54,727 nt of DNA from Bacillota bacterium (GTDB lineage: Bacteria; Armatimonadota; HRBIN16): the NCBI GenBank assembly GCA_023511455.1, contig JAIMBJ010000023.1, positions 1-54,727 on the forward strand, in the 5' to 3' direction. Numbering within the stretch: position 1 is the first letter of the stretch; each line of letters opens with the position of its first letter. Positions 1 to 54,727 of this stretch are shown here, in pieces. A model generated the notes under the pieces. The model was not told the DNA's origin and ran no database searches. It saw nothing but the letters and a program-made list of their open reading frames with translations. A program made the position numbers and the translations under genes.

Positions 1-97
1 TGTGTATCATGTGAATGCCCTCCTTTCGGGTAATTTGGTACCGTGTTCACCTGTTGAGAATACGTATTCATTTTCAGGGTTATTATCTCTCGATGGA

Positions 98-159
98 GTA
101 GGGGAGTCAAGAGCCTGCCCCTACAGGATTGCGGGCAGCCACAAGGGGTCGCCCCTACG
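98..159. repeat. Two tandem GTAGGGGC-type palindromic repeat units
   Basis: The first unit (98-124) begins GTAGGGG and ends CCCCTAC, so its 7-bp ends are inverted repeats. The second unit (131-159) has GGGC and GCCC arms and ends CCCCTACG. On the minus strand both units begin GTAGGGGC and continue into a CTTG core. This resembles interspersed GTAGGGGC palindromes that I recall from intergenic DNA of other bacteria. No protein-like reading is convincing in positions 1-287. Confidence 0.5.
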
Positions 160-287
160 TGGGTTTGAATGCGTTGGGAAGCGGGCACCCTTTCCGACAT
201 TTTCGCCCGTTCGCCCACCATCAGTGCTGAACATTTTGCGGAACTCGCCGCTTGCGTCCTTCTCGTTTCGCATCCCTGCAAAAAACC

Positions 288-317
288 TTTCCACAGCGTC
301 GCTCTGAAGAGTATAAT
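288..317 (+). promoter_or_regulatory. Probable sigma70-type promoter of mgsA
   Basis: A perfect TATAAT lies at 312-317, preceded by TTTCCA (288-293, four of six matches to TTGACA) with an 18-bp spacer. It sits about 45 bases before the mgsA start, so a short 5' leader is expected. The -10 is strong and the -35 is weak. Confidence 0.5.
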
Positions 318-362
318 CTGGGTGGAAATCACCCAACGGATGGAGCAACAGGAGATACGCTG

Positions 363-830
363 GTGAACCCAACCACCACAGAGCTGACGGTATCGATGCC
401 GCCAAAGAAACGCATTGCACTGGTGGCGCATGACCATCAGAAGGCAGACCTGCTGGAATGGGCGCGATTCAACCGTGAACTGCTGGCACAGCATATCCTG
501 TACGCCACCGGCACTACCGGACGCCTGCTGGAAGAAACGCTGGGACTGCCCGTTATCAAACTGAAAAGCGGTCCGCTGGGCGGTGACCAGCAGATTGGCG
601 CGAAGATTGCGGAGGGGGAGATCGATTTCCTCATCTTCTTCTGGGACCCGTTGGAGCCGCAACCGCACGACCCCGACGTGAAGGCGTTGTTGCGCATCGC
701 GGTAGTGTGGAACATCCCTATTGCCTGCAACCGCGCTTCCGCCGATTTCATCATCTCCTCGCCGCTGATGCAGGGCGAGTATCAGCGACTACTGCCCGAC
801 TACAGCGGTTATATCCAGCGGGCAGTGTAA
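363..830 (+). CDS. mgsA: Methylglyoxal synthase
   Basis: Converts dihydroxyacetone phosphate to methylglyoxal and phosphate, a cytosolic bypass of lower glycolysis. The 155-aa product (E. coli MgsA is 152 aa) aligns by eye throughout: VAHDH near residue 21 with the expected His23, [16 protein letters not shown] with the catalytic Asp75, and [20 protein letters not shown]. The GTG at 363 is chosen because GGAG (351-354) lies 8 bases upstream; a downstream ATG at 396 has no comparable site, and the longer open frame from 252 has no homology. The gene has its own promoter and is followed after 75 bases by serA. The family call is firm and the start is well supported. Confidence 0.95.
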
Positions 831-905
831 AGCCACCAGCAGGAGAAACTTCCCTGCGTTACAAAATCTTCTCTGGAACGCTCTGCTTTTGGGGAGGCAC
901 GCATC

Positions 906-2498
906 ATGGCTCGTATTCTGGTCAGCGACCCCATCGCGGAAGCTGGCGTCGAGGTCTTGCGACAGGCGGGCGAGGTGGACGTCCGCACGGGACTGCCGAA
1001 GGAGGAACTCATCCGCTGTATCGGCGATTACGATGCGCTGGTGGTGCGCAGCGAGACGAAGGTAACCGCCGAGGTGATTGCCGCGGCGACGCGCCTGCGC
1101 ATCATCGGCAGGGCAGGTGTGGGAGTAGACAACATCGATGTGGCGGCTGCCACCCAACGCGGCATTATCGTGGTGAACTCGCCGGAGGGCAACACCATTG
1201 CTGCGGCGGAGCTGACGGTGGCAATGATGCTCGCGCTGGCGCGCAATATCCCGCAGGCAGACCGCAGCCTGCGAGCAGGCGAGTGGAAGCGCAGCAAGTT
1301 CGTCGGCACCGAGGTCTACCGCAAAACGCTGGGTATCATCGGACTGGGCAAGATTGGGCGTGAGGTGGCGCGACGGGCGAAGGGACTGGGCATGAACGTC
1401 ATCGCCTACGACCCCTTTACGCCGTCGGAAGTGGCGGAACGAATCGGTGCCACCCTGACCGACCTGGACACCCTTCTGGCACAGAGTGACTTCGTGTCCA
1501 TCCACGCTCCCCTGAACGAGCAGACGCGCAATCTCATCAACGCCGAGCGCATCGCGCGGATGAAGGATGGCGCGTTTCTCATCAACTGTGCGCGGGGCGG
1601 CATCGTGGACGAACAGGCACTGGCAGACGCCATCCGTTCAGGGAAGCTGGCAGGCGCAGCGGTGGACGTGTTCAGCAAGGAACCCCCTCCCTCTGATAAC
1701 CCGTTGCTGTCGCTGGAGCAGTGCGTGCTGACCCCCCACCTGGGAGCGTCTACAACGGAGGCGCAGGTGAACGTGGCTATCGACGTGGCGGAACAGATTG
1801 TGTCCGTGCTGAGAGGTGGTCCCGCTCGAAGCGCAGTGAACCTGCCACCCATTGACCCCGAGGTGCTGCAGCGCATCGCGCCTTACCTGATGCTGGCGGA
1901 GAAGATGGGCAAGCTGCACACACAGCTGGCGCGCGCGCCCATCGTGCAGGTGCAGGTCACCTACAGCCCCGACTTCGCCGAGCTGCCCACCGACATTCTC
2001 ACCCGCGCGGTGGTTACAGGCATCCTGCAGCCAGTGCTGAGCGAACCCGTCAACCCCGTCAACGCCCTGCTCATCGCGCAGAGCCGCGGCATCCACGTCA
2101 CCCAGAGCCTGCAGCAGCAGCCAGAGGCGCATGAGCTATACCCGTCGCTGATTACGGTAACGGCGCAGACATCGGGTGGTGACAAGCATGAGATAGCAGG
2201 CACGGTGTTCGGCAAAAGCGATGCCCGCATCGTGACAGTGGACGGCTACCGCGTGGATGTCATCCCGCAGGGCATCATGCTGTTCACCAGCCACACCGAC
2301 AAGCCGGGCGTCATTGGGCGTGTCGGTACCCTATTGGGCAGCCGAAAAGTGAACATCGCGGGGATGCACCTGGGACGCGAGAGGGTAGGGGGTAAGGCGC
2401 TGATGGTGCTGATGGTGGACGACCCCATTGACGCCTCCCTGCTGGCGGAAATCCGCGCCTTAGATGGAATGGAGACCGCGCAGGTCGTGGAGCTGTAA
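906..2498 (+). CDS. serA: D-3-phosphoglycerate dehydrogenase
   Basis: First step of serine synthesis: NAD-dependent oxidation of 3-phosphoglycerate. The 530-aa protein has the long three-domain form. The dinucleotide motif GLGKIG lies at residues 146-151, the catalytic Arg in INCARGGIVDE near 235, the catalytic His in LTPHLGAS near 280, then an allosteric-substrate-binding domain and a C-terminal ACT domain from about 455 (HTDKPGVIGRVGTLLGSRKV). ATG 906 follows GGGGAGG (891-897) at 8 bases. It is followed by a membrane protein starting 3 bases after the stop, so the two are probably cotranscribed. ACT domains usually imply feedback by serine. Confidence 0.96.
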   Translation: MARILVSDPIAEAGVEVLRQAGEVDVRTGLPKEELIRCIGDYDALVVRSETKVTAEVIAAATRLRIIGRAGVGVDNIDVAAATQRGIIVVNSPEGNTIAAAELTVAMMLALARNIPQADRSLRAGEWKRSKFVGTEVYRKTLGIIGLGKIGREVARRAKGLGMNVIAYDPFTPSEVAERIGATLTDLDTLLAQSDFVSIHAPLNEQTRNLINAERIARMKDGAFLINCARGGIVDEQALADAIRSGKLAGAAVDVFSKEPPPSDNPLLSLEQCVLTPHLGASTTEAQVNVAIDVAEQIVSVLRGGPARSAVNLPPIDPEVLQRIAPYLMLAEKMGKLHTQLARAPIVQVQVTYSPDFAELPTDILTRAVVTGILQPVLSEPVNPVNALLIAQSRGIHVTQSLQQQPEAHELYPSLITVTAQTSGGDKHEIAGTVFGKSDARIVTVDGYRVDVIPQGIMLFTSHTDKPGVIGRVGTLLGSRKVNIAGMHLGRERVGGKALMVLMVDDPIDASLLAEIRALDGMETAQVVEL

Positions 2499-2500
2499 AC

Positions 2501-3802
2501 GTGTCCCGAAATCGGCGTGCAAAAGCGAAGGCAGGCAGCGAGGATTTTCGCGGCACTCCATCCGCCCTGTTATGGGCAGTGGTGGCGGTGTTTCTCGTGC
2601 TGAGCCTGCTGTTTAACTTCCGCACGCCTGTCGGACGCAACGGCTATTTCCACACCCCCGATGAAGGCGCGCACATCGCCTACGTGCGCTATGTGGCGGA
2701 GCAGGGCAGACTACCGCGCTTTGAAGGCTACTCCGGGGTGGGCTACGAGGCGCATCAGCCACCGCTGTACTACACACTCGCGGCGCAAGTGTGGCGAATG
2801 GGGCGGATTTTGCCTGTCCCCCCAGCCCGCGTCGTGCGGATGCTGTCCATGCTGTTTGGTGTGCTGCTGGTGCTGGTGGTCTACCGCATCGGCAGGTTAC
2901 TGATGCCGGAAGTGCCTGCGGTGGCGCTCACTGCGGCGGGGATGACCGCCCTGCTGCCCATGAACGTGGCTATCTGCTCGGCGGTCAACAACGATTCGCT
3001 GACCAATCTGCTGTTCGCGCTGGCGCTGATGGAGTTTGCGCTGCTGTACACGCAGGCGAAGCCGTCGCGCTGGATTGCATGGCGCATGGGGGTCTGGGCT
3101 GGGTTGGCGGGGTTAACGAAGGTCACCGCGCTGCTGCTGCTACCGACGATGGTGGTCGGGTGGCTGCTGGTTCCCCGCACGCACCACACCCGCCGCTGGC
3201 TGGGGCTGCTGGTGAGCGTGGGGCTTGCGCTGGCGATGATGTTCCCCTGGTTCGTGCGCAACATGCAGCTGTATGATGACCCCCTGCTGCTGAAAGCCTT
3301 CGAGCGCACCTTCGCTGTGACCGCCCGCGCCGAGCAGTTCCTGCAGGGGGGCGCGAGTATGACGGAATACCTGCAGGTGGTGGCGGACTGGACGTATCGA
3401 TCGTTCTGGTTTGCCTACGGCACGCCGCAAACCGCCGCCAAAGGGTTGCCCAACTTCCTGCCAGACAGGGTGTACCTGGTGCTGGGCATCTGGCACCTGC
3501 TGACCCTGCTGGGGTTTGCGCTGGCATTGTGGCGCGAGCGGGAGACGTTTGCCGAAGGGGCGTTTCGCTGGTGGGCGGTGGCAGGCGTGCTGTTGCTGCT
3601 GGTGCTGGGGGCGTTCGTGCGCTTCATCCTGACCTACTTCCAGACGCAGGGGCGGTATCTCTATCCCGCGCTGGTGCCCATTGCGCTGGCGTTCGTCATC
3701 GGGTGGCGCAGTCTGTTTCCCGCCCATATGCGCCATACGGTGGACGGTCTGCTGTTACTGCTGTTGTTCGCCATCAGTGTGCTGGCGGTATCAGTGATTT
3801 GA
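2501..3802 (+). CDS. Multi-pass membrane protein, GT39/PMT-like glycosyltransferase
   Basis: A 433-aa integral membrane protein with about ten hydrophobic segments. After the first one (residues 25-37) comes a periplasmic loop reading HTPDEGAHIAYVRY and then YEAHQPPLYY. Acidic DE plus QPPLYY is the usual signature of GT39/RgtA-D-like transferases that use polyprenyl-linked sugars. The GTG start at 2501 lies two bases after the serA stop, with GGAG at 2489-2492 giving 8-base spacing, so it is probably translated from the serA mRNA. Acceptor and sugar are unknown. A related DUF2142-type protein is the main alternative. Confidence 0.7.
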   Translation: MSRNRRAKAKAGSEDFRGTPSALLWAVVAVFLVLSLLFNFRTPVGRNGYFHTPDEGAHIAYVRYVAEQGRLPRFEGYSGVGYEAHQPPLYYTLAAQVWRMGRILPVPPARVVRMLSMLFGVLLVLVVYRIGRLLMPEVPAVALTAAGMTALLPMNVAICSAVNNDSLTNLLFALALMEFALLYTQAKPSRWIAWRMGVWAGLAGLTKVTALLLLPTMVVGWLLVPRTHHTRRWLGLLVSVGLALAMMFPWFVRNMQLYDDPLLLKAFERTFAVTARAEQFLQGGASMTEYLQVVADWTYRSFWFAYGTPQTAAKGLPNFLPDRVYLVLGIWHLLTLLGFALALWRERETFAEGAFRWWAVAGVLLLLVLGAFVRFILTYFQTQGRYLYPALVPIALAFVIGWRSLFPAHMRHTVDGLLLLLLFAISVLAVSVI

Positions 3803-3837
3803 TGGGCTGAGTGCCATGGTGTTACAATAGTAGTGAG

Positions 3838-3990
3838 GTGTGGATGGACATGGTTCGCAGTCGCACGCTGACCAGCCACACCTACAACGAGGACACAGCG
3901 CATCAGATAGCCAGACTGGTGACCGAGCAGTACTTTCCTCTATTTGTCCAGCTCCACGAGACATTGCAGGCTTTGAAGGAAAGCTCGTGA
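3838..3990 (+). pseudogene. C-terminal fragment of HI0074-type HEPN/nucleotidyltransferase-partner protein
   Basis: The frame reads VWMDMVRSRTLTSHTYNEDT and continues to KESS before TGA (3988-3990). This matches only the last third of the HI0074 family; the complete copy at 43616-44023 has LDDRNLTSHTYDEALAEAIY in the same place. The helices that should precede it are missing because the frame closes at a TGA at 3808-3810. The R-x4-H motif (RTLTSH), the supposed HEPN catalytic motif, is retained. Its stop overlaps the ATG of the nucleotidyltransferase as TGATG. A 46-aa peptide starting at ATG 3850 could still be made; calling it a decayed partner is an inference. Confidence 0.6.
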
Positions 3991-4316
3991 TGGGTGAGCG
4001 TTTCGGTTTGAAAGAGGCTACCATACACAAAATCTGCGAGGTGTTTGCCAGGTACCCGCAGGTGCATCGGGCGATATTGTACGGTTCCCGCGCCAAAGGG
4101 AACTATAGAGAAGGGTCGGATATTGACCTGGTGCTGATTGGCAACGATGACCTGAACGACAGGTTGCTCGCCCGCATCGATATGGAAATAGATGACCTGC
4201 TGTTGCCCTATATGGTGGACCTTTCTATCCTCAGCCATATTACCGACCCCGATGTGATTGACCATATCCGGCGCGTTGGGGTGGTGTTTTATAGTCGGGA
4301 CGACGACCGCCAATAA
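3990..4316 (+). CDS. MNT-type minimal nucleotidyltransferase (HI0073 family)
   Basis: A 108-aa protein with the minimal nucleotidyltransferase core: GSRAKGNYREGSDIDLVL (about residues 31-48) supplies the GS and DxD metal-binding motifs, and a later VDLS supplies the third acidic residue. In HEPN/MNT modules such proteins nucleotidylate and silence the HEPN partner. ATG 3990 overlaps the stop of the HEPN fragment, with AAGGA at 3977-3981. A second, complete module lies at 43304-44023. This copy appears to have lost its full-length partner, so its present role is unclear. Confidence 0.8.
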   Translation: MGERFGLKEATIHKICEVFARYPQVHRAILYGSRAKGNYREGSDIDLVLIGNDDLNDRLLARIDMEIDDLLLPYMVDLSILSHITDPDVIDHIRRVGVVFYSRDDDRQ

Positions 4317-4370
4317 TCCTCCTGTTGCCGGAGAACCCTTTTCCAGACCTGGATTCCGAGCATGAGCCGG

Positions 4371-4400
4371 TTGACAAGGAGAAACCGCTTTGGCTAAAGA
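4371..4400 (+). promoter_or_regulatory. Possible promoter of the 4446 hydrolase
   Basis: A perfect TTGACA at 4371-4376 is followed after 16-18 bases by weak -10 candidates (GCTAAA 4393-4398 or TAAAGA 4395-4400). It is correctly placed upstream of the gene but rests mainly on the -35. Confidence 0.3.
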
Positions 4401-4445
4401 ATCGCTTCGGTGTGGTATGTGACAGTGAAAAGGGAGGACCGAGGC

Positions 4446-6422
4446 GTGCATGTACTTCGCTTTCGACAGGTTCATTTAGACTTCCATACTTCCGAACACA
4501 TTCCGGGCGTCGGCTCGGAGTTTAACGCGGACGAGTTTGTCGACACGCTGAAGCGGGCGCACGTTAATTCGGTCACGCTGTTCAGCCGCTGCCATCACGG
4601 CTGGATTTATCACGAGACGCGCTTCCTGAACAAGCATCCCCATCTGACCTGCGACCTGCTTGCCCTTCAGATAGAGGCTTGCCATCGGCACGACATCCGC
4701 TGTCCCATCTACATCACCGTCGGCTGGGACGAATACATGGCACGGCAGCACCCAGAATGGCTCGAAGTGGACGCCAATGGCAAGCGTTCAGGACCGCCAC
4801 CCCTGCAGCCCGGCTGGCACAAGCTGTGCTTCGCGTCGCCCTATATCGATTACGTCATCGAGCAGACCGATGAGGTGCTTCAACGCTTTGGGGACGAGGT
4901 GGACGGCATCTTCTTCGACATCATCTTTCAGGTGGACGTGTTCAGCGTGTGGGCGCTGCAGGAGTTCGAGCGACAGGGGTGGGATCCCGCAGACCCGAAG
5001 GCGCAACAGGCAATGCGCGACCTGCTGGTGAACCGCACCAAAGAGCGACTGGCGTCGGCGGTGCGCGTCCGCAACAAGCGGTGTACCATCTTCTTCAACG
5101 CAGGGCATATCAACCCCGCTATCCGCCCCAGCCTCCATACCTACACCCATCTGGAGCTGGAGTCGCTGCCATCTGGCGGCTGGGGCTACGCGCACTTCCC
5201 CATCACCATGCGCTACGCCCGCACGCTGGGGCTGGACTGCTTAGGCATGACCGGCAAGTTTGCGGTAAGCTGGGGGCACTTCAACAGCTACAAGCCCCGC
5301 GCCGCGCTGGAGTACGAATGCTTCCAGATGCTGGCGCTGGGGGCGAAATGTAGCATCGGCGACCAGCTGCACCCATCGGGCAAGTTAGACCCCGCTACCT
5401 ACGACCTGATTGGACCGGTGTATGCGCAGGTGGAGCAGCGGGAGGAGTGGTGCGTGGACGCCCAGCCCGTCGTGGAAGTCGGTGTGTTCAATGTGGAGGC
5501 GTTGCAGCCCCAACATGTGCGCATCCCACCCGCGAATCTCGGCGCATACCGAATCCTGCAGGAGGGCAGGCACCAGTTTGACTTCATCGACGGCGACAGC
5601 GACTGGAGCCGCTACCGCGTGGTGATTCTGCCCGACGAGGTGGTGGTGGACGACGCGCTGGCGCAAAAGGTGCAGGCGTATGTGCAGACGGGGGGTGCCC
5701 TGCTGTATACGGGGCGGTCGGGCTTGAGGGAAGATGGTTCTGGCTTCGCCCTGCCTGACATGCCCGCCATCCACGAGGGCGAGCTGCCCTTCTCGCCCGA
5801 TTTCGTGCGTCCACTGGGCGCGCTGGCGCAGGATATCCCCGATACGCTATACGTGATGTATCTGCGCGGGCAGAGGGTGTCGCCTGCAGAGGGGGCGGAG
5901 GTGCTGGCGGAGGTGTGGGAGCCGTATTTCAACCGCACCTATCAGCACTTCTGCAGCCACGCACACACGCCACCCGCGCGTCGCACCGACCTGCCCGCCG
6001 CGCTCAGGAAGGGCGGCATCGTGTATGTGGCGCATCCCGTGTTCAGCACCTTCGCGCAGTACGGGATGACCTTCTATAAACAGATGGTTTTGAACGCCCT
6101 GCGCTTGCTGCTGCCCGACCCGCTGGTGATGACCGACGCGCCCAGCACCCTGCAGGTCACGTGGAACCGTCAGCCAGCGCATCGGCGTTCGGTGGTGCAT
6201 TTGCTGCATTACATCCCAGAGCGGCGCACGCTGGCGGCAGACTATCTGGAGGACGTCCTTCCGCTGTACAACGTGTCTTTGCGCCTGCGCAGTGCTTCGC
6301 CCAAGCGGGTGTATCTGGCGCCGCAGCGCGAGCAGATACCCTTCCAGATGGATGGGGACTATTTGTGCCTGACCGTGCCCGAAGTACGTGGACATCAGAT
6401 GGTGGTGCTGGAAGAGGGGTAG
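4446..6422 (+). CDS. GHL6-like putative glycoside hydrolase with beta-galactosidase-trimerisation-like domain
   Basis: A 658-aa protein with an N-terminal TIM barrel of the hypothetical glycosyl hydrolase 6 type: HLDFHTSE near the start, GWDEYMARQHPEWLEVDANG, and EVDGIFFDIIF with acidic residues at a strand end. A middle alpha/beta domain (about 360-490) reads YRVVILPDEVVVDD and GGALLYTGRSG, as in beta-galactosidase trimerisation domains, followed by a C-terminal beta domain. No signal peptide is seen, so it is probably cytosolic. GTG 4446 is chosen because GGGAGGA (4432-4438) lies 7 bases upstream. Substrate unknown; a fucosidase-like or beta-galactosidase-like role is possible. Confidence 0.7.
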   Translation: MHVLRFRQVHLDFHTSEHIPGVGSEFNADEFVDTLKRAHVNSVTLFSRCHHGWIYHETRFLNKHPHLTCDLLALQIEACHRHDIRCPIYITVGWDEYMARQHPEWLEVDANGKRSGPPPLQPGWHKLCFASPYIDYVIEQTDEVLQRFGDEVDGIFFDIIFQVDVFSVWALQEFERQGWDPADPKAQQAMRDLLVNRTKERLASAVRVRNKRCTIFFNAGHINPAIRPSLHTYTHLELESLPSGGWGYAHFPITMRYARTLGLDCLGMTGKFAVSWGHFNSYKPRAALEYECFQMLALGAKCSIGDQLHPSGKLDPATYDLIGPVYAQVEQREEWCVDAQPVVEVGVFNVEALQPQHVRIPPANLGAYRILQEGRHQFDFIDGDSDWSRYRVVILPDEVVVDDALAQKVQAYVQTGGALLYTGRSGLREDGSGFALPDMPAIHEGELPFSPDFVRPLGALAQDIPDTLYVMYLRGQRVSPAEGAEVLAEVWEPYFNRTYQHFCSHAHTPPARRTDLPAALRKGGIVYVAHPVFSTFAQYGMTFYKQMVLNALRLLLPDPLVMTDAPSTLQVTWNRQPAHRRSVVHLLHYIPERRTLAADYLEDVLPLYNVSLRLRSASPKRVYLAPQREQIPFQMDGDYLCLTVPEVRGHQMVVLEEG

Positions 6423-6488
6423 GAAGGAGACAGCGGGCGACGTACAGGCGGGGCGCACCAACGTTGCGGAAGACACCAGCTCTGTAGC

Positions 6489-6506
6489 CGCAGGCTTCAG
6501 CCTGCG
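6489..6506. repeat. Perfect palindrome CGCAGGCT-TC-AGCCTGCG
   Basis: Two 8-bp arms (6489-6496 and 6499-6506) separated by TC, within the phrase GTAGCCGCAGGCTTCAGCC. It lies between convergent genes ending at 6422 and 6543. There is no T-run on either side, so a repeat element is likelier than an intrinsic terminator. Confidence 0.5.
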
Positions 6507-6542
6507 CAGGGCACACAAAACATGGTGCGGCCGCCCCACGGA

Positions 6543-7640
6543 CTACTGCGCCTGCACCGTCAAGCCCAACGCCTGCTTGACCTCCTGCAACGGGGCAATC
6601 AGCTCGCCGCGGTAGGGGAAAACCGGACGGGATAACTTCACTACTTTGCCGTCCCACGTCTTCATCTCCCAGCCAAACGCCTCTAACTCCACCCAGCGCT
6701 GACCCCAGGTTACCCGAGCAGTCCATCGCGTGCATATCGTGCCCTTCGAGACAACTGGCAGCGGGCTTTTGGAGACGAGAATCTGCACCTGACGCGACCA
6801 GGGGCGCACCTCCCTGTCTTCTTTTACCTGACAGCTGGCGTCGCGTAACAGTGTCAACGCAGCTACTTTCACCCCGTTCAGGTCGACAGTGCCATCAAGG
6901 CGGAACAGCGGCGTTCCCCTGCCAATGAGTTCAGGATGGTGCTGCAGGCGGTAAAGTATCCCCCATGCAGCCGCCTCGGCAAACTTGAGGTCTGTGTGAC
7001 CCGTCATCTGTACTCGCACCAGTGCGCGCCCCACTTGAAAAGCGATGATCGGTGCAGGGGAATAGGCCGGGCAGACCACAAAGGCGGTTCCCAGCTGGTT
7101 GCCCGAAGGCAAGCCGCAGTTGAGTGTGGGGAGGCTGTCTGATTCGGAGAGAGAAACTATCCGGTTCTGATAGCTCCGCAACTGGCTGCGATAAATGGCA
7201 TCCAATGACACGCGCGCGGAATCGGCGGAAGGAAATAGTTCTATGGCGATATCCAGTTGCCTCACAGGAGTGAACTTCTCCAACTCGCCGATTTGGAGGT
7301 GGCGTGTCTCAGCCGCACTGTATGTTCTGCGAAAGCCGCTTACCTTGCCCACAGAGACCCACGTATGCAATCCGTTCAAATCGCTGGGAAACGAAGAGAA
7401 GCCCGGGATTTCCTCTTCTGCATAGAGCAGATTCAACCCCAGCAGTGCGGTCTTGTCTGCGTCCGGGACGTCCGCGTGTTTAAGCCAATGGCTATGGTTC
7501 CAGATGGCTTCGTGGTAGTGTCGTCCGCTCTGGTTTGTCCGTAGCTCCCAGGCGTGGGAAGGCGGCAGTGGTTGTGCCTTCGTACATTCAGCCAGCAGTA
7601 TTACCAGAAGGCTCAAAACCAATCGGGTTCTCTCGGACAT
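6543..7640 (-). CDS. Exported protein of unknown function with stalk-like C-terminus
   Basis: A 365-aa protein beginning with a short positive stretch and a hydrophobic segment (LVLSLLVILLAECTKAQ), a plausible signal peptide. The body (40-230) is not recognised. The last 120 residues contain FRLDGTVDLNGVKVAALTLL and then YRGELIAPLQEVKQALGL, resembling the copper-amine-oxidase-like N-terminal (stalk) domains that many bacteria append to exported proteins. AAGGAGGG seven bases before ATG 7640 supports the start. It is the last gene of a four-gene minus-strand cluster of mostly exported proteins, 13 bases after the 94-aa gene. Function unknown. Confidence 0.6.
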   Translation of the reverse strand: MSERTRLVLSLLVILLAECTKAQPLPPSHAWELRTNQSGRHYHEAIWNHSHWLKHADVPDADKTALLGLNLLYAEEEIPGFSSFPSDLNGLHTWVSVGKVSGFRRTYSAAETRHLQIGELEKFTPVRQLDIAIELFPSADSARVSLDAIYRSQLRSYQNRIVSLSESDSLPTLNCGLPSGNQLGTAFVVCPAYSPAPIIAFQVGRALVRVQMTGHTDLKFAEAAAWGILYRLQHHPELIGRGTPLFRLDGTVDLNGVKVAALTLLRDASCQVKEDREVRPWSRQVQILVSKSPLPVVSKGTICTRWTARVTWGQRWVELEAFGWEMKTWDGKVVKLSRPVFPYRGELIAPLQEVKQALGLTVQAQ

Positions 7641-7653
7641 GGTTTCACCCTCC

Positions 7654-7938
7654 TTAGTTCGCCTCGGGCAAATCCTCAGCAGTTATAGCGGGTAGGAACC
7701 CGTTGTCAGGCGAAGGGTTCCATGGGTTTCCAGGGTCTAAGGGGCCAACCTCTTGCTGAGGAGCGTGATTCTCCCACCTCACGAATCGGCGCACCAATAC
7801 GGGCTTATAATGACTATCCCGCGTCCAGCCGGTGCTGTGGACAATTGACCCATCTGTTCTGACAAAGCCGTAAGGGGCATCCCACACTTTATCCTCAATG
7901 GATAGCAAACCCGACGAAACGCCTCCAGCGCTATCCAT
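7654..7938 (-). CDS. Small unknown protein, possibly lacking its real N-terminus
   Basis: A 94-aa reading frame with no recognised domain; it is rich in Trp, Asp and Pro near the end (VGPLDPGNPWNPSPDNGFLP). The only ATG (7938) has GGGGAG just two bases away, too close to be convincing. In the same frame the open region continues upstream to about 8025 and includes CGTLLACHSSAW, which looks like a lipoprotein signal end with an LLAC lipobox, but there is no ATG, GTG or TTG there. Either the start codon is unusual, the upstream part is disrupted, or the resemblance is accidental. Confidence 0.4.
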   Translation of the reverse strand: MDSAGGVSSGLLSIEDKVWDAPYGFVRTDGSIVHSTGWTRDSHYKPVLVRRFVRWENHAPQQEVGPLDPGNPWNPSPDNGFLPAITAEDLPEAN

Positions 7939-7996
7939 CGCTCCCCACGCCGAAGAGTGACATGCCAGAAGTGTGCCGCACAGAGCCTGTCTGTCG

Positions 7997-8962
7997 TTAT
8001 GGCGAGAGCGATATAGCCCCTCCCTGTTTCACCAGCTTCCCGCCAAGTGCCTGCGCAAACCCTCGCGCTTCTACCCAGACCTCCTGTCCATCATACAGCA
8101 CTGGCGTGGAGAGGGATATCTGTTGCTTACCTATCAGTAGCACTCGTGCAGCCACGGGGACAGTAACCCGCTTGCCCCGCCAGTCCGCCGTGAACACCCC
8201 TGTCCGACCCTGTTTGACAACGCCGCCATGTTGTCGCAGAGCGGAGCCAGCCGGGATGTATAGACCCGTCGAGGTTTTCCTTGCAGGCAGAGTAGCTCGC
8301 CCACTGTGAATACGGAGCACATTGGACCCCTCCCAGTTCATCAGCAGCATCTGGACACGAGAGAGCAAGAGACGCGCGACATACTCTGAGCGTTCCCGGT
8401 CCTCACGGCTGACAGGCAGAAAGACCGCTGTCTTCGCCTTAGGGTCAATGGGTTGGTATTGTATGGACACCCTGAGGGCAACGGAGCCACCATATACCAC
8501 AATGACCGACGTTCCCTGCCCAGGACCAGGCTTAGCCCCATCAGGCGGAGCGTATACCCAGCTCTTTAATCCGACGGGGAAGCCACTGTGAGTGCCTTCG
8601 GGCAAACCTGGAGTCCCTGGCAGAGCAAACTGCGTTTGTGCAAAAAAGACCGCTTGCCGGTAAGCCTGCTTCTCATCTGAAGGGACCACCATCTCTACGG
8701 TCATCTCCGCTGGAAAGTATCCCATTAGTCCTTGGCGCTGGAAACGCAGCGATTGGGTGAGGTAAGGCGCTCCGTGCGCCATAAACCCCGTTCCCACTGT
8801 CACTTTCTCAATGTAGGGGAGCTCGCCCTGCCGAATAGCAACCTGCTCTTTGAGCAGTCGGCGGAGTTCGTCACGGCTCATTTGCCCGACCAGTTGGCAA
8901 GCCAGCGCCAGCGTGACGACAGCAGCTGCTGTCAGGATGATGAACCACCTTCTTGTCCACAT
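7997..8962 (-). CDS. Exported or lipoprotein unknown with stalk-like C-terminal domain
   Basis: A 321-aa protein starting with a basic n-region and hydrophobic core ending LALACQ, so either a lipoprotein (Cys near residue 22) or a membrane-anchored protein. The central part is unrecognised. The C-terminus has two beta-rich segments, RATLPARKTSTGLYIPAG and PVLYDGQEVWVEARGFAQAL, resembling copper-amine-oxidase-like stalk modules. GGGAGG six bases before ATG 8962 supports the start. It follows the transglutaminase-like gene by 18 bases and shares its type of C-terminus with the gene ending at 6543, suggesting common surface localisation. Confidence 0.6.
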   Translation of the reverse strand: MWTRRWFIILTAAAVVTLALACQLVGQMSRDELRRLLKEQVAIRQGELPYIEKVTVGTGFMAHGAPYLTQSLRFQRQGLMGYFPAEMTVEMVVPSDEKQAYRQAVFFAQTQFALPGTPGLPEGTHSGFPVGLKSWVYAPPDGAKPGPGQGTSVIVVYGGSVALRVSIQYQPIDPKAKTAVFLPVSREDRERSEYVARLLLSRVQMLLMNWEGSNVLRIHSGRATLPARKTSTGLYIPAGSALRQHGGVVKQGRTGVFTADWRGKRVTVPVAARVLLIGKQQISLSTPVLYDGQEVWVEARGFAQALGGKLVKQGGAISLSP

Positions 8963-8980
8963 ATCAAACCTCCCGCGTTT

Positions 8981-9871
8981 TCACTCGGATGGGGTGAGGT
9001 CCTCAGCGCTCACTGCGCATTTTCCTATCCACACGACCACTGGTTCTGTGTCTGCCTGCCATGGTTCGTTAACCAACCCCAGAATCGCTCCGGGCATACG
9101 AGGTGTTTGCCAGTAGCCTTCCTGTATCCATCGGCAAGAGGGGTGGTCAGCGGCGGGGTTTCGGTAGCTACTGCCGAAGAGGTCGAGCTTCTGTGCCGCC
9201 GTAGGATCCCAAATACCTGCGCCAGTGTCGTCGGCACCAGATATTGAACAGACTTGATGCCAAGCCCAAGAATACCATCTGTAAGTGTAGTCTGGGTAAG
9301 GGGGTATAGGCTCGCGTGGGTCATCGCCTGGGGTTGGGTCGCTCCCGATGGGACAGAGCATGTTGGTATGGAAATGCGGATGTCCACGATTAGTGCAGTT
9401 CTCCCGCCCACACTGTGGAGATGGCGGCAGCAACGATGTAGTGGCAAGCTGTCTAGCAGAGAAGTCCATGCCCACCGCGCACAAAGCAAGCATGGTGAAA
9501 AAGGAAACATCTACACAGTTGCCTCTTGTCCACACTCCTGTCTCCCATCGGCTTATAACGGCTCTCAACATGTAGAAGCCATCTTCTCGCACCCAACGGG
9601 TCGCGGTGTCGTCAGGGTAGAAAAAGCCCAGTCTCTGGTAAAATACACCGAAGGTCACAGCCCTGGCTGCATCGTAAAGATTGTTCTGCTTTGCCGCCCA
9701 TCTGCAGCTATACCGCAACAAGCTCACCCACGCGGGGCTCATCGGCGCTTTGGGTGCGTCCAGCACCACGAACACCTCCGAAGGTGTGTTAACGGTGCTG
9801 TAGGGCATCACACCTACCGGCAGAGGCCATGAGCCTGTCCACACCAGCAGCAAGCCCTCACTCCACAACAT
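8981..9871 (-). CDS. Transglutaminase-like exported protein, possibly frameshifted near its start
   Basis: A 296-aa frame in which RGNCVDVSFFTMLALCAVGM (Cys119) is followed by WAWHQV (His205) and IWDPTA (Asp222). This order and spacing fit the Cys-His-Asp triad of transglutaminase/papain-like domains, where the Cys sits before a helix and the Asp follows Trp. The region between Cys and His is rich in Cys, His and Pro (CPIGSDPTPGDDPREPIP). ATG 9871 has no ribosome binding site, while AAGGAGG plus ATG at 9933 opens a signal-peptide-like MKRLVSVNLLIALAS in another frame. A frameshift between 9933 and 9871 would join them. Substrate unknown: protease, cross-linking or peptide-binding roles are all possible. 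Confidence 0.55.
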   Translation of the reverse strand: MLWSEGLLLVWTGSWPLPVGVMPYSTVNTPSEVFVVLDAPKAPMSPAWVSLLRYSCRWAAKQNNLYDAARAVTFGVFYQRLGFFYPDDTATRWVREDGFYMLRAVISRWETGVWTRGNCVDVSFFTMLALCAVGMDFSARQLATTSLLPPSPQCGRENCTNRGHPHFHTNMLCPIGSDPTPGDDPREPIPPYPDYTYRWYSWAWHQVCSISGADDTGAGIWDPTAAQKLDLFGSSYRNPAADHPSCRWIQEGYWQTPRMPGAILGLVNEPWQADTEPVVVWIGKCAVSAEDLTPSE

Positions 9872-10034
9872 GGCATACTCTGCAGGTTAGACGCCAGGGC
9901 TATCAGCAGGTTTACACTCACCAAGCGTTTCATCCTTTGCCCAAGCCTCCTTGCCGATACGTGGACTGCGACGTTACCCGCTTTTCTAAGTTCATCATAT
10001 CACATCGAAAAAAAAAGCAAGACCTGCTGTCATC

Positions 10035-10155
10035 TCTTGGTGTCCTTCGTGACTTGGTGGTTCATCATGCACAGAGCAAACCACGAAGACACAAAGGGGC
10101 ACGAAGAGGAAACCTTCGTCTTCTTGGTGTCCTTCGTGACCTGGTGGTTCATCAT
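10035..10155. repeat. 34-bp near-identical direct repeats around a CACGAAG-rich core
   Basis: Copies at 10035-10068 and 10122-10155 both begin TCTTGGTGTCCTTCGTGAC and differ at one base in 34. The DNA between them (10079-10106) holds ACGAAG phrases in the opposite sense. Such CTTCGTG/CACGAAG blocks are, to my recollection, a widespread intergenic repeat type. They occupy most of the gap between the divergent exported operon and the TolC operon (9934-10303); nothing else was recognised there. Confidence 0.65.
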
Positions 10156-10303
10156 AAATAAAGCAAGTGATATTTTCGCAGTCTAACTTGCGTAATAGTA
10201 CAGGGTGGCGCAGGGCAGGCAGGAACTTCGCAACCAGCCCCGTCCTTCTCACGTCAAATATATCGGCTCCGAAAAATTGAGGGGGAAAGGAACCGAACAG
10301 GTG

Positions 10304-11623
10304 ATGCTCAAACGAGGAGTGTGGTGTTGCGTTTTGTTGCTGGCGGCATCGGCGTGGGCGCAGGAGATTAGCCAGTTGCCCCAGCCGCTAACTCTGAAAG
10401 ATGCGATAAGAATAGCTCTGCAGAAACATCCGTCCGTTGCTATTGCGAAGAACCAGTTAGAGCAGGCAAAAGCAAGGCGAGTTCAGGCGGAGGCACGTTA
10501 TTTTCCCACCCTGAGCCCGTCGGTCAGCTATGTGAATCAGCAGACGCGAACCGCGCTGCCCGGCTTTGGCACGCGCATCGGCAAGATCGACGAAACGCGC
10601 TCCGACATCGCCCTGCGGCAGACGGTGTTCGATTCGGGACAGCGGGAAATCTCTGCCGCTCAGGCGCGTCGTTCGGTGGAGGCATCAGAGCAAGCGTATC
10701 GGGAGGCGGTGCAGCAAAAGGTACTCAGTGTCACCACTGCATACTACGAGTTGCTGCGCCGCATCGCGTTACTGCGGGTGGCAGAGGCAAGCGTACAGCG
10801 GGCCCAGCAGACAGTGGACGTGGTGCGGGCGCAGGTGGAGGTCGGCGTGGCGGCGCAGAAGGACGTGCTGCAGGCGGAAGCCGAGCTGGCAAATGCGCAG
10901 GTATCACTCATACAAGCACGCAATCAGGTACGATTAGCGGAGGCGAACCTGCGCAATGAGCTGGGCATCGGTCAGGAGGTGCCTGTGCAAGTGGCGGAAG
11001 TGGGCGAGCAGGAGGCAGCGCAGTTGCCGCCATTAGGCTCGTTGGAGGATTACCTGCAGCAGGCGTTCGCGCAGCGCCCAGACTACCAGCGTCAGCGCGT
11101 TAGCAGTGAAATCCAGCGGTTGAGCCTGCGTCTGGCACAGATTCAGGCGGGACTTCAGATACAGAGCGATTTCACCTACGGACGGCGTATCGAGCCCGAT
11201 CCGGGCGACACGCGCAGCTTCAGTGTCGTCGCGACCTATCCGCTGTTTGACGGGGGCGCGGCGCGCGCGGCGGTGCGGGAGTCACAGGCAAGCTATGATA
11301 GCGCGATGCAGCAGCTGGAGCAGACAAAGCTGATTGTGCGTCTGGACGTCGAACAGGCTTACCTGTCGCGAGCGGAGGCGCTGGAACGATTGAACGCCGC
11401 ACGCAAGGCGCTGGAGGCGGCACGGGTCAACTACGAAGCCGCGCTGGAGAGCCGCAAAGAGGGCGTCAGCAGCCTGATTGAAGTGATTAACGCGCAGGTG
11501 GCACTGGTAAATGCCGAGACCAACTACGTGCAAGCCATCTATGACCTGCTGGCAGCGGACGCGCGGCTGCAGCGGGCTATCGGTAAAGACTATGCGTTCT
11601 CGGAGGGAGGGGCACAGGGATGA
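10304..11623 (+). CDS. TolC-family outer-membrane efflux protein
   Basis: A 439-aa outer-membrane channel subunit. After a signal peptide (MLKRGVWCCVLLLAASAWAQ) come two repeated OEP halves: LTLKDAIRIALQKHPSVAIA at the first, then long Ala/Gln/Glu-rich helices with AEAELANAQVSLIQARNQVR, and in the second half PLFDGGAARAAVRES. ATG 10304 or the adjacent GTG 10301 could be the start; AAAGGA lies at 10286-10291. It is the first gene of an operon with an adaptor (overlapping by ATGA) and an FtsX-type permease, giving a tripartite envelope-spanning export set. Confidence 0.9.
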   Translation: MLKRGVWCCVLLLAASAWAQEISQLPQPLTLKDAIRIALQKHPSVAIAKNQLEQAKARRVQAEARYFPTLSPSVSYVNQQTRTALPGFGTRIGKIDETRSDIALRQTVFDSGQREISAAQARRSVEASEQAYREAVQQKVLSVTTAYYELLRRIALLRVAEASVQRAQQTVDVVRAQVEVGVAAQKDVLQAEAELANAQVSLIQARNQVRLAEANLRNELGIGQEVPVQVAEVGEQEAAQLPPLGSLEDYLQQAFAQRPDYQRQRVSSEIQRLSLRLAQIQAGLQIQSDFTYGRRIEPDPGDTRSFSVVATYPLFDGGAARAAVRESQASYDSAMQQLEQTKLIVRLDVEQAYLSRAEALERLNAARKALEAARVNYEAALESRKEGVSSLIEVINAQVALVNAETNYVQAIYDLLAADARLQRAIGKDYAFSEGGAQG

Positions 11624-13296
11624 AACGAGCGATTATCATCGCCGTGATACTGATTATCATCGTGGCTGGTGGTTCCATCGCGTGGAGCAGATTGCGCAAT
11701 AACAACCAGCCCAAGCCCGAATACCGTACGGCGAAGGTTGAGCGCGGCACAGTCACCAAGTCGGTAACCGCTGAGGGTACGCTACAGCCGCTAACGGTGG
11801 TGGACGTGAAGTCCAAGGCAGGTGGCATGGTGACTCAGCTGGCGGTGGACGTCGGCTCGGAGGTGAAAGCCGGGCAGCTGATTGCTCGCATTGACCCCAC
11901 CGACACCATGACTGTATTCGAGCAGGCGCAAGCAGACCTGCAGGCAGCGGAGGCGCGTGAATTGCAGTCGCGCCTGAACCTGCAGCTGCAAAGCGTGCAG
12001 AGCGAGGTAGCCGTGCTACAGGCGCGGGCGAACCTCGAAGCGGCGAAGGCGCGTCTGGAACAGGCACGCCGCCAGCTGGCGATGCAACCCAAATTAAGCC
12101 AGGCAGCCATCCAGCAGGCGGAGGCGAGCTACGAGACTGCGCAAGAGAACCTGCGCCAGCTGAAGGAGGTTACCATCCCGCAGACGCGCACCGAGGTGCA
12201 GGCGCAATACGACCAGGCAAAGGCGAACTACGAGAACGCCGAGAAGAATCTGGCACGTCAAGAGGAGCTGCTTCGAAAGGGCTTCGTGTCGCAGCAGGCG
12301 GTGGATACCGCCCGCACACAACGCGATGTGGCGAAGGCGCAGTTCGACACGGCGCAGAAACGGTTGTCCATGCTGGAGCGCGACCTGCAAACCACCCTGC
12401 GCAACGCCGAACGGCGTCTGGAAGAAGCGCGAGCCGCGCTGGAGTCGGCGCGCACCAACGCCGAGCAGGTCGCACTTCGCGAAGCGGATGTGATGCAGGC
12501 AGAGGCGGCGGTTCGACAGGCGGAAGCCGCCCTCAAGCAGGCGGAGGCAAACGCCCTGCAGAACCGTATCCGCGAGGCAGACATCCGTTCCGCGCAGGCG
12601 CAAAAGGTGCGCAGCAAAGCCAGCCTGCAGAACGCGCAGGAGCAGTTGCGCAGCACCACCATCGTCGCCCCTCGTGATGGCATCGTGATTAAGAAGTTCG
12701 TGGAAGAGGGAACTATCGTCCCGCCCGGAACCAACGTCTTCTCGCAGGGAACCAGCATCGTGCAGATTGCCGACGTGAGCCGCATGTTCGTGGACGTGCA
12801 GGTCGACGAAACCGACATCGCCTTCATCCAGACGGGGCAGAAGGTGGATGTCACCTTAGATGCCTACCCCAGCGAAATCTTTGAAGGCACGGTAACCCGC
12901 ATCGACCCGCAGGCAGTGGTCGAGCAGAACGTGACGGTGGTCTACGTGCGGGTGGAGATCGAGAACCCCGATGCCCGCCTCAAGCCCGGCATGAACGCCA
13001 CCTGCGAGTTCGTGGTCGACCGCAAAGAGGATGTGCTGATGGTGCCTTCGGAGGCAGTCAAGGAGCAGGACGGCAAATACTACGTGCAGGTGATGGAAGG
13101 CGGTAAGCCCGTGCGCCGCGACGTGGAAATCGGTCTGGAAGGCAACGACACCATCGAAATCGTCAGCGGATTGCAGGAGGGCGTGGAGGTGGTCACGCAG
13201 ATTATCCAGCCGCAAACGCAGGCGCAAGGCAGCGGAGGTCCGCCTCGGGGAATGGGCTTCCCCATGTTCGGCGGTCCGCCGATGCGCATGAGATAG
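11620..13296 (+). CDS. HlyD/MacA-type periplasmic adaptor protein
   Basis: A 558-aa membrane-fusion protein. An N-terminal membrane anchor (IIIAVILIIIVAGGSIAW) is followed by a lipoyl half-motif (VVDVKSKAGGMVTQLAVDVG), a very long Ala/Gln-rich coiled-coil hairpin (about residues 100-340), the second lipoyl half (STTIVAPRDGIVIKKFVEEG) and beta-barrel/membrane-proximal domains. It links the permease to TolC. ATG 11620 overlaps the tolC-like stop. The C-terminal tail (about 20 residues) is Gly/Pro/Met-rich and ends PPMRMR, which recalls the composition of the secreted protein two genes downstream. Confidence 0.92.
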   Translation: MKRAIIIAVILIIIVAGGSIAWSRLRNNNQPKPEYRTAKVERGTVTKSVTAEGTLQPLTVVDVKSKAGGMVTQLAVDVGSEVKAGQLIARIDPTDTMTVFEQAQADLQAAEARELQSRLNLQLQSVQSEVAVLQARANLEAAKARLEQARRQLAMQPKLSQAAIQQAEASYETAQENLRQLKEVTIPQTRTEVQAQYDQAKANYENAEKNLARQEELLRKGFVSQQAVDTARTQRDVAKAQFDTAQKRLSMLERDLQTTLRNAERRLEEARAALESARTNAEQVALREADVMQAEAAVRQAEAALKQAEANALQNRIREADIRSAQAQKVRSKASLQNAQEQLRSTTIVAPRDGIVIKKFVEEGTIVPPGTNVFSQGTSIVQIADVSRMFVDVQVDETDIAFIQTGQKVDVTLDAYPSEIFEGTVTRIDPQAVVEQNVTVVYVRVEIENPDARLKPGMNATCEFVVDRKEDVLMVPSEAVKEQDGKYYVQVMEGGKPVRRDVEIGLEGNDTIEIVSGLQEGVEVVTQIIQPQTQAQGSGGPPRGMGFPMFGGPPMRMR

Positions 13297-13312
13297 TGCG
13301 GGAGGTGAACGC

Positions 13313-14527
13313 ATGAACTTCGTGGAGAACTTCCAGATAGCCCTGCGTAGCCTGCTGGCGAACAAGCTGCGCTCGTCGCTGACCATGCTCGGCATCATCA
13401 TCGGTGTGGGAGCGGTCATCGCCATGATTTCGGTGGCGCAGGGCGCACGCGAGCAGACCATGCAGCGCATCCAGCAGCTGGGCACGAACGTGCTGGTGGT
13501 GTTCCCCGGTCAGCAGCGCATGGGGGCAGCGTTTGGGGGCTTCGGCTCGATGCAAATCCTGAAGCCGGAGGACGTGGACGCCATCCGGCGCAGTTGCCCC
13601 TCGGTGCGCGCGGCGTCGCCGGAGGTGCGTCGCAACGCGCAGGTGAAGTACAAGAACCGCAACACCAACACCAATGTCAGCGGCGTGTCGCCTGAGTATT
13701 CCGAAATCCGCAACTACCCCGTGCAGCAGGGGCGTTTCATCACCCAGCGCGAGGTGGATAGCATGGCGCGGGTGTGCGTCATCGGGCAAACGGTGTACGA
13801 GAACCTGTTTAACGGCTCCTCGTGCATCGGTAAGACCATCCGCATCCGCGGCGTCAGCTTCAAGGTGGTGGGCTTGCTCGCGCCCAAAGGGGCGCAGGGC
13901 TTTGGCAACCCCGATGACATCATCTTCGTGCCCTATACCACCGCCATGCGTCGTCTGTTTGGGATGGATTTTATCAACAGTATCAGTGTGCAGGCGGTGA
14001 GTGAGGAGCGCATGAACGCCGCGTATCAGGAGGTAGAGAACATCATGCGCCGCCGCCAACGCCTGAACCCCGGTCAGGAGAACAACTTCCGCATCATGAA
14101 TCAGGCGGAGTTCGTGCAGACGGCAGAGGATGTGTCGCGCACGTTCACGCTGCTGCTGGCGGGCATCGCAAGCGTGTCGCTGCTGGTGGGCGGTATCGGC
14201 ATTATGAACATCATGCTGGTGTCGGTTACCGAGCGCACGCGCGAAATCGGCATCCGCAAGGCGGTCGGCGCAAAACGGCGAGACATCCTTCTGCAGTTCC
14301 TGATTGAGGCGATGACGCTGAGCCTCGTTGGAGGATTGATCGGTGTTGCCGCCGGACTGGGGGCGTCGTACGTGCTGGCAAGCGCGTCTGGCTGGCAGGT
14401 GCACATCACGATGCAACCTATCCTGCTGGCGTTCGGCTTTTCGGCAGCAGTGGGCATCTTCTTCGGCATCTATCCGGCGCAAAAGGCGTCGGCTCTCAAT
14501 CCGATAGAAGCATTGCGCTACGAGTAA
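13313..14527 (+). CDS. MacB/FtsX-type ABC transporter permease without an ATPase domain
   Basis: A 404-aa permease: MacB periplasmic-core domain (residues about 20-245) after the first membrane segment (LGIIIGVGAVIAMISVAQGA), then FtsX domain with three membrane segments and the conserved TERTREIGIRKAVGAKRRDI loop that contacts the ATPase. Full-length MacB proteins carry an N-terminal ATPase of about 230 residues which is absent here, and no separate ATP-binding gene occurs in the operon. The start has GGGAGGTGA upstream. It must rely on an ATPase encoded elsewhere or be regulated differently from a classical MacB. Confidence 0.9.
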   Translation: MNFVENFQIALRSLLANKLRSSLTMLGIIIGVGAVIAMISVAQGAREQTMQRIQQLGTNVLVVFPGQQRMGAAFGGFGSMQILKPEDVDAIRRSCPSVRAASPEVRRNAQVKYKNRNTNTNVSGVSPEYSEIRNYPVQQGRFITQREVDSMARVCVIGQTVYENLFNGSSCIGKTIRIRGVSFKVVGLLAPKGAQGFGNPDDIIFVPYTTAMRRLFGMDFINSISVQAVSEERMNAAYQEVENIMRRRQRLNPGQENNFRIMNQAEFVQTAEDVSRTFTLLLAGIASVSLLVGGIGIMNIMLVSVTERTREIGIRKAVGAKRRDILLQFLIEAMTLSLVGGLIGVAAGLGASYVLASASGWQVHITMQPILLAFGFSAAVGIFFGIYPAQKASALNPIEALRYE

Positions 14528-14552
14528 CCAAGAAACCTGAGGGAGGAACGTG

Positions 14553-15218
14553 ATGATGAAACGATTAGCTCTGTGCACCGGCGTGTTGCTGCTGCTTATC
14601 ACCGCAGTGGCAGCTGTCGCTCAACCGCCACCGGGCGCGGGGGGCTTCCAGATGACCCCGGAAATGCAGAGGCAGATAGAGGCATGGCGCAAGTGGCGTG
14701 AGGCGCACAAATACACCTTCCAGCTCACCAGCACGTTGCGTGCGCTCACAGAGATCGACAAGGACCCGAAGACGAAGCTGACGCCTGCACAGGCAAAGAA
14801 GATTCTGGCGGTATTGCAACCCTACCGCAACAAGCCAAAAATGACGCAGGACGATGCCAAGAACGCGCTGAAGGGCATCAAGGCGGCGCTGAACGTGAAC
14901 CAGCTGAACGCTATCGCGCGCATTGAAGCGGAGAGGCGCAACCGTCGCGGCGGACCCGGCGGCGGTGGCATGGGAATGCGACCGGGCGGACCCGGTGGTG
15001 CACCTGGCGGGGCACCTGGTGCTCGTCCGGGCGGTGCTGCCGGTGCGGGCGGCAGACCCGGCGGCGGACCTGGGGGAAACTTCCGGATGCCCGACCCGTC
15101 TCAAATGAAGGATTTCAACCCCTTCAAGCCGGATACCAGCACCCCCTTTGGTCAGCGAAGCGCTGAGATGTGGAATCAGTTTTTCAACGGGTTGCAGCAG
15201 CGGGCTGGTGGCAAGTAG
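14553..15218 (+). CDS. Secreted Gly/Pro/Met-rich protein with LTxxQ-like motif
   Basis: About 221 aa with a signal peptide (KRLALCTGVLLLLITAVAAVAQ). The folded part (30-125) is helical, with LTPAQAKKILAVLQP resembling the LTxxQ motif of Spy/CpxP/ZraP-type periplasmic proteins, and a second helix KALNVNQLNAIARIEAERR in similar register. Residues 130-175 are a low-complexity run of Gly, Pro, Ala and Arg with Met (GGGGMGMRPG). GGGAGGA (14541-14547) fits ATG 14553 or 14556. As the last gene of the TolC/adaptor/permease operon it may be a periplasmic partner, chaperone or metal-binding component; that role is an inference. Confidence 0.6.
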   Translation: MMKRLALCTGVLLLLITAVAAVAQPPPGAGGFQMTPEMQRQIEAWRKWREAHKYTFQLTSTLRALTEIDKDPKTKLTPAQAKKILAVLQPYRNKPKMTQDDAKNALKGIKAALNVNQLNAIARIEAERRNRRGGPGGGGMGMRPGGPGGAPGGAPGARPGGAAGAGGRPGGGPGGNFRMPDPSQMKDFNPFKPDTSTPFGQRSAEMWNQFFNGLQQRAGGK

Positions 15219-15263
15219 TTGTGAGGCAGGGTGGGTCGTCTCCCACCCCTGCTGTTCCCCGTG

Positions 15264-15331
15264 CTGGAGGGCGAAGCTCCTGCCGAGCCAATTTGCCACG
15301 TTCTCGGCTCACCCGGAGGTTCGCCCTCCAG
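15264..15331. repeat. Long imperfect inverted repeat CTGGAGGGCGAA...
   Basis: The left arm (15264-15289) and right arm (15304-15331) form a hairpin in which the CTGGAGGGCGAA part pairs fully and the inner part partially, around a loop rich in AT. It fills most of the 139-base gap between convergent genes ending at 15218 and 15358. No T-run follows, so it looks like an interspersed repeat; it could still act as a transcript-end structure. Confidence 0.55.
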
Positions 15332-15357
15332 TTTGTCCATGAAGTGTGGAACGGCGG

Positions 15358-16449
15358 CTAACGTACCTCAGGTGCCAGACCCGCCGCCGGGTTGTAGTAG
15401 GCGTTCTGGAAGAAGGCGGGGATGTCTTTCGCGGGAGTACCTTCAGGCTGCGGCGGCATCTGCTTGCGCGGGATGTCGGCGGCGAACCCCAGCACCAGCA
15501 CCTTCTCTCCCGCATGGCTGCTTACCGGTACCATGCAGCGTATCCGGACGGTCTGGACATCGGGTTGTATGGCAAAAGCGGCGGCGGCTGCCAGCCAGGC
15601 AGTGCGGTAAAGGGTGTCTTTGCCTGCGTCTGAATCGTAACCGAAGGTGACGAGCAGGTGATTCGCCAGCGGGTCATATGCCGTTGCCAGCACAGAGGGC
15701 TTTATCTCGTGCTGGAGCAGCCACTCTTTCACTTTCTCTGCCAGCAGGTCATCCTCCGTGCGCGGATGAGAGTCTGTTTTGACCGTTGTAGCGGGCTGTT
15801 GAGGAGTTGCAGCGGGAGTAACTGGAGAGTTATCGGCGTTGGGTTCAGGTGCAGGCAGGGTAGTTGCGCCGGATGCTTCCATCGGCAGACGAGTGGTGGT
15901 GATGCTGACCGGGGCAGGAGCCGAACGTCCTGCTATCCGGCTCTGGAACGCCCATGTGATGCCGATGGCGATAAGCACTGCCGCTCCCAGTACCGATGCG
16001 CTGAAGATGCGCAACGTTCGCGCTTGCCTTTGCAGGTGTTCTACCTCCTGCGACTGGCTCTGCGCCTTCTGGCGCAGCTCCAGCTCCTGCTGCACCTGTT
16101 CCAGACGGCGGCGGTCTACCACGCTGTCGGGAGCAAGGTCTAAAGCGAGTTTATACCACTGTGCCGCCTCTTCCAGGTTCCCTTGGTCCCGGTAGATATC
16201 GCCCATCAGTGCGTGGGCGTGCACGTTGCTGGGGAACTGGCGCAGCACATCGGCACACACGCGCATCGCCTCTTCCCACTGCCCACGCATTCGCAACAGG
16301 TTGGCGTGCGCCAGACGCGGGTTGACCAGGCGTTCCTCTTCGGCAATCAGCAGCGGGTCATCCGTGCCGGAGGTGACCGGAAGACCGCACTCCGGGCAAT
16401 GCGTCGCATTCTGGCTCAGTGGTGCCAGGCAATGGTCACAGAACTTCAT
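15358..16449 (-). CDS. Zinc-ribbon, TPR and single-transmembrane protein of unknown function
   Basis: A 363-aa protein. The first 25 residues form a zinc ribbon (CDHCLAPLSQNATHCPECG), followed by two or three TPR helices (ANLLRMRGQWEEAMRVCADV, DIYRDQGNLEEAAQWYKLAL), a coiled stretch, one membrane segment (FSASVLGAAVLIAIGITWAF, about 150-170), a Pro/Thr-rich linker and an external C-terminal domain. The C-terminal domain, with IKPSVLATAYDPLANHLLV, is unrecognised. ATG 16449 is preferred over GTG 16458 because AGAGG then sits at a workable distance. It follows the dUTPase gene closely, probably as one transcript. Confidence 0.6.
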   Translation of the reverse strand: MKFCDHCLAPLSQNATHCPECGLPVTSGTDDPLLIAEEERLVNPRLAHANLLRMRGQWEEAMRVCADVLRQFPSNVHAHALMGDIYRDQGNLEEAAQWYKLALDLAPDSVVDRRRLEQVQQELELRQKAQSQSQEVEHLQRQARTLRIFSASVLGAAVLIAIGITWAFQSRIAGRSAPAPVSITTTRLPMEASGATTLPAPEPNADNSPVTPAATPQQPATTVKTDSHPRTEDDLLAEKVKEWLLQHEIKPSVLATAYDPLANHLLVTFGYDSDAGKDTLYRTAWLAAAAAFAIQPDVQTVRIRCMVPVSSHAGEKVLVLGFAADIPRKQMPPQPEGTPAKDIPAFFQNAYYNPAAGLAPEVR

Positions 16450-16467
16450 GTTGGACACACCTCTTTG

Positions 16468-16926
16468 CTACTTTTCCGTAGAGAATCCGGTGCTGCCGAA
16501 TCCACCTTCTGCACGCTCGGTTTCGGGCAGCGCATCCACTTCCTGCCAAACTGCCCGCGCTACCGGTGCAATCACCATCTGCGCGATGCGGTCGCCGCGA
16601 CGGATGGTAATCGGCTCCTGCCCCAGGTTGATGAGTATGACCTGAACAACACCCCGGTAATCGCTGTCGATGGTTCCCGGAGCGTTCACCATGCCCAAAC
16701 CATACCGCTCTGCCAGTCCGCTGCGCGGGCGTACCTGTGCTTCGTAACCCGGCGGCAGGGCAATGCGGATGCCAGTGCTGATTTTTCGACGCTCACCGGG
16801 TTGCAGTATCACCGGTTCATCTATCGCCGCGTACAGGTCTGCCCCCGCCGACCCGGGCGTGGCATACTGGGGCAGGGGAAGGTCCGCTGCATCGGGCTCC
16901 CGTTGTATTAGAACGCGGATATGCAC
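16468..16926 (-). CDS. dut: Deoxyuridine 5'-triphosphate nucleotidohydrolase (dUTPase)
   Basis: Hydrolyses dUTP to dUMP, keeping uracil out of DNA and feeding thymidylate synthesis. All five dUTPase motifs are visible in order in the 152-aa product: PGSAGADL (about 24-31), RPRSGLAERYGL, GTIDSDYRG, RGDRIAQMVI and EGGFGSTG with the C-terminal phosphate-binding loop. The GTG at 16926 gives the usual length and has GGGGGG eight bases upstream; the longer frame to 17130 overlaps the oxidoreductase gene and is not homologous. It lies between the oxidoreductase gene and the zinc-ribbon gene with short gaps. Confidence 0.94.
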   Translation of the reverse strand: MHIRVLIQREPDAADLPLPQYATPGSAGADLYAAIDEPVILQPGERRKISTGIRIALPPGYEAQVRPRSGLAERYGLGMVNAPGTIDSDYRGVVQVILINLGQEPITIRRGDRIAQMVIAPVARAVWQEVDALPETERAEGGFGSTGFSTEK

Positions 16927-16942
16927 GCAAAGTTCCCCCCTT

Positions 16943-18001
16943 TCACATCCCCAGCCACTTCTGATAGATGGCTTCGAAGATACGGACGTCCTGAATCGCA
17001 TCTTCTCCAGAAGAACGAAATGGTTCGCCCGTGCGTATGCAGTGGATGAAGTGTGCCGCCTCACGCTGAAACGACCACGACCAGCCCTCTTCGGGAAAGT
17101 GGCGGGAGTACTCTGCGCCATCCTCTGCACGATAAACCTCTACGGTAGCACAGGAGTTGCGCAGCAGCAACGGGGGCGAGGTTACCTTCACCCACCCCTT
17201 CTGGAAGTATGCCTGGCTATCTTCATCCCACTGGTGCGCTGCCAGTCCCCCCGTTTCCAGTGAAACACGCACGCCACCCATCCGCAGTACAGCCACACCC
17301 GTGAAGGCGTCGTCGTCGAGGTCGACGGCTGTCACCTGCCAGTCATCACCAGCGTTCAGCAGCCAGCGGGCGAGGTTCACGTTGTGGCAGTACACCTGCA
17401 GGTAGGCGATGTAGCTGTGGTGGTATTTCTCAGGCAGCCACTGGGGTACCTCGTTGGGCGCACTGGGGTAAGGTTCGTCGGTCTGGATGACCGTTGCCGA
17501 GTTGCCTGCCGTCCAGTTGCCTCCGAAGCAGCGGGCTCGCAGGTAGAAGAGTTTGCCCAGCTCGCCGGACTGGCGGCACTGGTCGATGAGTTGCTTTGCC
17601 AGCTCAATGCCGGCGTCGTATCGCTTCATGTAGGCAACCATCAGGCGACCGCCTCCCTCTCGCGCCGCCTGTAACATGCGTTCCGCACGCTCCACCGTCA
17701 GAGCCATTGGTTTTTCCATGAACACAGGCTTGCCCGCCCGCAGCGCGTCTTCTGCCACCTGCGCCTGATGCACGTAATGCGCCGATACCGCAACGGCATC
17801 AATGTCTGGGTCTAACAGCAGCTCGCTATGCGTGGTATATACACGCGGGATGCCAAAACGCTCCGCCACCTTCTGCGCGAGCTGCGGGCGCACCTCCGCC
17901 AGCGCCACCACTTCACAGTCGGGCAGGGCGGTGAAGTTGGGCAGGTGCACTGCCTGTGCCATAAAGCCTGCTCCAACATATCCCAAACGAATCTTTTCCA
18001 C
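16943..18001 (-). CDS. Gfo/Idh/MocA-family NAD(P)-dependent oxidoreductase
   Basis: A 352-aa oxidoreductase with an N-terminal Rossmann fold (LGYVGAGFMAQAVHLPNF), the typical EKP motif (KPVFMEKPMALTVERAE, about residues 93-108) and a C-terminal alpha/beta substrate domain. Members oxidise or reduce sugars, inositols or related alcohols. GTG 18001 has GGAGGAGG six bases upstream. It lies 18 bases after a sugar-phosphate isomerase-like gene, a common pairing in inositol and rare-sugar pathways, so both probably act on one cytosolic sugar substrate. The exact substrate cannot be read from the sequence. Confidence 0.88.
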   Translation of the reverse strand: MEKIRLGYVGAGFMAQAVHLPNFTALPDCEVVALAEVRPQLAQKVAERFGIPRVYTTHSELLLDPDIDAVAVSAHYVHQAQVAEDALRAGKPVFMEKPMALTVERAERMLQAAREGGGRLMVAYMKRYDAGIELAKQLIDQCRQSGELGKLFYLRARCFGGNWTAGNSATVIQTDEPYPSAPNEVPQWLPEKYHHSYIAYLQVYCHNVNLARWLLNAGDDWQVTAVDLDDDAFTGVAVLRMGGVRVSLETGGLAAHQWDEDSQAYFQKGWVKVTSPPLLLRNSCATVEVYRAEDGAEYSRHFPEEGWSWSFQREAAHFIHCIRTGEPFRSSGEDAIQDVRIFEAIYQKWLGM

Positions 18002-18019
18002 GTTTTGCCTCCTCCTTCA

Positions 18020-18844
18020 TTAGATTTTTGCCAGCACAGCATCCAGCGCGGCTTTGGCGTTACGGATGACGTTTTCATGACTGTCTGCCCAGTAGTCGCG
18101 GTTAAAGATTTCGATGCTCAAGAACCCCGTGTAGCCTATCTCGTTTTTAAGAATTCGGAACTCCTCCACCAGCGGTATCACGCCGTGCCCGGGATACACA
18201 CGGTGGCTGTCGTTCATCTGCTCGCGAGGCAGGTCGGGGCAGTCGTTGACGTGTACGATGAGCAGGTGCTCTTTGGGCAACCGGCGTATCTCTTCCAGCG
18301 GGATGCCCGACTTATAGTAGTGGAAGGTGTCCATCATGATGCCGACGTTCCGGCTGGTAGATGCTCCGACCACCGCCAGTGCCTGTCGCGGTCCGGGCAT
18401 GAAGGGCGCGCCACCGATTGGCTCCAGCGCGCATTTCACCCCATACTGCCCACTGACCTCGCCGTAGCGCTGGGCGGATTTGCCTGCGCGCTCAATCGCC
18501 TCGGCGATGCCCATGCCCGGCGGTGGGGCGTCGGCAGTGAAGCAGAGAAGGGTTTTGCTGCCCAGCTGGCGGGCGGTGCGTGCATACCTGTCGATGCGAC
18601 GCAACTGCTCTTCCTGCTGGACGGTATCGAAGGCGAAAAAGGGAAACGCCATCACTGCCGCGACTTGCAGGCAGTTCTTTGCCAGCTGGCGTCTGAGGTC
18701 GCTGAGAGAATGGCGCGTAAGATAGTCATCGATACGCCCAGCCTCGATCTCCACGCCATCGTAACCGTATTTGCCCAGCAGGTCGAGCGTTGTTTCCAGC
18801 GGTTTATCTGCCCCGCAGGTGATGGTGTTGAAACAGATTTTCAT
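18020..18844 (-). CDS. Sugar phosphate isomerase/epimerase (xylose isomerase-like TIM barrel)
   Basis: A 274-aa TIM barrel of the AP-endonuclease-2/xylose-isomerase-like superfamily. Visible metal-site segments are GYDGVEIEAG near residue 32, KCALEPIGG, MMDTFHYYKSG (Asp/His), LLIVHVNDCP and a last YTGFLSIEIFN with Glu. ATG 18844 follows GGAGG by six bases. It precedes the Gfo/Idh/MocA gene on the same strand. A second, distinct member lies at 30257-31093. Activities in the family include inosose, tagatose or hydroxypyruvate isomerisation; none can be chosen. Confidence 0.85.
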   Translation of the reverse strand: MKICFNTITCGADKPLETTLDLLGKYGYDGVEIEAGRIDDYLTRHSLSDLRRQLAKNCLQVAAVMAFPFFAFDTVQQEEQLRRIDRYARTARQLGSKTLLCFTADAPPPGMGIAEAIERAGKSAQRYGEVSGQYGVKCALEPIGGAPFMPGPRQALAVVGASTSRNVGIMMDTFHYYKSGIPLEEIRRLPKEHLLIVHVNDCPDLPREQMNDSHRVYPGHGVIPLVEEFRILKNEIGYTGFLSIEIFNRDYWADSHENVIRNAKAALDAVLAKI

Positions 18845-18900
18845 CGGGTGCCTCCACGATGGTAACCGTGATGCCGATTCAGTTCTGTAACTGAGGTTAA

Positions 18901-19091
18901 CCTACCTGCCATCAGGGAAGCGCGTGTCTAATCGATGGAAGCCGCCCGCATAGCACCACGCGGTGGCTTACTGGGTGAATACGCGCCCCAGACCACTTCC
19001 TGAGCCTTCGGCACCCGGATACTACACGGGACCGATGAAAGGCAAAGGTGCCAACGCTACCGTTGCGCCGGAACAGCTGCCACCGCGATAG
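18901..19091 (+). pseudogene. C-terminal remnant of a prepilin-like (DUF1559-type) protein, frameshifted
   Basis: One frame (18901 on) reads HQGSACLIDGS, which resembles the HxGxAn...DGH segment near the end of type II secretion-type prepilins. A second frame (18954-19091) reads HHAVAYWVNTRPRPLPEPSA and ends GPMKGKGANATVAPEQLPPR followed by TAG. The two pieces lie in different frames with a TAG at 18951, and no N-terminal prepilin segment was found upstream. A strong terminator follows directly. The family resemblance is from memory and the call is tentative. Confidence 0.4.
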
Positions 19092-19105
19092 AAGCGGTCG
19101 TCTCT

Positions 19106-19134
19106 GGGCGTCCCGCGGTTGGGACGCCCTTTTT
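19106..19134 (+). terminator. Rho-independent terminator
   Basis: Perfect 9-bp stem GGGCGTCCC (19106-19114) and GGGACGCCC (19121-19129), loop GCGGTT, followed by TTTTT. It is oriented with the prepilin-like remnant ending at 19091 and immediately abuts the stop codon of the small minus-strand gene at 19135. Confidence 0.85.
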
Positions 19135-19305
19135 CTACTGCTCCACCACGGCGGACTGATTGCGCGGAAGCGACTGGTACGAGACCCTTGCGCTGTGCCA
19201 GAAAGCCAAAAGGGCAATCAACAGCATCACCACGATGACCAGTGCAACCATCCAGGCAGGCATATCCAGCGCGGAACGGTCCTCGGGTTTTCCATTATGA
19301 GACAT
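19135..19305 (-). CDS. Small single-pass membrane protein, 56 aa
   Basis: A short gene that reads MSHNGKPEDRSALDMPAWMV, then a strongly hydrophobic segment (ALVIVVMLLIALLAFW) and a polar tail ending SAVVEQ. The ATG at 19305 has GGAGG eight bases upstream (plus-strand 19314-19318), and a good promoter lies about 75 bases before it. The N-terminus is polar and the one membrane helix is central, so an N-in single-pass topology is likely. No family is recognised. The promoter, ribosome site and composition together argue that it is real. Confidence 0.65.
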   Translation of the reverse strand: MSHNGKPEDRSALDMPAWMVALVIVVMLLIALLAFWHSARVSYQSLPRNQSAVVEQ

Positions 19306-19381
19306 CCCGTTTGCCTCCAGAGGTAGACGCTGACAATCCCGTCCCCTGATGATGGAACGAAACCCTTCTCCTCACGGTCAT

Positions 19382-19409
19382 AGTATAATAGATGAAGATA
19401 GTGTGGCAA
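19382..19409 (-). promoter_or_regulatory. Sigma70-type promoter of the 56-aa membrane protein gene
   Basis: On the minus strand TTGCCA (19409-19404, five of six matches) is followed after 16 bases by TATACT (19387-19382, five of six). It points toward the gene starting at 19305. A plus-strand TATAAT overlaps at 19384-19389 and could serve the 19447 gene, but no -35 stands out for it. Confidence 0.6.
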
Positions 19410-19446
19410 GTTTCTCTGAGACGGTTGGGCACAGGAGGGCAAAGCA

Positions 19447-19872
19447 ATGCCACAGCCTATCTCAGAACAACATCCGCTGCGGCAATTGTTTGCTACCCTA
19501 GTGGAGCAGGCGTTTACGCGCGTGCTTCAGGAGTACGAGCCTGCGGTTTTACGCTACATGGTGAACCTGCTGACCGAGTTTACCCACGTCGATAACGTCT
19601 ACCGCATCCGCGATGCTCGCGGCAGGGCGTTACAAGAGGTAGCCGAGATGCTGGCGGAAGGCGATATGTTGCTCAACGCCACATCCTTTGCCCGCGAGCG
19701 TGAGGTACATCGTCATATCGGGGACTTTACGCTGTTCTGGTCAGGCGTCTATCCAGAGGCGATGCCGCGCCTTCGCCACGCGCTGAGCAAAGATGCGCTG
19801 ATCGATTACGTGCAGCAGGGCAAGAAGTCCTACTACATCGTTTCCACCTTTGAAGAGGGCGAGTGGCGTTAG
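19447..19872 (+). CDS. Conserved-looking unknown protein truncated by an in-frame TAG; sense frame continues to 20001
   Basis: A 141-aa mostly helical protein with ENxYRIRD-like and REREVHRHIGDFTLFWSGVY segments. I recall similar unknown proteins of about 190 aa in Acidobacteria-like genomes that continue past this point with an APLFRRLS...GLNLVRQ ending. Here TAG (19870-19872) follows EGEWR, yet the same frame continues EAPLFRRLSERFELYMFGLN to a TAG at 19999-20001. GGAGG overlaps the first stop and a TTG at 19882 could restart translation of 39 aa. Options: nonsense mutation, readthrough, split gene or assembly error. ATG 19447 has AGGAGGG upstream. No function is known. Confidence 0.6.
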   Translation: MPQPISEQHPLRQLFATLVEQAFTRVLQEYEPAVLRYMVNLLTEFTHVDNVYRIRDARGRALQEVAEMLAEGDMLLNATSFAREREVHRHIGDFTLFWSGVYPEAMPRLRHALSKDALIDYVQQGKKSYYIVSTFEEGEWR

Positions 19873-19881
19873 GAGGCGCCG

Positions 19882-20001
19882 TTGTTCAGACGGTTGTCCG
19901 AACGGTTCGAGCTGTACATGTTCGGGCTGAATCTGGTGCGCCAGGGCTGGGAACGCCTCGCTCGCGAGCACTTCGAGCGGTGGCAACGTGGTTTACAGTA
20001 G
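19882..20001 (+). CDS. Downstream part of the TAG-interrupted protein, possible TTG-initiated ORF
   Basis: In frame with the preceding gene and separated only by its TAG. If translated separately from TTG 19882, with GGAGG (19872-19876) five bases upstream, it gives a 39-aa peptide FRRLSERFELYMFGLN...EHFERWQRGLQ. Its last nine bases overlap the end of the convergent glycosyltransferase gene. It more likely represents the C-terminus of a single ancestral protein than an independent gene. Confidence 0.45.
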   Translation: MFRRLSERFELYMFGLNLVRQGWERLAREHFERWQRGLQ

Positions 20002-21096
20002 ACTCTGATACAGCGCGAGAAGGCGCTGGATATGCTGTTCTAAAGTATATCGTTCACAGACCGCGCGGCGCGCCGAAGAGGCTATCTCCCATCGTTGTTG
20101 CTCGCTGGTGAGCAGGGAATGCACGGCATCCGCCAGGGGACGGGGTTTGTTTGGGGGCGTCAGAATACCGGTTCGTCCGTTCTCCATGATTTCGGCTGGC
20201 GCACCCCGATTTGCCGAAACAACGACAGCACCGCTTGCCATTGCCTCCAGAATGACCAGACCAAACGGCTCCGGGCGGGTACTGCAATGTACCAGCACGT
20301 CAGCAGCGGCGATAACAGGAGCAATGTCGCGCTGAAATCCCAACCAGCGTATCTGCGAATGATTTGCCTCGGACATTGCCCGCACCCTCACGGCATAACG
20401 ATGGTCTCCCATGCTGTCATCACCCGCCAGCCAGAAGACAGCCTCACGATGCTGGCAACGCAGTATCTGCGCCATCTGCAAAAAGAGGTGCTGTCCTTTG
20501 AAGGGCATCACCCTTCCCACGTGAATCACCACAGGAACATCGGCAGGGGTGCCAAACCGACGGCGCACCTCCGTACGCGCTGGAGGCTCCAGCGGGCGGA
20601 ACAGGGAGGTGTCCACGCCGTGCGGGAGGTGCTGTACCCTGTCCTGCAGCCTCCTTCCCATCTGTCTTTGTAACGCCCTGGAGTAGGCAACCACCGCTTG
20701 TGCATAGCGCTGAGCCACCGTTCGAAGCCATATCCTCTGCCAGGGGAAGGGGAACAGGTCGTGGATAGACCACACCAACGGCACGCGCAGGTCGCGGCAA
20801 GGACGGCCGGCAAACCACCCCGCGCGTACGGAGTAGGCATGCACCAGGTCGGACCGCGCGATAGCATTACGGAGCCGTTGAGAAACACCCTCGCTCAGTT
20901 TACTGCTGCGGCGCAGGGAAGGGAACTCGATGGGAAGCACATCTATCCCCAGAGCGCGCGCCTCTTCGGCAAGTGCGCCGGGCGGGCAAGCCAGAGCCGG
21001 TTGCACCTGATCGCGCGGCAGGCGCTCCAGCACGCGCAGCAAACTGATTTCTGCTCCGCCCAGCCCTCCCCACTGATTCACATAAAGGATTCGCAT
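19993..21096 (-). CDS. Glycosyltransferase family 4 (GT-B fold)
   Basis: A 367-aa cytosolic/peripheral glycosyltransferase. The N-terminal domain begins MRILYVNQWGGLGGAEISLL; the C-terminal Glyco_transf_1 domain has VIHVGRVMPFKGQHLFLQMA and the nucleotide-sugar E-x7-E segment PEPFGLVILEAMASG. ATG 21096 is preferred over the ORF start at 21114 because it lies just after the preceding gene's stop (21101-21103) with CAGGA upstream. It pairs with another GT-B enzyme, suggesting sequential sugar additions to a surface polysaccharide, lipid or protein. Confidence 0.88.
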   Translation of the reverse strand: MRILYVNQWGGLGGAEISLLRVLERLPRDQVQPALACPPGALAEEARALGIDVLPIEFPSLRRSSKLSEGVSQRLRNAIARSDLVHAYSVRAGWFAGRPCRDLRVPLVWSIHDLFPFPWQRIWLRTVAQRYAQAVVAYSRALQRQMGRRLQDRVQHLPHGVDTSLFRPLEPPARTEVRRRFGTPADVPVVIHVGRVMPFKGQHLFLQMAQILRCQHREAVFWLAGDDSMGDHRYAVRVRAMSEANHSQIRWLGFQRDIAPVIAAADVLVHCSTRPEPFGLVILEAMASGAVVVSANRGAPAEIMENGRTGILTPPNKPRPLADAVHSLLTSEQQRWEIASSARRAVCERYTLEQHIQRLLALYQSLL

Positions 21097-21100
21097 GGCA

Positions 21101-22201
21101 TTAATCCTGAGCATACGCCTCCGCGATTTGCCGGACGATGCTTCGCCATTCGAACTGCAGAGCGAATTCGCGCCAGCGTGCCCGCACAGCGTGTGAACGG
21201 CTCTCTTCCACGCTCAGAAGCACCTTCTCCGCCAGCGACTGTACGTCGTTCGGCGATGCAACCGGACAGACCTTGCCTGCCCACTCGTTCAGCGCAGGGG
21301 TGTCTGCAATTACTGCTGGCGTGCCGCACGCCAGCGATTCCAGTACCGGCAAACCGAATCCTTCGCGCCACGAGGGAAAAAGCAGGACATCGCAGCTCTG
21401 GTACAGGTCGCGAAGGCGCAGGTCGTCTGTATCGGCGTCCACCTGAATGCAATCTGCAATGTCCAGCTCGCGTGCCAATCGCTGGTGGGATGGCGGTAAG
21501 GGCTGTCCTGCTTTGACCCACCTCACCGGATGACCGATGTGGCGCAGGTGTGCTACCGTGCGCAGGACGGCTGGAATGTTCTTGTAGGGGGCGTTCGAGC
21601 CGACGTGCAGTATCGCTATCTCGTGCGGCTGGAACCCCAGCTCCTCGCGTTTGCGCCGCCGCAGGTCGTCTGGCAGGACGGTGAAAAAGCCGGTATCCAC
21701 GCCGTTATATACCGTTTTCACTTTCTGCGCGGGCACAGAAAAGAGACGCATCAGGTCGCTGGCAGTGGCGTGGCTGCAGGTGATGATGACTTCTGCGTCT
21801 GTGAGGTGCTCGATTGACCTTCGATACAGCCATTGCCCCAGCATCCGGCTTAAAGGGTGGCGATAGATATTCTGCATGACGAGCGGTATCAGGTCGTGAC
21901 AGGTAACGACCTTCCGGTTCGCAGATGTAACTGGAAACAGGAAGGACTCGCTGTGGTCTACCACGTGCAGTACATCGCAGCGCGGCAGGCGGGCTGCCAG
22001 ATGTTGAAGGTATCGTTGCGTGAAGAGCACGTACAGAACGTGGATAACCGCCGCAGGCACGCGCCATCGGAGAATCGTTGGGGGGCGCAGGCTCACGTAT
22101 CGGATTTCGCACGGCACAGGCAGATACCGGTGCATTGCCTGTGTGACTCGCTTCATGCTGGGTGCGCTGTGTGGATGCGCTCGCAAAAGCGTGACGTGCA
22201 T
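21101..22201 (-). CDS. Glycosyltransferase family 1/4 (GT-B fold)
   Basis: A 366-aa GT-B enzyme. Recognisable parts are VVTCHDLIPLVMQ in the N-terminal domain, HVGSNAPYKNIPAVLRTVAH at the start of the C-terminal domain, and SWREGFGLPVLESLACGTPA carrying the E-x7-E motif. It heads a two-gene minus-strand operon with the next transferase beginning four bases after its stop. The 78-base gap to the divergent HTH gene must hold both promoters; no clear elements were seen there. Acceptor unknown. Confidence 0.88.
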   Translation of the reverse strand: MHVTLLRAHPHSAPSMKRVTQAMHRYLPVPCEIRYVSLRPPTILRWRVPAAVIHVLYVLFTQRYLQHLAARLPRCDVLHVVDHSESFLFPVTSANRKVVTCHDLIPLVMQNIYRHPLSRMLGQWLYRRSIEHLTDAEVIITCSHATASDLMRLFSVPAQKVKTVYNGVDTGFFTVLPDDLRRRKREELGFQPHEIAILHVGSNAPYKNIPAVLRTVAHLRHIGHPVRWVKAGQPLPPSHQRLARELDIADCIQVDADTDDLRLRDLYQSCDVLLFPSWREGFGLPVLESLACGTPAVIADTPALNEWAGKVCPVASPNDVQSLAEKVLLSVEESRSHAVRARWREFALQFEWRSIVRQIAEAYAQD

Positions 22202-22318
22202 GGTATAGACTCTTTTCTCTGCTGTAAGGCGGATTCACTGCTGCGGAAATAACCCTAAAGAATCCCGATAGTTTTACCGATGATAAGAACAGCAAACAGA
22301 CGCAATAAAGAGCAAAAA

Positions 22319-22567
22319 ATGAGCAGGAAAACACAAAAGAAGAATCCGGAAACAGCTACCACCGAAGTGATGAGTGTGCGAGAACTTGCGGATTTTTTGC
22401 GGCTGTCCGTGCATACCGTCTACCGTCTCGCCGAGCAGGGCAAACTGCCGGGGCGCAAGGTGGGTAAGCACTGGCGTTTCCACCGCGATGCTATCGTTGC
22501 CTGGCTGGCAACATATCGGGAGGAGGACGCGCTGTACGGGACATCCTCTGGAGGGGCAAGTGAATGA
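22319..22567 (+). CDS. Helix-turn-helix (excisionase/MerR-like) DNA-binding protein
   Basis: An 82-aa protein (121-base longer possibility from ATG 22280 adds 13 residues). A basic, disordered N-terminus is followed by MSVRELADFLRLSVHTVYRL and KLPGRKVGKHWRFHRDAIVAWL, the standard winged helix of excisionase-family DNA-binding domains. The stop overlaps the ATG of the GGDEF gene as ATGA, so the two are translationally coupled. Such small HTH proteins can repress or activate their own operon. Ribosome-site evidence for the exact start is weak (AAAGAG six bases before 22319). Confidence 0.75.
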   Translation: MSRKTQKKNPETATTEVMSVRELADFLRLSVHTVYRLAEQGKLPGRKVGKHWRFHRDAIVAWLATYREEDALYGTSSGGASE

Positions 22568-23928
22568 GTTTCACACAAGTTCGAAATCGGTCCGATAGTG
22601 GCGACAACGGGGCTTCTCTGTCGCCTCGCCTCGCATCCCTCCCTCGCTACACGGCGAAGGCGATAGAGCAGCTGGTGGACACAATGCTTGCGGCGTTGCG
22701 GAGCGACACTGGAGCCATCTGGGTGGAACACGAGCATTCGGTCTATACGCTGGTTGTGCGCAATATGAGTCTCCAGAACGTGCACCTGTTGCAACAGATG
22801 ACCAGAACACGTGCTCAATCCTCCCCGGTAGTGGTGCAGTCTCAAGGGCAAACCTATGCGGTGGTCTGTAGCGGTTATCCGTTGTTCAGGGTGTACGTTG
22901 CTGTGAAGGTAGCGAAAATCGGTTCCCTGCATCACCGTCTGATGCCCCGTTTCGCCCGCCTCGCGCAAAGTATCCTGCAGACCAACAGATCGCCGATAGG
23001 AACGCCTTCCGAGGACCCTAGTCATCAGGCGTATCGCATCATTGTGGAAAACTCTTTGAGACGGCTGTGCGAACTGTTGCAGGCGGCAGGATGCACGTTG
23101 CTGTGGTTCTCATCGTGGAATAACTCGTGGCATCGGTTTGCCATCGGTAGCGTGCCAAACTGGTTGTATCGTCAGCTCTGGGAGATGCCCTCACCCGGCG
23201 ATGGGCTGAATGTGTGGGTGAGAAACATGGAGAGTCTCATTCGTCGTCATGGTCAATACTGCGTTGCTGACGAGATGACCGTTCGCGACATGGTGAAAGG
23301 GTGCATCCTCCTGTGGCGAGAAGAACCGCATGGCGATTTCAGCGCAGACGAGACCGAGTGGCTGCGGGTAACCGTGCAGATGATGGCAGCCTCTCTGGAT
23401 GTTCTGGAAACGCAGTCCGACCTCCTGCAAAAGGTGTACCAGGACCCGCTGACGGGTCTGTTCAATCGCCTCTACTTCGAGGTTGCTTACCGGCAGATTC
23501 TGCATGGCGCACAAAGGCATCCCCGTCTGGTATCGTTGCTGCTCATGGATATCGATAATTTCAAGCAAATCAATGACACTTACGGGCATGAAACCGGTGA
23601 TATGGTGTTGCAGGTGGTTGGGCAGGTGCTTCAGCAGGTGCGGGCTGGCGACATTCCTGCCCGCTACGGCGGCGACGAGTTTGTGATACTGTTACCGGAC
23701 ACGGACAAGGCTGGAGCGCGGATGCTGGCGCAGCGTTTACAACAGGCGTTGAAAGAGGCTACGGCACAGCTGGATTTGCCCTGCGAGGTCACGCTCAGTA
23801 TCGGATGTGCTACTGTGAGCAACGGTGACACCAGCCTGCTATTGCTGGCAGACCAGGACATGTATGAGCAGAAGCGAAGCGAAAAGGCCGCTGCGAGTGG
23901 TCTTACCGTTTCCCCTTCTCTCCATTGA
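22564..23928 (+). CDS. Diguanylate cyclase with GAF-like sensor (GGDEF protein)
   Basis: A 454-aa cytosolic protein that should make cyclic di-GMP from two GTP. Residues about 40-290 are sensory, GAF-like; the GGDEF domain begins near 300 (DPLTGLFNRLYFEV). The active-site loop is intact, RYGGDEFVILLP with GGDEF at 369-373, and RAGD at 360-363 lies exactly five residues before it, which fits an inhibitory RxxD I-site. No membrane segments. It is coupled to an HTH protein by ATGA overlap. Its stop codon lies within the -35 of the downstream dxs promoter. Confidence 0.9.
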   Translation: MSFTQVRNRSDSGDNGASLSPRLASLPRYTAKAIEQLVDTMLAALRSDTGAIWVEHEHSVYTLVVRNMSLQNVHLLQQMTRTRAQSSPVVVQSQGQTYAVVCSGYPLFRVYVAVKVAKIGSLHHRLMPRFARLAQSILQTNRSPIGTPSEDPSHQAYRIIVENSLRRLCELLQAAGCTLLWFSSWNNSWHRFAIGSVPNWLYRQLWEMPSPGDGLNVWVRNMESLIRRHGQYCVADEMTVRDMVKGCILLWREEPHGDFSADETEWLRVTVQMMAASLDVLETQSDLLQKVYQDPLTGLFNRLYFEVAYRQILHGAQRHPRLVSLLLMDIDNFKQINDTYGHETGDMVLQVVGQVLQQVRAGDIPARYGGDEFVILLPDTDKAGARMLAQRLQQALKEATAQLDLPCEVTLSIGCATVSNGDTSLLLLADQDMYEQKRSEKAAASGLTVSPSLH

Positions 23929-23953
23929 CACGTTGTGTAGAGTAAGGTACACT
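23925..23953 (+). promoter_or_regulatory. Strong sigma70-type promoter of dxs
   Basis: TTGACA (23925-23930) is followed after exactly 17 bases by TACACT (23948-23953), with the expected leader of about 30 bases before GTG 23992. The -35 overlaps the stop codon of the GGDEF gene. Confidence 0.75.
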
Positions 23954-23991
23954 GAGTACGGTAAGAAATCCCTCAAAGAAGGAGAAGGTGC

Positions 23992-25902
23992 GTGCGTTTG
24001 CTGGAGATCGTTCGCTCACCCGCAGATTTGCGTTCCATGAGCCGGGAGCAGCTGCAACAGCTCGCGGCGGAGGTCCGCGAAACCATCATTGAAACCCTCT
24101 CCCGCACCGGTGGACATCTCGCCTCCAACCTCGGAACTGTGGAGCTAACCATCGCGTTGCATAGCGTGTGGCACATGCCGCAGGACAAGATTATCTGGGA
24201 CACGGGGCATCAGGCTTATGCCCACAAGCTGCTCACCGGCAGGCTGGAGCGGTTTGGCACTCTGAGGCAGTACGGTGGCATCAGCGGCTTCCTGCGCCGC
24301 GACGAGAGCGAATATGACGTATGGGGGGCAGGACATGCTGGCACCGCTATCTCCGCTGCGTTGGGTTTTGCCAAAGCCCGCGATTTGCGGGGTAGCAGCG
24401 AGCGTGTGGTAGCAGTGGTCGGGGACGCTGCGCTCACGGCGGGCATGGCGCTGGAGGCGCTGAACAACGCTGCAGAAGCGAAGACCGACCTGACCGTTGT
24501 GTTGAACGATAACGAGATGTCGATTGCAGAGAACGTGGGCGCGCTTGCCACTTTCCTCTCGCGTTTGCGGGCGCAACCCTGGTACCAGCGGGCAGAACAT
24601 CGAGCGAAGGAAGTGCTGGAGGGCCTACCAGGCAGAGCGCGTATCCTTGCCAAACACGCCCGAGGTCTCAAGCACGGCATCACGCACATTGTGGCTCCAG
24701 AAAACACAGGAGCCATCTTTGAGGAGATGGGCTTTGAATACATCGGTCCGCTGGATGGGCACGATATCGACCTGTTGATAGACGTTTTCTCGCACGCCAA
24801 AGAGCTGAAAGGTCCCGTTTTGATACATGTCATTACCGTGAAGGGCAAGGGGTACGAATTCTCCGAAGCCGATGCACGAAAGTACCACGGTGTCACTCCC
24901 TTCTGCGTGCACGACGGGAAGATGGAAAAGAAGGCAGTAGGGGAAACCTACACGCAGGTCTTCGCGGATGAGCTGATACGTATCGCGGAGGAGAACCCCA
25001 AGGTGGTGGGCATTACCGCAGCAATGCCCGATGGGACTGGATTGGTCAAGTTTCAGGAGAAGTTCCCAGAAAGGTACTTCGATGTCGGCATTGCCGAACA
25101 ACATGCCGTTACCTTCGCGGCTGGGCTGGCAGCGGAAGGAATGGTGCCAGTAGCCGCCATTTACTCGACCTTCCTGCAGCGCGCTTTTGATCAGGTTTTA
25201 CACGATGTGGCTATACAGAATCTGCACGTGGTGCTGGCGCTGGACCGCGGTGGTCTGGTTGGGGACGACGGCGCGACACACCACGGAGTGTATGACCTCT
25301 CGTATCTGCGCCTGATTCCTAATGTCGTGATTATGGCCCCGAAAGATGGAGAGGAACTGCGTGCGATGTTGCGCTTTGCTGTCGCGCACAGCGGTCCCGT
25401 TGCCATACGCTACCCGCGGGGGGCGGTGCCTGCGATGGACTGGGGTGTACCGGACAGCCCCATTGAGCTCGGAAAGGCAGAGGTGTTGCGCGAGGGGAAT
25501 GACGCAGTCATTTTCGCCATCGGTTCGATGGTGGCGACCGCGTTTGCGGCGGTGCAGCAGCTGGAACAGGAAGGGATGCATGTCGCGCTGGTGAATGCTC
25601 GCTTTGCGAAGCCACTGGACAGAGAGACTATCCTGCGTTTTGCGCAACGTGTTCCACGTTTCGTGCTGGTCGAGGAGAATACCGTGTGCGGCGGGTTCGG
25701 TGCTGCGGTGCTGGAGCTGCTGGCACACGAGGGCGTCGCCGACGTGCAGGTGAAACACCTGGGTATACCGGATGAATTCATCGAACACGGCTCCATCGAT
25801 ATCCTGCGCCGGCTCGTCGGGTTGTCGGCGGAGCATATCGTAGAAGCGGTACGCGCTTTGTGCAGCTCTCCCCGCAAGGCTCACGCCGCGCTGGTCGATT
25901 AA
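23992..25902 (+). CDS. dxs: 1-deoxy-D-xylulose-5-phosphate synthase
   Basis: Thiamine-diphosphate enzyme that condenses pyruvate and glyceraldehyde 3-phosphate, entry step of the MEP isoprenoid pathway. The 636-aa product has the usual length. Visible are SHLASNLG-like THLxSNLG (GGHLASNLGTVELTIALH), DTGHQAYAHKLLTGR, the TPP motif GDAALTAGMALEALNNA ending LNDNEMSIAENVG, the transketolase central domain (FPERYFDVGIAEQHAVTFAA with catalytic Glu) and the C-terminal domain. GTG 23992 has AAGGAG (23979-23984) seven bases upstream. It has its own promoter; dxs seems to stand alone apart from a small membrane gene after it. Confidence 0.96.
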   Translation: MRLLEIVRSPADLRSMSREQLQQLAAEVRETIIETLSRTGGHLASNLGTVELTIALHSVWHMPQDKIIWDTGHQAYAHKLLTGRLERFGTLRQYGGISGFLRRDESEYDVWGAGHAGTAISAALGFAKARDLRGSSERVVAVVGDAALTAGMALEALNNAAEAKTDLTVVLNDNEMSIAENVGALATFLSRLRAQPWYQRAEHRAKEVLEGLPGRARILAKHARGLKHGITHIVAPENTGAIFEEMGFEYIGPLDGHDIDLLIDVFSHAKELKGPVLIHVITVKGKGYEFSEADARKYHGVTPFCVHDGKMEKKAVGETYTQVFADELIRIAEENPKVVGITAAMPDGTGLVKFQEKFPERYFDVGIAEQHAVTFAAGLAAEGMVPVAAIYSTFLQRAFDQVLHDVAIQNLHVVLALDRGGLVGDDGATHHGVYDLSYLRLIPNVVIMAPKDGEELRAMLRFAVAHSGPVAIRYPRGAVPAMDWGVPDSPIELGKAEVLREGNDAVIFAIGSMVATAFAAVQQLEQEGMHVALVNARFAKPLDRETILRFAQRVPRFVLVEENTVCGGFGAAVLELLAHEGVADVQVKHLGIPDEFIEHGSIDILRRLVGLSAEHIVEAVRALCSSPRKAHAALVD

Positions 25903-25967
25903 CGTGCAGAGAAACTTTGCTGGCTTCGGCGTGTCGAGGAGAATAGAAACCCCAAGGGGAGGCGGTC

Positions 25968-26183
25968 ATGAAGGGCTTGAATATCTATCTGACGATTGGC
26001 TTACTGCTTCTTACGGCGTCCGTCGTGGGCTGGTTGGTGCTGGTGCTGGCGCAGTTTGCCTACTGGATAACCCGCATCGCCGGTGTGGCCAGCGTGCCGT
26101 TCTTGCTCTACGGCTTCTATGTGCAGGTCAGGGGCGGGGCGCGTGAACTGCCCGACAACAGCACCCGTATGCTGGATGAGTAG
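25968..26183 (+). CDS. Small two-helix membrane protein, 71 aa
   Basis: Two hydrophobic segments (YLTIGLLLLTASVVGWLVLV and FAYWITRIAGVASVPFLLYG) with a short polar C-terminus (GARELPDNSTRMLDE). GGGGAGG six bases before ATG 25968 supports expression. It follows dxs by 65 bases and converges with the acetyltransferase gene, whose stop is one base away (26185). No family recognised; no catalytic motifs. Confidence 0.65.
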   Translation: MKGLNIYLTIGLLLLTASVVGWLVLVLAQFAYWITRIAGVASVPFLLYGFYVQVRGGARELPDNSTRMLDE

Positions 26184-26184
26184 G

Positions 26185-27366
26185 TCAGAACCTCTCGGCT
26201 ATCGTGGTGAATGGGTAGTATTTCGGGAACAGGTCATCCAGTGTATCTGCCACTTGTGGATCAGACAGTGTGATGAGACCTGCTGAATACGCTTCCGAAG
26301 GGGCAAGATAGCCACCAACTATCTGGCTCCAAACTTGCACGCTACCCTGTGCCCACTGCGTGGTTTTAACGGGTTTTGCGCTGTCTTCGCCTGTGAGCAG
26401 TGCCTGCTGTTTTCCTCCGGGGATAAAGCTGTCTTCGACCAAGAGACGAATGGCTCCCTGCCAGCGTCGCCAGTGTGGGCGCAGGCAATCTATCAGGGCA
26501 GGTAGATGGACAATGCGCAGCATGTAGGTGGGTCGCAGCCCCCCGCGCGCATCCAGCAACAGGTCATCCTCGTTGTCGGTTATCCAGGTGCTCCAGTGCT
26601 GGGCATGGTAAACGGGGGCTACAACGCCTATCTTTTCCGCCAGATTGCCGCTGGAGAGATAACCCAGCAGAGCGCGTTGGGCGCGAGATGTGATAAAGAT
26701 AATCTCTCGAACTTCTACACGGTTGCGCCCGGACTGCACGTCGTAAACCAGATAACCCTCTACCGCTCCATGAAAGTCGGCAACGACGCACTGATATTTT
26801 TGTCGCATAATCCACTGCCATCGGGCTGGCTCACGTTCGAAACCGCCGGGGGTATTGTGCAGGTAGATGTCATGCACGCGGTGCAGGTGCGGCAGGTCAC
26901 CCTCCCGATAGGGGCGGACGAAGCGGCTCTCTGAGCAGGGCAACAGCAGGTGGGAGGGTATCTCGCACCACCATTCTACCGCAGCGATTTCCCAGCCAAA
27001 CTTCCGATAATAGCGAGGCGAAAAGGGGTATAACATGGAGAGAGGCACTTTTTTGTCGTACATCAGTTTGATGGTATCCCGCAAGAGCGCGCCAGCATAA
27101 CCTCTGCGTCGGTACTCCTCGTGCGTGGCAACGCCCGCGATTCCCGTCAGAGGTATGCGTGCATTGCCCAGCGCGAACACACCGGGCACCAGTGTCAGGC
27201 AGGAAATCAACTTCCCCTTGTCCACCAGCACCCGTCGCTCCAGCAGGTCAAAGAAGGGGTCGGAGTAAAATATATCTCGTGCCAGTTCAGCGTCCAGGTC
27301 GAAAGCGCGACACATCAGTTCCAGCATCTCGTCCAGCTCATGAGGATAGGGAGCGCGTATCTCCAT
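26185..27366 (-). CDS. Eis-like GNAT N-acetyltransferase
   Basis: A 393-aa protein whose N-terminal GNAT domain carries GIAGVATHEEYRRRGYAGAL (about 80-100), the acetyl-CoA-binding R-x-x-G-x-A stretch. Length and arrangement (second GNAT-like fold, then an SCP2-like C-terminal domain ending ITLSDPQVADTLDDLFPKYY) fit the Eis family, which acetylates amines of varied substrates such as aminoglycosides in other species. ATG 27366 is chosen because AAGGA lies eight bases upstream; the ORF start 19 residues earlier has no ribosome site. It is divergent from the DUF951 gene across a 46-base gap. Confidence 0.8.
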   Translation of the reverse strand: MEIRAPYPHELDEMLELMCRAFDLDAELARDIFYSDPFFDLLERRVLVDKGKLISCLTLVPGVFALGNARIPLTGIAGVATHEEYRRRGYAGALLRDTIKLMYDKKVPLSMLYPFSPRYYRKFGWEIAAVEWWCEIPSHLLLPCSESRFVRPYREGDLPHLHRVHDIYLHNTPGGFEREPARWQWIMRQKYQCVVADFHGAVEGYLVYDVQSGRNRVEVREIIFITSRAQRALLGYLSSGNLAEKIGVVAPVYHAQHWSTWITDNEDDLLLDARGGLRPTYMLRIVHLPALIDCLRPHWRRWQGAIRLLVEDSFIPGGKQQALLTGEDSAKPVKTTQWAQGSVQVWSQIVGGYLAPSEAYSAGLITLSDPQVADTLDDLFPKYYPFTTIAERF

Positions 27367-27412
27367 ACGGTTAGTCCTTTTTGGCAAATGCATCGGATAC
27401 AAGGAAAATTGG

Positions 27413-27640
27413 ATGACGCACATGGAAATCCTGCCAGTGCAAATAGGAGATTATGTAGTGTTGCGCAAGCCCCATGCCTGCGGGGCTAACCGCTGGCGGG
27501 TGGTGCGATTGGGGGCAGATGTGAGGCTGGTCTGCACGCACTGTGACAGGCGCATATTACTGCCCCGCGACGAGTTCGAACGGCGTCTGCGCCGGCGATT
27601 GGTAGAGGAGGAAGCGGAGGGTGAAGTTTCTGGCGGCTAG
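27413..27640 (+). CDS. DUF951 small protein
   Basis: A 75-aa protein with the DUF951 pattern: IGDYVVLRKPHACGANRWRV, then RLVCTHCDRRILLPRDEFER. The three Cys residues (CG, CxxC) could hold a metal. The family is widespread in Gram-positive and Chloroflexi-like bacteria and has no settled function; translation- or nucleic-acid-related roles have been suggested only by context elsewhere. AAGGA (27401-27405) fits ATG 27413. Its last 20 bases overlap the start of the next gene. Confidence 0.8.
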   Translation: MTHMEILPVQIGDYVVLRKPHACGANRWRVVRLGADVRLVCTHCDRRILLPRDEFERRLRRRLVEEEAEGEVSGG

Positions 27641-28685
27641 CATACTCCTGAGTGTGGGGTGTTTGCATGTTGCGTGGGCACAGGTGGAGGAGAAAGTGAA
27701 GTGGTACCCCCAGAGCGCCCAGACACCTCTCGTTCCATTTCACCAGTTTGTCGGCGCGACCGAGCCTGCGGGCGACCTGGCAGCCGTCGTGCGATGGGCG
27801 GGATGGGACGACGGAGAAACCCTGCTCTGCGACAGCAGCGATGAGCAGTTACGTGCTGCGGCTCTGCGGCAGGAACGGACATGGACGCTGGCGTTGTGGA
27901 ACAGCTCGCCTCAGAAGCTCAGGGTGACGATAGAAGGGGAGTTACCTGCCGGGGTTTACACCGTAGAGCGATTAACACTCACCAGGGGAGGGGAAATCGT
28001 TGCCTTCGAGCGACGCAACGGGCTGTTGCAATACGGAGCAGGCAGAAAGGTACAGCGAACAGAGTGGCTTCAGGCTGACACAGGGTTGGTGCTGCGCTTT
28101 GCAGAGAGAAGACAACAAATAGATAAAACGCTCGTTGGTCTTCGGCGGTCGATATGGCAGAGCAAAGCACCCGCTGGCGTGCTGTCCCGATTAGCCTCGC
28201 TCATGCGCGAGGTGGACAACCACTGGCGTCAGTCCATGGCGCGTCTGCGTGGAGGCAATGTGCGGATGACGGCGCGCGGCGTACACCGAATGTTGTTTCT
28301 GGTCAGCGGAATCAGAGCGGTGGCGTCCCAGCAAGCTGCGCTGAAAGAGGTGGCTGATGAGGCGGACGCGGCGATCGATGCCCTGTCGGAGCTTTCGTCG
28401 GCTCTGCTGAATGTGGCGGTGGGCGTATCGTGGGACGATAAAGCGGTTAAAGTAACCGTCATCAACGCGGGTAGCGAGTTGTGGAAGGCACTGCGTTTCG
28501 CTCTGGAGGATTCGGCGGAAGGCGATACCGTGGTACTGGCAAATGTCAGACCGATGGAACGTGCAGAAGCCTCGTTTCAGCCGCCAGATGGGCAGACGAT
28601 GCCTGTGGTGGTGGTCAGCGTGCTGTTCAACAACGGATACTCCCGATTGAGGGTGTCCTGCCGTGATGTGGGAAGCGATGAATAA
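27621..28685 (+). CDS. Exported protein of unknown function
   Basis: A 354-aa protein with a clear signal peptide (KFLAASILLSVGCLHVAWAQ). The first half is beta-rich (residues 70-150, including WTLALWNSSPQKLRVTIEGE), the middle has helices (RQQIDKTLVGLRRSIW, MREVDNHWRQSMARL) and the end is again beta-rich (VSWDDKAVKVTVINAG). The GTG start lies inside the DUF951 gene, with GGAGG (27607-27611) nine bases upstream. It is followed 15 bases later by the Ig/TPR protein, so the two probably act together in the envelope. The carbohydrate-associated look of the beta parts is only suggestive. Confidence 0.6.
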   Translation: MKFLAASILLSVGCLHVAWAQVEEKVKWYPQSAQTPLVPFHQFVGATEPAGDLAAVVRWAGWDDGETLLCDSSDEQLRAAALRQERTWTLALWNSSPQKLRVTIEGELPAGVYTVERLTLTRGGEIVAFERRNGLLQYGAGRKVQRTEWLQADTGLVLRFAERRQQIDKTLVGLRRSIWQSKAPAGVLSRLASLMREVDNHWRQSMARLRGGNVRMTARGVHRMLFLVSGIRAVASQQAALKEVADEADAAIDALSELSSALLNVAVGVSWDDKAVKVTVINAGSELWKALRFALEDSAEGDTVVLANVRPMERAEASFQPPDGQTMPVVVVSVLFNNGYSRLRVSCRDVGSDE

Positions 28686-28699
28686 GAGGAGGTAGAGCC

Positions 28700-30241
28700 A
28701 TGAAAATGCTGTTTTGGCTGGCAATCGCCATCGTGATGGGGTTTCCACCACGCCTGACAGTGGTTCCCGAGGCGGGGAGTAAGGTGTCGGACATCGTCGA
28801 GATACGGGTGACCTCCAGCGAGCCGTTGAAGCGGGTGGATTTCCTGCTGGATGGCAACCTGATGGGCAGCGATACCAGTACCCCGTATACGTGGACATGG
28901 GATACTCTTTCTGTGTCGGAAGGCGAACACGTGCTGACAGTGCGCGTGCTGGATATGAGTGACCGCATGATGACGACCGAGGTGCGCTATGTGGTGGACA
29001 ACGGCTTATCGCGCGGTGGAGCTTTCTACCTGGAGGCGTCTCGCGAACATCTGGCAGAGGGCCGATGGGACGATGCACTGAAGGCAGCACGCCGGGCGGT
29101 GCGTCTGCTCCCGAACGATGGGCAAGCACACCACCTGCTGGCGCGTGCGTGGCTGGGGGTATCTCAGTGGACAAAAGCCGTGGAGAGCGCGGAGCAGGCG
29201 GCAAAGCTCTCACCCTCTCCCGAAACCTTCGAGACTCTGGCACAAGCGCATGTGCGAGTAGCCTTCGCGCAGAAGTTAGACCAGGAGAAAAGGTTTGCCA
29301 GTCTGGAATCGGCGGTAGAGGCAGCCCGGCGCGGCGGAGAACTGCTTCTCTCTCAGGCGAAAACGCCTCAGGAGAAAGCCCACGCGCTGGCACGTTTGGG
29401 CAGGCTGGAGGAGGCAGCCACGACCTACTTGCAGGCAGGTAGCAACAGGCAAAACTTTCTGTCTGCAGCACGCTGTTATTTACTTGCCGGAAGGTGGCAG
29501 GATGCGGAGCGGATGTGCAACCTGGCGGAGCGACAGGCAGAAGACAAAACGGTGGTCAGCATATTCCGTGCACTGATAAAAGCGGCACGCGCCAGAACCA
29601 CGGAGGCACGTAGCGTCGTGGAGAACCTGCAGGAAACCGGCGAGGCAAAGACCCTGCTGGCACTGGCGCGTGCAGAAATCGCTTTGCGCGAAATGAAACC
29701 TTCCGACGCGCTGCGTATTCTGGTGCCGCTTCACACGCAAGGGATGGCATCCGGGTGGATAGATACGTTGCTGATGACCGCTTTTGCGGAAACGCGCGAC
29801 TTCCCGCGTGCCGAAGACCATTTCCGCGATGCCCTGCTGAGCAACCCGCTGAACTGGCTGGCTCTGGCGCAGAAAGGGTATGAGACATTAGCGGTGGGTT
29901 CCATCGCGGCTGCTGCGCGCTACTTTGCGCTGGCAGCGAGCATCCGCCCCAACGACGCATGGGTGTTGTGTGGGCAATCGCTGTGTGCTGAGGACAAACG
30001 GCTTGCGGTGGAACTGGCACAGAAAGCGGTCAAACAGTCGGCGGAGGACCCGTGGGCGGTGGTGGTTTTGAGTGGTGCGCAGTCGCGCGCAGGGCAGATC
30101 GAAGAGGCTTTTCGGAGCATAGAGAGGGCGCGCAGCATGGACCGCGAAAACTATAACATGGGCGTTCCTCCGGACGTGCGCCGCGCCGGGCAAATCGCAC
30201 GGATTCGGGGCAGGCGACCGGTACTGCCTCTGGAACCGTGA
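28700..30241 (+). CDS. Exported protein with Ig-like domain and TPR repeats
   Basis: A 513-aa protein. A short signal-like N-terminus (MLFWLAIAIVMGF) is followed by an Ig-like bacterial domain (about 18-100: LTVVPEAGSKVSDIVEIRV, VDFLLDGNLMG, EGEHVLTVRVLDMSDRMMTT), then about ten TPR-like helical repeats (EGRWDDALKAARRAVRLLPN, AGRWQDAERMCNLAERQAED, AAARYFALAASIRPNDA). The C-terminus is basic. TPR arrays bind proteins; with an Ig domain and the exported neighbour upstream this is likely an envelope scaffold. GAGGAGG precedes ATG 28700. Confidence 0.65.
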   Translation: MKMLFWLAIAIVMGFPPRLTVVPEAGSKVSDIVEIRVTSSEPLKRVDFLLDGNLMGSDTSTPYTWTWDTLSVSEGEHVLTVRVLDMSDRMMTTEVRYVVDNGLSRGGAFYLEASREHLAEGRWDDALKAARRAVRLLPNDGQAHHLLARAWLGVSQWTKAVESAEQAAKLSPSPETFETLAQAHVRVAFAQKLDQEKRFASLESAVEAARRGGELLLSQAKTPQEKAHALARLGRLEEAATTYLQAGSNRQNFLSAARCYLLAGRWQDAERMCNLAERQAEDKTVVSIFRALIKAARARTTEARSVVENLQETGEAKTLLALARAEIALREMKPSDALRILVPLHTQGMASGWIDTLLMTAFAETRDFPRAEDHFRDALLSNPLNWLALAQKGYETLAVGSIAAAARYFALAASIRPNDAWVLCGQSLCAEDKRLAVELAQKAVKQSAEDPWAVVVLSGAQSRAGQIEEAFRSIERARSMDRENYNMGVPPDVRRAGQIARIRGRRPVLPLEP

Positions 30242-30256
30242 AGGGAGGAAAAGGCA

Positions 30257-31093
30257 ATGCGCATCGTCGTTTTCAGCAAGATGTTTCAGCAATATGACAT
30301 CGGTGAGCTGGTGTCCCTGGGGCGGGAGCTGGGTACTGAAGGCTGGGACCTCGCGGTACGCAAGGGGCATCCGGTGAACCCGGACAATGTGGAACACGCG
30401 CTCCCCCTGGCAGCAAAGCGTCTGGCAGAGTCCGACCAACCGGTACTGGCTGTAACAGGTGAGACCAGCCTGCTCTATCCCACCACTCCATACGCGGAAC
30501 CTTTACTGCGGGCGATGGACGTCGCTAACGTGCGTATTCTCAAACTCGGCTACTTCCTGTTTGACCCGGCGAAGGGGCAGTACTGGCAGGAAGTGGATAA
30601 CGTTCGCCGCGCGCTGGATGGCTGGCAGAAGCTCGCTCGCCGCTATCACGTGAAGGTGGTTTACCATACGCATAGCGGTATGGGATACATGGGTTTGAAC
30701 GCCGCTGCGCTCATGCATCTGTTACGCGACTTTGACCCCGCAGCCATCGGAGCGTATCTGGATGCCGGGCACCTGGTGGTGAACGGGGAACCATTTGCGT
30801 TCGCACTGGCAATGGTCAAACCATATCTGGCTATGGTGGGTTTGAAAGACTATAAGCCCATCCTGCAGCTGTCAGGGGACGAACAGAAGCTGCACTGGGA
30901 ATGCGTTCCCGCCGGGCAGGGAGGCGTTGCGTGGGGCGAGGTGTTTCGCCTGCTGGTCAAGGAAGGCTTTACCGGACCCTGTTCGGTACACGCGGAGTTT
31001 ACCGTGCCTGCCGGCGCGTCTTTGGCGAAGATGGTGCAGGCTGAGGCGGCTTACCTGAAGCGCAAACGCGACACCGCTCTGGGAAGGATGTAA
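30257..31093 (+). CDS. Sugar phosphate isomerase/epimerase-like protein
   Basis: A 278-aa TIM barrel of the xylose-isomerase-like superfamily. Catalytic-type segments are HVKVVYHTHSGMGYMG, GAYLDAGHLVVNGEPFAFAL (Asp/His pair), LAMVGLKDYKPIL and FTGPCSVHAEF with a terminal Glu. It starts 15 bases after the Ig/TPR gene with GGGAGGAAAAG before ATG 30257. The first residues (RIVVFSKMFQQYDIGELV) differ from the member at 18020-18844, so the two are not recent duplicates. Substrate unknown. Confidence 0.8.
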   Translation: MRIVVFSKMFQQYDIGELVSLGRELGTEGWDLAVRKGHPVNPDNVEHALPLAAKRLAESDQPVLAVTGETSLLYPTTPYAEPLLRAMDVANVRILKLGYFLFDPAKGQYWQEVDNVRRALDGWQKLARRYHVKVVYHTHSGMGYMGLNAAALMHLLRDFDPAAIGAYLDAGHLVVNGEPFAFALAMVKPYLAMVGLKDYKPILQLSGDEQKLHWECVPAGQGGVAWGEVFRLLVKEGFTGPCSVHAEFTVPAGASLAKMVQAEAAYLKRKRDTALGRM

Positions 31094-31118
31094 GTCGCTC
31101 TCGGGCAGGTTTCTCCTC

Positions 31119-31147
31119 TTGTGTTCTCGAAAACGTTTTGCTATACT
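31119..31147 (+). promoter_or_regulatory. Promoter of the ferritin-like gene
   Basis: TTGTGT (31119-31124) and TATACT (31142-31147) are separated by 17 bases. Leader of about 26 bases to GTG 31180 includes GAGGAGGG (31165-31172), seven bases before the start. Confidence 0.6.
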
Positions 31148-31179
31148 AACCAAAACGCACACGAGAGGAGGGAACCGCT

Positions 31180-32541
31180 GTGGCTATTGTGCATCGCACG
31201 TCTGACCGTGCAGCACAACGTGTGTCTGGGAACACGCGGCGGAAGAAACAACAGACGTACTTCCGTGTGGAAGAAAACCAGGCGATTTTCCATCACTATT
31301 TCTCCCTCGAGTTCGAGCTGGCAACGACGCTGGCAGGGGCCATCTCTATCCTGCCTGACCTGGAGGCTAAGTGTGAGCTGAGCCACCACCTGCATTCGGC
31401 GATGCTCCGCGCCCGAGACGTGCGTGCCCGCCTGCGCGACTTTCTGGTCAGCGAGGCTGAGCGCAAAGTGTTGCCGCAATGGCGGAATTTCGTACGTCAC
31501 CTGATGACCGCAAAGGATGATGTGGCTCTGCTTGGTGCATTGTATTATGTGATCCGCCCTGCTCAATACAAGGCGTACAGTCTCCATTATCGATATACGT
31601 TGCCGATAAACGACGCGCCGACGCGTGAGCTGTTCGAGATGCACCTGCCACTGCTCAAGCGCGACATCGGCTGGGGCACGGACTACCTGAAGCGCAAAGA
31701 GCAGGTAGGCAGGTTGCGCGACCTGACGTTCGAGCAGCAGTTGCGCGAACATCTGTACGCGATTGGTGGCATCTTCGGGGTGCGTCCGCCCGCCGATGCC
31801 CCACCCATTCCAGAATATCCCGAATGGCACTACCCCACCGAGATGGCGCTGGAGGAGCGGTTCACCATCCGCAGCGCAGACCGCTATACTCTGCCAGACT
31901 GGCCCGAATACGAAGCCATACCCACTGCCTATACCCACTTCACCGAACTGCCTGTCATCGACATCGTGGGCAGTATCGTGTATGACGGTCGCAAGTACGA
32001 CATGCCCTTCGACTACTACATGGAGTTCATTCGGCAAATGTGGGACGAAGCACGCCACACGATGATGGGCTTCGAAAGGCTGAAAGCGTTCGGTGTAGAC
32101 CCCTACAGCGTGCCCATTCCCGTTGGACATTACACTGTTTGGACGAGCTTAAGCCTGCTGCATCGGCTGGCGAGCCTGACTCAGGTAGGCGAGGCGTGCA
32201 GCTTTGAGCCTAAGCGGGCATGGGTGGCGGCGGCGTGGAAACGCAACGACCCGCTCTCCGCCCTGGAACATGAATACGACATTGTGGACGAGCGCACCCA
32301 CGTCACTTTTGGCAGCCGCTGGATCAAGCATCTGATGCGAGTCACCGGTGAGCAACGGGATGTCAAAACCGTTGTGCAGGATGCCGACTGGGAGTTCCGG
32401 GAAAAAATCAACGAGCTGCGCAAGCAGAAAGGCGAGAAATGGGTGGAAGATTTGGGCCCGCGCTTTATGGGCTGTGGCACGAACACATCGCCAGTCAGTT
32501 TGGCACCTGCCCTGGATGGAATCCCCAACATCATCGCCTGA
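31180..32541 (+). CDS. Putative ferritin-like diiron protein of unknown function
   Basis: A 453-aa helical protein. It carries three ExxH motifs: E66-LSH69, DEARH (E290-H293) and DERTH (E371-H374), with further helix carboxylates such as E44 and E282. Carboxylate plus ExxH helices are the metal ligands of ferritin-like diiron proteins, and YYMEFIRQMWDEARHTMMGF strongly resembles such a helix pair. A linker near 200-255 is rich in Pro and Tyr. Members of such large families include DUF455-like hydroxylases or RNA-modification enzymes; none can be assigned. GTG 31180 has a good ribosome site and its own promoter. Neighbours give no clue. Confidence 0.55.
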   Translation: MAIVHRTSDRAAQRVSGNTRRKKQQTYFRVEENQAIFHHYFSLEFELATTLAGAISILPDLEAKCELSHHLHSAMLRARDVRARLRDFLVSEAERKVLPQWRNFVRHLMTAKDDVALLGALYYVIRPAQYKAYSLHYRYTLPINDAPTRELFEMHLPLLKRDIGWGTDYLKRKEQVGRLRDLTFEQQLREHLYAIGGIFGVRPPADAPPIPEYPEWHYPTEMALEERFTIRSADRYTLPDWPEYEAIPTAYTHFTELPVIDIVGSIVYDGRKYDMPFDYYMEFIRQMWDEARHTMMGFERLKAFGVDPYSVPIPVGHYTVWTSLSLLHRLASLTQVGEACSFEPKRAWVAAAWKRNDPLSALEHEYDIVDERTHVTFGSRWIKHLMRVTGEQRDVKTVVQDADWEFREKINELRKQKGEKWVEDLGPRFMGCGTNTSPVSLAPALDGIPNIIA

Positions 32542-32545
32542 AGGC

Positions 32546-32574
32546 TTGCATTTGACAGAAACCTGAAGTATAAT
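32546..32574 (+). promoter_or_regulatory. Promoter of the rplJ-rplL operon
   Basis: Perfect TATAAT (32569-32574) with TTGCAT (32546-32551) 17 bases upstream. Transcription from about 32581 would produce a leader of roughly 210 bases containing the L10-binding element. A nearby TTGACA (32552-32557) is only 11 bases from the -10 and is not the -35. Confidence 0.7.
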
Positions 32575-32582
32575 CATACCGC

Positions 32583-32670
32583 TTGCCCACAGGGCAGGCT
32601 GTCCGAAGACAGCAGGCGCTCGATAAGAGCTTAATGGGGTATCCGCCTGCCGAGGCGAAGATGGGGTGTG
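32583..32670 (+). promoter_or_regulatory. Ribosomal protein L10 leader (autoregulatory RNA)
   Basis: The 5' leader contains the phrase GTCCGAAGACAGCAGGCGCT, later TTAATGGGGTATCCGCCTGC followed by CGAGG, the conserved arrangement of L10 leaders in which the AGCAGGCG and CGCCTGCC strands pair around a kink-turn. L10(L12)4 binding here is known in other bacteria to repress rplJ-rplL. Boundaries are approximate. Confidence 0.8.
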
Positions 32671-32716
32671 TTCGGAAATCCATATCGCGCCGCTGGCGCG
32701 ATGAGTGGTTTCGTAC

Positions 32717-32752
32717 GGGGAACCCTCGCCTCTGGCAGGGTTCCCCGTTGTG
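32717..32752 (+). terminator. Attenuator-like hairpin before rplJ
   Basis: Perfect 10-bp stem GGGGAACCCT (32717-32726) and AGGGTTCCCC (32737-32746) with a 10-base loop, followed by GTTGTGCTTT. The T-tract is mixed, so this is an attenuator-like structure rather than a textbook terminator, consistent with leader-mediated control. Confidence 0.5.
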
Positions 32753-32789
32753 CTTTGGAGCGCGCCAACAGAAAGGAGGTGGATACCGC

Positions 32790-33326
32790 GTGCGAGCAAC
32801 GCCCAATCCGCAAAAGGTGGCGCAGGTGGAGCAGATCCGCCAGTGGCTGAGCGCGTCGAAAGGCGTCATCTTCACCGATTATCGCGGGCTGAACGTATCT
32901 CAGATTACCCAGCTGCGCCGGCAGCTCCGCCAGAATCAGGCGGAGTACCGGGTGGTGAAGAACACGCTTTTCAAACTCGCGTCGCAGGGGCTCGTCACCG
33001 ACAACCTGGACGACATCCTGGAGGGTCCGACCGCTGTTGCCTTTATTCACGGCGACGAAGCAGCCACCGCCAAGGCGATAGCGGATGCCATCCGGGAACT
33101 GCGCGTGTTGACGGTCAAGGGCGCTGTTCTTGGCGGTAAACGTTACAGTGCAGAAGCCGTTCAGGAACTGGCGAAACTGCCGCCGCGCGAGGTGCTGATT
33201 GCACAGGTGGTAGGTGGACTGCAGTCGCCTATCACCGGACTGGTGGGCACTCTGCAGGGTATCCTGCGTGATTTCGTATACACCGTTCAGGCGATAGCCG
33301 ACAAGAAATCTGCGCAAAGCGCGTAA
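32790..33326 (+). CDS. rplJ: 50S ribosomal protein L10
   Basis: A 178-aa stalk-base protein; usual length about 165-175. Typical stretches are SASKGVIFTDYRGLNVSQIT, QAEYRVVKNTLFKLA and the C-terminal helix that binds L12 dimers (RDFVYTVQAIADKK). GTG 32790 follows AAAGGAGGTG (GGAGG 32775-32779); the longer frame from 32583 would translate the leader RNA and is rejected. It lies between its L10 leader and rplL. The usual upstream rplK-rplA and downstream rpoB are absent here. Confidence 0.96.
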   Translation: MRATPNPQKVAQVEQIRQWLSASKGVIFTDYRGLNVSQITQLRRQLRQNQAEYRVVKNTLFKLASQGLVTDNLDDILEGPTAVAFIHGDEAATAKAIADAIRELRVLTVKGAVLGGKRYSAEAVQELAKLPPREVLIAQVVGGLQSPITGLVGTLQGILRDFVYTVQAIADKKSAQSA

Positions 33327-33341
33327 GGAGGGAGTACAACC

Positions 33342-33740
33342 ATGGCACTGACCAAGGAAGAGATTATCGAAGCCATCAAGGGCATGAGTGTGCTTGAACT
33401 GAACGAGCTGGTGAAGGCTCTTCAGGAAGAGTTTGGCGTGACCGCTGCGGCACCGGTGGCAGTGGCCGCAATGCCGGGAATGGCAGCGGCAGGTGCAGCC
33501 GCAGAAGCCGCTCCTGCTGAAGAGGAGAAGACGTCCTTCGATGTCATCCTCAAGTCGGTGGGTGAGAAGAAGATTCAGGTCATCAAGGTGGTGCGCGAAA
33601 TCACCAACCTGGGCTTGAAGGAAGCAAAAGACCTGGTGGAGAGCGCGCCACAGCCCATCAAGCAGGGCGTGACCAAGGAAGAGGCGGAGCAAATCAAGGC
33701 GAAGTTCGAAGCCGAAGGCGCAACTGTCGAAATCAAGTAG
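33342..33740 (+). CDS. rplL: 50S ribosomal protein L7/L12
   Basis: A 132-aa stalk protein. The N-terminal dimerisation domain ([20 protein letters not shown]), Ala-rich hinge (about 37-65) and C-terminal factor-binding domain ([40 protein letters not shown]) are all present. AAGGAGGG precedes ATG 33342, 15 bases after rplJ. A strong terminator follows at 33758, so rplJ-rplL is a self-contained two-gene unit. Confidence 0.97.
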
Positions 33741-33757
33741 TTTCGCCGGTTTTGTGT

Positions 33758-33792
33758 GCCGGTACCCCCGTGGGGTACCGGCATTGCTTTTC
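33758..33792 (+). terminator. Rho-independent terminator after rplL
   Basis: An 11-bp stem GCCGGTACCCC (33758-33768) and GGGGTACCGGC (33772-33782) with loop CGT, followed by ATTGCTTTT. It closes the ribosomal operon before the Lpt genes. Confidence 0.85.
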
Positions 33793-33867
33793 ATGGCTCT
33801 GTGTCTATCCCCTGCCCCGTCCGCTAACTTGCACATCACGCTGTCCTTCGTGTAACATGTACCCGCT

Positions 33868-34425
33868 ATGAACCGGATACAGCTTGTTGCTGCGCTGCTG
33901 TGTGGCTGTGTATGGCTCAGCGGCATGGGGTGCGCCACACAGCGGGAAAACCGAAATACATCCCCTCCGCGTCAGCCAGAGCAGCAGCGGGCGCACCTGC
34001 CCTCCCTGCAGGTGGAGACAGAGGGTCTGCGCCTGACGTGGCTGGAGCCCGGCACTCCCAGCCAGACGGTCTGGGAAGCGGTTGTGCCCCGTGCGGAGGC
34101 AAAAAGCGCACAAGCAGGGGCAACGGGCGTCTTCGAGAACGTGCAGTGTGTGCTGTACGAAAAGGGGCAGCCAACCACCGACCTGCGCGCAGCGCAGGTG
34201 CGTGCCCTGCAGAAGCAGTGGCGCATCGAAGCCACCGGCGACGTTCGTGCCCGCTCAAGGGTGAACGGCGTCAACCTGCAGGCGAAAGAAGTGATATGGC
34301 TGGCACGCCAGAATCGTCTGATAGCAAGGGGAGATGTGGTTATCACGGGCAAGCAGTTCAGCCTGCGTGCCCAGGAGGTGGAGCTGGATACCGCTTTGCA
34401 GATGATGCGGGTCTCCTCGCCGTAA
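33868..34425 (+). CDS. LptC-like lipopolysaccharide-export lipoprotein
   Basis: A 185-aa protein with a lipoprotein-type signal (LLCGCVWLSGMGCATQ) and a beta-jellyroll-like body: LRLTWLEPGTPSQTVWEAVV, then TDLRAAQVRALQKQWRIEAT and GVNLQAKEVIWLARQNRLIA with the GDVVITGKQFSLRAQEVELD repeats typical of LptC/LptA folds. It is first of a tight series lptC-lptA-lptB-lptF/G. No ribosome site is obvious before ATG 33868; a weak promoter (TTGCAC 33829, TAACAT 33853) may lie upstream. Role: carries lipopolysaccharide from the inner-membrane complex toward LptA. Confidence 0.7.
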   Translation: MNRIQLVAALLCGCVWLSGMGCATQRENRNTSPPRQPEQQRAHLPSLQVETEGLRLTWLEPGTPSQTVWEAVVPRAEAKSAQAGATGVFENVQCVLYEKGQPTTDLRAAQVRALQKQWRIEATGDVRARSRVNGVNLQAKEVIWLARQNRLIARGDVVITGKQFSLRAQEVELDTALQMMRVSSP

Positions 34426-34448
34426 GAGTAGTGGAAGGGGTAAAGTGT

Positions 34449-35003
34449 ATGAGATTTGCACAAAAACCAATACTGATAGCCTGTTTCATGGTAACCATGC
34501 TGCCTGCTCTGGCGCAGATGCAGGTTGGACAGTACCGGCTCAGCCGCTATCAGCAGATTGTTACAGAGTATAAAAAGGATGGAACCGTTACGGTGAGAGT
34601 GACGGGAAATCGTGTGGTTCTGGAGAGCACCGACGGGCAGATGCGCATGGAAGCCAGCACAATCACCGCCGAATCGCGCCTGCAGGCAGGGCAGGAAACC
34701 CGTTTGATGCGAGCCAGAGCCGAGGGGCAGGTGACTTTCCGCCTCGTCCAGCCCAAGGAGAAACGTACCGCGCAGGGCAGAGCGGGCACAGTGCTTTATG
34801 ACGACACCACCCGCCAGGTAACGTTACAGGACGGTGTGTTTGTGCAGGTCGACGACCCGCAGTTTCTGGCGACGCAGAAGGGTGACAGGGGAACCATTTA
34901 CCTGGGAGAAGAGCATCTGCGTGTGGTTCTGGAGGGTGACCCCGAGCGCACCGAGACGGTCATTCAACCGAGGCGTCCACCGGCCGAGGAGAAGAAAAAA
35001 TGA
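34449..35003 (+). CDS. LptA/OstA-like periplasmic lipopolysaccharide-transport protein
   Basis: A 184-aa secreted protein: signal peptide (KPILIACFMVTMLPALAQ) then repeated beta strands with GRAGTVLYDDTTRQVTLQDG and GDRGTIYLGEEHLRVVLEGD, the OstA/LptA-type pattern. The end is basic (PAEEKKK). ATG 34449 fits AAGGGG eight bases upstream; the longer open frame from 33900 runs through lptC out of frame. The stop overlaps the lptB start by ATGA. It would form the bridge between inner and outer membranes. Confidence 0.75.
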   Translation: MRFAQKPILIACFMVTMLPALAQMQVGQYRLSRYQQIVTEYKKDGTVTVRVTGNRVVLESTDGQMRMEASTITAESRLQAGQETRLMRARAEGQVTFRLVQPKEKRTAQGRAGTVLYDDTTRQVTLQDGVFVQVDDPQFLATQKGDRGTIYLGEEHLRVVLEGDPERTETVIQPRRPPAEEKKK

Positions 35004-35725
35004 AGCTGCGCACCCAGAACCTGGTTAAGGTGTACAGGGGCAGGAGAGTAGTGGACGGCGTCTCTATTGAGATGAGCACAGGCGAGGTTGTCGGGCTGCT
35101 GGGTCCGAACGGTGCGGGAAAGACCACGACCTTTTATATGATTGTCGGGCTGGTGCATCCCAACGAGGGGCGGGTGTGGCTGGACGATAAGGAAATCACC
35201 CATCTACCGATGTATGCGCGCGCGCGAATGGGCATCGGTTATCTGGCGCAGGAGCCTTCCGTATTCCGCAAGCTGACCGTAGAAGATAACCTGCGCCTGG
35301 TGATGCAACTGCAGGGCTTGTCGGAGAAACAGATTCGCCAGCGTATTGACGACCTGCTGGAGGAGTTCCAGATTGCCCATTTGCGCCATGCACGCGGTTA
35401 CACGTTGTCAGGTGGTGAGCGGCGCAGGGTAGAGGTCGCCCGAACCATTGCGGCTTCGCCACGTTTCATCCTGCTGGACGAGCCGTTCACGGGCGTAGAC
35501 CCCATTGCCATCGCAGACCTACAACGCATCATCGCGCACCTGCGCGAGAGGCTTGGCGTGGGCATTCTGATCACCGACCATAACGTGCGGGCAACCCTGC
35601 GTATCACCGACAGGGCTTACATCATCCACAACGGCAAAATCCTGACCGAAGGCGATTCAGACAGGTTGCCCGACGACCCCATCGCCCGGCAGTTCTATCT
35701 TGGCGAAGAGTACGAGCATATCTAA
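35000..35725 (+). CDS. lptB: LPS export ABC transporter ATP-binding protein LptB
   Basis: A 241-aa ATPase. Walker A GPNGAGKT (35-42), LPMYARARMGIGYLAQEPSV as in LptB, signature LSGGERRRVEVARTIA (about 137), Walker B FILLDEPFTGVDP and the H-loop TDHNVRATLRITDRAYIIHN. ATG 35000 overlaps the lptA stop. It powers extraction of lipopolysaccharide from the inner membrane together with the permease encoded next. Confidence 0.93.
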   Translation: MKLRTQNLVKVYRGRRVVDGVSIEMSTGEVVGLLGPNGAGKTTTFYMIVGLVHPNEGRVWLDDKEITHLPMYARARMGIGYLAQEPSVFRKLTVEDNLRLVMQLQGLSEKQIRQRIDDLLEEFQIAHLRHARGYTLSGGERRRVEVARTIAASPRFILLDEPFTGVDPIAIADLQRIIAHLRERLGVGILITDHNVRATLRITDRAYIIHNGKILTEGDSDRLPDDPIARQFYLGEEYEHI

Positions 35726-35728
35726 CCC

Positions 35729-36838
35729 ATGCGGCTGAGAGTGATAGACCGTTTGATACTGCAGGAGCTCATCGGACCGTTCGTGTTCGGTGTGCTGTTG
35801 TTCACCATTCTCTTTTTTGCCGGTGGCAGCCTGTTCCAGCTCACCGAGTATGTGGTGCGGGGAGCCTCGTTATGGACTGTAGGGCAGATGGTTCTGCTCA
35901 GCCTGCCTCAGATTATGGTCAAGACCTTTCCGATGGCGATGTTACTCTCCTCGTTGTTGTCTTTTGGCAGGCTTTCCGGCGAGAGCGAGATAGTCGCACT
36001 GTATGCCGCTGGGTACAGCCTGTGGCGTATTGTGACGCCGGTGCTGGCGATGGGGGCAGTGGTCAGCATATCCGCGATGGCGTTCAATGAGCTGGTCGTT
36101 CCACCGGCGACGGCGGAGATGTGGCGGTTGCGCACGGCGGTACTGCGTCAGATTGGCGAGCGGGCACAACCTGTGACACAGACCGTCATGCGCGAGGGCA
36201 AGGTGGAGACCGTGATCACCGCACAGGGCGGAGTAGACCTGCAGGCGGGTATCCTGTATGACGTCACTGCCGTTCAGTTTGCTCCTGCGTCGCAAAGCTG
36301 GCATCCTGTGTTGATTGTCTACGCGAAGCGCGCCAAATGGCTGGGCGGCAGAGAGTGGGATCTTTACGACGGTTACTGGATGACGGGAGATGGGCGCATC
36401 CGCGCCGAGTTTACCAGAACGACCACCCGGGTACTGCGGGGGGGTATCCGCAAAAGCCTGCGCGAAATAGAAACCGACCTCGTGCCCGACCCCGATAGCC
36501 GCAGCTTCCGCCAGACACTGGAGCGCATCCGCCGATACCAGCGGGCAGGGGAGGACACGCGACAGATGCAGGTGGAGCTGTACAACAAAATATCCCTGCC
36601 CCTGGCGAGTCTCATCTTCGGTTTTGTGGGAGCGCCGCTGGGCATTCGCAGACAGCGCAGCACGGCAGCCGCCGGATTCGCCCTGAGCATCGTCATCATT
36701 TTCCTTTACTGGGCGATGGCGCAATACCTGTTCATCCTGGGGCGTGGAGGCAGTGTGTCGCCTCTGGTCGCCAGCTTTTTGCCCGATGCACTGGGGGCAG
36801 TCGCTGGCTTGGTGATACTCTGGAAACGCAGTCGGTGA
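35729..36838 (+). CDS. LptF/LptG-family permease (YjgP/YjgQ)
   Basis: A 369-aa permease with three N-terminal and three C-terminal membrane segments flanking a periplasmic beta-jellyroll (about 115-270, with VETVITAQGGVDLQAG). Motifs LILQELIGPFVFGVLLFTIL and SLIFGFVGAPLGIRRQRS are typical of YjgP/YjgQ. Normally LptF and LptG form a heterodimer; only one such gene is present here, so either this protein homodimerises or its partner is elsewhere. It starts 3 bases after lptB and is probably translationally coupled. Confidence 0.9.
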   Translation: MRLRVIDRLILQELIGPFVFGVLLFTILFFAGGSLFQLTEYVVRGASLWTVGQMVLLSLPQIMVKTFPMAMLLSSLLSFGRLSGESEIVALYAAGYSLWRIVTPVLAMGAVVSISAMAFNELVVPPATAEMWRLRTAVLRQIGERAQPVTQTVMREGKVETVITAQGGVDLQAGILYDVTAVQFAPASQSWHPVLIVYAKRAKWLGGREWDLYDGYWMTGDGRIRAEFTRTTTRVLRGGIRKSLREIETDLVPDPDSRSFRQTLERIRRYQRAGEDTRQMQVELYNKISLPLASLIFGFVGAPLGIRRQRSTAAAGFALSIVIIFLYWAMAQYLFILGRGGSVSPLVASFLPDALGAVAGLVILWKRSR

Positions 36839-36858
36839 AGCGATAAGGAGGGGTCAAT

Positions 36859-38385
36859 ATGCCCGTTCGCACCATTATCATCGGCATCATCTTCATCGTG
36901 GTTAGCGGCTTCATCGCCTACTTTGGCGACTGGCTGGGACGCTACCTAGGCAAGCGGCGCATCTCCGTGTGGGGGTTGCGTCCGCGCCATACCGCGATGC
37001 TCATCACCAGCTTCACCGGCTCGCTCATTGCTTTCCTGACCATCGTGGCGGTGCTGGCAACCGCGCAGACGTTTCGTGAAATCATCGTGCGGGGCGAACG
37101 CATTCTGGAACAGTCTCGCCAGATGCAACAGCAGTATGCACGTCTCAGCAGCGACTACAGTCAGCTTCAGCAACGTTACGAAGAAGCCGCGCAGCGTGTG
37201 CGTGAACAGCAAACGCAGATGGCGGAGAACACTCGCCAGCTGCAGCAACAGCGGAAACAGCTCGAGGAGGTAAGGAATCAGCTCCAGCAGAGACAGAAGC
37301 AGGTAACAGAACTGAACCGTCGCATCGCCGAGCAGAATCTGCAACTGCAGGGGCTACTGAAGCAGAACGCGGCTCTGAGGTTGAGCAGTGATAAGCTGCA
37401 GCGGACCAATCAGGAGCTTCAGCGGCAAGGGCAGTTCCTGCGGGAGCAGAATGCGCTCTACCAGCAGAATAACGCGGACCTGGCATCGCAGAACATGCGG
37501 TATGCCAGCGAAAACGTACAATTGAACGCAGAGAATTCGCGCCTTCAGCAGCAGGCAGCGCAACTGCGCCAGCAGACCGTTCAGCTTGCCGAGCAGAGCC
37601 GCCAGCTGCAACAGCAGGCGGACACCCTTCGGGAGACGATTAAACAGCTGCAAGAGCAGGAGGCGGAATTGCGCAGCCTGGTCGAGCGACTGGAACAGAT
37701 GAAAGAGAAGCCGATTGTGGCGCGCAAGGACGAAGAGATTGCCCGCAGGGTTATCTCCAATGGTCTGTCGGTGCGCAGCACGCGCAGTGAGATATACCGG
37801 TTGCTGACAGAGGCATCGCGCATTGCGCAGGAGCGAGGAGCCGCAGCAGGGAACGCACATAGAGCGGCGTATGTACCTCTGAAGCGCATCAGTATGCCGG
37901 GTCCGGGAGGAGCCGCGACTGAAATCGTAGCGGATGAAGCCATGAGCGTCGAAGTGCTGGCGGAGCAGATAGCCCGATCCGACGTGCCAGTGGCGGTGCT
38001 GGCGGTAGCGGTGCGCAACAGTGTGGCTGGCGAACCGATACAGGTGGAATTGAGACCTTACCGCAACCGCCTGGTATACCGCAAGGACGAGGAGATTGCG
38101 CGTCTGAGAGTGTGGTCGGGGCGCAGCACCGGCGAGATGGTGAATACTCTCATCGAGTTTCTGCGCGATGAGGTGCGCGCCCGAGCTATCGAAGCCGGTA
38201 TTATTCCACGCGTTGGGGCTGACGGGGAACCGTCGGTGGGTACGGTTTCCAATGTAGAGTTAACCGACCTGGCGGACCGTATCGTGCGTGAGGGCAGGGG
38301 ACGCTATGTGAACGTGGTGGTGCTAGCGGATGCCGATACCTATTCCGCCGATAGCCTGCGTTTGCGGTTCCGCATCGTGCAGTGA
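36859..38385 (+). CDS. DUF3084 coiled-coil membrane protein
   Basis: A 508-aa protein of the DUF3084 family. Two membrane helices (IIIGIIFIVVSGFIAYFGDW and LITSFTGSLIAFLTIVAVLA, residues 5-68) are followed by a very long Gln-rich coiled coil (about 80-285) and a C-terminal alpha/beta domain that repeats YRKDEEIA/ARKDEEIA. The coiled-coil probably extends away from the membrane. Function not established in any species I know. AAGGAGGGG precedes ATG 36859. Placement after the Lpt genes hints at an envelope role. Confidence 0.8.
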   Translation: MPVRTIIIGIIFIVVSGFIAYFGDWLGRYLGKRRISVWGLRPRHTAMLITSFTGSLIAFLTIVAVLATAQTFREIIVRGERILEQSRQMQQQYARLSSDYSQLQQRYEEAAQRVREQQTQMAENTRQLQQQRKQLEEVRNQLQQRQKQVTELNRRIAEQNLQLQGLLKQNAALRLSSDKLQRTNQELQRQGQFLREQNALYQQNNADLASQNMRYASENVQLNAENSRLQQQAAQLRQQTVQLAEQSRQLQQQADTLRETIKQLQEQEAELRSLVERLEQMKEKPIVARKDEEIARRVISNGLSVRSTRSEIYRLLTEASRIAQERGAAAGNAHRAAYVPLKRISMPGPGGAATEIVADEAMSVEVLAEQIARSDVPVAVLAVAVRNSVAGEPIQVELRPYRNRLVYRKDEEIARLRVWSGRSTGEMVNTLIEFLRDEVRARAIEAGIIPRVGADGEPSVGTVSNVELTDLADRIVREGRGRYVNVVVLADADTYSADSLRLRFRIVQ

Positions 38386-38403
38386 GCCTGGAAGGGTGGC
38401 AGC

Positions 38404-38829
38404 ATGTCTGAGGGGGTGGTGATGGCAATAGACCCCGGGAGCAGTAAAGTGGGCTTAGCCGTCGTGCGGAGCGACGGGCAGGTGTTGCATCGCGCCGTAC
38501 TGGCGGTGGAGGAATGCGAGAGGGAACTGGCTTCGCTGTATCAGCGTTTTCGCCCGCAATGCCTCGTGGTAGGCGCCGGTACGGGCTTCCGCGCAATAGA
38601 GATGTTGCTGCATCGTGTGCTGCCGGACGTGCCCATGCAGGTAGTTGACGAGGCGTATACCTCCGAGCAAGCACGCCGCCGCTACCTGCGCGAGAATCCG
38701 CCGAAGGGCTGGCGCAGGCTCATACCCTCCTGGCTGCGCACCCCGGACAAACCCTACGACGACTACGTGGCGGTGATTCTGGCAGAGCGTTACTGGCGCG
38801 AGGTGACTCAAAGGGAGGTGCAATCATGA
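38404..38829 (+). CDS. YqgF/RuvC-like RNase H-fold nuclease
   Basis: A 141-aa protein with the RNase H fold: MAIDPGSSKVGLAVV (catalytic Asp10), a middle QCLVVGAGTGFRAIEML, VVDEAYTSEQARRRYL and the last acidic motif KPYDDYVAVILAERY. These fit YqgF/RuvC-like metal-dependent nucleases, though the arrangement is not an exact match to the canonical pre-16S rRNA nuclease. GGAAGGGTGG precedes ATG 38404. Its stop overlaps the GH99-like gene start by ATGA. Confidence 0.75.
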   Translation: MSEGVVMAIDPGSSKVGLAVVRSDGQVLHRAVLAVEECERELASLYQRFRPQCLVVGAGTGFRAIEMLLHRVLPDVPMQVVDEAYTSEQARRRYLRENPPKGWRRLIPSWLRTPDKPYDDYVAVILAERYWREVTQREVQS

Positions 38830-41516
38830 ACCAGACGCGAACAGAAGCGGAGTGGCGCTTCGATTCTCCCGATGTGCTGGAAGTATGGCGGGCAAACGGC
38901 GAAATCACGGACGTGCGCTTCGAGAACGGCGCGATGCGGTTCCGAACCACCGGTAGCGACCCGATACTGGAGTACATTCCGCTTCTCGACCTCCAAGCAG
39001 TTCCACACCAGGCGATAGAAATCGAACTCAAAGCCACCACGCCCGGCGTTGCCGAGTTGTTCTGGAGCAACACGACCCAGTCCCCGTACGGTGGCTTCCT
39101 GCCAGAGAAGCGCACGGATTTTGTCGTGAAGGGCGACGGGCAGTGGCATACCTATCGCGTTTTCCCGTTCTGGCAGAAGGAGGGGCGCATTGTCCGCCTG
39201 CGCTTTGACCCCTACGGCATTGGCGAGTTTCACCTGCGCGCCATCCGCATCGTTCGCCTGGCGGGATTGGGTGTTCGCGAAGGACAGAGAGATTTCGTCT
39301 TTCGCGACAACCGTGTCAACTGGCTTGCCTGGCATGGAGCGCAAATGCAGATGACCGCGAGCGGGGCGCGGCTGCAGCTGACGGAACCGGACGGCTTTGT
39401 CGCAGGGCGCGTCGGCATCGAAGCGGAGCGTTTCCAGATGGTGGCGGTGCGGCTCCGTTCGTCCGGAGTGAGACGATGCGCCATCGTATTTGCCACGACG
39501 GAGGCGTATGGTCTCCAGCAGCACGCTTTCGAGGTCATTCCCGATGGCAAATCGCGCCTTTACAATATCGATATGCTCGACTCTCGAAACTGGAGCGGTG
39601 AGGTGGTCATGCTGGGCATCCGTCCGGGCGAGCGCGCGGGAGACGCGATCACACTGGAAGAGGTGCGGGTAGCATCGGAACCACTGGGCGCGCCCGATGT
39701 GCATGTGTTGTTCTTCGGGATAGAAGATGCCCTGCCACGTGTGCAAAGCCCGCTGACCGTGACGCTTCGCGTGGTGAATCGGGGCGGACAGCCGGCAAGA
39801 GAGATGCGGGTATCCCTTCAACTGCCTCCGACGGCGCGTGTGCTGCAGCCGTTACATTCGCCCGCTGCCGAATTACCTTTTGGTGGAGAGGCGGAATGGC
39901 GCTGGCTGGTGTCGTTCTCTCGCGCGTGGAAAGGCTATTTTCAGGCGCAGTTACGGGCGGCAAACGCGCTGTTTGTCCAGGCCAGCACCAGCGCAGAGGT
40001 AACGCCCCGTTTGGTGAAGGCGAAACTGCGCGCGGTACCAGCCCCTGCACCGGTAGTCCCCAAATACCCGGTAGGGGTATACTACTTCCCCGGCTGGCGC
40101 AGTGCGGGGCAGTGGGCGCCGATTACTCGCTTCCCGGAACGTAAGCCAGTGCTGGGTTGGTACCGCGAAGGCGACCCCCAAATCGCCGACTGGCATATCA
40201 AATGGGCAGTGGAACACGGCATTACCTTCTTTGTGTACGATTGGTACTGGGTGCAGGGAGCGCGCCAGCTGGAGCACGCCCTGCATGAGGGGTATTTCAA
40301 GAGCAACTACCGCCGGTCTCTGCAGTTCTGCCTCCTGTGGGCAAACCACAACGCGCCCGGTACTTCCTCGCACGAGGACTGTCTGGCTTTGGTACGCTAC
40401 TGGATAGAACACTACTTCCACCGTCCTGAGCATCTGAGAATCGATGGCAAGCCCGCCGTGGTGATTTTCAGCCCATACCAGTTGCGTGCGGATATGGGCA
40501 GCGATGGCGTCCGGCGTGCGTTTGACGCCATGCGTGAAGCGTGCGCGCGGGCAGGACTGGGCGGATTATACATCCTCGCGTGTATCGGCAGCGCGGGGGA
40601 GGCTTCACTGGTTGCGCGTGAAGGCTACGATGCGGTGACCGCGTATAACTGGCCTCACCTGGGAGTGCCCGGCGGTACGAAGTGGGCACCATTCGACACG
40701 TTGATTGACGGCTATCGCCAGCAGTGGGAGAGCATTGTGCAGAACAGCCCGATTCCCCTGCTGCCCCCGGTGTGCGGCGGTTGGGATAGTCGTCCGTGGC
40801 ATGGGCAGGATGCGCTGGTGCGCTATGGGTGCACACCCGACAAGTTCAAGAAGCACCTGCAGGATGCCCTGCAGTTCTTACAACAGCACCGGCGCAATGT
40901 GGTTCCGATGATACTGATTGAAGCGTGGAACGAGTGGGGCGAGGGATCCTACATCGAGCCTCATCGTGAGTTCGGCTTCGGGTATTTAGATGCCATTCGG
41001 GAGGTGTTTACTTCCGCCTCGCCAGGGCACATCGACCTGACGCCCGCCGATATCGGGTTGCCAGCGCCACAAGTGGAGATGGTATCGTTCGCGCAACCGC
41101 GCGGGGAGTTCTCGAGAACTGGGGCAGGATGGGACCACGGAATGAATCTCACGGAGCCGCGCATCGAGGGCCGCGCACTGACCGCGATGACGACGAGCAA
41201 TGACCCCGCGTTCTTCGGACCTCCCGTGCGAATTACCGCAGGTCGCTATCGCAAAATCCGCCTGCGGATGCGGCTGGAAGCGCAGGGAGAACCCTTCGAG
41301 GATATGGCACAGGTCTTCTGGACGACCCATTCGATGGGCGAAAGCGAAGCCACCAGCCAGAGGTTCCCAGTGCGTGTCGATGGACAATGGCGCGAATACG
41401 TGCTGTCTTTGAGTGAGAACCCGCGGTGGCGAGGAACGGTGACACGCCTGCGGCTGGACCCCTGCACTCGGGCTGGGGTGAAAGTGCAGATTGGGCGTAT
41501 CGAACTGCTACCGTAA
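38826..41516 (+). CDS. Large GH99-like (WbsX-type) protein with beta-sandwich modules
   Basis: An 896-aa protein with no signal peptide. Residues about 1-290 contain two carbohydrate-binding-like beta modules, 290-400 a CARDB-like module (VRVVNRGGQPAREMRVSLQL region), 410-740 a glycosyl-hydrolase 99-like/WbsX barrel (GVYYFPGWRSAGQWAP, ITFFVYDWYW, VVIFSPYQLRADM, EAWNEWGEGSYIEPHREFGF), and the end another beta module. The NEWGEG..EP signature fits GH99-type mannan or N-glycan endo-enzymes and WbsX proteins linked to O-antigens. Cytosolic location is odd for a hydrolase with binding modules. Confidence 0.7.
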   Translation: MNQTRTEAEWRFDSPDVLEVWRANGEITDVRFENGAMRFRTTGSDPILEYIPLLDLQAVPHQAIEIELKATTPGVAELFWSNTTQSPYGGFLPEKRTDFVVKGDGQWHTYRVFPFWQKEGRIVRLRFDPYGIGEFHLRAIRIVRLAGLGVREGQRDFVFRDNRVNWLAWHGAQMQMTASGARLQLTEPDGFVAGRVGIEAERFQMVAVRLRSSGVRRCAIVFATTEAYGLQQHAFEVIPDGKSRLYNIDMLDSRNWSGEVVMLGIRPGERAGDAITLEEVRVASEPLGAPDVHVLFFGIEDALPRVQSPLTVTLRVVNRGGQPAREMRVSLQLPPTARVLQPLHSPAAELPFGGEAEWRWLVSFSRAWKGYFQAQLRAANALFVQASTSAEVTPRLVKAKLRAVPAPAPVVPKYPVGVYYFPGWRSAGQWAPITRFPERKPVLGWYREGDPQIADWHIKWAVEHGITFFVYDWYWVQGARQLEHALHEGYFKSNYRRSLQFCLLWANHNAPGTSSHEDCLALVRYWIEHYFHRPEHLRIDGKPAVVIFSPYQLRADMGSDGVRRAFDAMREACARAGLGGLYILACIGSAGEASLVAREGYDAVTAYNWPHLGVPGGTKWAPFDTLIDGYRQQWESIVQNSPIPLLPPVCGGWDSRPWHGQDALVRYGCTPDKFKKHLQDALQFLQQHRRNVVPMILIEAWNEWGEGSYIEPHREFGFGYLDAIREVFTSASPGHIDLTPADIGLPAPQVEMVSFAQPRGEFSRTGAGWDHGMNLTEPRIEGRALTAMTTSNDPAFFGPPVRITAGRYRKIRLRMRLEAQGEPFEDMAQVFWTTHSMGESEATSQRFPVRVDGQWREYVLSLSENPRWRGTVTRLRLDPCTRAGVKVQIGRIELLP

Positions 41517-41636
41517 CAACCCCGCAGAGGCGACCACAGGCGCACGGTGGTCTCCTGTGCTCAGCGGTGGTGTCCACAGCAGCAGCGCGAGCATCACGCT
41601 CACCACGATAAGTATTGTGAACAGAAGATTGCGCAT
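41508..41636 (-). CDS. Possible 42-aa membrane peptide
   Basis: A short frame MRNLLFTILIVVSVMLALLL followed by a polar tail (TPPLSTGDHRAPVVASAGLLR). It has a basic start and a long hydrophobic run like a signal anchor, but only a weak ribosome site (GAGAG one base before ATG 41636). Its stop overlaps the end of the GH99-like gene. It could be a real micropeptide or chance. Confidence 0.35.
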   Translation of the reverse strand: MRNLLFTILIVVSVMLALLLWTPPLSTGDHRAPVVASAGLLR

Positions 41637-41742
41637 ACTCTCATTATCGGCCTGGAATCTATTGAACTGTATATCTCTCGTCGGAAACCGGTGAAAATAC
41701 CTGTTCTTTGTAGACTGATAAAGAGCCCATGTCCACACCTCA

Positions 41743-41771
41743 TTGACTAACCATACTTCACATACTACACT
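41743..41771 (+). promoter_or_regulatory. Promoter of the HAF-repeat gene
   Basis: TTGACT (41743-41748) and TACACT (41766-41771) are separated by 17 bases, five and four matches to consensus. The leader to ATG 41813 is about 35 bases and contains GGGGAGGG. The remainder of 41637-41742 shows no other recognisable element. Confidence 0.65.
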
Positions 41772-41812
41772 GTACTTACTACAAATACTTGCTTTCTGGG
41801 GAGGGATACACG

Positions 41813-43282
41813 ATGGTACGGCGACATCACTGGCGACAGGTGGTGTGCTGCGTCATCCTGACGTACCTATGCCTGGCTCCACCGGCGCTTTCACAACGTC
41901 TTATCTGGCTCGGCACGTTGGGAGGCAGTGAGAGCGAGGCGTACGCCGTCTCCGACAACGGTATCGTGGTTGGGCAGGCGAGCACAGGTTACGGCGGTTA
42001 TAACGCTTTCCGCTGGGTTGACGGAGTCATGCAGAACTTGAATGTGGCGGGAAACGGGTCGGCACATGGTTGTTCTCCAGATGGCTCCGTAGTGGTAGGT
42101 CGCTCTACCGACAGAGGAGCATTTCGCTGGACAGCACCGGGCGGGGTACAGTATCTTGGTGGGCTGGGTGCTTCGGACGTCTGTGCAGATGGTTCGGTGG
42201 TTTGCGGGTGGGCATACTTTGGTGCGTCGCGCCGTGCGTTCCTCTGGACAGCGGATACCGGTCTGCAGGAACTGGGCTCGCTGGGAGGAGGCGATAGCGT
42301 GGCACGAGGCATCTCCGCAGACGGAGCGGTGGTTGTGGGGGATTCCAACAGGTCAGACTTCCGTCGCCATGCCTTCCGGTGGACGGGGGATGCAGGAATG
42401 CAGGACCTCGGTACACTGGGAGGTTTGGAGAGTTGCGCTTACGATGTGTCTGCGGACGGCAGCGTCGTGGTCGGTAGCGCCAGCCGTGCCGGAAGTGCAT
42501 CGCCACGCGCCTTTCGCTGGACTGCAAGCGGAGGAATGCAGGACCTTGGCACACTGGGAGGCAGTCAGTCTGTCGCCCGGGCGGTCTCGGCAAACGGCGA
42601 GGTGGTGGTCGGGGATTCTCAGCCCGTTGGGGCGTCGTGGAGCCGTGCGTTCGGCTGGACACAGTCTGGTGGGATGGAGAACCTGAACACCTCCTATGCC
42701 GCCCTGTTAACACCCGGGTCACACCTGGGGGTTGCTTATGGCATCTCGCCCAACGGACGTTTCATCGTCGGCAAAGGCTGGAATGCCGAGACGAGGCGCA
42801 ACGAAGCCTTTCTCCTGGATACAGGACTCCGCACGTTCCGGATTTGGGGACGTATTGAACTACGCGACTTCGTCGGAGATGTGACGCAAGTGCCCATCGG
42901 CATGGAGCTGCGACAGGGCGGCGTGCCTGTGCGCACCGAGACCATCTTCCTGAACGCGGACGGCAACTACACCATCCCCGACGTGGAAAACGGTACCTAC
43001 GACCTCGCCTTCAAAGCCAGTCACTGGCTGCGGACGGTAGTGGCAGGAGTACAGGTTAGCGATATGGACGTGAGCGGGGTCGATGTCTCTCTCACCAACG
43101 GTGACGTGGACGGCGACAACGAGGTGACACTGTTTGACTTTGGCGCGCTGGTGGCGGCTTTCGGCTCGGTGCCGGGCGATGGCAACTGGAACCCTGATGC
43201 GGATTTCGACGGGGATGAAGAGGTCACCCTGTTTGACTTCGGCATTCTGGTGGGCAACTTCGGTGCGGTAGGGGACGAATAG
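41813..43282 (+). CDS. Exported HAF-repeat beta-propeller-like protein with dockerin-like C-terminus
   Basis: A 489-aa secreted protein: signal peptide (VVCCVILTYLCLAPPALSQ), then six to seven extracellular HAF-type repeats (about 30-330, consensus ...LGTLGG..S.A..VS.DGSVVVG), a carboxypeptidase-regulatory-like beta domain (IWGRIELRDFVGDVTQVPIG...DLAFKASHWLRTVV) and two EF-hand-like repeats at the end (GDVDGDNEVTLFDFGALVAA and FDGDEEVTLFDFGILVGNFG). The paired DxDGDxxVT repeats resemble dockerins. ATG 41813 has GGGGAGGG seven bases upstream. Likely a surface or secreted calcium-binding protein; a partner cohesin was not seen. Confidence 0.75.
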   Translation: MVRRHHWRQVVCCVILTYLCLAPPALSQRLIWLGTLGGSESEAYAVSDNGIVVGQASTGYGGYNAFRWVDGVMQNLNVAGNGSAHGCSPDGSVVVGRSTDRGAFRWTAPGGVQYLGGLGASDVCADGSVVCGWAYFGASRRAFLWTADTGLQELGSLGGGDSVARGISADGAVVVGDSNRSDFRRHAFRWTGDAGMQDLGTLGGLESCAYDVSADGSVVVGSASRAGSASPRAFRWTASGGMQDLGTLGGSQSVARAVSANGEVVVGDSQPVGASWSRAFGWTQSGGMENLNTSYAALLTPGSHLGVAYGISPNGRFIVGKGWNAETRRNEAFLLDTGLRTFRIWGRIELRDFVGDVTQVPIGMELRQGGVPVRTETIFLNADGNYTIPDVENGTYDLAFKASHWLRTVVAGVQVSDMDVSGVDVSLTNGDVDGDNEVTLFDFGALVAAFGSVPGDGNWNPDADFDGDEEVTLFDFGILVGNFGAVGDE

Positions 43283-43303
43283 TTCGGAAGCAACGGGAGC
43301 AGG

Positions 43304-43609
43304 CTATCCCTGACACGAGGGATATATCACCACGCCTTCCTGAATGATACGCTCTTTGAGTAGTTCCTGCGGCAGGGTGTCGAAACGCACCATGTCTATC
43401 TGGTAGATAATGGGTGATTCCTCGATCTGCTCGCACAGGTCTGCCCACTCGGCGGGAGACATGTCGGGGGCGATGATAGCGAGGTCGATATCAGAGGTGC
43501 GGCGCGCGGTGCCGGTAGCACGGGAACCGAAGAGTAATACCCTTTGAATCGTCGGGAAGCGCGAGAAAATGTCCTGCAGCACTTTCAGGTCGTCCTCCCG
43601 CACCTGCAT
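43304..43609 (-). CDS. MNT-type minimal nucleotidyltransferase (HI0073 family)
   Basis: A 101-aa protein with the nucleotidyltransferase core RVLLFGSRATGTARRTSDID (GS...SDID, about residues 23-42) followed by a third acidic position in QIDMVRFD. It is the partner of the HEPN-like gene upstream (43616), whose stop lies six bases away, with GGAGGA before ATG 43609. In HEPN/MNT modules the MNT subunit inhibits the HEPN protein, usually by modifying it. Confidence 0.85.
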   Translation of the reverse strand: MQVREDDLKVLQDIFSRFPTIQRVLLFGSRATGTARRTSDIDLAIIAPDMSPAEWADLCEQIEESPIIYQIDMVRFDTLPQELLKERIIQEGVVIYPSCQG

Positions 43610-43615
43610 CGCCAG

Positions 43616-44023
43616 CTACTCCTCCCAAGCGATGTTTTGCAGACGTCGCGCCGCCTCTTCCAGCAAGACGATATGCTGGCTGGCGATGCGCTGGTATATC
43701 GCTTCGGCAAGCGCCTCGTCGTAGGTGTGCGAGGTGAGATTGCGGTCATCCAGCATCGCCATCCACCCGTCACCTTCCGAATCTGAGGGAATAATGCCGG
43801 CTTCGAACGCCTCACGCAGCACACGACGCGGGCTGTTCGCCTCATAGCCGAGATGGTGCAGGTAGACCTGCAGGGTTTTCCACAGCAGTTCGAAGGTGAA
43901 CTCGAATCGCTGGATCACGCCGTCGCGGACGACCTCACTGTAGGGCATCGCGAGTGCTTCTCGCAACCGCTGCAATGCCTGGTGGAACAGTCGGCGTCGT
44001 TGCTCAAACCGCTGCTGGCTCAT
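43616..44023 (-). CDS. HI0074-type HEPN partner protein
   Basis: A 135-aa all-helical protein of the nucleotidyltransferase-substrate-binding/HEPN type. Helices 1-2 include GVIQRFEFTFELLWKTLQVY, the family hallmark, and the DDRNLTSHTYDEALAEA segment (R94-x4-H99) matches the HEPN Rx4-6H active-site motif. ATG 44023 is chosen because it lies four bases after the MglA-like stop; the longer start at 44047 overlaps that gene. It may be a toxin-like RNase held by the MNT partner, or a benign subunit of unknown substrate. Confidence 0.8.
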   Translation of the reverse strand: MSQQRFEQRRRLFHQALQRLREALAMPYSEVVRDGVIQRFEFTFELLWKTLQVYLHHLGYEANSPRRVLREAFEAGIIPSDSEGDGWMAMLDDRNLTSHTYDEALAEAIYQRIASQHIVLLEEAARRLQNIAWEE

Positions 44024-44027
44024 GGTG

Positions 44028-45539
<1,512 letters not shown>

Positions 45540-45626
45540 TCTGCACCCCTCTTCCAGTACGAACTCCTGAAAACAGTTTTCGCCTTGCACGGTGCGGAGT
45601 CCTTGCATCCAGACCCGCTGGCTCCC

Positions 45627-46397
45627 TTACAACCGGGGTACCGTGAGCCCCCCGTCCACCATGATGACCGCGCCCGTCGAGTAGGACAGGTCGCCTCGCA
45701 CCAGCATCGCCACCGCTTTGCCCACGTCATCGGGCGTGCCCCAGCGAGGCTGCAGGGTAAGCCCTTCTGCGATAAGACGGTCATAGCGCTCCTGAACGGG
45801 GGCGGTCATGTCGGTGCGGATAATGCCGGGGCGCACCTCGTAAACGGGGATGCCGAACTCCGCCAGCCGCACCGCCCACAGTTGCGCGGCCATCGACAGC
45901 CCTGCTTTGGAGATACAGTAGTCGCCGCGGTTGACCGATGCCACCGTGGCGGAGATGGAAGTGATGAACACGATACAGGCGGAGAAATCGGGGTCGGCTT
46001 GCTTCTGTTCGATCATCCAGCGGGCGACCGCCTGCGTCAGGAAGTAGGGCGCCTGCAGGTTGATGCGAATCAGCCGCTCGAAGCTCTCCTCACCTGCCTC
46101 CAGGATGTCCGCCCGCACCTGTGGGGCGACGCCCGCGTTGTTGACCAGTACGTTCAGCCTTCCGAACCGCTCGCGAACCGCCTGCACCAGTTGCTGGCGT
46201 TGCTCCGGCTGCGAGATGTCCGCCTGAAAATACTCGACCGGCGGGCCCGACTGGCACAGTCCCTCCAGCACCGCCCTCACTGCCTCAGCCGGGCGCACAC
46301 CGTTGAGCGCAAGCGCATAACCCTCCTGCGCCAGACATCGCGCGATGCCCAGGCCGATGCCCCGCGTTCCACCAGTAATGAGAGCCACAGGGTGCAT
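45627..46397 (-). CDS. Short-chain dehydrogenase/reductase
   Basis: A 256-aa SDR: ALITGGTRGIGLGIARCLAQ (nucleotide loop), LNVLVNNAGVAP, FITSISATVASVNRGDYCIS with the catalytic Ser and Tyr-x3-Lys (YCISK), and PGIIRTDMTAPV. The substrate pocket cannot be read; 3-ketoacyl-ACP reductase-like and sugar/polyol dehydrogenases share this pattern, and the carbohydrate context favours the latter. ATG 46397 lies two bases after the stop of the upstream GHL-like gene, so the two are coupled. Confidence 0.88.
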   Translation of the reverse strand: MHPVALITGGTRGIGLGIARCLAQEGYALALNGVRPAEAVRAVLEGLCQSGPPVEYFQADISQPEQRQQLVQAVRERFGRLNVLVNNAGVAPQVRADILEAGEESFERLIRINLQAPYFLTQAVARWMIEQKQADPDFSACIVFITSISATVASVNRGDYCISKAGLSMAAQLWAVRLAEFGIPVYEVRPGIIRTDMTAPVQERYDRLIAEGLTLQPRWGTPDDVGKAVAMLVRGDLSYSTGAVIMVDGGLTVPRL

Positions 46398-46399
46398 AG

Positions 46400-48040
46400 T
46401 TACTTTATCGCCACCACCGTCCACAGTCCTGCGTTTTTGACCTCCACCGCCATACGTTCTTTTGTCTTCTGGAGAGTGGTTGTCATTGCCCTGCCCTCCG
46501 GTGAGAGGACGGTTGCCTCCCGTGGGGAGATGCCCAAACGCTGGAGCAACACGCCGCCAAGGCGCAAGGTGGCATCGGCAGGGACAACGCCGTCCGTCTC
46601 CACCCGATAGTCACGATTCAGCAGGTGAATGACCACAGGATAGCCTCCTCGCTGCGCACGCCGGCGCAGGGAGACGACAAACTTGCTCTTGCTCTCCACC
46701 TGCAGCTGGTTCTGGGTCTCTTCAGGCAGGTTTGTCGGCGTGTGCTCTGCGGTTAGCACGCGATACCCGCTCGCTCGAAGATTGCCGGCGATGTGGGTGC
46801 GTCTGTCGGGCGTGCGGTACAGGACGGCAAAGGGCACGCTGGCTTCCAGCATCGCCAGAGCCAGACGCTTTGCCGCTTCGAAACGCGCTTCATCTATCTC
46901 CAGCAGCGTATTCGTCAGGAACAGGTATCCGTCGAAAAGGTCGCGGTGCTCGCGCACAAAGCGGTACAGGTGGGTGAAATCCTCCGGCTTGCCCCGCCAC
47001 CAGTGCGTGCCCTTCTCCGGCGTGTAGCACCACTGGTTGTGCGGCACCATGAACACCGAACCGAAGGCGTACGCCTGTGCCACCCATGCGCGCACCAGCC
47101 CCGGCTTCTCGTTGGCGGCAATCCACGCCCAGTCCCAGCCGCTCGCCGTCGCAGTCTGACGCTTGTTAAACGCCTCGACCAGCCGATACACGAACAGCGG
47201 TTCTACTGAGATACCTTTCTGACTGGCATGGTGGTCTACCTCCCCGCAGAAGTAGTCCACCAGAGGCTCTACCAGCAACGCCTCGGGACTGGACGCGCTG
47301 GAGTTGACACTGCGCAGCAGCGGTTTGCGCATCAGGTTTTCAGCCTTCTCGTACACCTGCCGGATGAGTTGCGCCACCGCTTCGCGCTGGAACTGCTGGA
47401 ACTCCGCCCCGAAAGGAACCTTCCAGGGATTCTGACGGTATTGTGCAGCAGTGATGCCAGCCTGTCTCAAGTGCTCGCGGTAGTCGAAGCGTTCTGCTTC
47501 GGACGCGCTCAGTTTGCCCTTGCGATTCAGGTATTCGCGGAAGGCGGTCATGCAATGCCGGCAGAAGCATCCACCGTTCCATGCGGCACAGGCGGAAGTA
47601 CCCCGATAGTCGTCAATATGCAGCCCGTCTATCGGTGCAAGACACGCCCGCTCGGTCTGGTCCATCAGATAGGCGCGATAATCTGGGCTGTTGGTGCAGA
47701 ACCAGTAGGCGGGGTGCCCCTTGTGCGAATGGTCGTGCAGCCACGGCACGGTCAGCGGGTTGCCGTCGAGGTCGCGGCATACAGATTGCATGAAGGTGTC
47801 CGGGCGGAAATCGATGAAACCGGCGAAGTCCACCAGAAAGTCCACGCTGGCGCAGTAGCGCATATTTCGTCGCTTCGCCTCGGAGACGCGGGTGCGGAAC
47901 TCTTCCAGCGGGCGTCCCTCGCGCTGCCGTGTCCTGCCTCCCCAACCGGTAACCGTTCCTCGGTAGAGGTCGTACTGTTCCGGTTCCGGTGCATACATGA
48001 ACACCACATCACTGGCTTCAATACGCGGTCGTGCTGGCAT
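46400..48040 (-). CDS. GHL-type putative glycoside hydrolase
   Basis: A 546-aa protein with no signal peptide. The TIM-barrel-like region has SEAKRRNMRYCASVDFLVDF, then DGLHIDDYRGTSACAAWNGG followed by CFCRHCMTAFREYL; the HIDDYRG acidic pair at a strand end and the CxxC are typical of uncharacterised GHL-type barrels. Residues 270-380 continue with QKGISVEPLFVYRLVEAFNK and GWDWAWIAANEKPGLV, and the C-terminus is a beta domain. AAGGAGGA six bases before ATG 48040 supports the start. Probably acts on a glycan or oligosaccharide delivered by the same island. Confidence 0.65.
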   Translation of the reverse strand: MPARPRIEASDVVFMYAPEPEQYDLYRGTVTGWGGRTRQREGRPLEEFRTRVSEAKRRNMRYCASVDFLVDFAGFIDFRPDTFMQSVCRDLDGNPLTVPWLHDHSHKGHPAYWFCTNSPDYRAYLMDQTERACLAPIDGLHIDDYRGTSACAAWNGGCFCRHCMTAFREYLNRKGKLSASEAERFDYREHLRQAGITAAQYRQNPWKVPFGAEFQQFQREAVAQLIRQVYEKAENLMRKPLLRSVNSSASSPEALLVEPLVDYFCGEVDHHASQKGISVEPLFVYRLVEAFNKRQTATASGWDWAWIAANEKPGLVRAWVAQAYAFGSVFMVPHNQWCYTPEKGTHWWRGKPEDFTHLYRFVREHRDLFDGYLFLTNTLLEIDEARFEAAKRLALAMLEASVPFAVLYRTPDRRTHIAGNLRASGYRVLTAEHTPTNLPEETQNQLQVESKSKFVVSLRRRAQRGGYPVVIHLLNRDYRVETDGVVPADATLRLGGVLLQRLGISPREATVLSPEGRAMTTTLQKTKERMAVEVKNAGLWTVVAIK

Positions 48041-48043
48041 TTT

Positions 48044-48505
48044 TTATCCTCCTTGAGTGATGTGGTCTATCAGCTGCGCTGGCGTCCAGGCCGCAACCTC
48101 GCGGTAGCGGGTGAAGTCGTCGAGGTTGAGGGTCAATATGTCCCCAATGCGGTGCGCTACTGCGAACGCCACCAGCCGCGCGTCATGCACCTCTTTGCCT
48201 TTGACCTCGTATTGTCTTACCAGCTGCAGCCACCGCTCCGCGATGTCCGGCGGTTCAGGGAGCAGCGGAATGCTGCGGACAATGGTGGTAATGCCAGTGA
48301 AAACCTGCTCTGTATCCAATCCCAGCCCGTTTGTCTCGCGCGGGCGCGTGCTGACTGCCCAGAACTCGATCAACGATTGCGCGCACAGATACAGACGCAC
48401 ACCCTGTTGCAAGCTAACCTGAACCACCTGCTCGCAGACGGCACGCTCAGGACTGTCGAGGTCTCTCAGCCGCACGAGAACGTTACTGTCCACCAGGTAG
48501 GCCAT
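48044..48505 (-). CDS. PIN-domain protein (VapC-like toxin)
   Basis: A 153-aa PIN-domain RNase. Acidic catalytic residues appear in the expected order: VDSNVL (Asp6), SLIEFW (Glu47), KEVHDARLVA (Asp108) and LNLDDF (Asp129/130). It follows a DUF104 antitoxin-like gene with two bases between them, typical of a toxin-antitoxin operon. ATG 48505 has GAGGAC upstream. It would cleave RNA when free of its antitoxin; target unknown. Confidence 0.85.
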   Translation of the reverse strand: MAYLVDSNVLVRLRDLDSPERAVCEQVVQVSLQQGVRLYLCAQSLIEFWAVSTRPRETNGLGLDTEQVFTGITTIVRSIPLLPEPPDIAERWLQLVRQYEVKGKEVHDARLVAFAVAHRIGDILTLNLDDFTRYREVAAWTPAQLIDHITQGG

Positions 48506-48507
48506 CT

Positions 48508-48741
48508 TTAGTCCTCATAGATGGTTTCGCGTCGCAACGCTTCAGGCGGTAGATTAACGCCACGCACTCCCCCTTCCACAAATCGCCGCAGCGCCTCCAG
48601 CCGCTCTTCTACCGGGAGCTCCTCCGCCTTCGGTAACGGCTCCAGCAACATCATCGTGACCGTTTGTCCCGCCTGCAAATCCAGCGGCTCCTCTGGAACC
48701 AGTACCCTGCCGTCATATCGCGCCCGAATCAGCGTCTTCAT
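48508..48741 (-). CDS. DUF104-type antitoxin-like protein
   Basis: A 77-aa protein with the DUF104 beginning KTLIRARYDGRVLVPEEPLD and GQTVTMMLLEPLP, an AbrB-like beta-barrel, followed by an acidic helical tail (VEERLEALRRFVEGG, EALRRETIYED) that likely binds the PIN partner. ATG 48741 has GGAGG eight bases upstream; the ORF start at 48759 lacks one. Such proteins usually bind their own promoter as well as the toxin. Confidence 0.8.
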   Translation of the reverse strand: MKTLIRARYDGRVLVPEEPLDLQAGQTVTMMLLEPLPKAEELPVEERLEALRRFVEGGVRGVNLPPEALRRETIYED

Positions 48742-48771
48742 GGCAAACACCTCCACCATGATTGTACCCGC

Positions 48772-50157
48772 TCACCCGTCACGACCGAAGAACGCATAAT
48801 ATCCCTCCCCCTTTGCCAGCCGCTGCACGTAAAGGCACGCCTCGCGCAGGTGGTAATCACCCCACATGCTGGACTCGCCGCAGGGGATGCGCCGTCCCTC
48901 GGGCACGTGGTCCCAGCCGTTCGGGCGGTGGTATACGCTGTGTAGCAGCAGCCCCTGATGCGATTCGTCCATGCTCAGGTAAGGCTCTTCCAGCAGACGG
49001 CGTAGAACGGTCAAACCCGCCTGCCCGTAACGATGACCTTCCTGCTCGCGCCCGTTTGCGCTCAGCCAATGCCCCAGTCGCAGCAACGCCTGGCACGCAA
49101 TCGCCGCCGCCGAGCTGTCCACCGGCTCCCGGTCGTTGAACGGGTCGGCAGGACGATTCAGATAGTCTCCCAGTTCGCGCAGCCCGGGCGCGCCGGTGTC
49201 CCAGTAGGGGATGCCGTCGGTGGGGGTGTTCTCGATGAAGAAATCGGCGGTCGCCAGCGCGGGCTGTAGCAGCATCGCCTGCACCGCCTCACGTCCCCCA
49301 AAGGGTTGCAAGTCGGCGTCGCTAAGCGTATCGACAAACTCCAGCTGCTCCGCGAAGCCCAGCATCACCCATGCCAGCCCGCGCGTCCATGTGCTGAACG
49401 GCGAGTAGCCCTGCTGCGTAGAGGGGCAACGGTAGCTGCCGTCGTTCGGGTTGAACAGGCTCTCATGCGCCACGCGCCCGCGCACGTCGTAGATGTCTCG
49501 CCCTTCGCCGTAGTACACCGTGTAGCGGGTAGTAGTGCGCGCGTGGGTGATCAATCGCTCCAGCAGCGACACCGTGCGGTCGCCCTCCGTTTTCAGCACA
49601 TGTCCCAGCCGATGCGCCAGCGCAAGCACGCGCAGGGTGCGCATGGTGTCCGCGAACAGCGAGTGCGGCCCGTTGAACGAATAGATATAGCCGCCTCCGT
49701 CTGCCGTGCGCGCCCATCGGCTCGCCTGCACCGCCCCGCTGCAGCGGATTGCCAGCTCGCACAACCGACGCTCGCCTTCGTCGACAGGAAGACGTCCTTC
49801 CCCCATCAACCGCCACAGGTTGCCGTAGGTGCTGATGATGTTAAAGCCGTGGTCATGCACGCCCATGTGGGTGATGTGTACAGGGATGTGGCGATACGTC
49901 CCCTCGCGCCCAAGGTGCAGGAAACTCTCATCACCGGTGGCGTCATACTGCAGCAGCGCGGAACCGAACTGGAAGCCGTGTGTCCAGTCCGTCCACGCGC
50001 GGCTGGCGTACCGCCCCTTCACCGTAAACACCGGCGCGCCCATTTCTGGTGACCATGTTTGCTCGATATCCAGTATCTTCGCCGCCGACAGCTGCCACAT
50101 TCGCTCGATGGCAGGGAGCAGGTCGGACGGCGACAGGTTGTTATCCACATGGAGCAT
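48772..50157 (-). CDS. GH88-like unsaturated glucuronyl hydrolase
   Basis: A 461-aa (alpha/alpha)6-barrel protein. VHDHGFNIISTYGNLWRLMG gives one catalytic-type Asp, and NGPHSLFADTMRTLRVLALA (FAD-TM) the position equivalent to the second Asp of unsaturated glucuronyl hydrolases; WTDWTHGFQFGSALL and YSPFSTWTRGLAWVMLGFAE are also typical. It removes unsaturated uronic acids made by polysaccharide lyases. ATG 50157 has GGAGG nine bases upstream; the long frame to 50454 lies in the divergent GH106-like gene. No signal peptide. Confidence 0.75.
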   Translation of the reverse strand: MLHVDNNLSPSDLLPAIERMWQLSAAKILDIEQTWSPEMGAPVFTVKGRYASRAWTDWTHGFQFGSALLQYDATGDESFLHLGREGTYRHIPVHITHMGVHDHGFNIISTYGNLWRLMGEGRLPVDEGERRLCELAIRCSGAVQASRWARTADGGGYIYSFNGPHSLFADTMRTLRVLALAHRLGHVLKTEGDRTVSLLERLITHARTTTRYTVYYGEGRDIYDVRGRVAHESLFNPNDGSYRCPSTQQGYSPFSTWTRGLAWVMLGFAEQLEFVDTLSDADLQPFGGREAVQAMLLQPALATADFFIENTPTDGIPYWDTGAPGLRELGDYLNRPADPFNDREPVDSSAAAIACQALLRLGHWLSANGREQEGHRYGQAGLTVLRRLLEEPYLSMDESHQGLLLHSVYHRPNGWDHVPEGRRIPCGESSMWGDYHLREACLYVQRLAKGEGYYAFFGRDG

Positions 50158-50290
50158 GAGAGAACGCCTCCTAACGATAATCTTTTTTCTTAGTGGGCAA
50201 GCAGATAACCTGCCCGAACCGCCAAAAGGGATGACCGCGCGAGTAGCGAATACAGACCCGTCTGAACTCTGATGGAAACAGGAGCGAGCG

Positions 50291-53200
50291 ATGAACACCG
50301 AAGCATTCCGAAAACCCGACAGCATCTTGCGTCCTGCGCCTTTCTGGGCGATTAACGACAGGCTCGACCCGAACGAGGTCGCCCGACAGATGGCGGATAT
50401 GATTCGCGTCGGATTGTCGGGCGGCTTTTTCCACTCGCGGCACGGTCTCATCACCGACTATCTGGGCGAGGAGTGGTTTGCTGCCATGCGTGCCGCGCTG
50501 CAGGCGGCGAGGGAACACGACGGCTACCTCTGGCTGTATGACGAGGACCTCTGGCCGAGTGGCAACGCGGGTGGGCAGGTCGCGGGCATGAAGGACGAAT
50601 ACCGCGCCGCCACGCTCAACGCCATTCTCGTCGCGCCCGGCGAGCCGGAACCCACCCTGCACGAAGACCAGGCACTGCGCGCCTGCTACGCCATTAAGAA
50701 GCGCGACCGCCTGACCCTGCTGGAAGCCGAGCAGGTGCCGCTGGACAGGCTAGAATCGGCGCGCCAGTACGAGAGGCTGCTCCTCGTGCGTACCTATCAG
50801 CCCAAAACCGGCTGGTGGGGCGGCGAGTCCTACGCCAACCTGCTGCACCCCGAAGCCATGCGCGAGTTCATCCGCCTCACCCACGAGCGCTACTACGGCG
50901 AGCTGGGCGAAGAGTTCGGCAAGCGCATCCCCGGTATCTTCACCGACGAGCCGCAGGTGCCCTCCGCCTCCAACGGCTTCGCGTGGTACGAGGGACTGCC
51001 AGAACGCTATCGCGAATGGACGGGGCGCGACTTCTGGCGAGACCTGCCCTATATGTTCTTCGACGGCGCGGAGGCGCGCAAAATCCGTCTGCTGATGCAC
51101 CGCACCATCCTGCGCCAATTTCTGGAGGCGTACAGCAAGCCCATCTACGAATGGTGCGAACAACACGGACTGGAACACACCGGGCACTACAACGCCGAGG
51201 ATACCTTCCACGGGCAGATTGTCTGCCACTACGGCGGGATTATGGCGCACTATCGCTATCAACAGGCGCCCGGCATCGACCACCTCTGTCGCGTGGCGCA
51301 CAACCACCTGTTCACCGTCAAACAGGTCTCCTCAGCCGCCCGGCAGCTGGGCAGGAAGCGCGTGCTGACCGAAATCTTCGGCGTCAGTCGCCACACCAAC
51401 ACCTTCGAGGACTTCAAGTGGCTGGGCGACTACGACCTGGTGCTGGGAGCCAACTTCTTCTGCCCCCACCTCACGTGGTACTCCGGTAAAGGGCGGCGCA
51501 AGCGCGACTACCCGCCCAACTGGAACTACCAGCAGACCTACTGGGACGACCTCAAGCCCCTGAATGACTACTTTACCCGCGTCGCATACGCCCTGACGCG
51601 CGGCAAGGCGTCGGTGGACATCCTGCTGCTGCACTCCATCGAGAGCGCAACCGCTGCCCGACGATTCGGAGTGGAGGTGCAGGGGCAGGTGCAGGACAAC
51701 GCGCGACGCACTCCGCTGGACGTGCCCACCGCCGACCTGCGCGCGGCAGATGAGCTGGACGCGCTGATGCGCAAGACGCTGGACGCCATCCTCAACGCGG
51801 GCTATGACTGTGACCTCGGCGATGAAGGCTACATCGAGGACATGGGGCGTGTGGAAGGCGACCGCTTCGTCATCGGAGAGATGGCTTATCAGGTGGTGGT
51901 GGTGCCACCCGCCACCACGTGGAGACCGAAAACCTACGAGTTGCTCAAACAGTTTGCACACAACGGCGGCAAGGTCATCCTGCTGGGCGAGCTGCCGTCC
52001 GAGCTGGACTGCGAGCCTGCCCGCGAGAAGTGGCTGGAACTCGCCAACCATCCCAACGTGCGCTCCCTGCCCTGCGCGGTGGAAGCCATCCAGAACGCCA
52101 TCGACGAGATTGCCCCGGGCGACTTCACCCTCAAAAGTGCGGACGGCAAGGCAGTGCCCATGACCTACCTGCAGCACCGCATCGACGGGGAGGAACACAT
52201 CTTCTTCATCGTCAACTCCGACCGCAACGCTGGCAGGGACTACGTGCTGACGCTTAAAGGAGCGGCGGGCAAGCCGGTACTGAAGTGGGATGCAGTGGAG
52301 GCGACCTGCTGCCGCGTGAACGCCATACCAATCGGCAACGACCTGCGCTACGAGTTCAGCCTGCCGCCGTGCGGGTCGCTGCTGTTGACGGTAGGCGCGG
52401 ATGTGCCCAACGCGCAGGTGGAGGAACGCCTGCCCGACCTGCGACAGGGCGAGGTCATCCCCCTCCCGCAGGAGTTCGACTTCACCCGCACCGACCCGAA
52501 CGTGCTGGTCATGGACCGCATCAGCGTCTCGTTCGACGGGGGCAACACCTTCGAACCAGAGGACTACGAATGGCGGGTGCGCAAGTCGCTGGCAAAGCGG
52601 TTCGGCACGGAGGAGACCCTGCAGTGGCAGCCCTGGGTGGCGATTCGCAAACGGCTGTTCGAGGGCAAGGGAGGCGACATCGTGCTGCGCTACCGCTTCC
52701 TCAGCGACCTCGAGCAGCCGAAGAGCTATGTGGTCATCGAAGACCTGTATAAGGGCAAGCTGAAGGTGAACGGACAACCTGTTTGCTGGGATAGCGCAGA
52801 GGAGCTTGGCAGGTACTGGGACAGGGGATTCCAGATGGCGGAGATTACCTCGCTGGTGCAGCGGGGCGAGAACATTGTGGACTTCGCTGTCCACTACGAC
52901 TTTCTCACGGAGGTGGAGACCGCCTACGTGGTGGGCGATTTCGGCGTGGCGATGGTCGACCCCTTCCGGGCCAAACTGGTGGAGGAGCCGAAACGCCTGA
53001 AGGTCGGCTCGTGGAGCACGCAGGGCTATCCCTTCTACACGGGCAGGATGGTGTATCGAACGGACTTCACCGCGCCCGCTGGCAAGCGGTTGTTCCTGCG
53101 GCTGATGCGTCCATCGGGCACGCTGTTCAAGGTGCGCCTCAACGGCAAGGAGGCAGGCAGCATCCTGTGGCGACCCTACCTGCTGGAGCTCACCCCGCTG

Positions 53201-53398
53201 GTACAGCCCGATCAGAACCGGCTGGAAATCGAGGTGGTCTCTTCGCTGCAGAATGCGTGGGGTCCGCTGCACGAAAAGAACGGTGACGATAACATGTGGG
53301 CGGGACCCAACGCCTTCCAGGAGGAATGGTTCCTGCGCGAGGAGCTGAACAGCTTCAACTACGGTTTGCTGGGAGGCGCGGAGCTGGTGGCAATTTGA
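50291..53398 (+). CDS. GH106-like (alpha-L-rhamnosidase-type) large glycoside hydrolase
   Basis: A 1035-aa protein resembling GH106-type rhamnosidases: LSGGFFHSRHGLITDYLGEE, LWLYDEDLWPSGNAGGQVAG (a hallmark) and PGIFTDEPQVPSASNG (candidate catalytic Glu), HYNAEDTFHG, then a Rossmann-like middle domain (about 540-640) and a C-terminal jelly-roll (GSWSTQGYPFYTGRMVYRTD, LRLMRPSGTLFKVRLNG). CAGGAG before ATG 50291. No signal peptide. It is divergent from the GH88-like gene across 133 bases. A rhamnose-uronic substrate (e.g. pectin rhamnogalacturonan) would suit both enzymes; that is an inference. Confidence 0.7.
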   Translation: MNTEAFRKPDSILRPAPFWAINDRLDPNEVARQMADMIRVGLSGGFFHSRHGLITDYLGEEWFAAMRAALQAAREHDGYLWLYDEDLWPSGNAGGQVAGMKDEYRAATLNAILVAPGEPEPTLHEDQALRACYAIKKRDRLTLLEAEQVPLDRLESARQYERLLLVRTYQPKTGWWGGESYANLLHPEAMREFIRLTHERYYGELGEEFGKRIPGIFTDEPQVPSASNGFAWYEGLPERYREWTGRDFWRDLPYMFFDGAEARKIRLLMHRTILRQFLEAYSKPIYEWCEQHGLEHTGHYNAEDTFHGQIVCHYGGIMAHYRYQQAPGIDHLCRVAHNHLFTVKQVSSAARQLGRKRVLTEIFGVSRHTNTFEDFKWLGDYDLVLGANFFCPHLTWYSGKGRRKRDYPPNWNYQQTYWDDLKPLNDYFTRVAYALTRGKASVDILLLHSIESATAARRFGVEVQGQVQDNARRTPLDVPTADLRAADELDALMRKTLDAILNAGYDCDLGDEGYIEDMGRVEGDRFVIGEMAYQVVVVPPATTWRPKTYELLKQFAHNGGKVILLGELPSELDCEPAREKWLELANHPNVRSLPCAVEAIQNAIDEIAPGDFTLKSADGKAVPMTYLQHRIDGEEHIFFIVNSDRNAGRDYVLTLKGAAGKPVLKWDAVEATCCRVNAIPIGNDLRYEFSLPPCGSLLLTVGADVPNAQVEERLPDLRQGEVIPLPQEFDFTRTDPNVLVMDRISVSFDGGNTFEPEDYEWRVRKSLAKRFGTEETLQWQPWVAIRKRLFEGKGGDIVLRYRFLSDLEQPKSYVVIEDLYKGKLKVNGQPVCWDSAEELGRYWDRGFQMAEITSLVQRGENIVDFAVHYDFLTEVETAYVVGDFGVAMVDPFRAKLVEEPKRLKVGSWSTQGYPFYTGRMVYRTDFTAPAGKRLFLRLMRPSGTLFKVRLNGKEAGSILWRPYLLELTPLVQPDQNRLEIEVVSSLQNAWGPLHEKNGDDNMWAGPNAFQEEWFLREELNSFNYGLLGGAELVAI

Positions 53399-53399
53399 C

Positions 53400-53530
53400 C
53401 TCACCCCCTGCCCCTCTCCTGTGACGAAAGGGGTGATAGGTTGCCATCACCCCTGTCCCCTCTTTCGAAGCTGCGGGAGAGGGGTGTCTGGCTCCCCCTT
53501 CCCTTGCAGGGAAGGGGATGGGCGGTTAGG
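53400..53530. repeat. C/G-rich palindromic repeat block
   Basis: The gap after 53398 is filled by three linked palindromes: GGGGTGAT/ATCACCCC (53430-53437/53446-53453), a CCCCTC...GAGGGG pair, and CCCCTTCCC/GGGAAGGGG (53495-53503/53509-53517). The phrase CACCCCCTGCCCCTCTCC is, to my recollection, a common intergenic repeat type. It is a repeat rather than a terminator because no T-run follows. Confidence 0.6.
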
Positions 53531-53547
53531 TGAAAAAGGAATTCATC

Positions 53548-53919
53548 ATGGATTTACCTGCCCGCTTCTACGACGCTATGCGTTTGTTCGACGCAGGCGA
53601 GTACTTTGAGTGCCATGAGGTGCTGGAGGAGCTCTGGCGCGAGGAGCCAACCTCACTGCGCCTGTTTTACCAGGGCCTGCTGCAGGTAGCGGTGGGTTGC
53701 TACCACCTCACCGTCCGTTACAACCGCCGCGGCGCACTGAGCAAACTGCAGGCGGGGCTGGACAAGCTCGGGCAGTTTCCCGCGGTGATGCACCTGCTGG
53801 ATGTGGAAGACCTGCGTCAGCAAGTGCAGGCACTGGTCGAGCAGGTAAAAGCCATGACCGACGAGGAGATAGCTGCCTTCGAGAGGACGCCTTTGCTGAC
53901 GGTACGGTATCTAACCTAG
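53548..53919 (+). CDS. DUF309 protein
   Basis: A 123-aa helical protein with the DUF309 pattern FDAGEYFECHEVLEELWREE (H-x3-E) and LFYQGLLQVAVGCYHLTVRY. The conserved His/Glu positions suggest a metal or small-ligand site; function is not established. AAGGA seven bases before ATG 53548 decides the start over the GTG at 53530. It converges with the flagellin gene. Confidence 0.85.
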   Translation: MDLPARFYDAMRLFDAGEYFECHEVLEELWREEPTSLRLFYQGLLQVAVGCYHLTVRYNRRGALSKLQAGLDKLGQFPAVMHLLDVEDLRQQVQALVEQVKAMTDEEIAAFERTPLLTVRYLT

Positions 53920-53924
53920 CGCCG

Positions 53925-53954
53925 TAAAAGCACCAGCCGCCCCATCGGGGCGGC
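53925..53954 (-). terminator. Probable terminator of the flagellin gene
   Basis: On the minus strand an 8-bp GCCGCCCC/GGGGCGGC stem (53954-53936) with a 3-base loop is followed by TGGTGCTTTTAC. The T-run is short, so strength is uncertain; placement after the flagellin stop at 53981 is right. Confidence 0.55.
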
Positions 53955-53980
53955 CGGGTTCTCGGTCAGGAGGGTGCGGA

Positions 53981-54727
53981 TTACCGGAGCAGCGACAGCA
54001 CTGCTTGCGGTGCGGCGTTCGCCTGAGCCAGCACTGCCATGCCCGCTTGCTGCAGAATCTGCAGTTTGGTGTAGTTCATCACTTCCTCGGCAACGTTGGT
54101 GTCGCGGATCGCGCTCTCCGACGCCGCCAGGTTCTCGCGGGAGATATTCAGCGAGCGAATGGTACTCTCCAGAACCTGTTTCTGGAAGGAACCAATATTC
54201 CCGCGTACCTGGCTGATCTGCGAAATGGCTTCGTCGATGATGCGGATGGCGTCCTGTGCTCCCTGCTGAGTCGTGACGTCGATGTCCTGCAGGGACTTGC
54301 CCGCCACCACTGTCGTGCCCAGCTGACCGGCGCGAGTATCGCGCAGGGAGACACGCGCGACCTGCCCCGCGTTCGCGCCAATCTGGAACACCAGGCTCTG
54401 TGCGGTAACCACCGCCACCTTCGTGTTGCTCACCGACGTGCTGTTGCCTGCCTCGGTCAGCAACAGCGTGTTGCCATAGGCATCCTTCACTTTCAAACCG
54501 CTGTCGCCTACCGCACGGCCTCCGGTGAAGGTCGCAGAGGTGACACCAGCCGACGTGGTAACCTGAACCGTTACCACCGCATCCACACCCACTGACGAGG
54601 AGGCGTTGGTGCCCGAGAACAGCAACGTCGCGCTCTGGTTCGCCTCAATCCGGAAGTTCGCTCCGTAGTTCACCTGCGTCAAATACACCACGCCGCTACC
54701 GTTGCCGAAACTGAACATCGCGCTCAC
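53981..54727 (-). CDS. Flagellin, C-terminal part (cut by window end)
   Basis: The last 248 residues of a flagellin. The end matches the D0/D1 domain: QGAQDAIRIIDEAISQISQV, RGNIGSFQKQVLESTIRSLN, AASESAIRDTNVAEEVMNYT and QQAGMAVLAQANAAPQAVLS ending LLR. Upstream is a variable, Val/Thr/Ala-rich D2-like region (VTVQVTTSAGVTSATFTGGR). The N-terminal half and the start lie beyond position 54727. Flagellin is exported through the flagellar type III pathway. A terminator follows the stop. Confidence 0.92.
   Translation of the reverse strand: MSAMFSFGNGSGVVYLTQVNYGANFRIEANQSATLLFSGTNASSSVGVDAVVTVQVTTSAGVTSATFTGGRAVGDSGLKVKDAYGNTLLLTEAGNSTSVSNTKVAVVTAQSLVFQIGANAGQVARVSLRDTRAGQLGTTVVAGKSLQDIDVTTQQGAQDAIRIIDEAISQISQVRGNIGSFQKQVLESTIRSLNISRENLAASESAIRDTNVAEEVMNYTKLQILQQAGMAVLAQANAAPQAVLSLLR

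Follow-up and report, generated by a model that had tools for sequence, protein, structure and literature searches.

Stop codons within the reading frame are a well-known and widespread occurrence in bacterial genes (PMC7918605). In the cases described by Belinky et al. 2021 (PMC7918605), TAG stands for a sense codon in a conserved bacterial gene with both flanks intact, the stops are common to two or more genomes, and in the illustrated case TAG alternates with CAG. A stop and a start close together are also found in translational coupling by termination-reinitiation. In most native coupled pairs the genes overlap by 4 or 1 nt, and 203 E. coli pairs have a gap of +9 to +12 nt (PMC10666635). 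Reinitiation drops steeply with distance, with a loss of 40-80% at +14 nt in E. coli (PMC10666635). An in-frame TAG is also found in amber recoding, that is, in pyrrolysine or TAG-reassigned codes.

The gene described here lies in a window of 54,727 nucleotides (the whole stretch of DNA that was analysed) and has an in-frame TAG as codon 142. As in the genes of Belinky et al. 2021 (PMC7918605), this TAG takes the place of a sense codon in a conserved gene, both flanks are intact, and an exchange between CAG and TAG would account for it. Unlike theirs, it is known from one genome only, and the species was represented by that single genome in the comparison. A stop-to-start distance of 9 nt and a Shine-Dalgarno-like motif recall coupled gene pairs (PMC10666635); unlike in those pairs, one ancestral gene is interrupted here, the candidate start is a TTG and the arrangement occurs in no relative. 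The in-frame TAG is shared with amber recoding, from which the present case differs in that no CUA tRNA was found, PylS was below the cut-off, RF1 was intact and TAG serves as a stop. On the comparison of orthologues given below, the most likely explanation, and the one that is favoured here, is that a conserved gene of an unnamed family recently acquired a nonsense substitution in this lineage alone.

The original prediction of 141 codons, a TAG and 42 further sense codons in one frame was confirmed in its coordinates (19447-20001) and in its details. The open reading frame at 19447-19872 encodes 141 aa and ends at the TAG; past codon 142 the frame continues for 42 sense codons (EAPLFRRLSERFELYMFGLNLVRQGWERLAREHFERWQRGLQ) to a further TAG. 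The features are listed in the table.

Table. Features of the interrupted gene and of the sequence around its in-frame stop.
Feature	Position	Strand	Basis
Gene of an unnamed all-helical family of about 184 aa, one in-frame stop inside	19447..20001	+	Open reading frame, alignment of relatives, predicted structure
Shine-Dalgarno sequence AGGAGG of the gene's own ATG (19447)	19433..19438	+	Sequence
In-frame TAG, codon 142; every relative has a sense codon (in the genus CAC/CAT/CGC/CAG)	19870..19872	+	
42 sense codons after the TAG; identical in protein to the nearest relative; contain the family-invariant L161 and R165	19873..19998	+	
True (ancestral) stop, TAG; end position of all genus orthologues	19999..20001	+	
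TTAGGAGG, Shine-Dalgarno-like, overlapping the in-frame stop; relatives have only GAGG or GAAG	19869..19876	+	
In-frame TTG (Leu146), possible restart codon; CTG/TTG/TTA/ATG in relatives	19882..19884	+	

Searching with the protein identified 37 related loci from Armatimonadota and Planctomycetota. Of the 10 genomes of the genus, 9 (including that of the window) were found to have the gene, and a search at the level of the order instead of the family retrieved no genomes beyond these ten. Codon 142 is a sense codon (CAC, CAT, CGC or CAG) in all eight other genomes of the genus in which the gene occurs. About 30 distant homologues of Planctomycetota and Armatimonadota likewise have a sense codon at this place. 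Orthologues stopping at the same point, which were to count against the original prediction, were looked for and none was seen among the relatives readable over the region (8 genus genomes and about 30 distant homologues). The genus orthologues end exactly at the window's second stop and the distant homologues end near it. Nucleotide identity within the genus is 79-92% across the whole 555 bp. Since in the relatives the frame stays open past codon 142 and aligns, as a single frame, with both halves, the locus is a single gene, not two, and the two halves read as one protein, as had been proposed.

Gene order around 19447-20001 is kept in two genomes, G005 and G006. Upstream lies a pair of genes for a Gfo/Idh/MocA oxidoreductase and a xylose-isomerase-like protein (16943-18844, minus strand), and downstream two glycosyltransferase genes converge on the interrupted gene (19996-22201, minus strand); the end of the first glycosyltransferase gene overlaps the final bases of the interrupted one. 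The gene is seemingly absent from G001 because a break between contigs leaves an assembly gap there: C94 ends just beyond the upstream gene and C250 starts within the downstream glycosyltransferase. Its absence was not accepted as a sign of dispensability.

The nearest relative (locus L002, genome G007) is identical to the window gene at 92% of nucleotides and 98% of amino acids. Around codon 142 the window has CGT TAG GAG where this relative has CGG CAC GAG. The differing bases (19869, 19870 and 19872) make three changes within four bases, a slightly dense cluster. When the changes were polarised with seven outgroups, both of those in codon 142, as well as that at the third base of codon 141 (141.3), fell on the window branch. 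Compared with this relative, codons 143-184 contain 4 synonymous changes and 0 amino-acid changes; of these 4, at most 1 arose on the branch of the window, and nonsynonymous changes past codon 142 number 0 on that branch. Had codons 143-184 evolved neutrally throughout the branch, they should have gathered about 15 nonsynonymous changes, versus the 0 observed. The number of synonymous changes past the stop is low as well (at most 1 versus 4.5 expected, P about 0.06), and the lack of amino-acid changes is therefore weak evidence. From the undecayed tail it follows that the stop is young, that the tail is still used or that the base is wrong; the intact reading fits a young mutation, continued use and an error equally well.

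The ancestor would have had a sense codon at position 142, where most genus members have His. The simplest path would lead from His to Gln (CAY to CAG, with CAG present in one member of the genus) and then by a transition from CAG to TAG. We infer both this two-step path and the youth of the mutation. Termination at codon 142 would give a product of 141 aa without the last two predicted helices, and the protein would probably be inactive or much reduced in activity, with loss of function as the expected outcome. A low level of restart at the downstream TTG may accompany it.

The family (the window gene and loci L002-L038) is unnamed, about 180 aa long, all-helical and well conserved in Planctomycetota and Armatimonadota. 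Its signature comprises HIGDFTLFWSGVYPE, DYxxQGKRSY and RRLSxxFExxxxGLxxVRxxWE. Searches of Pfam and NCBIfam with the family gave no significant match, and the PDB gave no significant match by sequence and no confident one by predicted fold. AlphaFold2, with 36 relatives as input, produced a confident all-helical model (pLDDT 92). In this model residue 142 is in a short loop (residues 141-143), followed by helices at 144-152 and 154-183; in the family alignment the linker around residue 142 is variable in length. Fourteen residues are invariant in the family and two of them, L161 and R165, are in the tail after the stop; the nearly invariant S151, F154, E155 and G160 also lie past codon 142. 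Because the tail holds the invariant L161 and R165, the 141-aa product, as modelled, is probably defective. Apart from its stop, the gene documents a conserved all-helical family for which no counterpart was found in Pfam, NCBIfam or the PDB.

The decoding machinery was that of a genome that terminates at TAG. RF1 (prfA) is present, with a score of 529 bits (cut-off 423). No CTA anticodon, and so none of the TAG-suppressor tRNAs that were to be looked for, was present among 43 tRNA hits, a set that is incomplete and in which no Tyr or Ile tRNA was identified. The missing Tyr and Ile tRNAs of this genome (G000) are probably due to assembly gaps. A weak hit (L092) was considered as a suppressor candidate and rejected, its anticodon being CCC. 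Matches to the PylS profile were all below the cut-off, as they were in most controls. Five or more window genes end in TAG, and this gene, at its conserved end, is one of them. Stops within the window were surveyed with non-overlapping longest open reading frames compared with G005 and G006, as a count of all stop-to-stop frames was swamped by antisense frames. Roughly 25-28 window genes have a syntenic orthologue in G005 or G006, and apart from the gene described here none of them had a stop inside its conserved body; the remaining flagged stops were start or end differences, or weak or repeat matches.

Recoding of TAG is unlikely because RF1 is normal, a CUA tRNA was not found and TAG is used as an ordinary stop. 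A reassigned TAG, read as an amino acid throughout the genome, has nothing in its favour beyond this codon; it is most improbable and was rejected together with suppression, on RF1, the tRNA set, the PylS scores and TAG usage. Programmed or tolerated readthrough, which would supply a lowered amount of the 184-aa protein, would explain the purifying-type pattern downstream of the stop, and bacterial in-frame stops with dN/dS below 1 are on record (PMC7918605). However, the scarcity of synonymous changes weakens that pattern, the stop is conserved in no relative, and the RNA structure around it is not exceptional, being no stronger than that of shuffled sequence (z = -0.88); with the machinery described above, readthrough is very unlikely. 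Four options had been offered at the outset, with no choice among them (readthrough, a restarted split gene, a nonsense mutation and an error). A nonsense mutation or an error is favoured over programmed readthrough because no relative shares the stop, the tRNA hits include none of a suppressor type, RF1 is unimpaired and a pyrrolysine system was not found. An error, either of assembly or base calling or through a minority strain variant in a metagenome consensus, would fit a singleton stop with an intact reading behind it, and the closest known genomes are metagenome-assembled. The published study of in-frame stops dropped singletons on the same ground (PMC7918605), and in one deposited genome a significant share of the interrupted genes turned out to be sequencing errors (PMC1852416). 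Three bases differ from the nearest relative, though, and one miscall would suffice only if the true codon already differed; the assembly is of good quality (98.98% complete, 73 contigs), and the window genes tested had no other such stop. An error is possible but unlikely.

A functional split gene is also doubtful. It would terminate at the TAG and reinitiate at TTG 19882, aided by GGAGG, with pieces of 141 and 39 aa that assemble. The overlap of GGAGG with the stop was borne out (19872-19876), and TTAGGAGG ends 5 nt ahead of the in-frame TTG, with a stop-to-start gap of +9 nt, within the +9 to +12 nt class of the E. coli pairs (PMC10666635). The break falls in the predicted inter-helix loop, at the length-variable spot of the family, and the second piece has kept its amino-acid sequence. 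A hairpin predicted over the site might make restart dependent on a terminating ribosome, but it has the unexceptional stability given above. TTG is moreover a weak start, and no relative has the arrangement. Chance is enough to account for it, because in the window's genes about 3.9% of codon positions have a Shine-Dalgarno-like 4-mer with an in-frame start within five codons and because most of the motif, GAGG and the Leu codon, is already present in uninterrupted relatives. That the mutation creating the TAG also completed a Shine-Dalgarno sequence at a suitable spacing from the TTG, in an inter-helix loop, one or two substitutions thus splitting the protein into two chains that still assemble, is conceivable but quite improbable. 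With the nonsense substitution as the preferred explanation, termination-reinitiation at the TTG is possible as a secondary effect. A singleton in-frame stop matters little by itself; it is the comparison of orthologues that settles a suspected case of recoding.

Elsewhere in the window, positions 43055-43303 resemble several places in G005 and G006, and probably represent a repeated domain or a mobile element.
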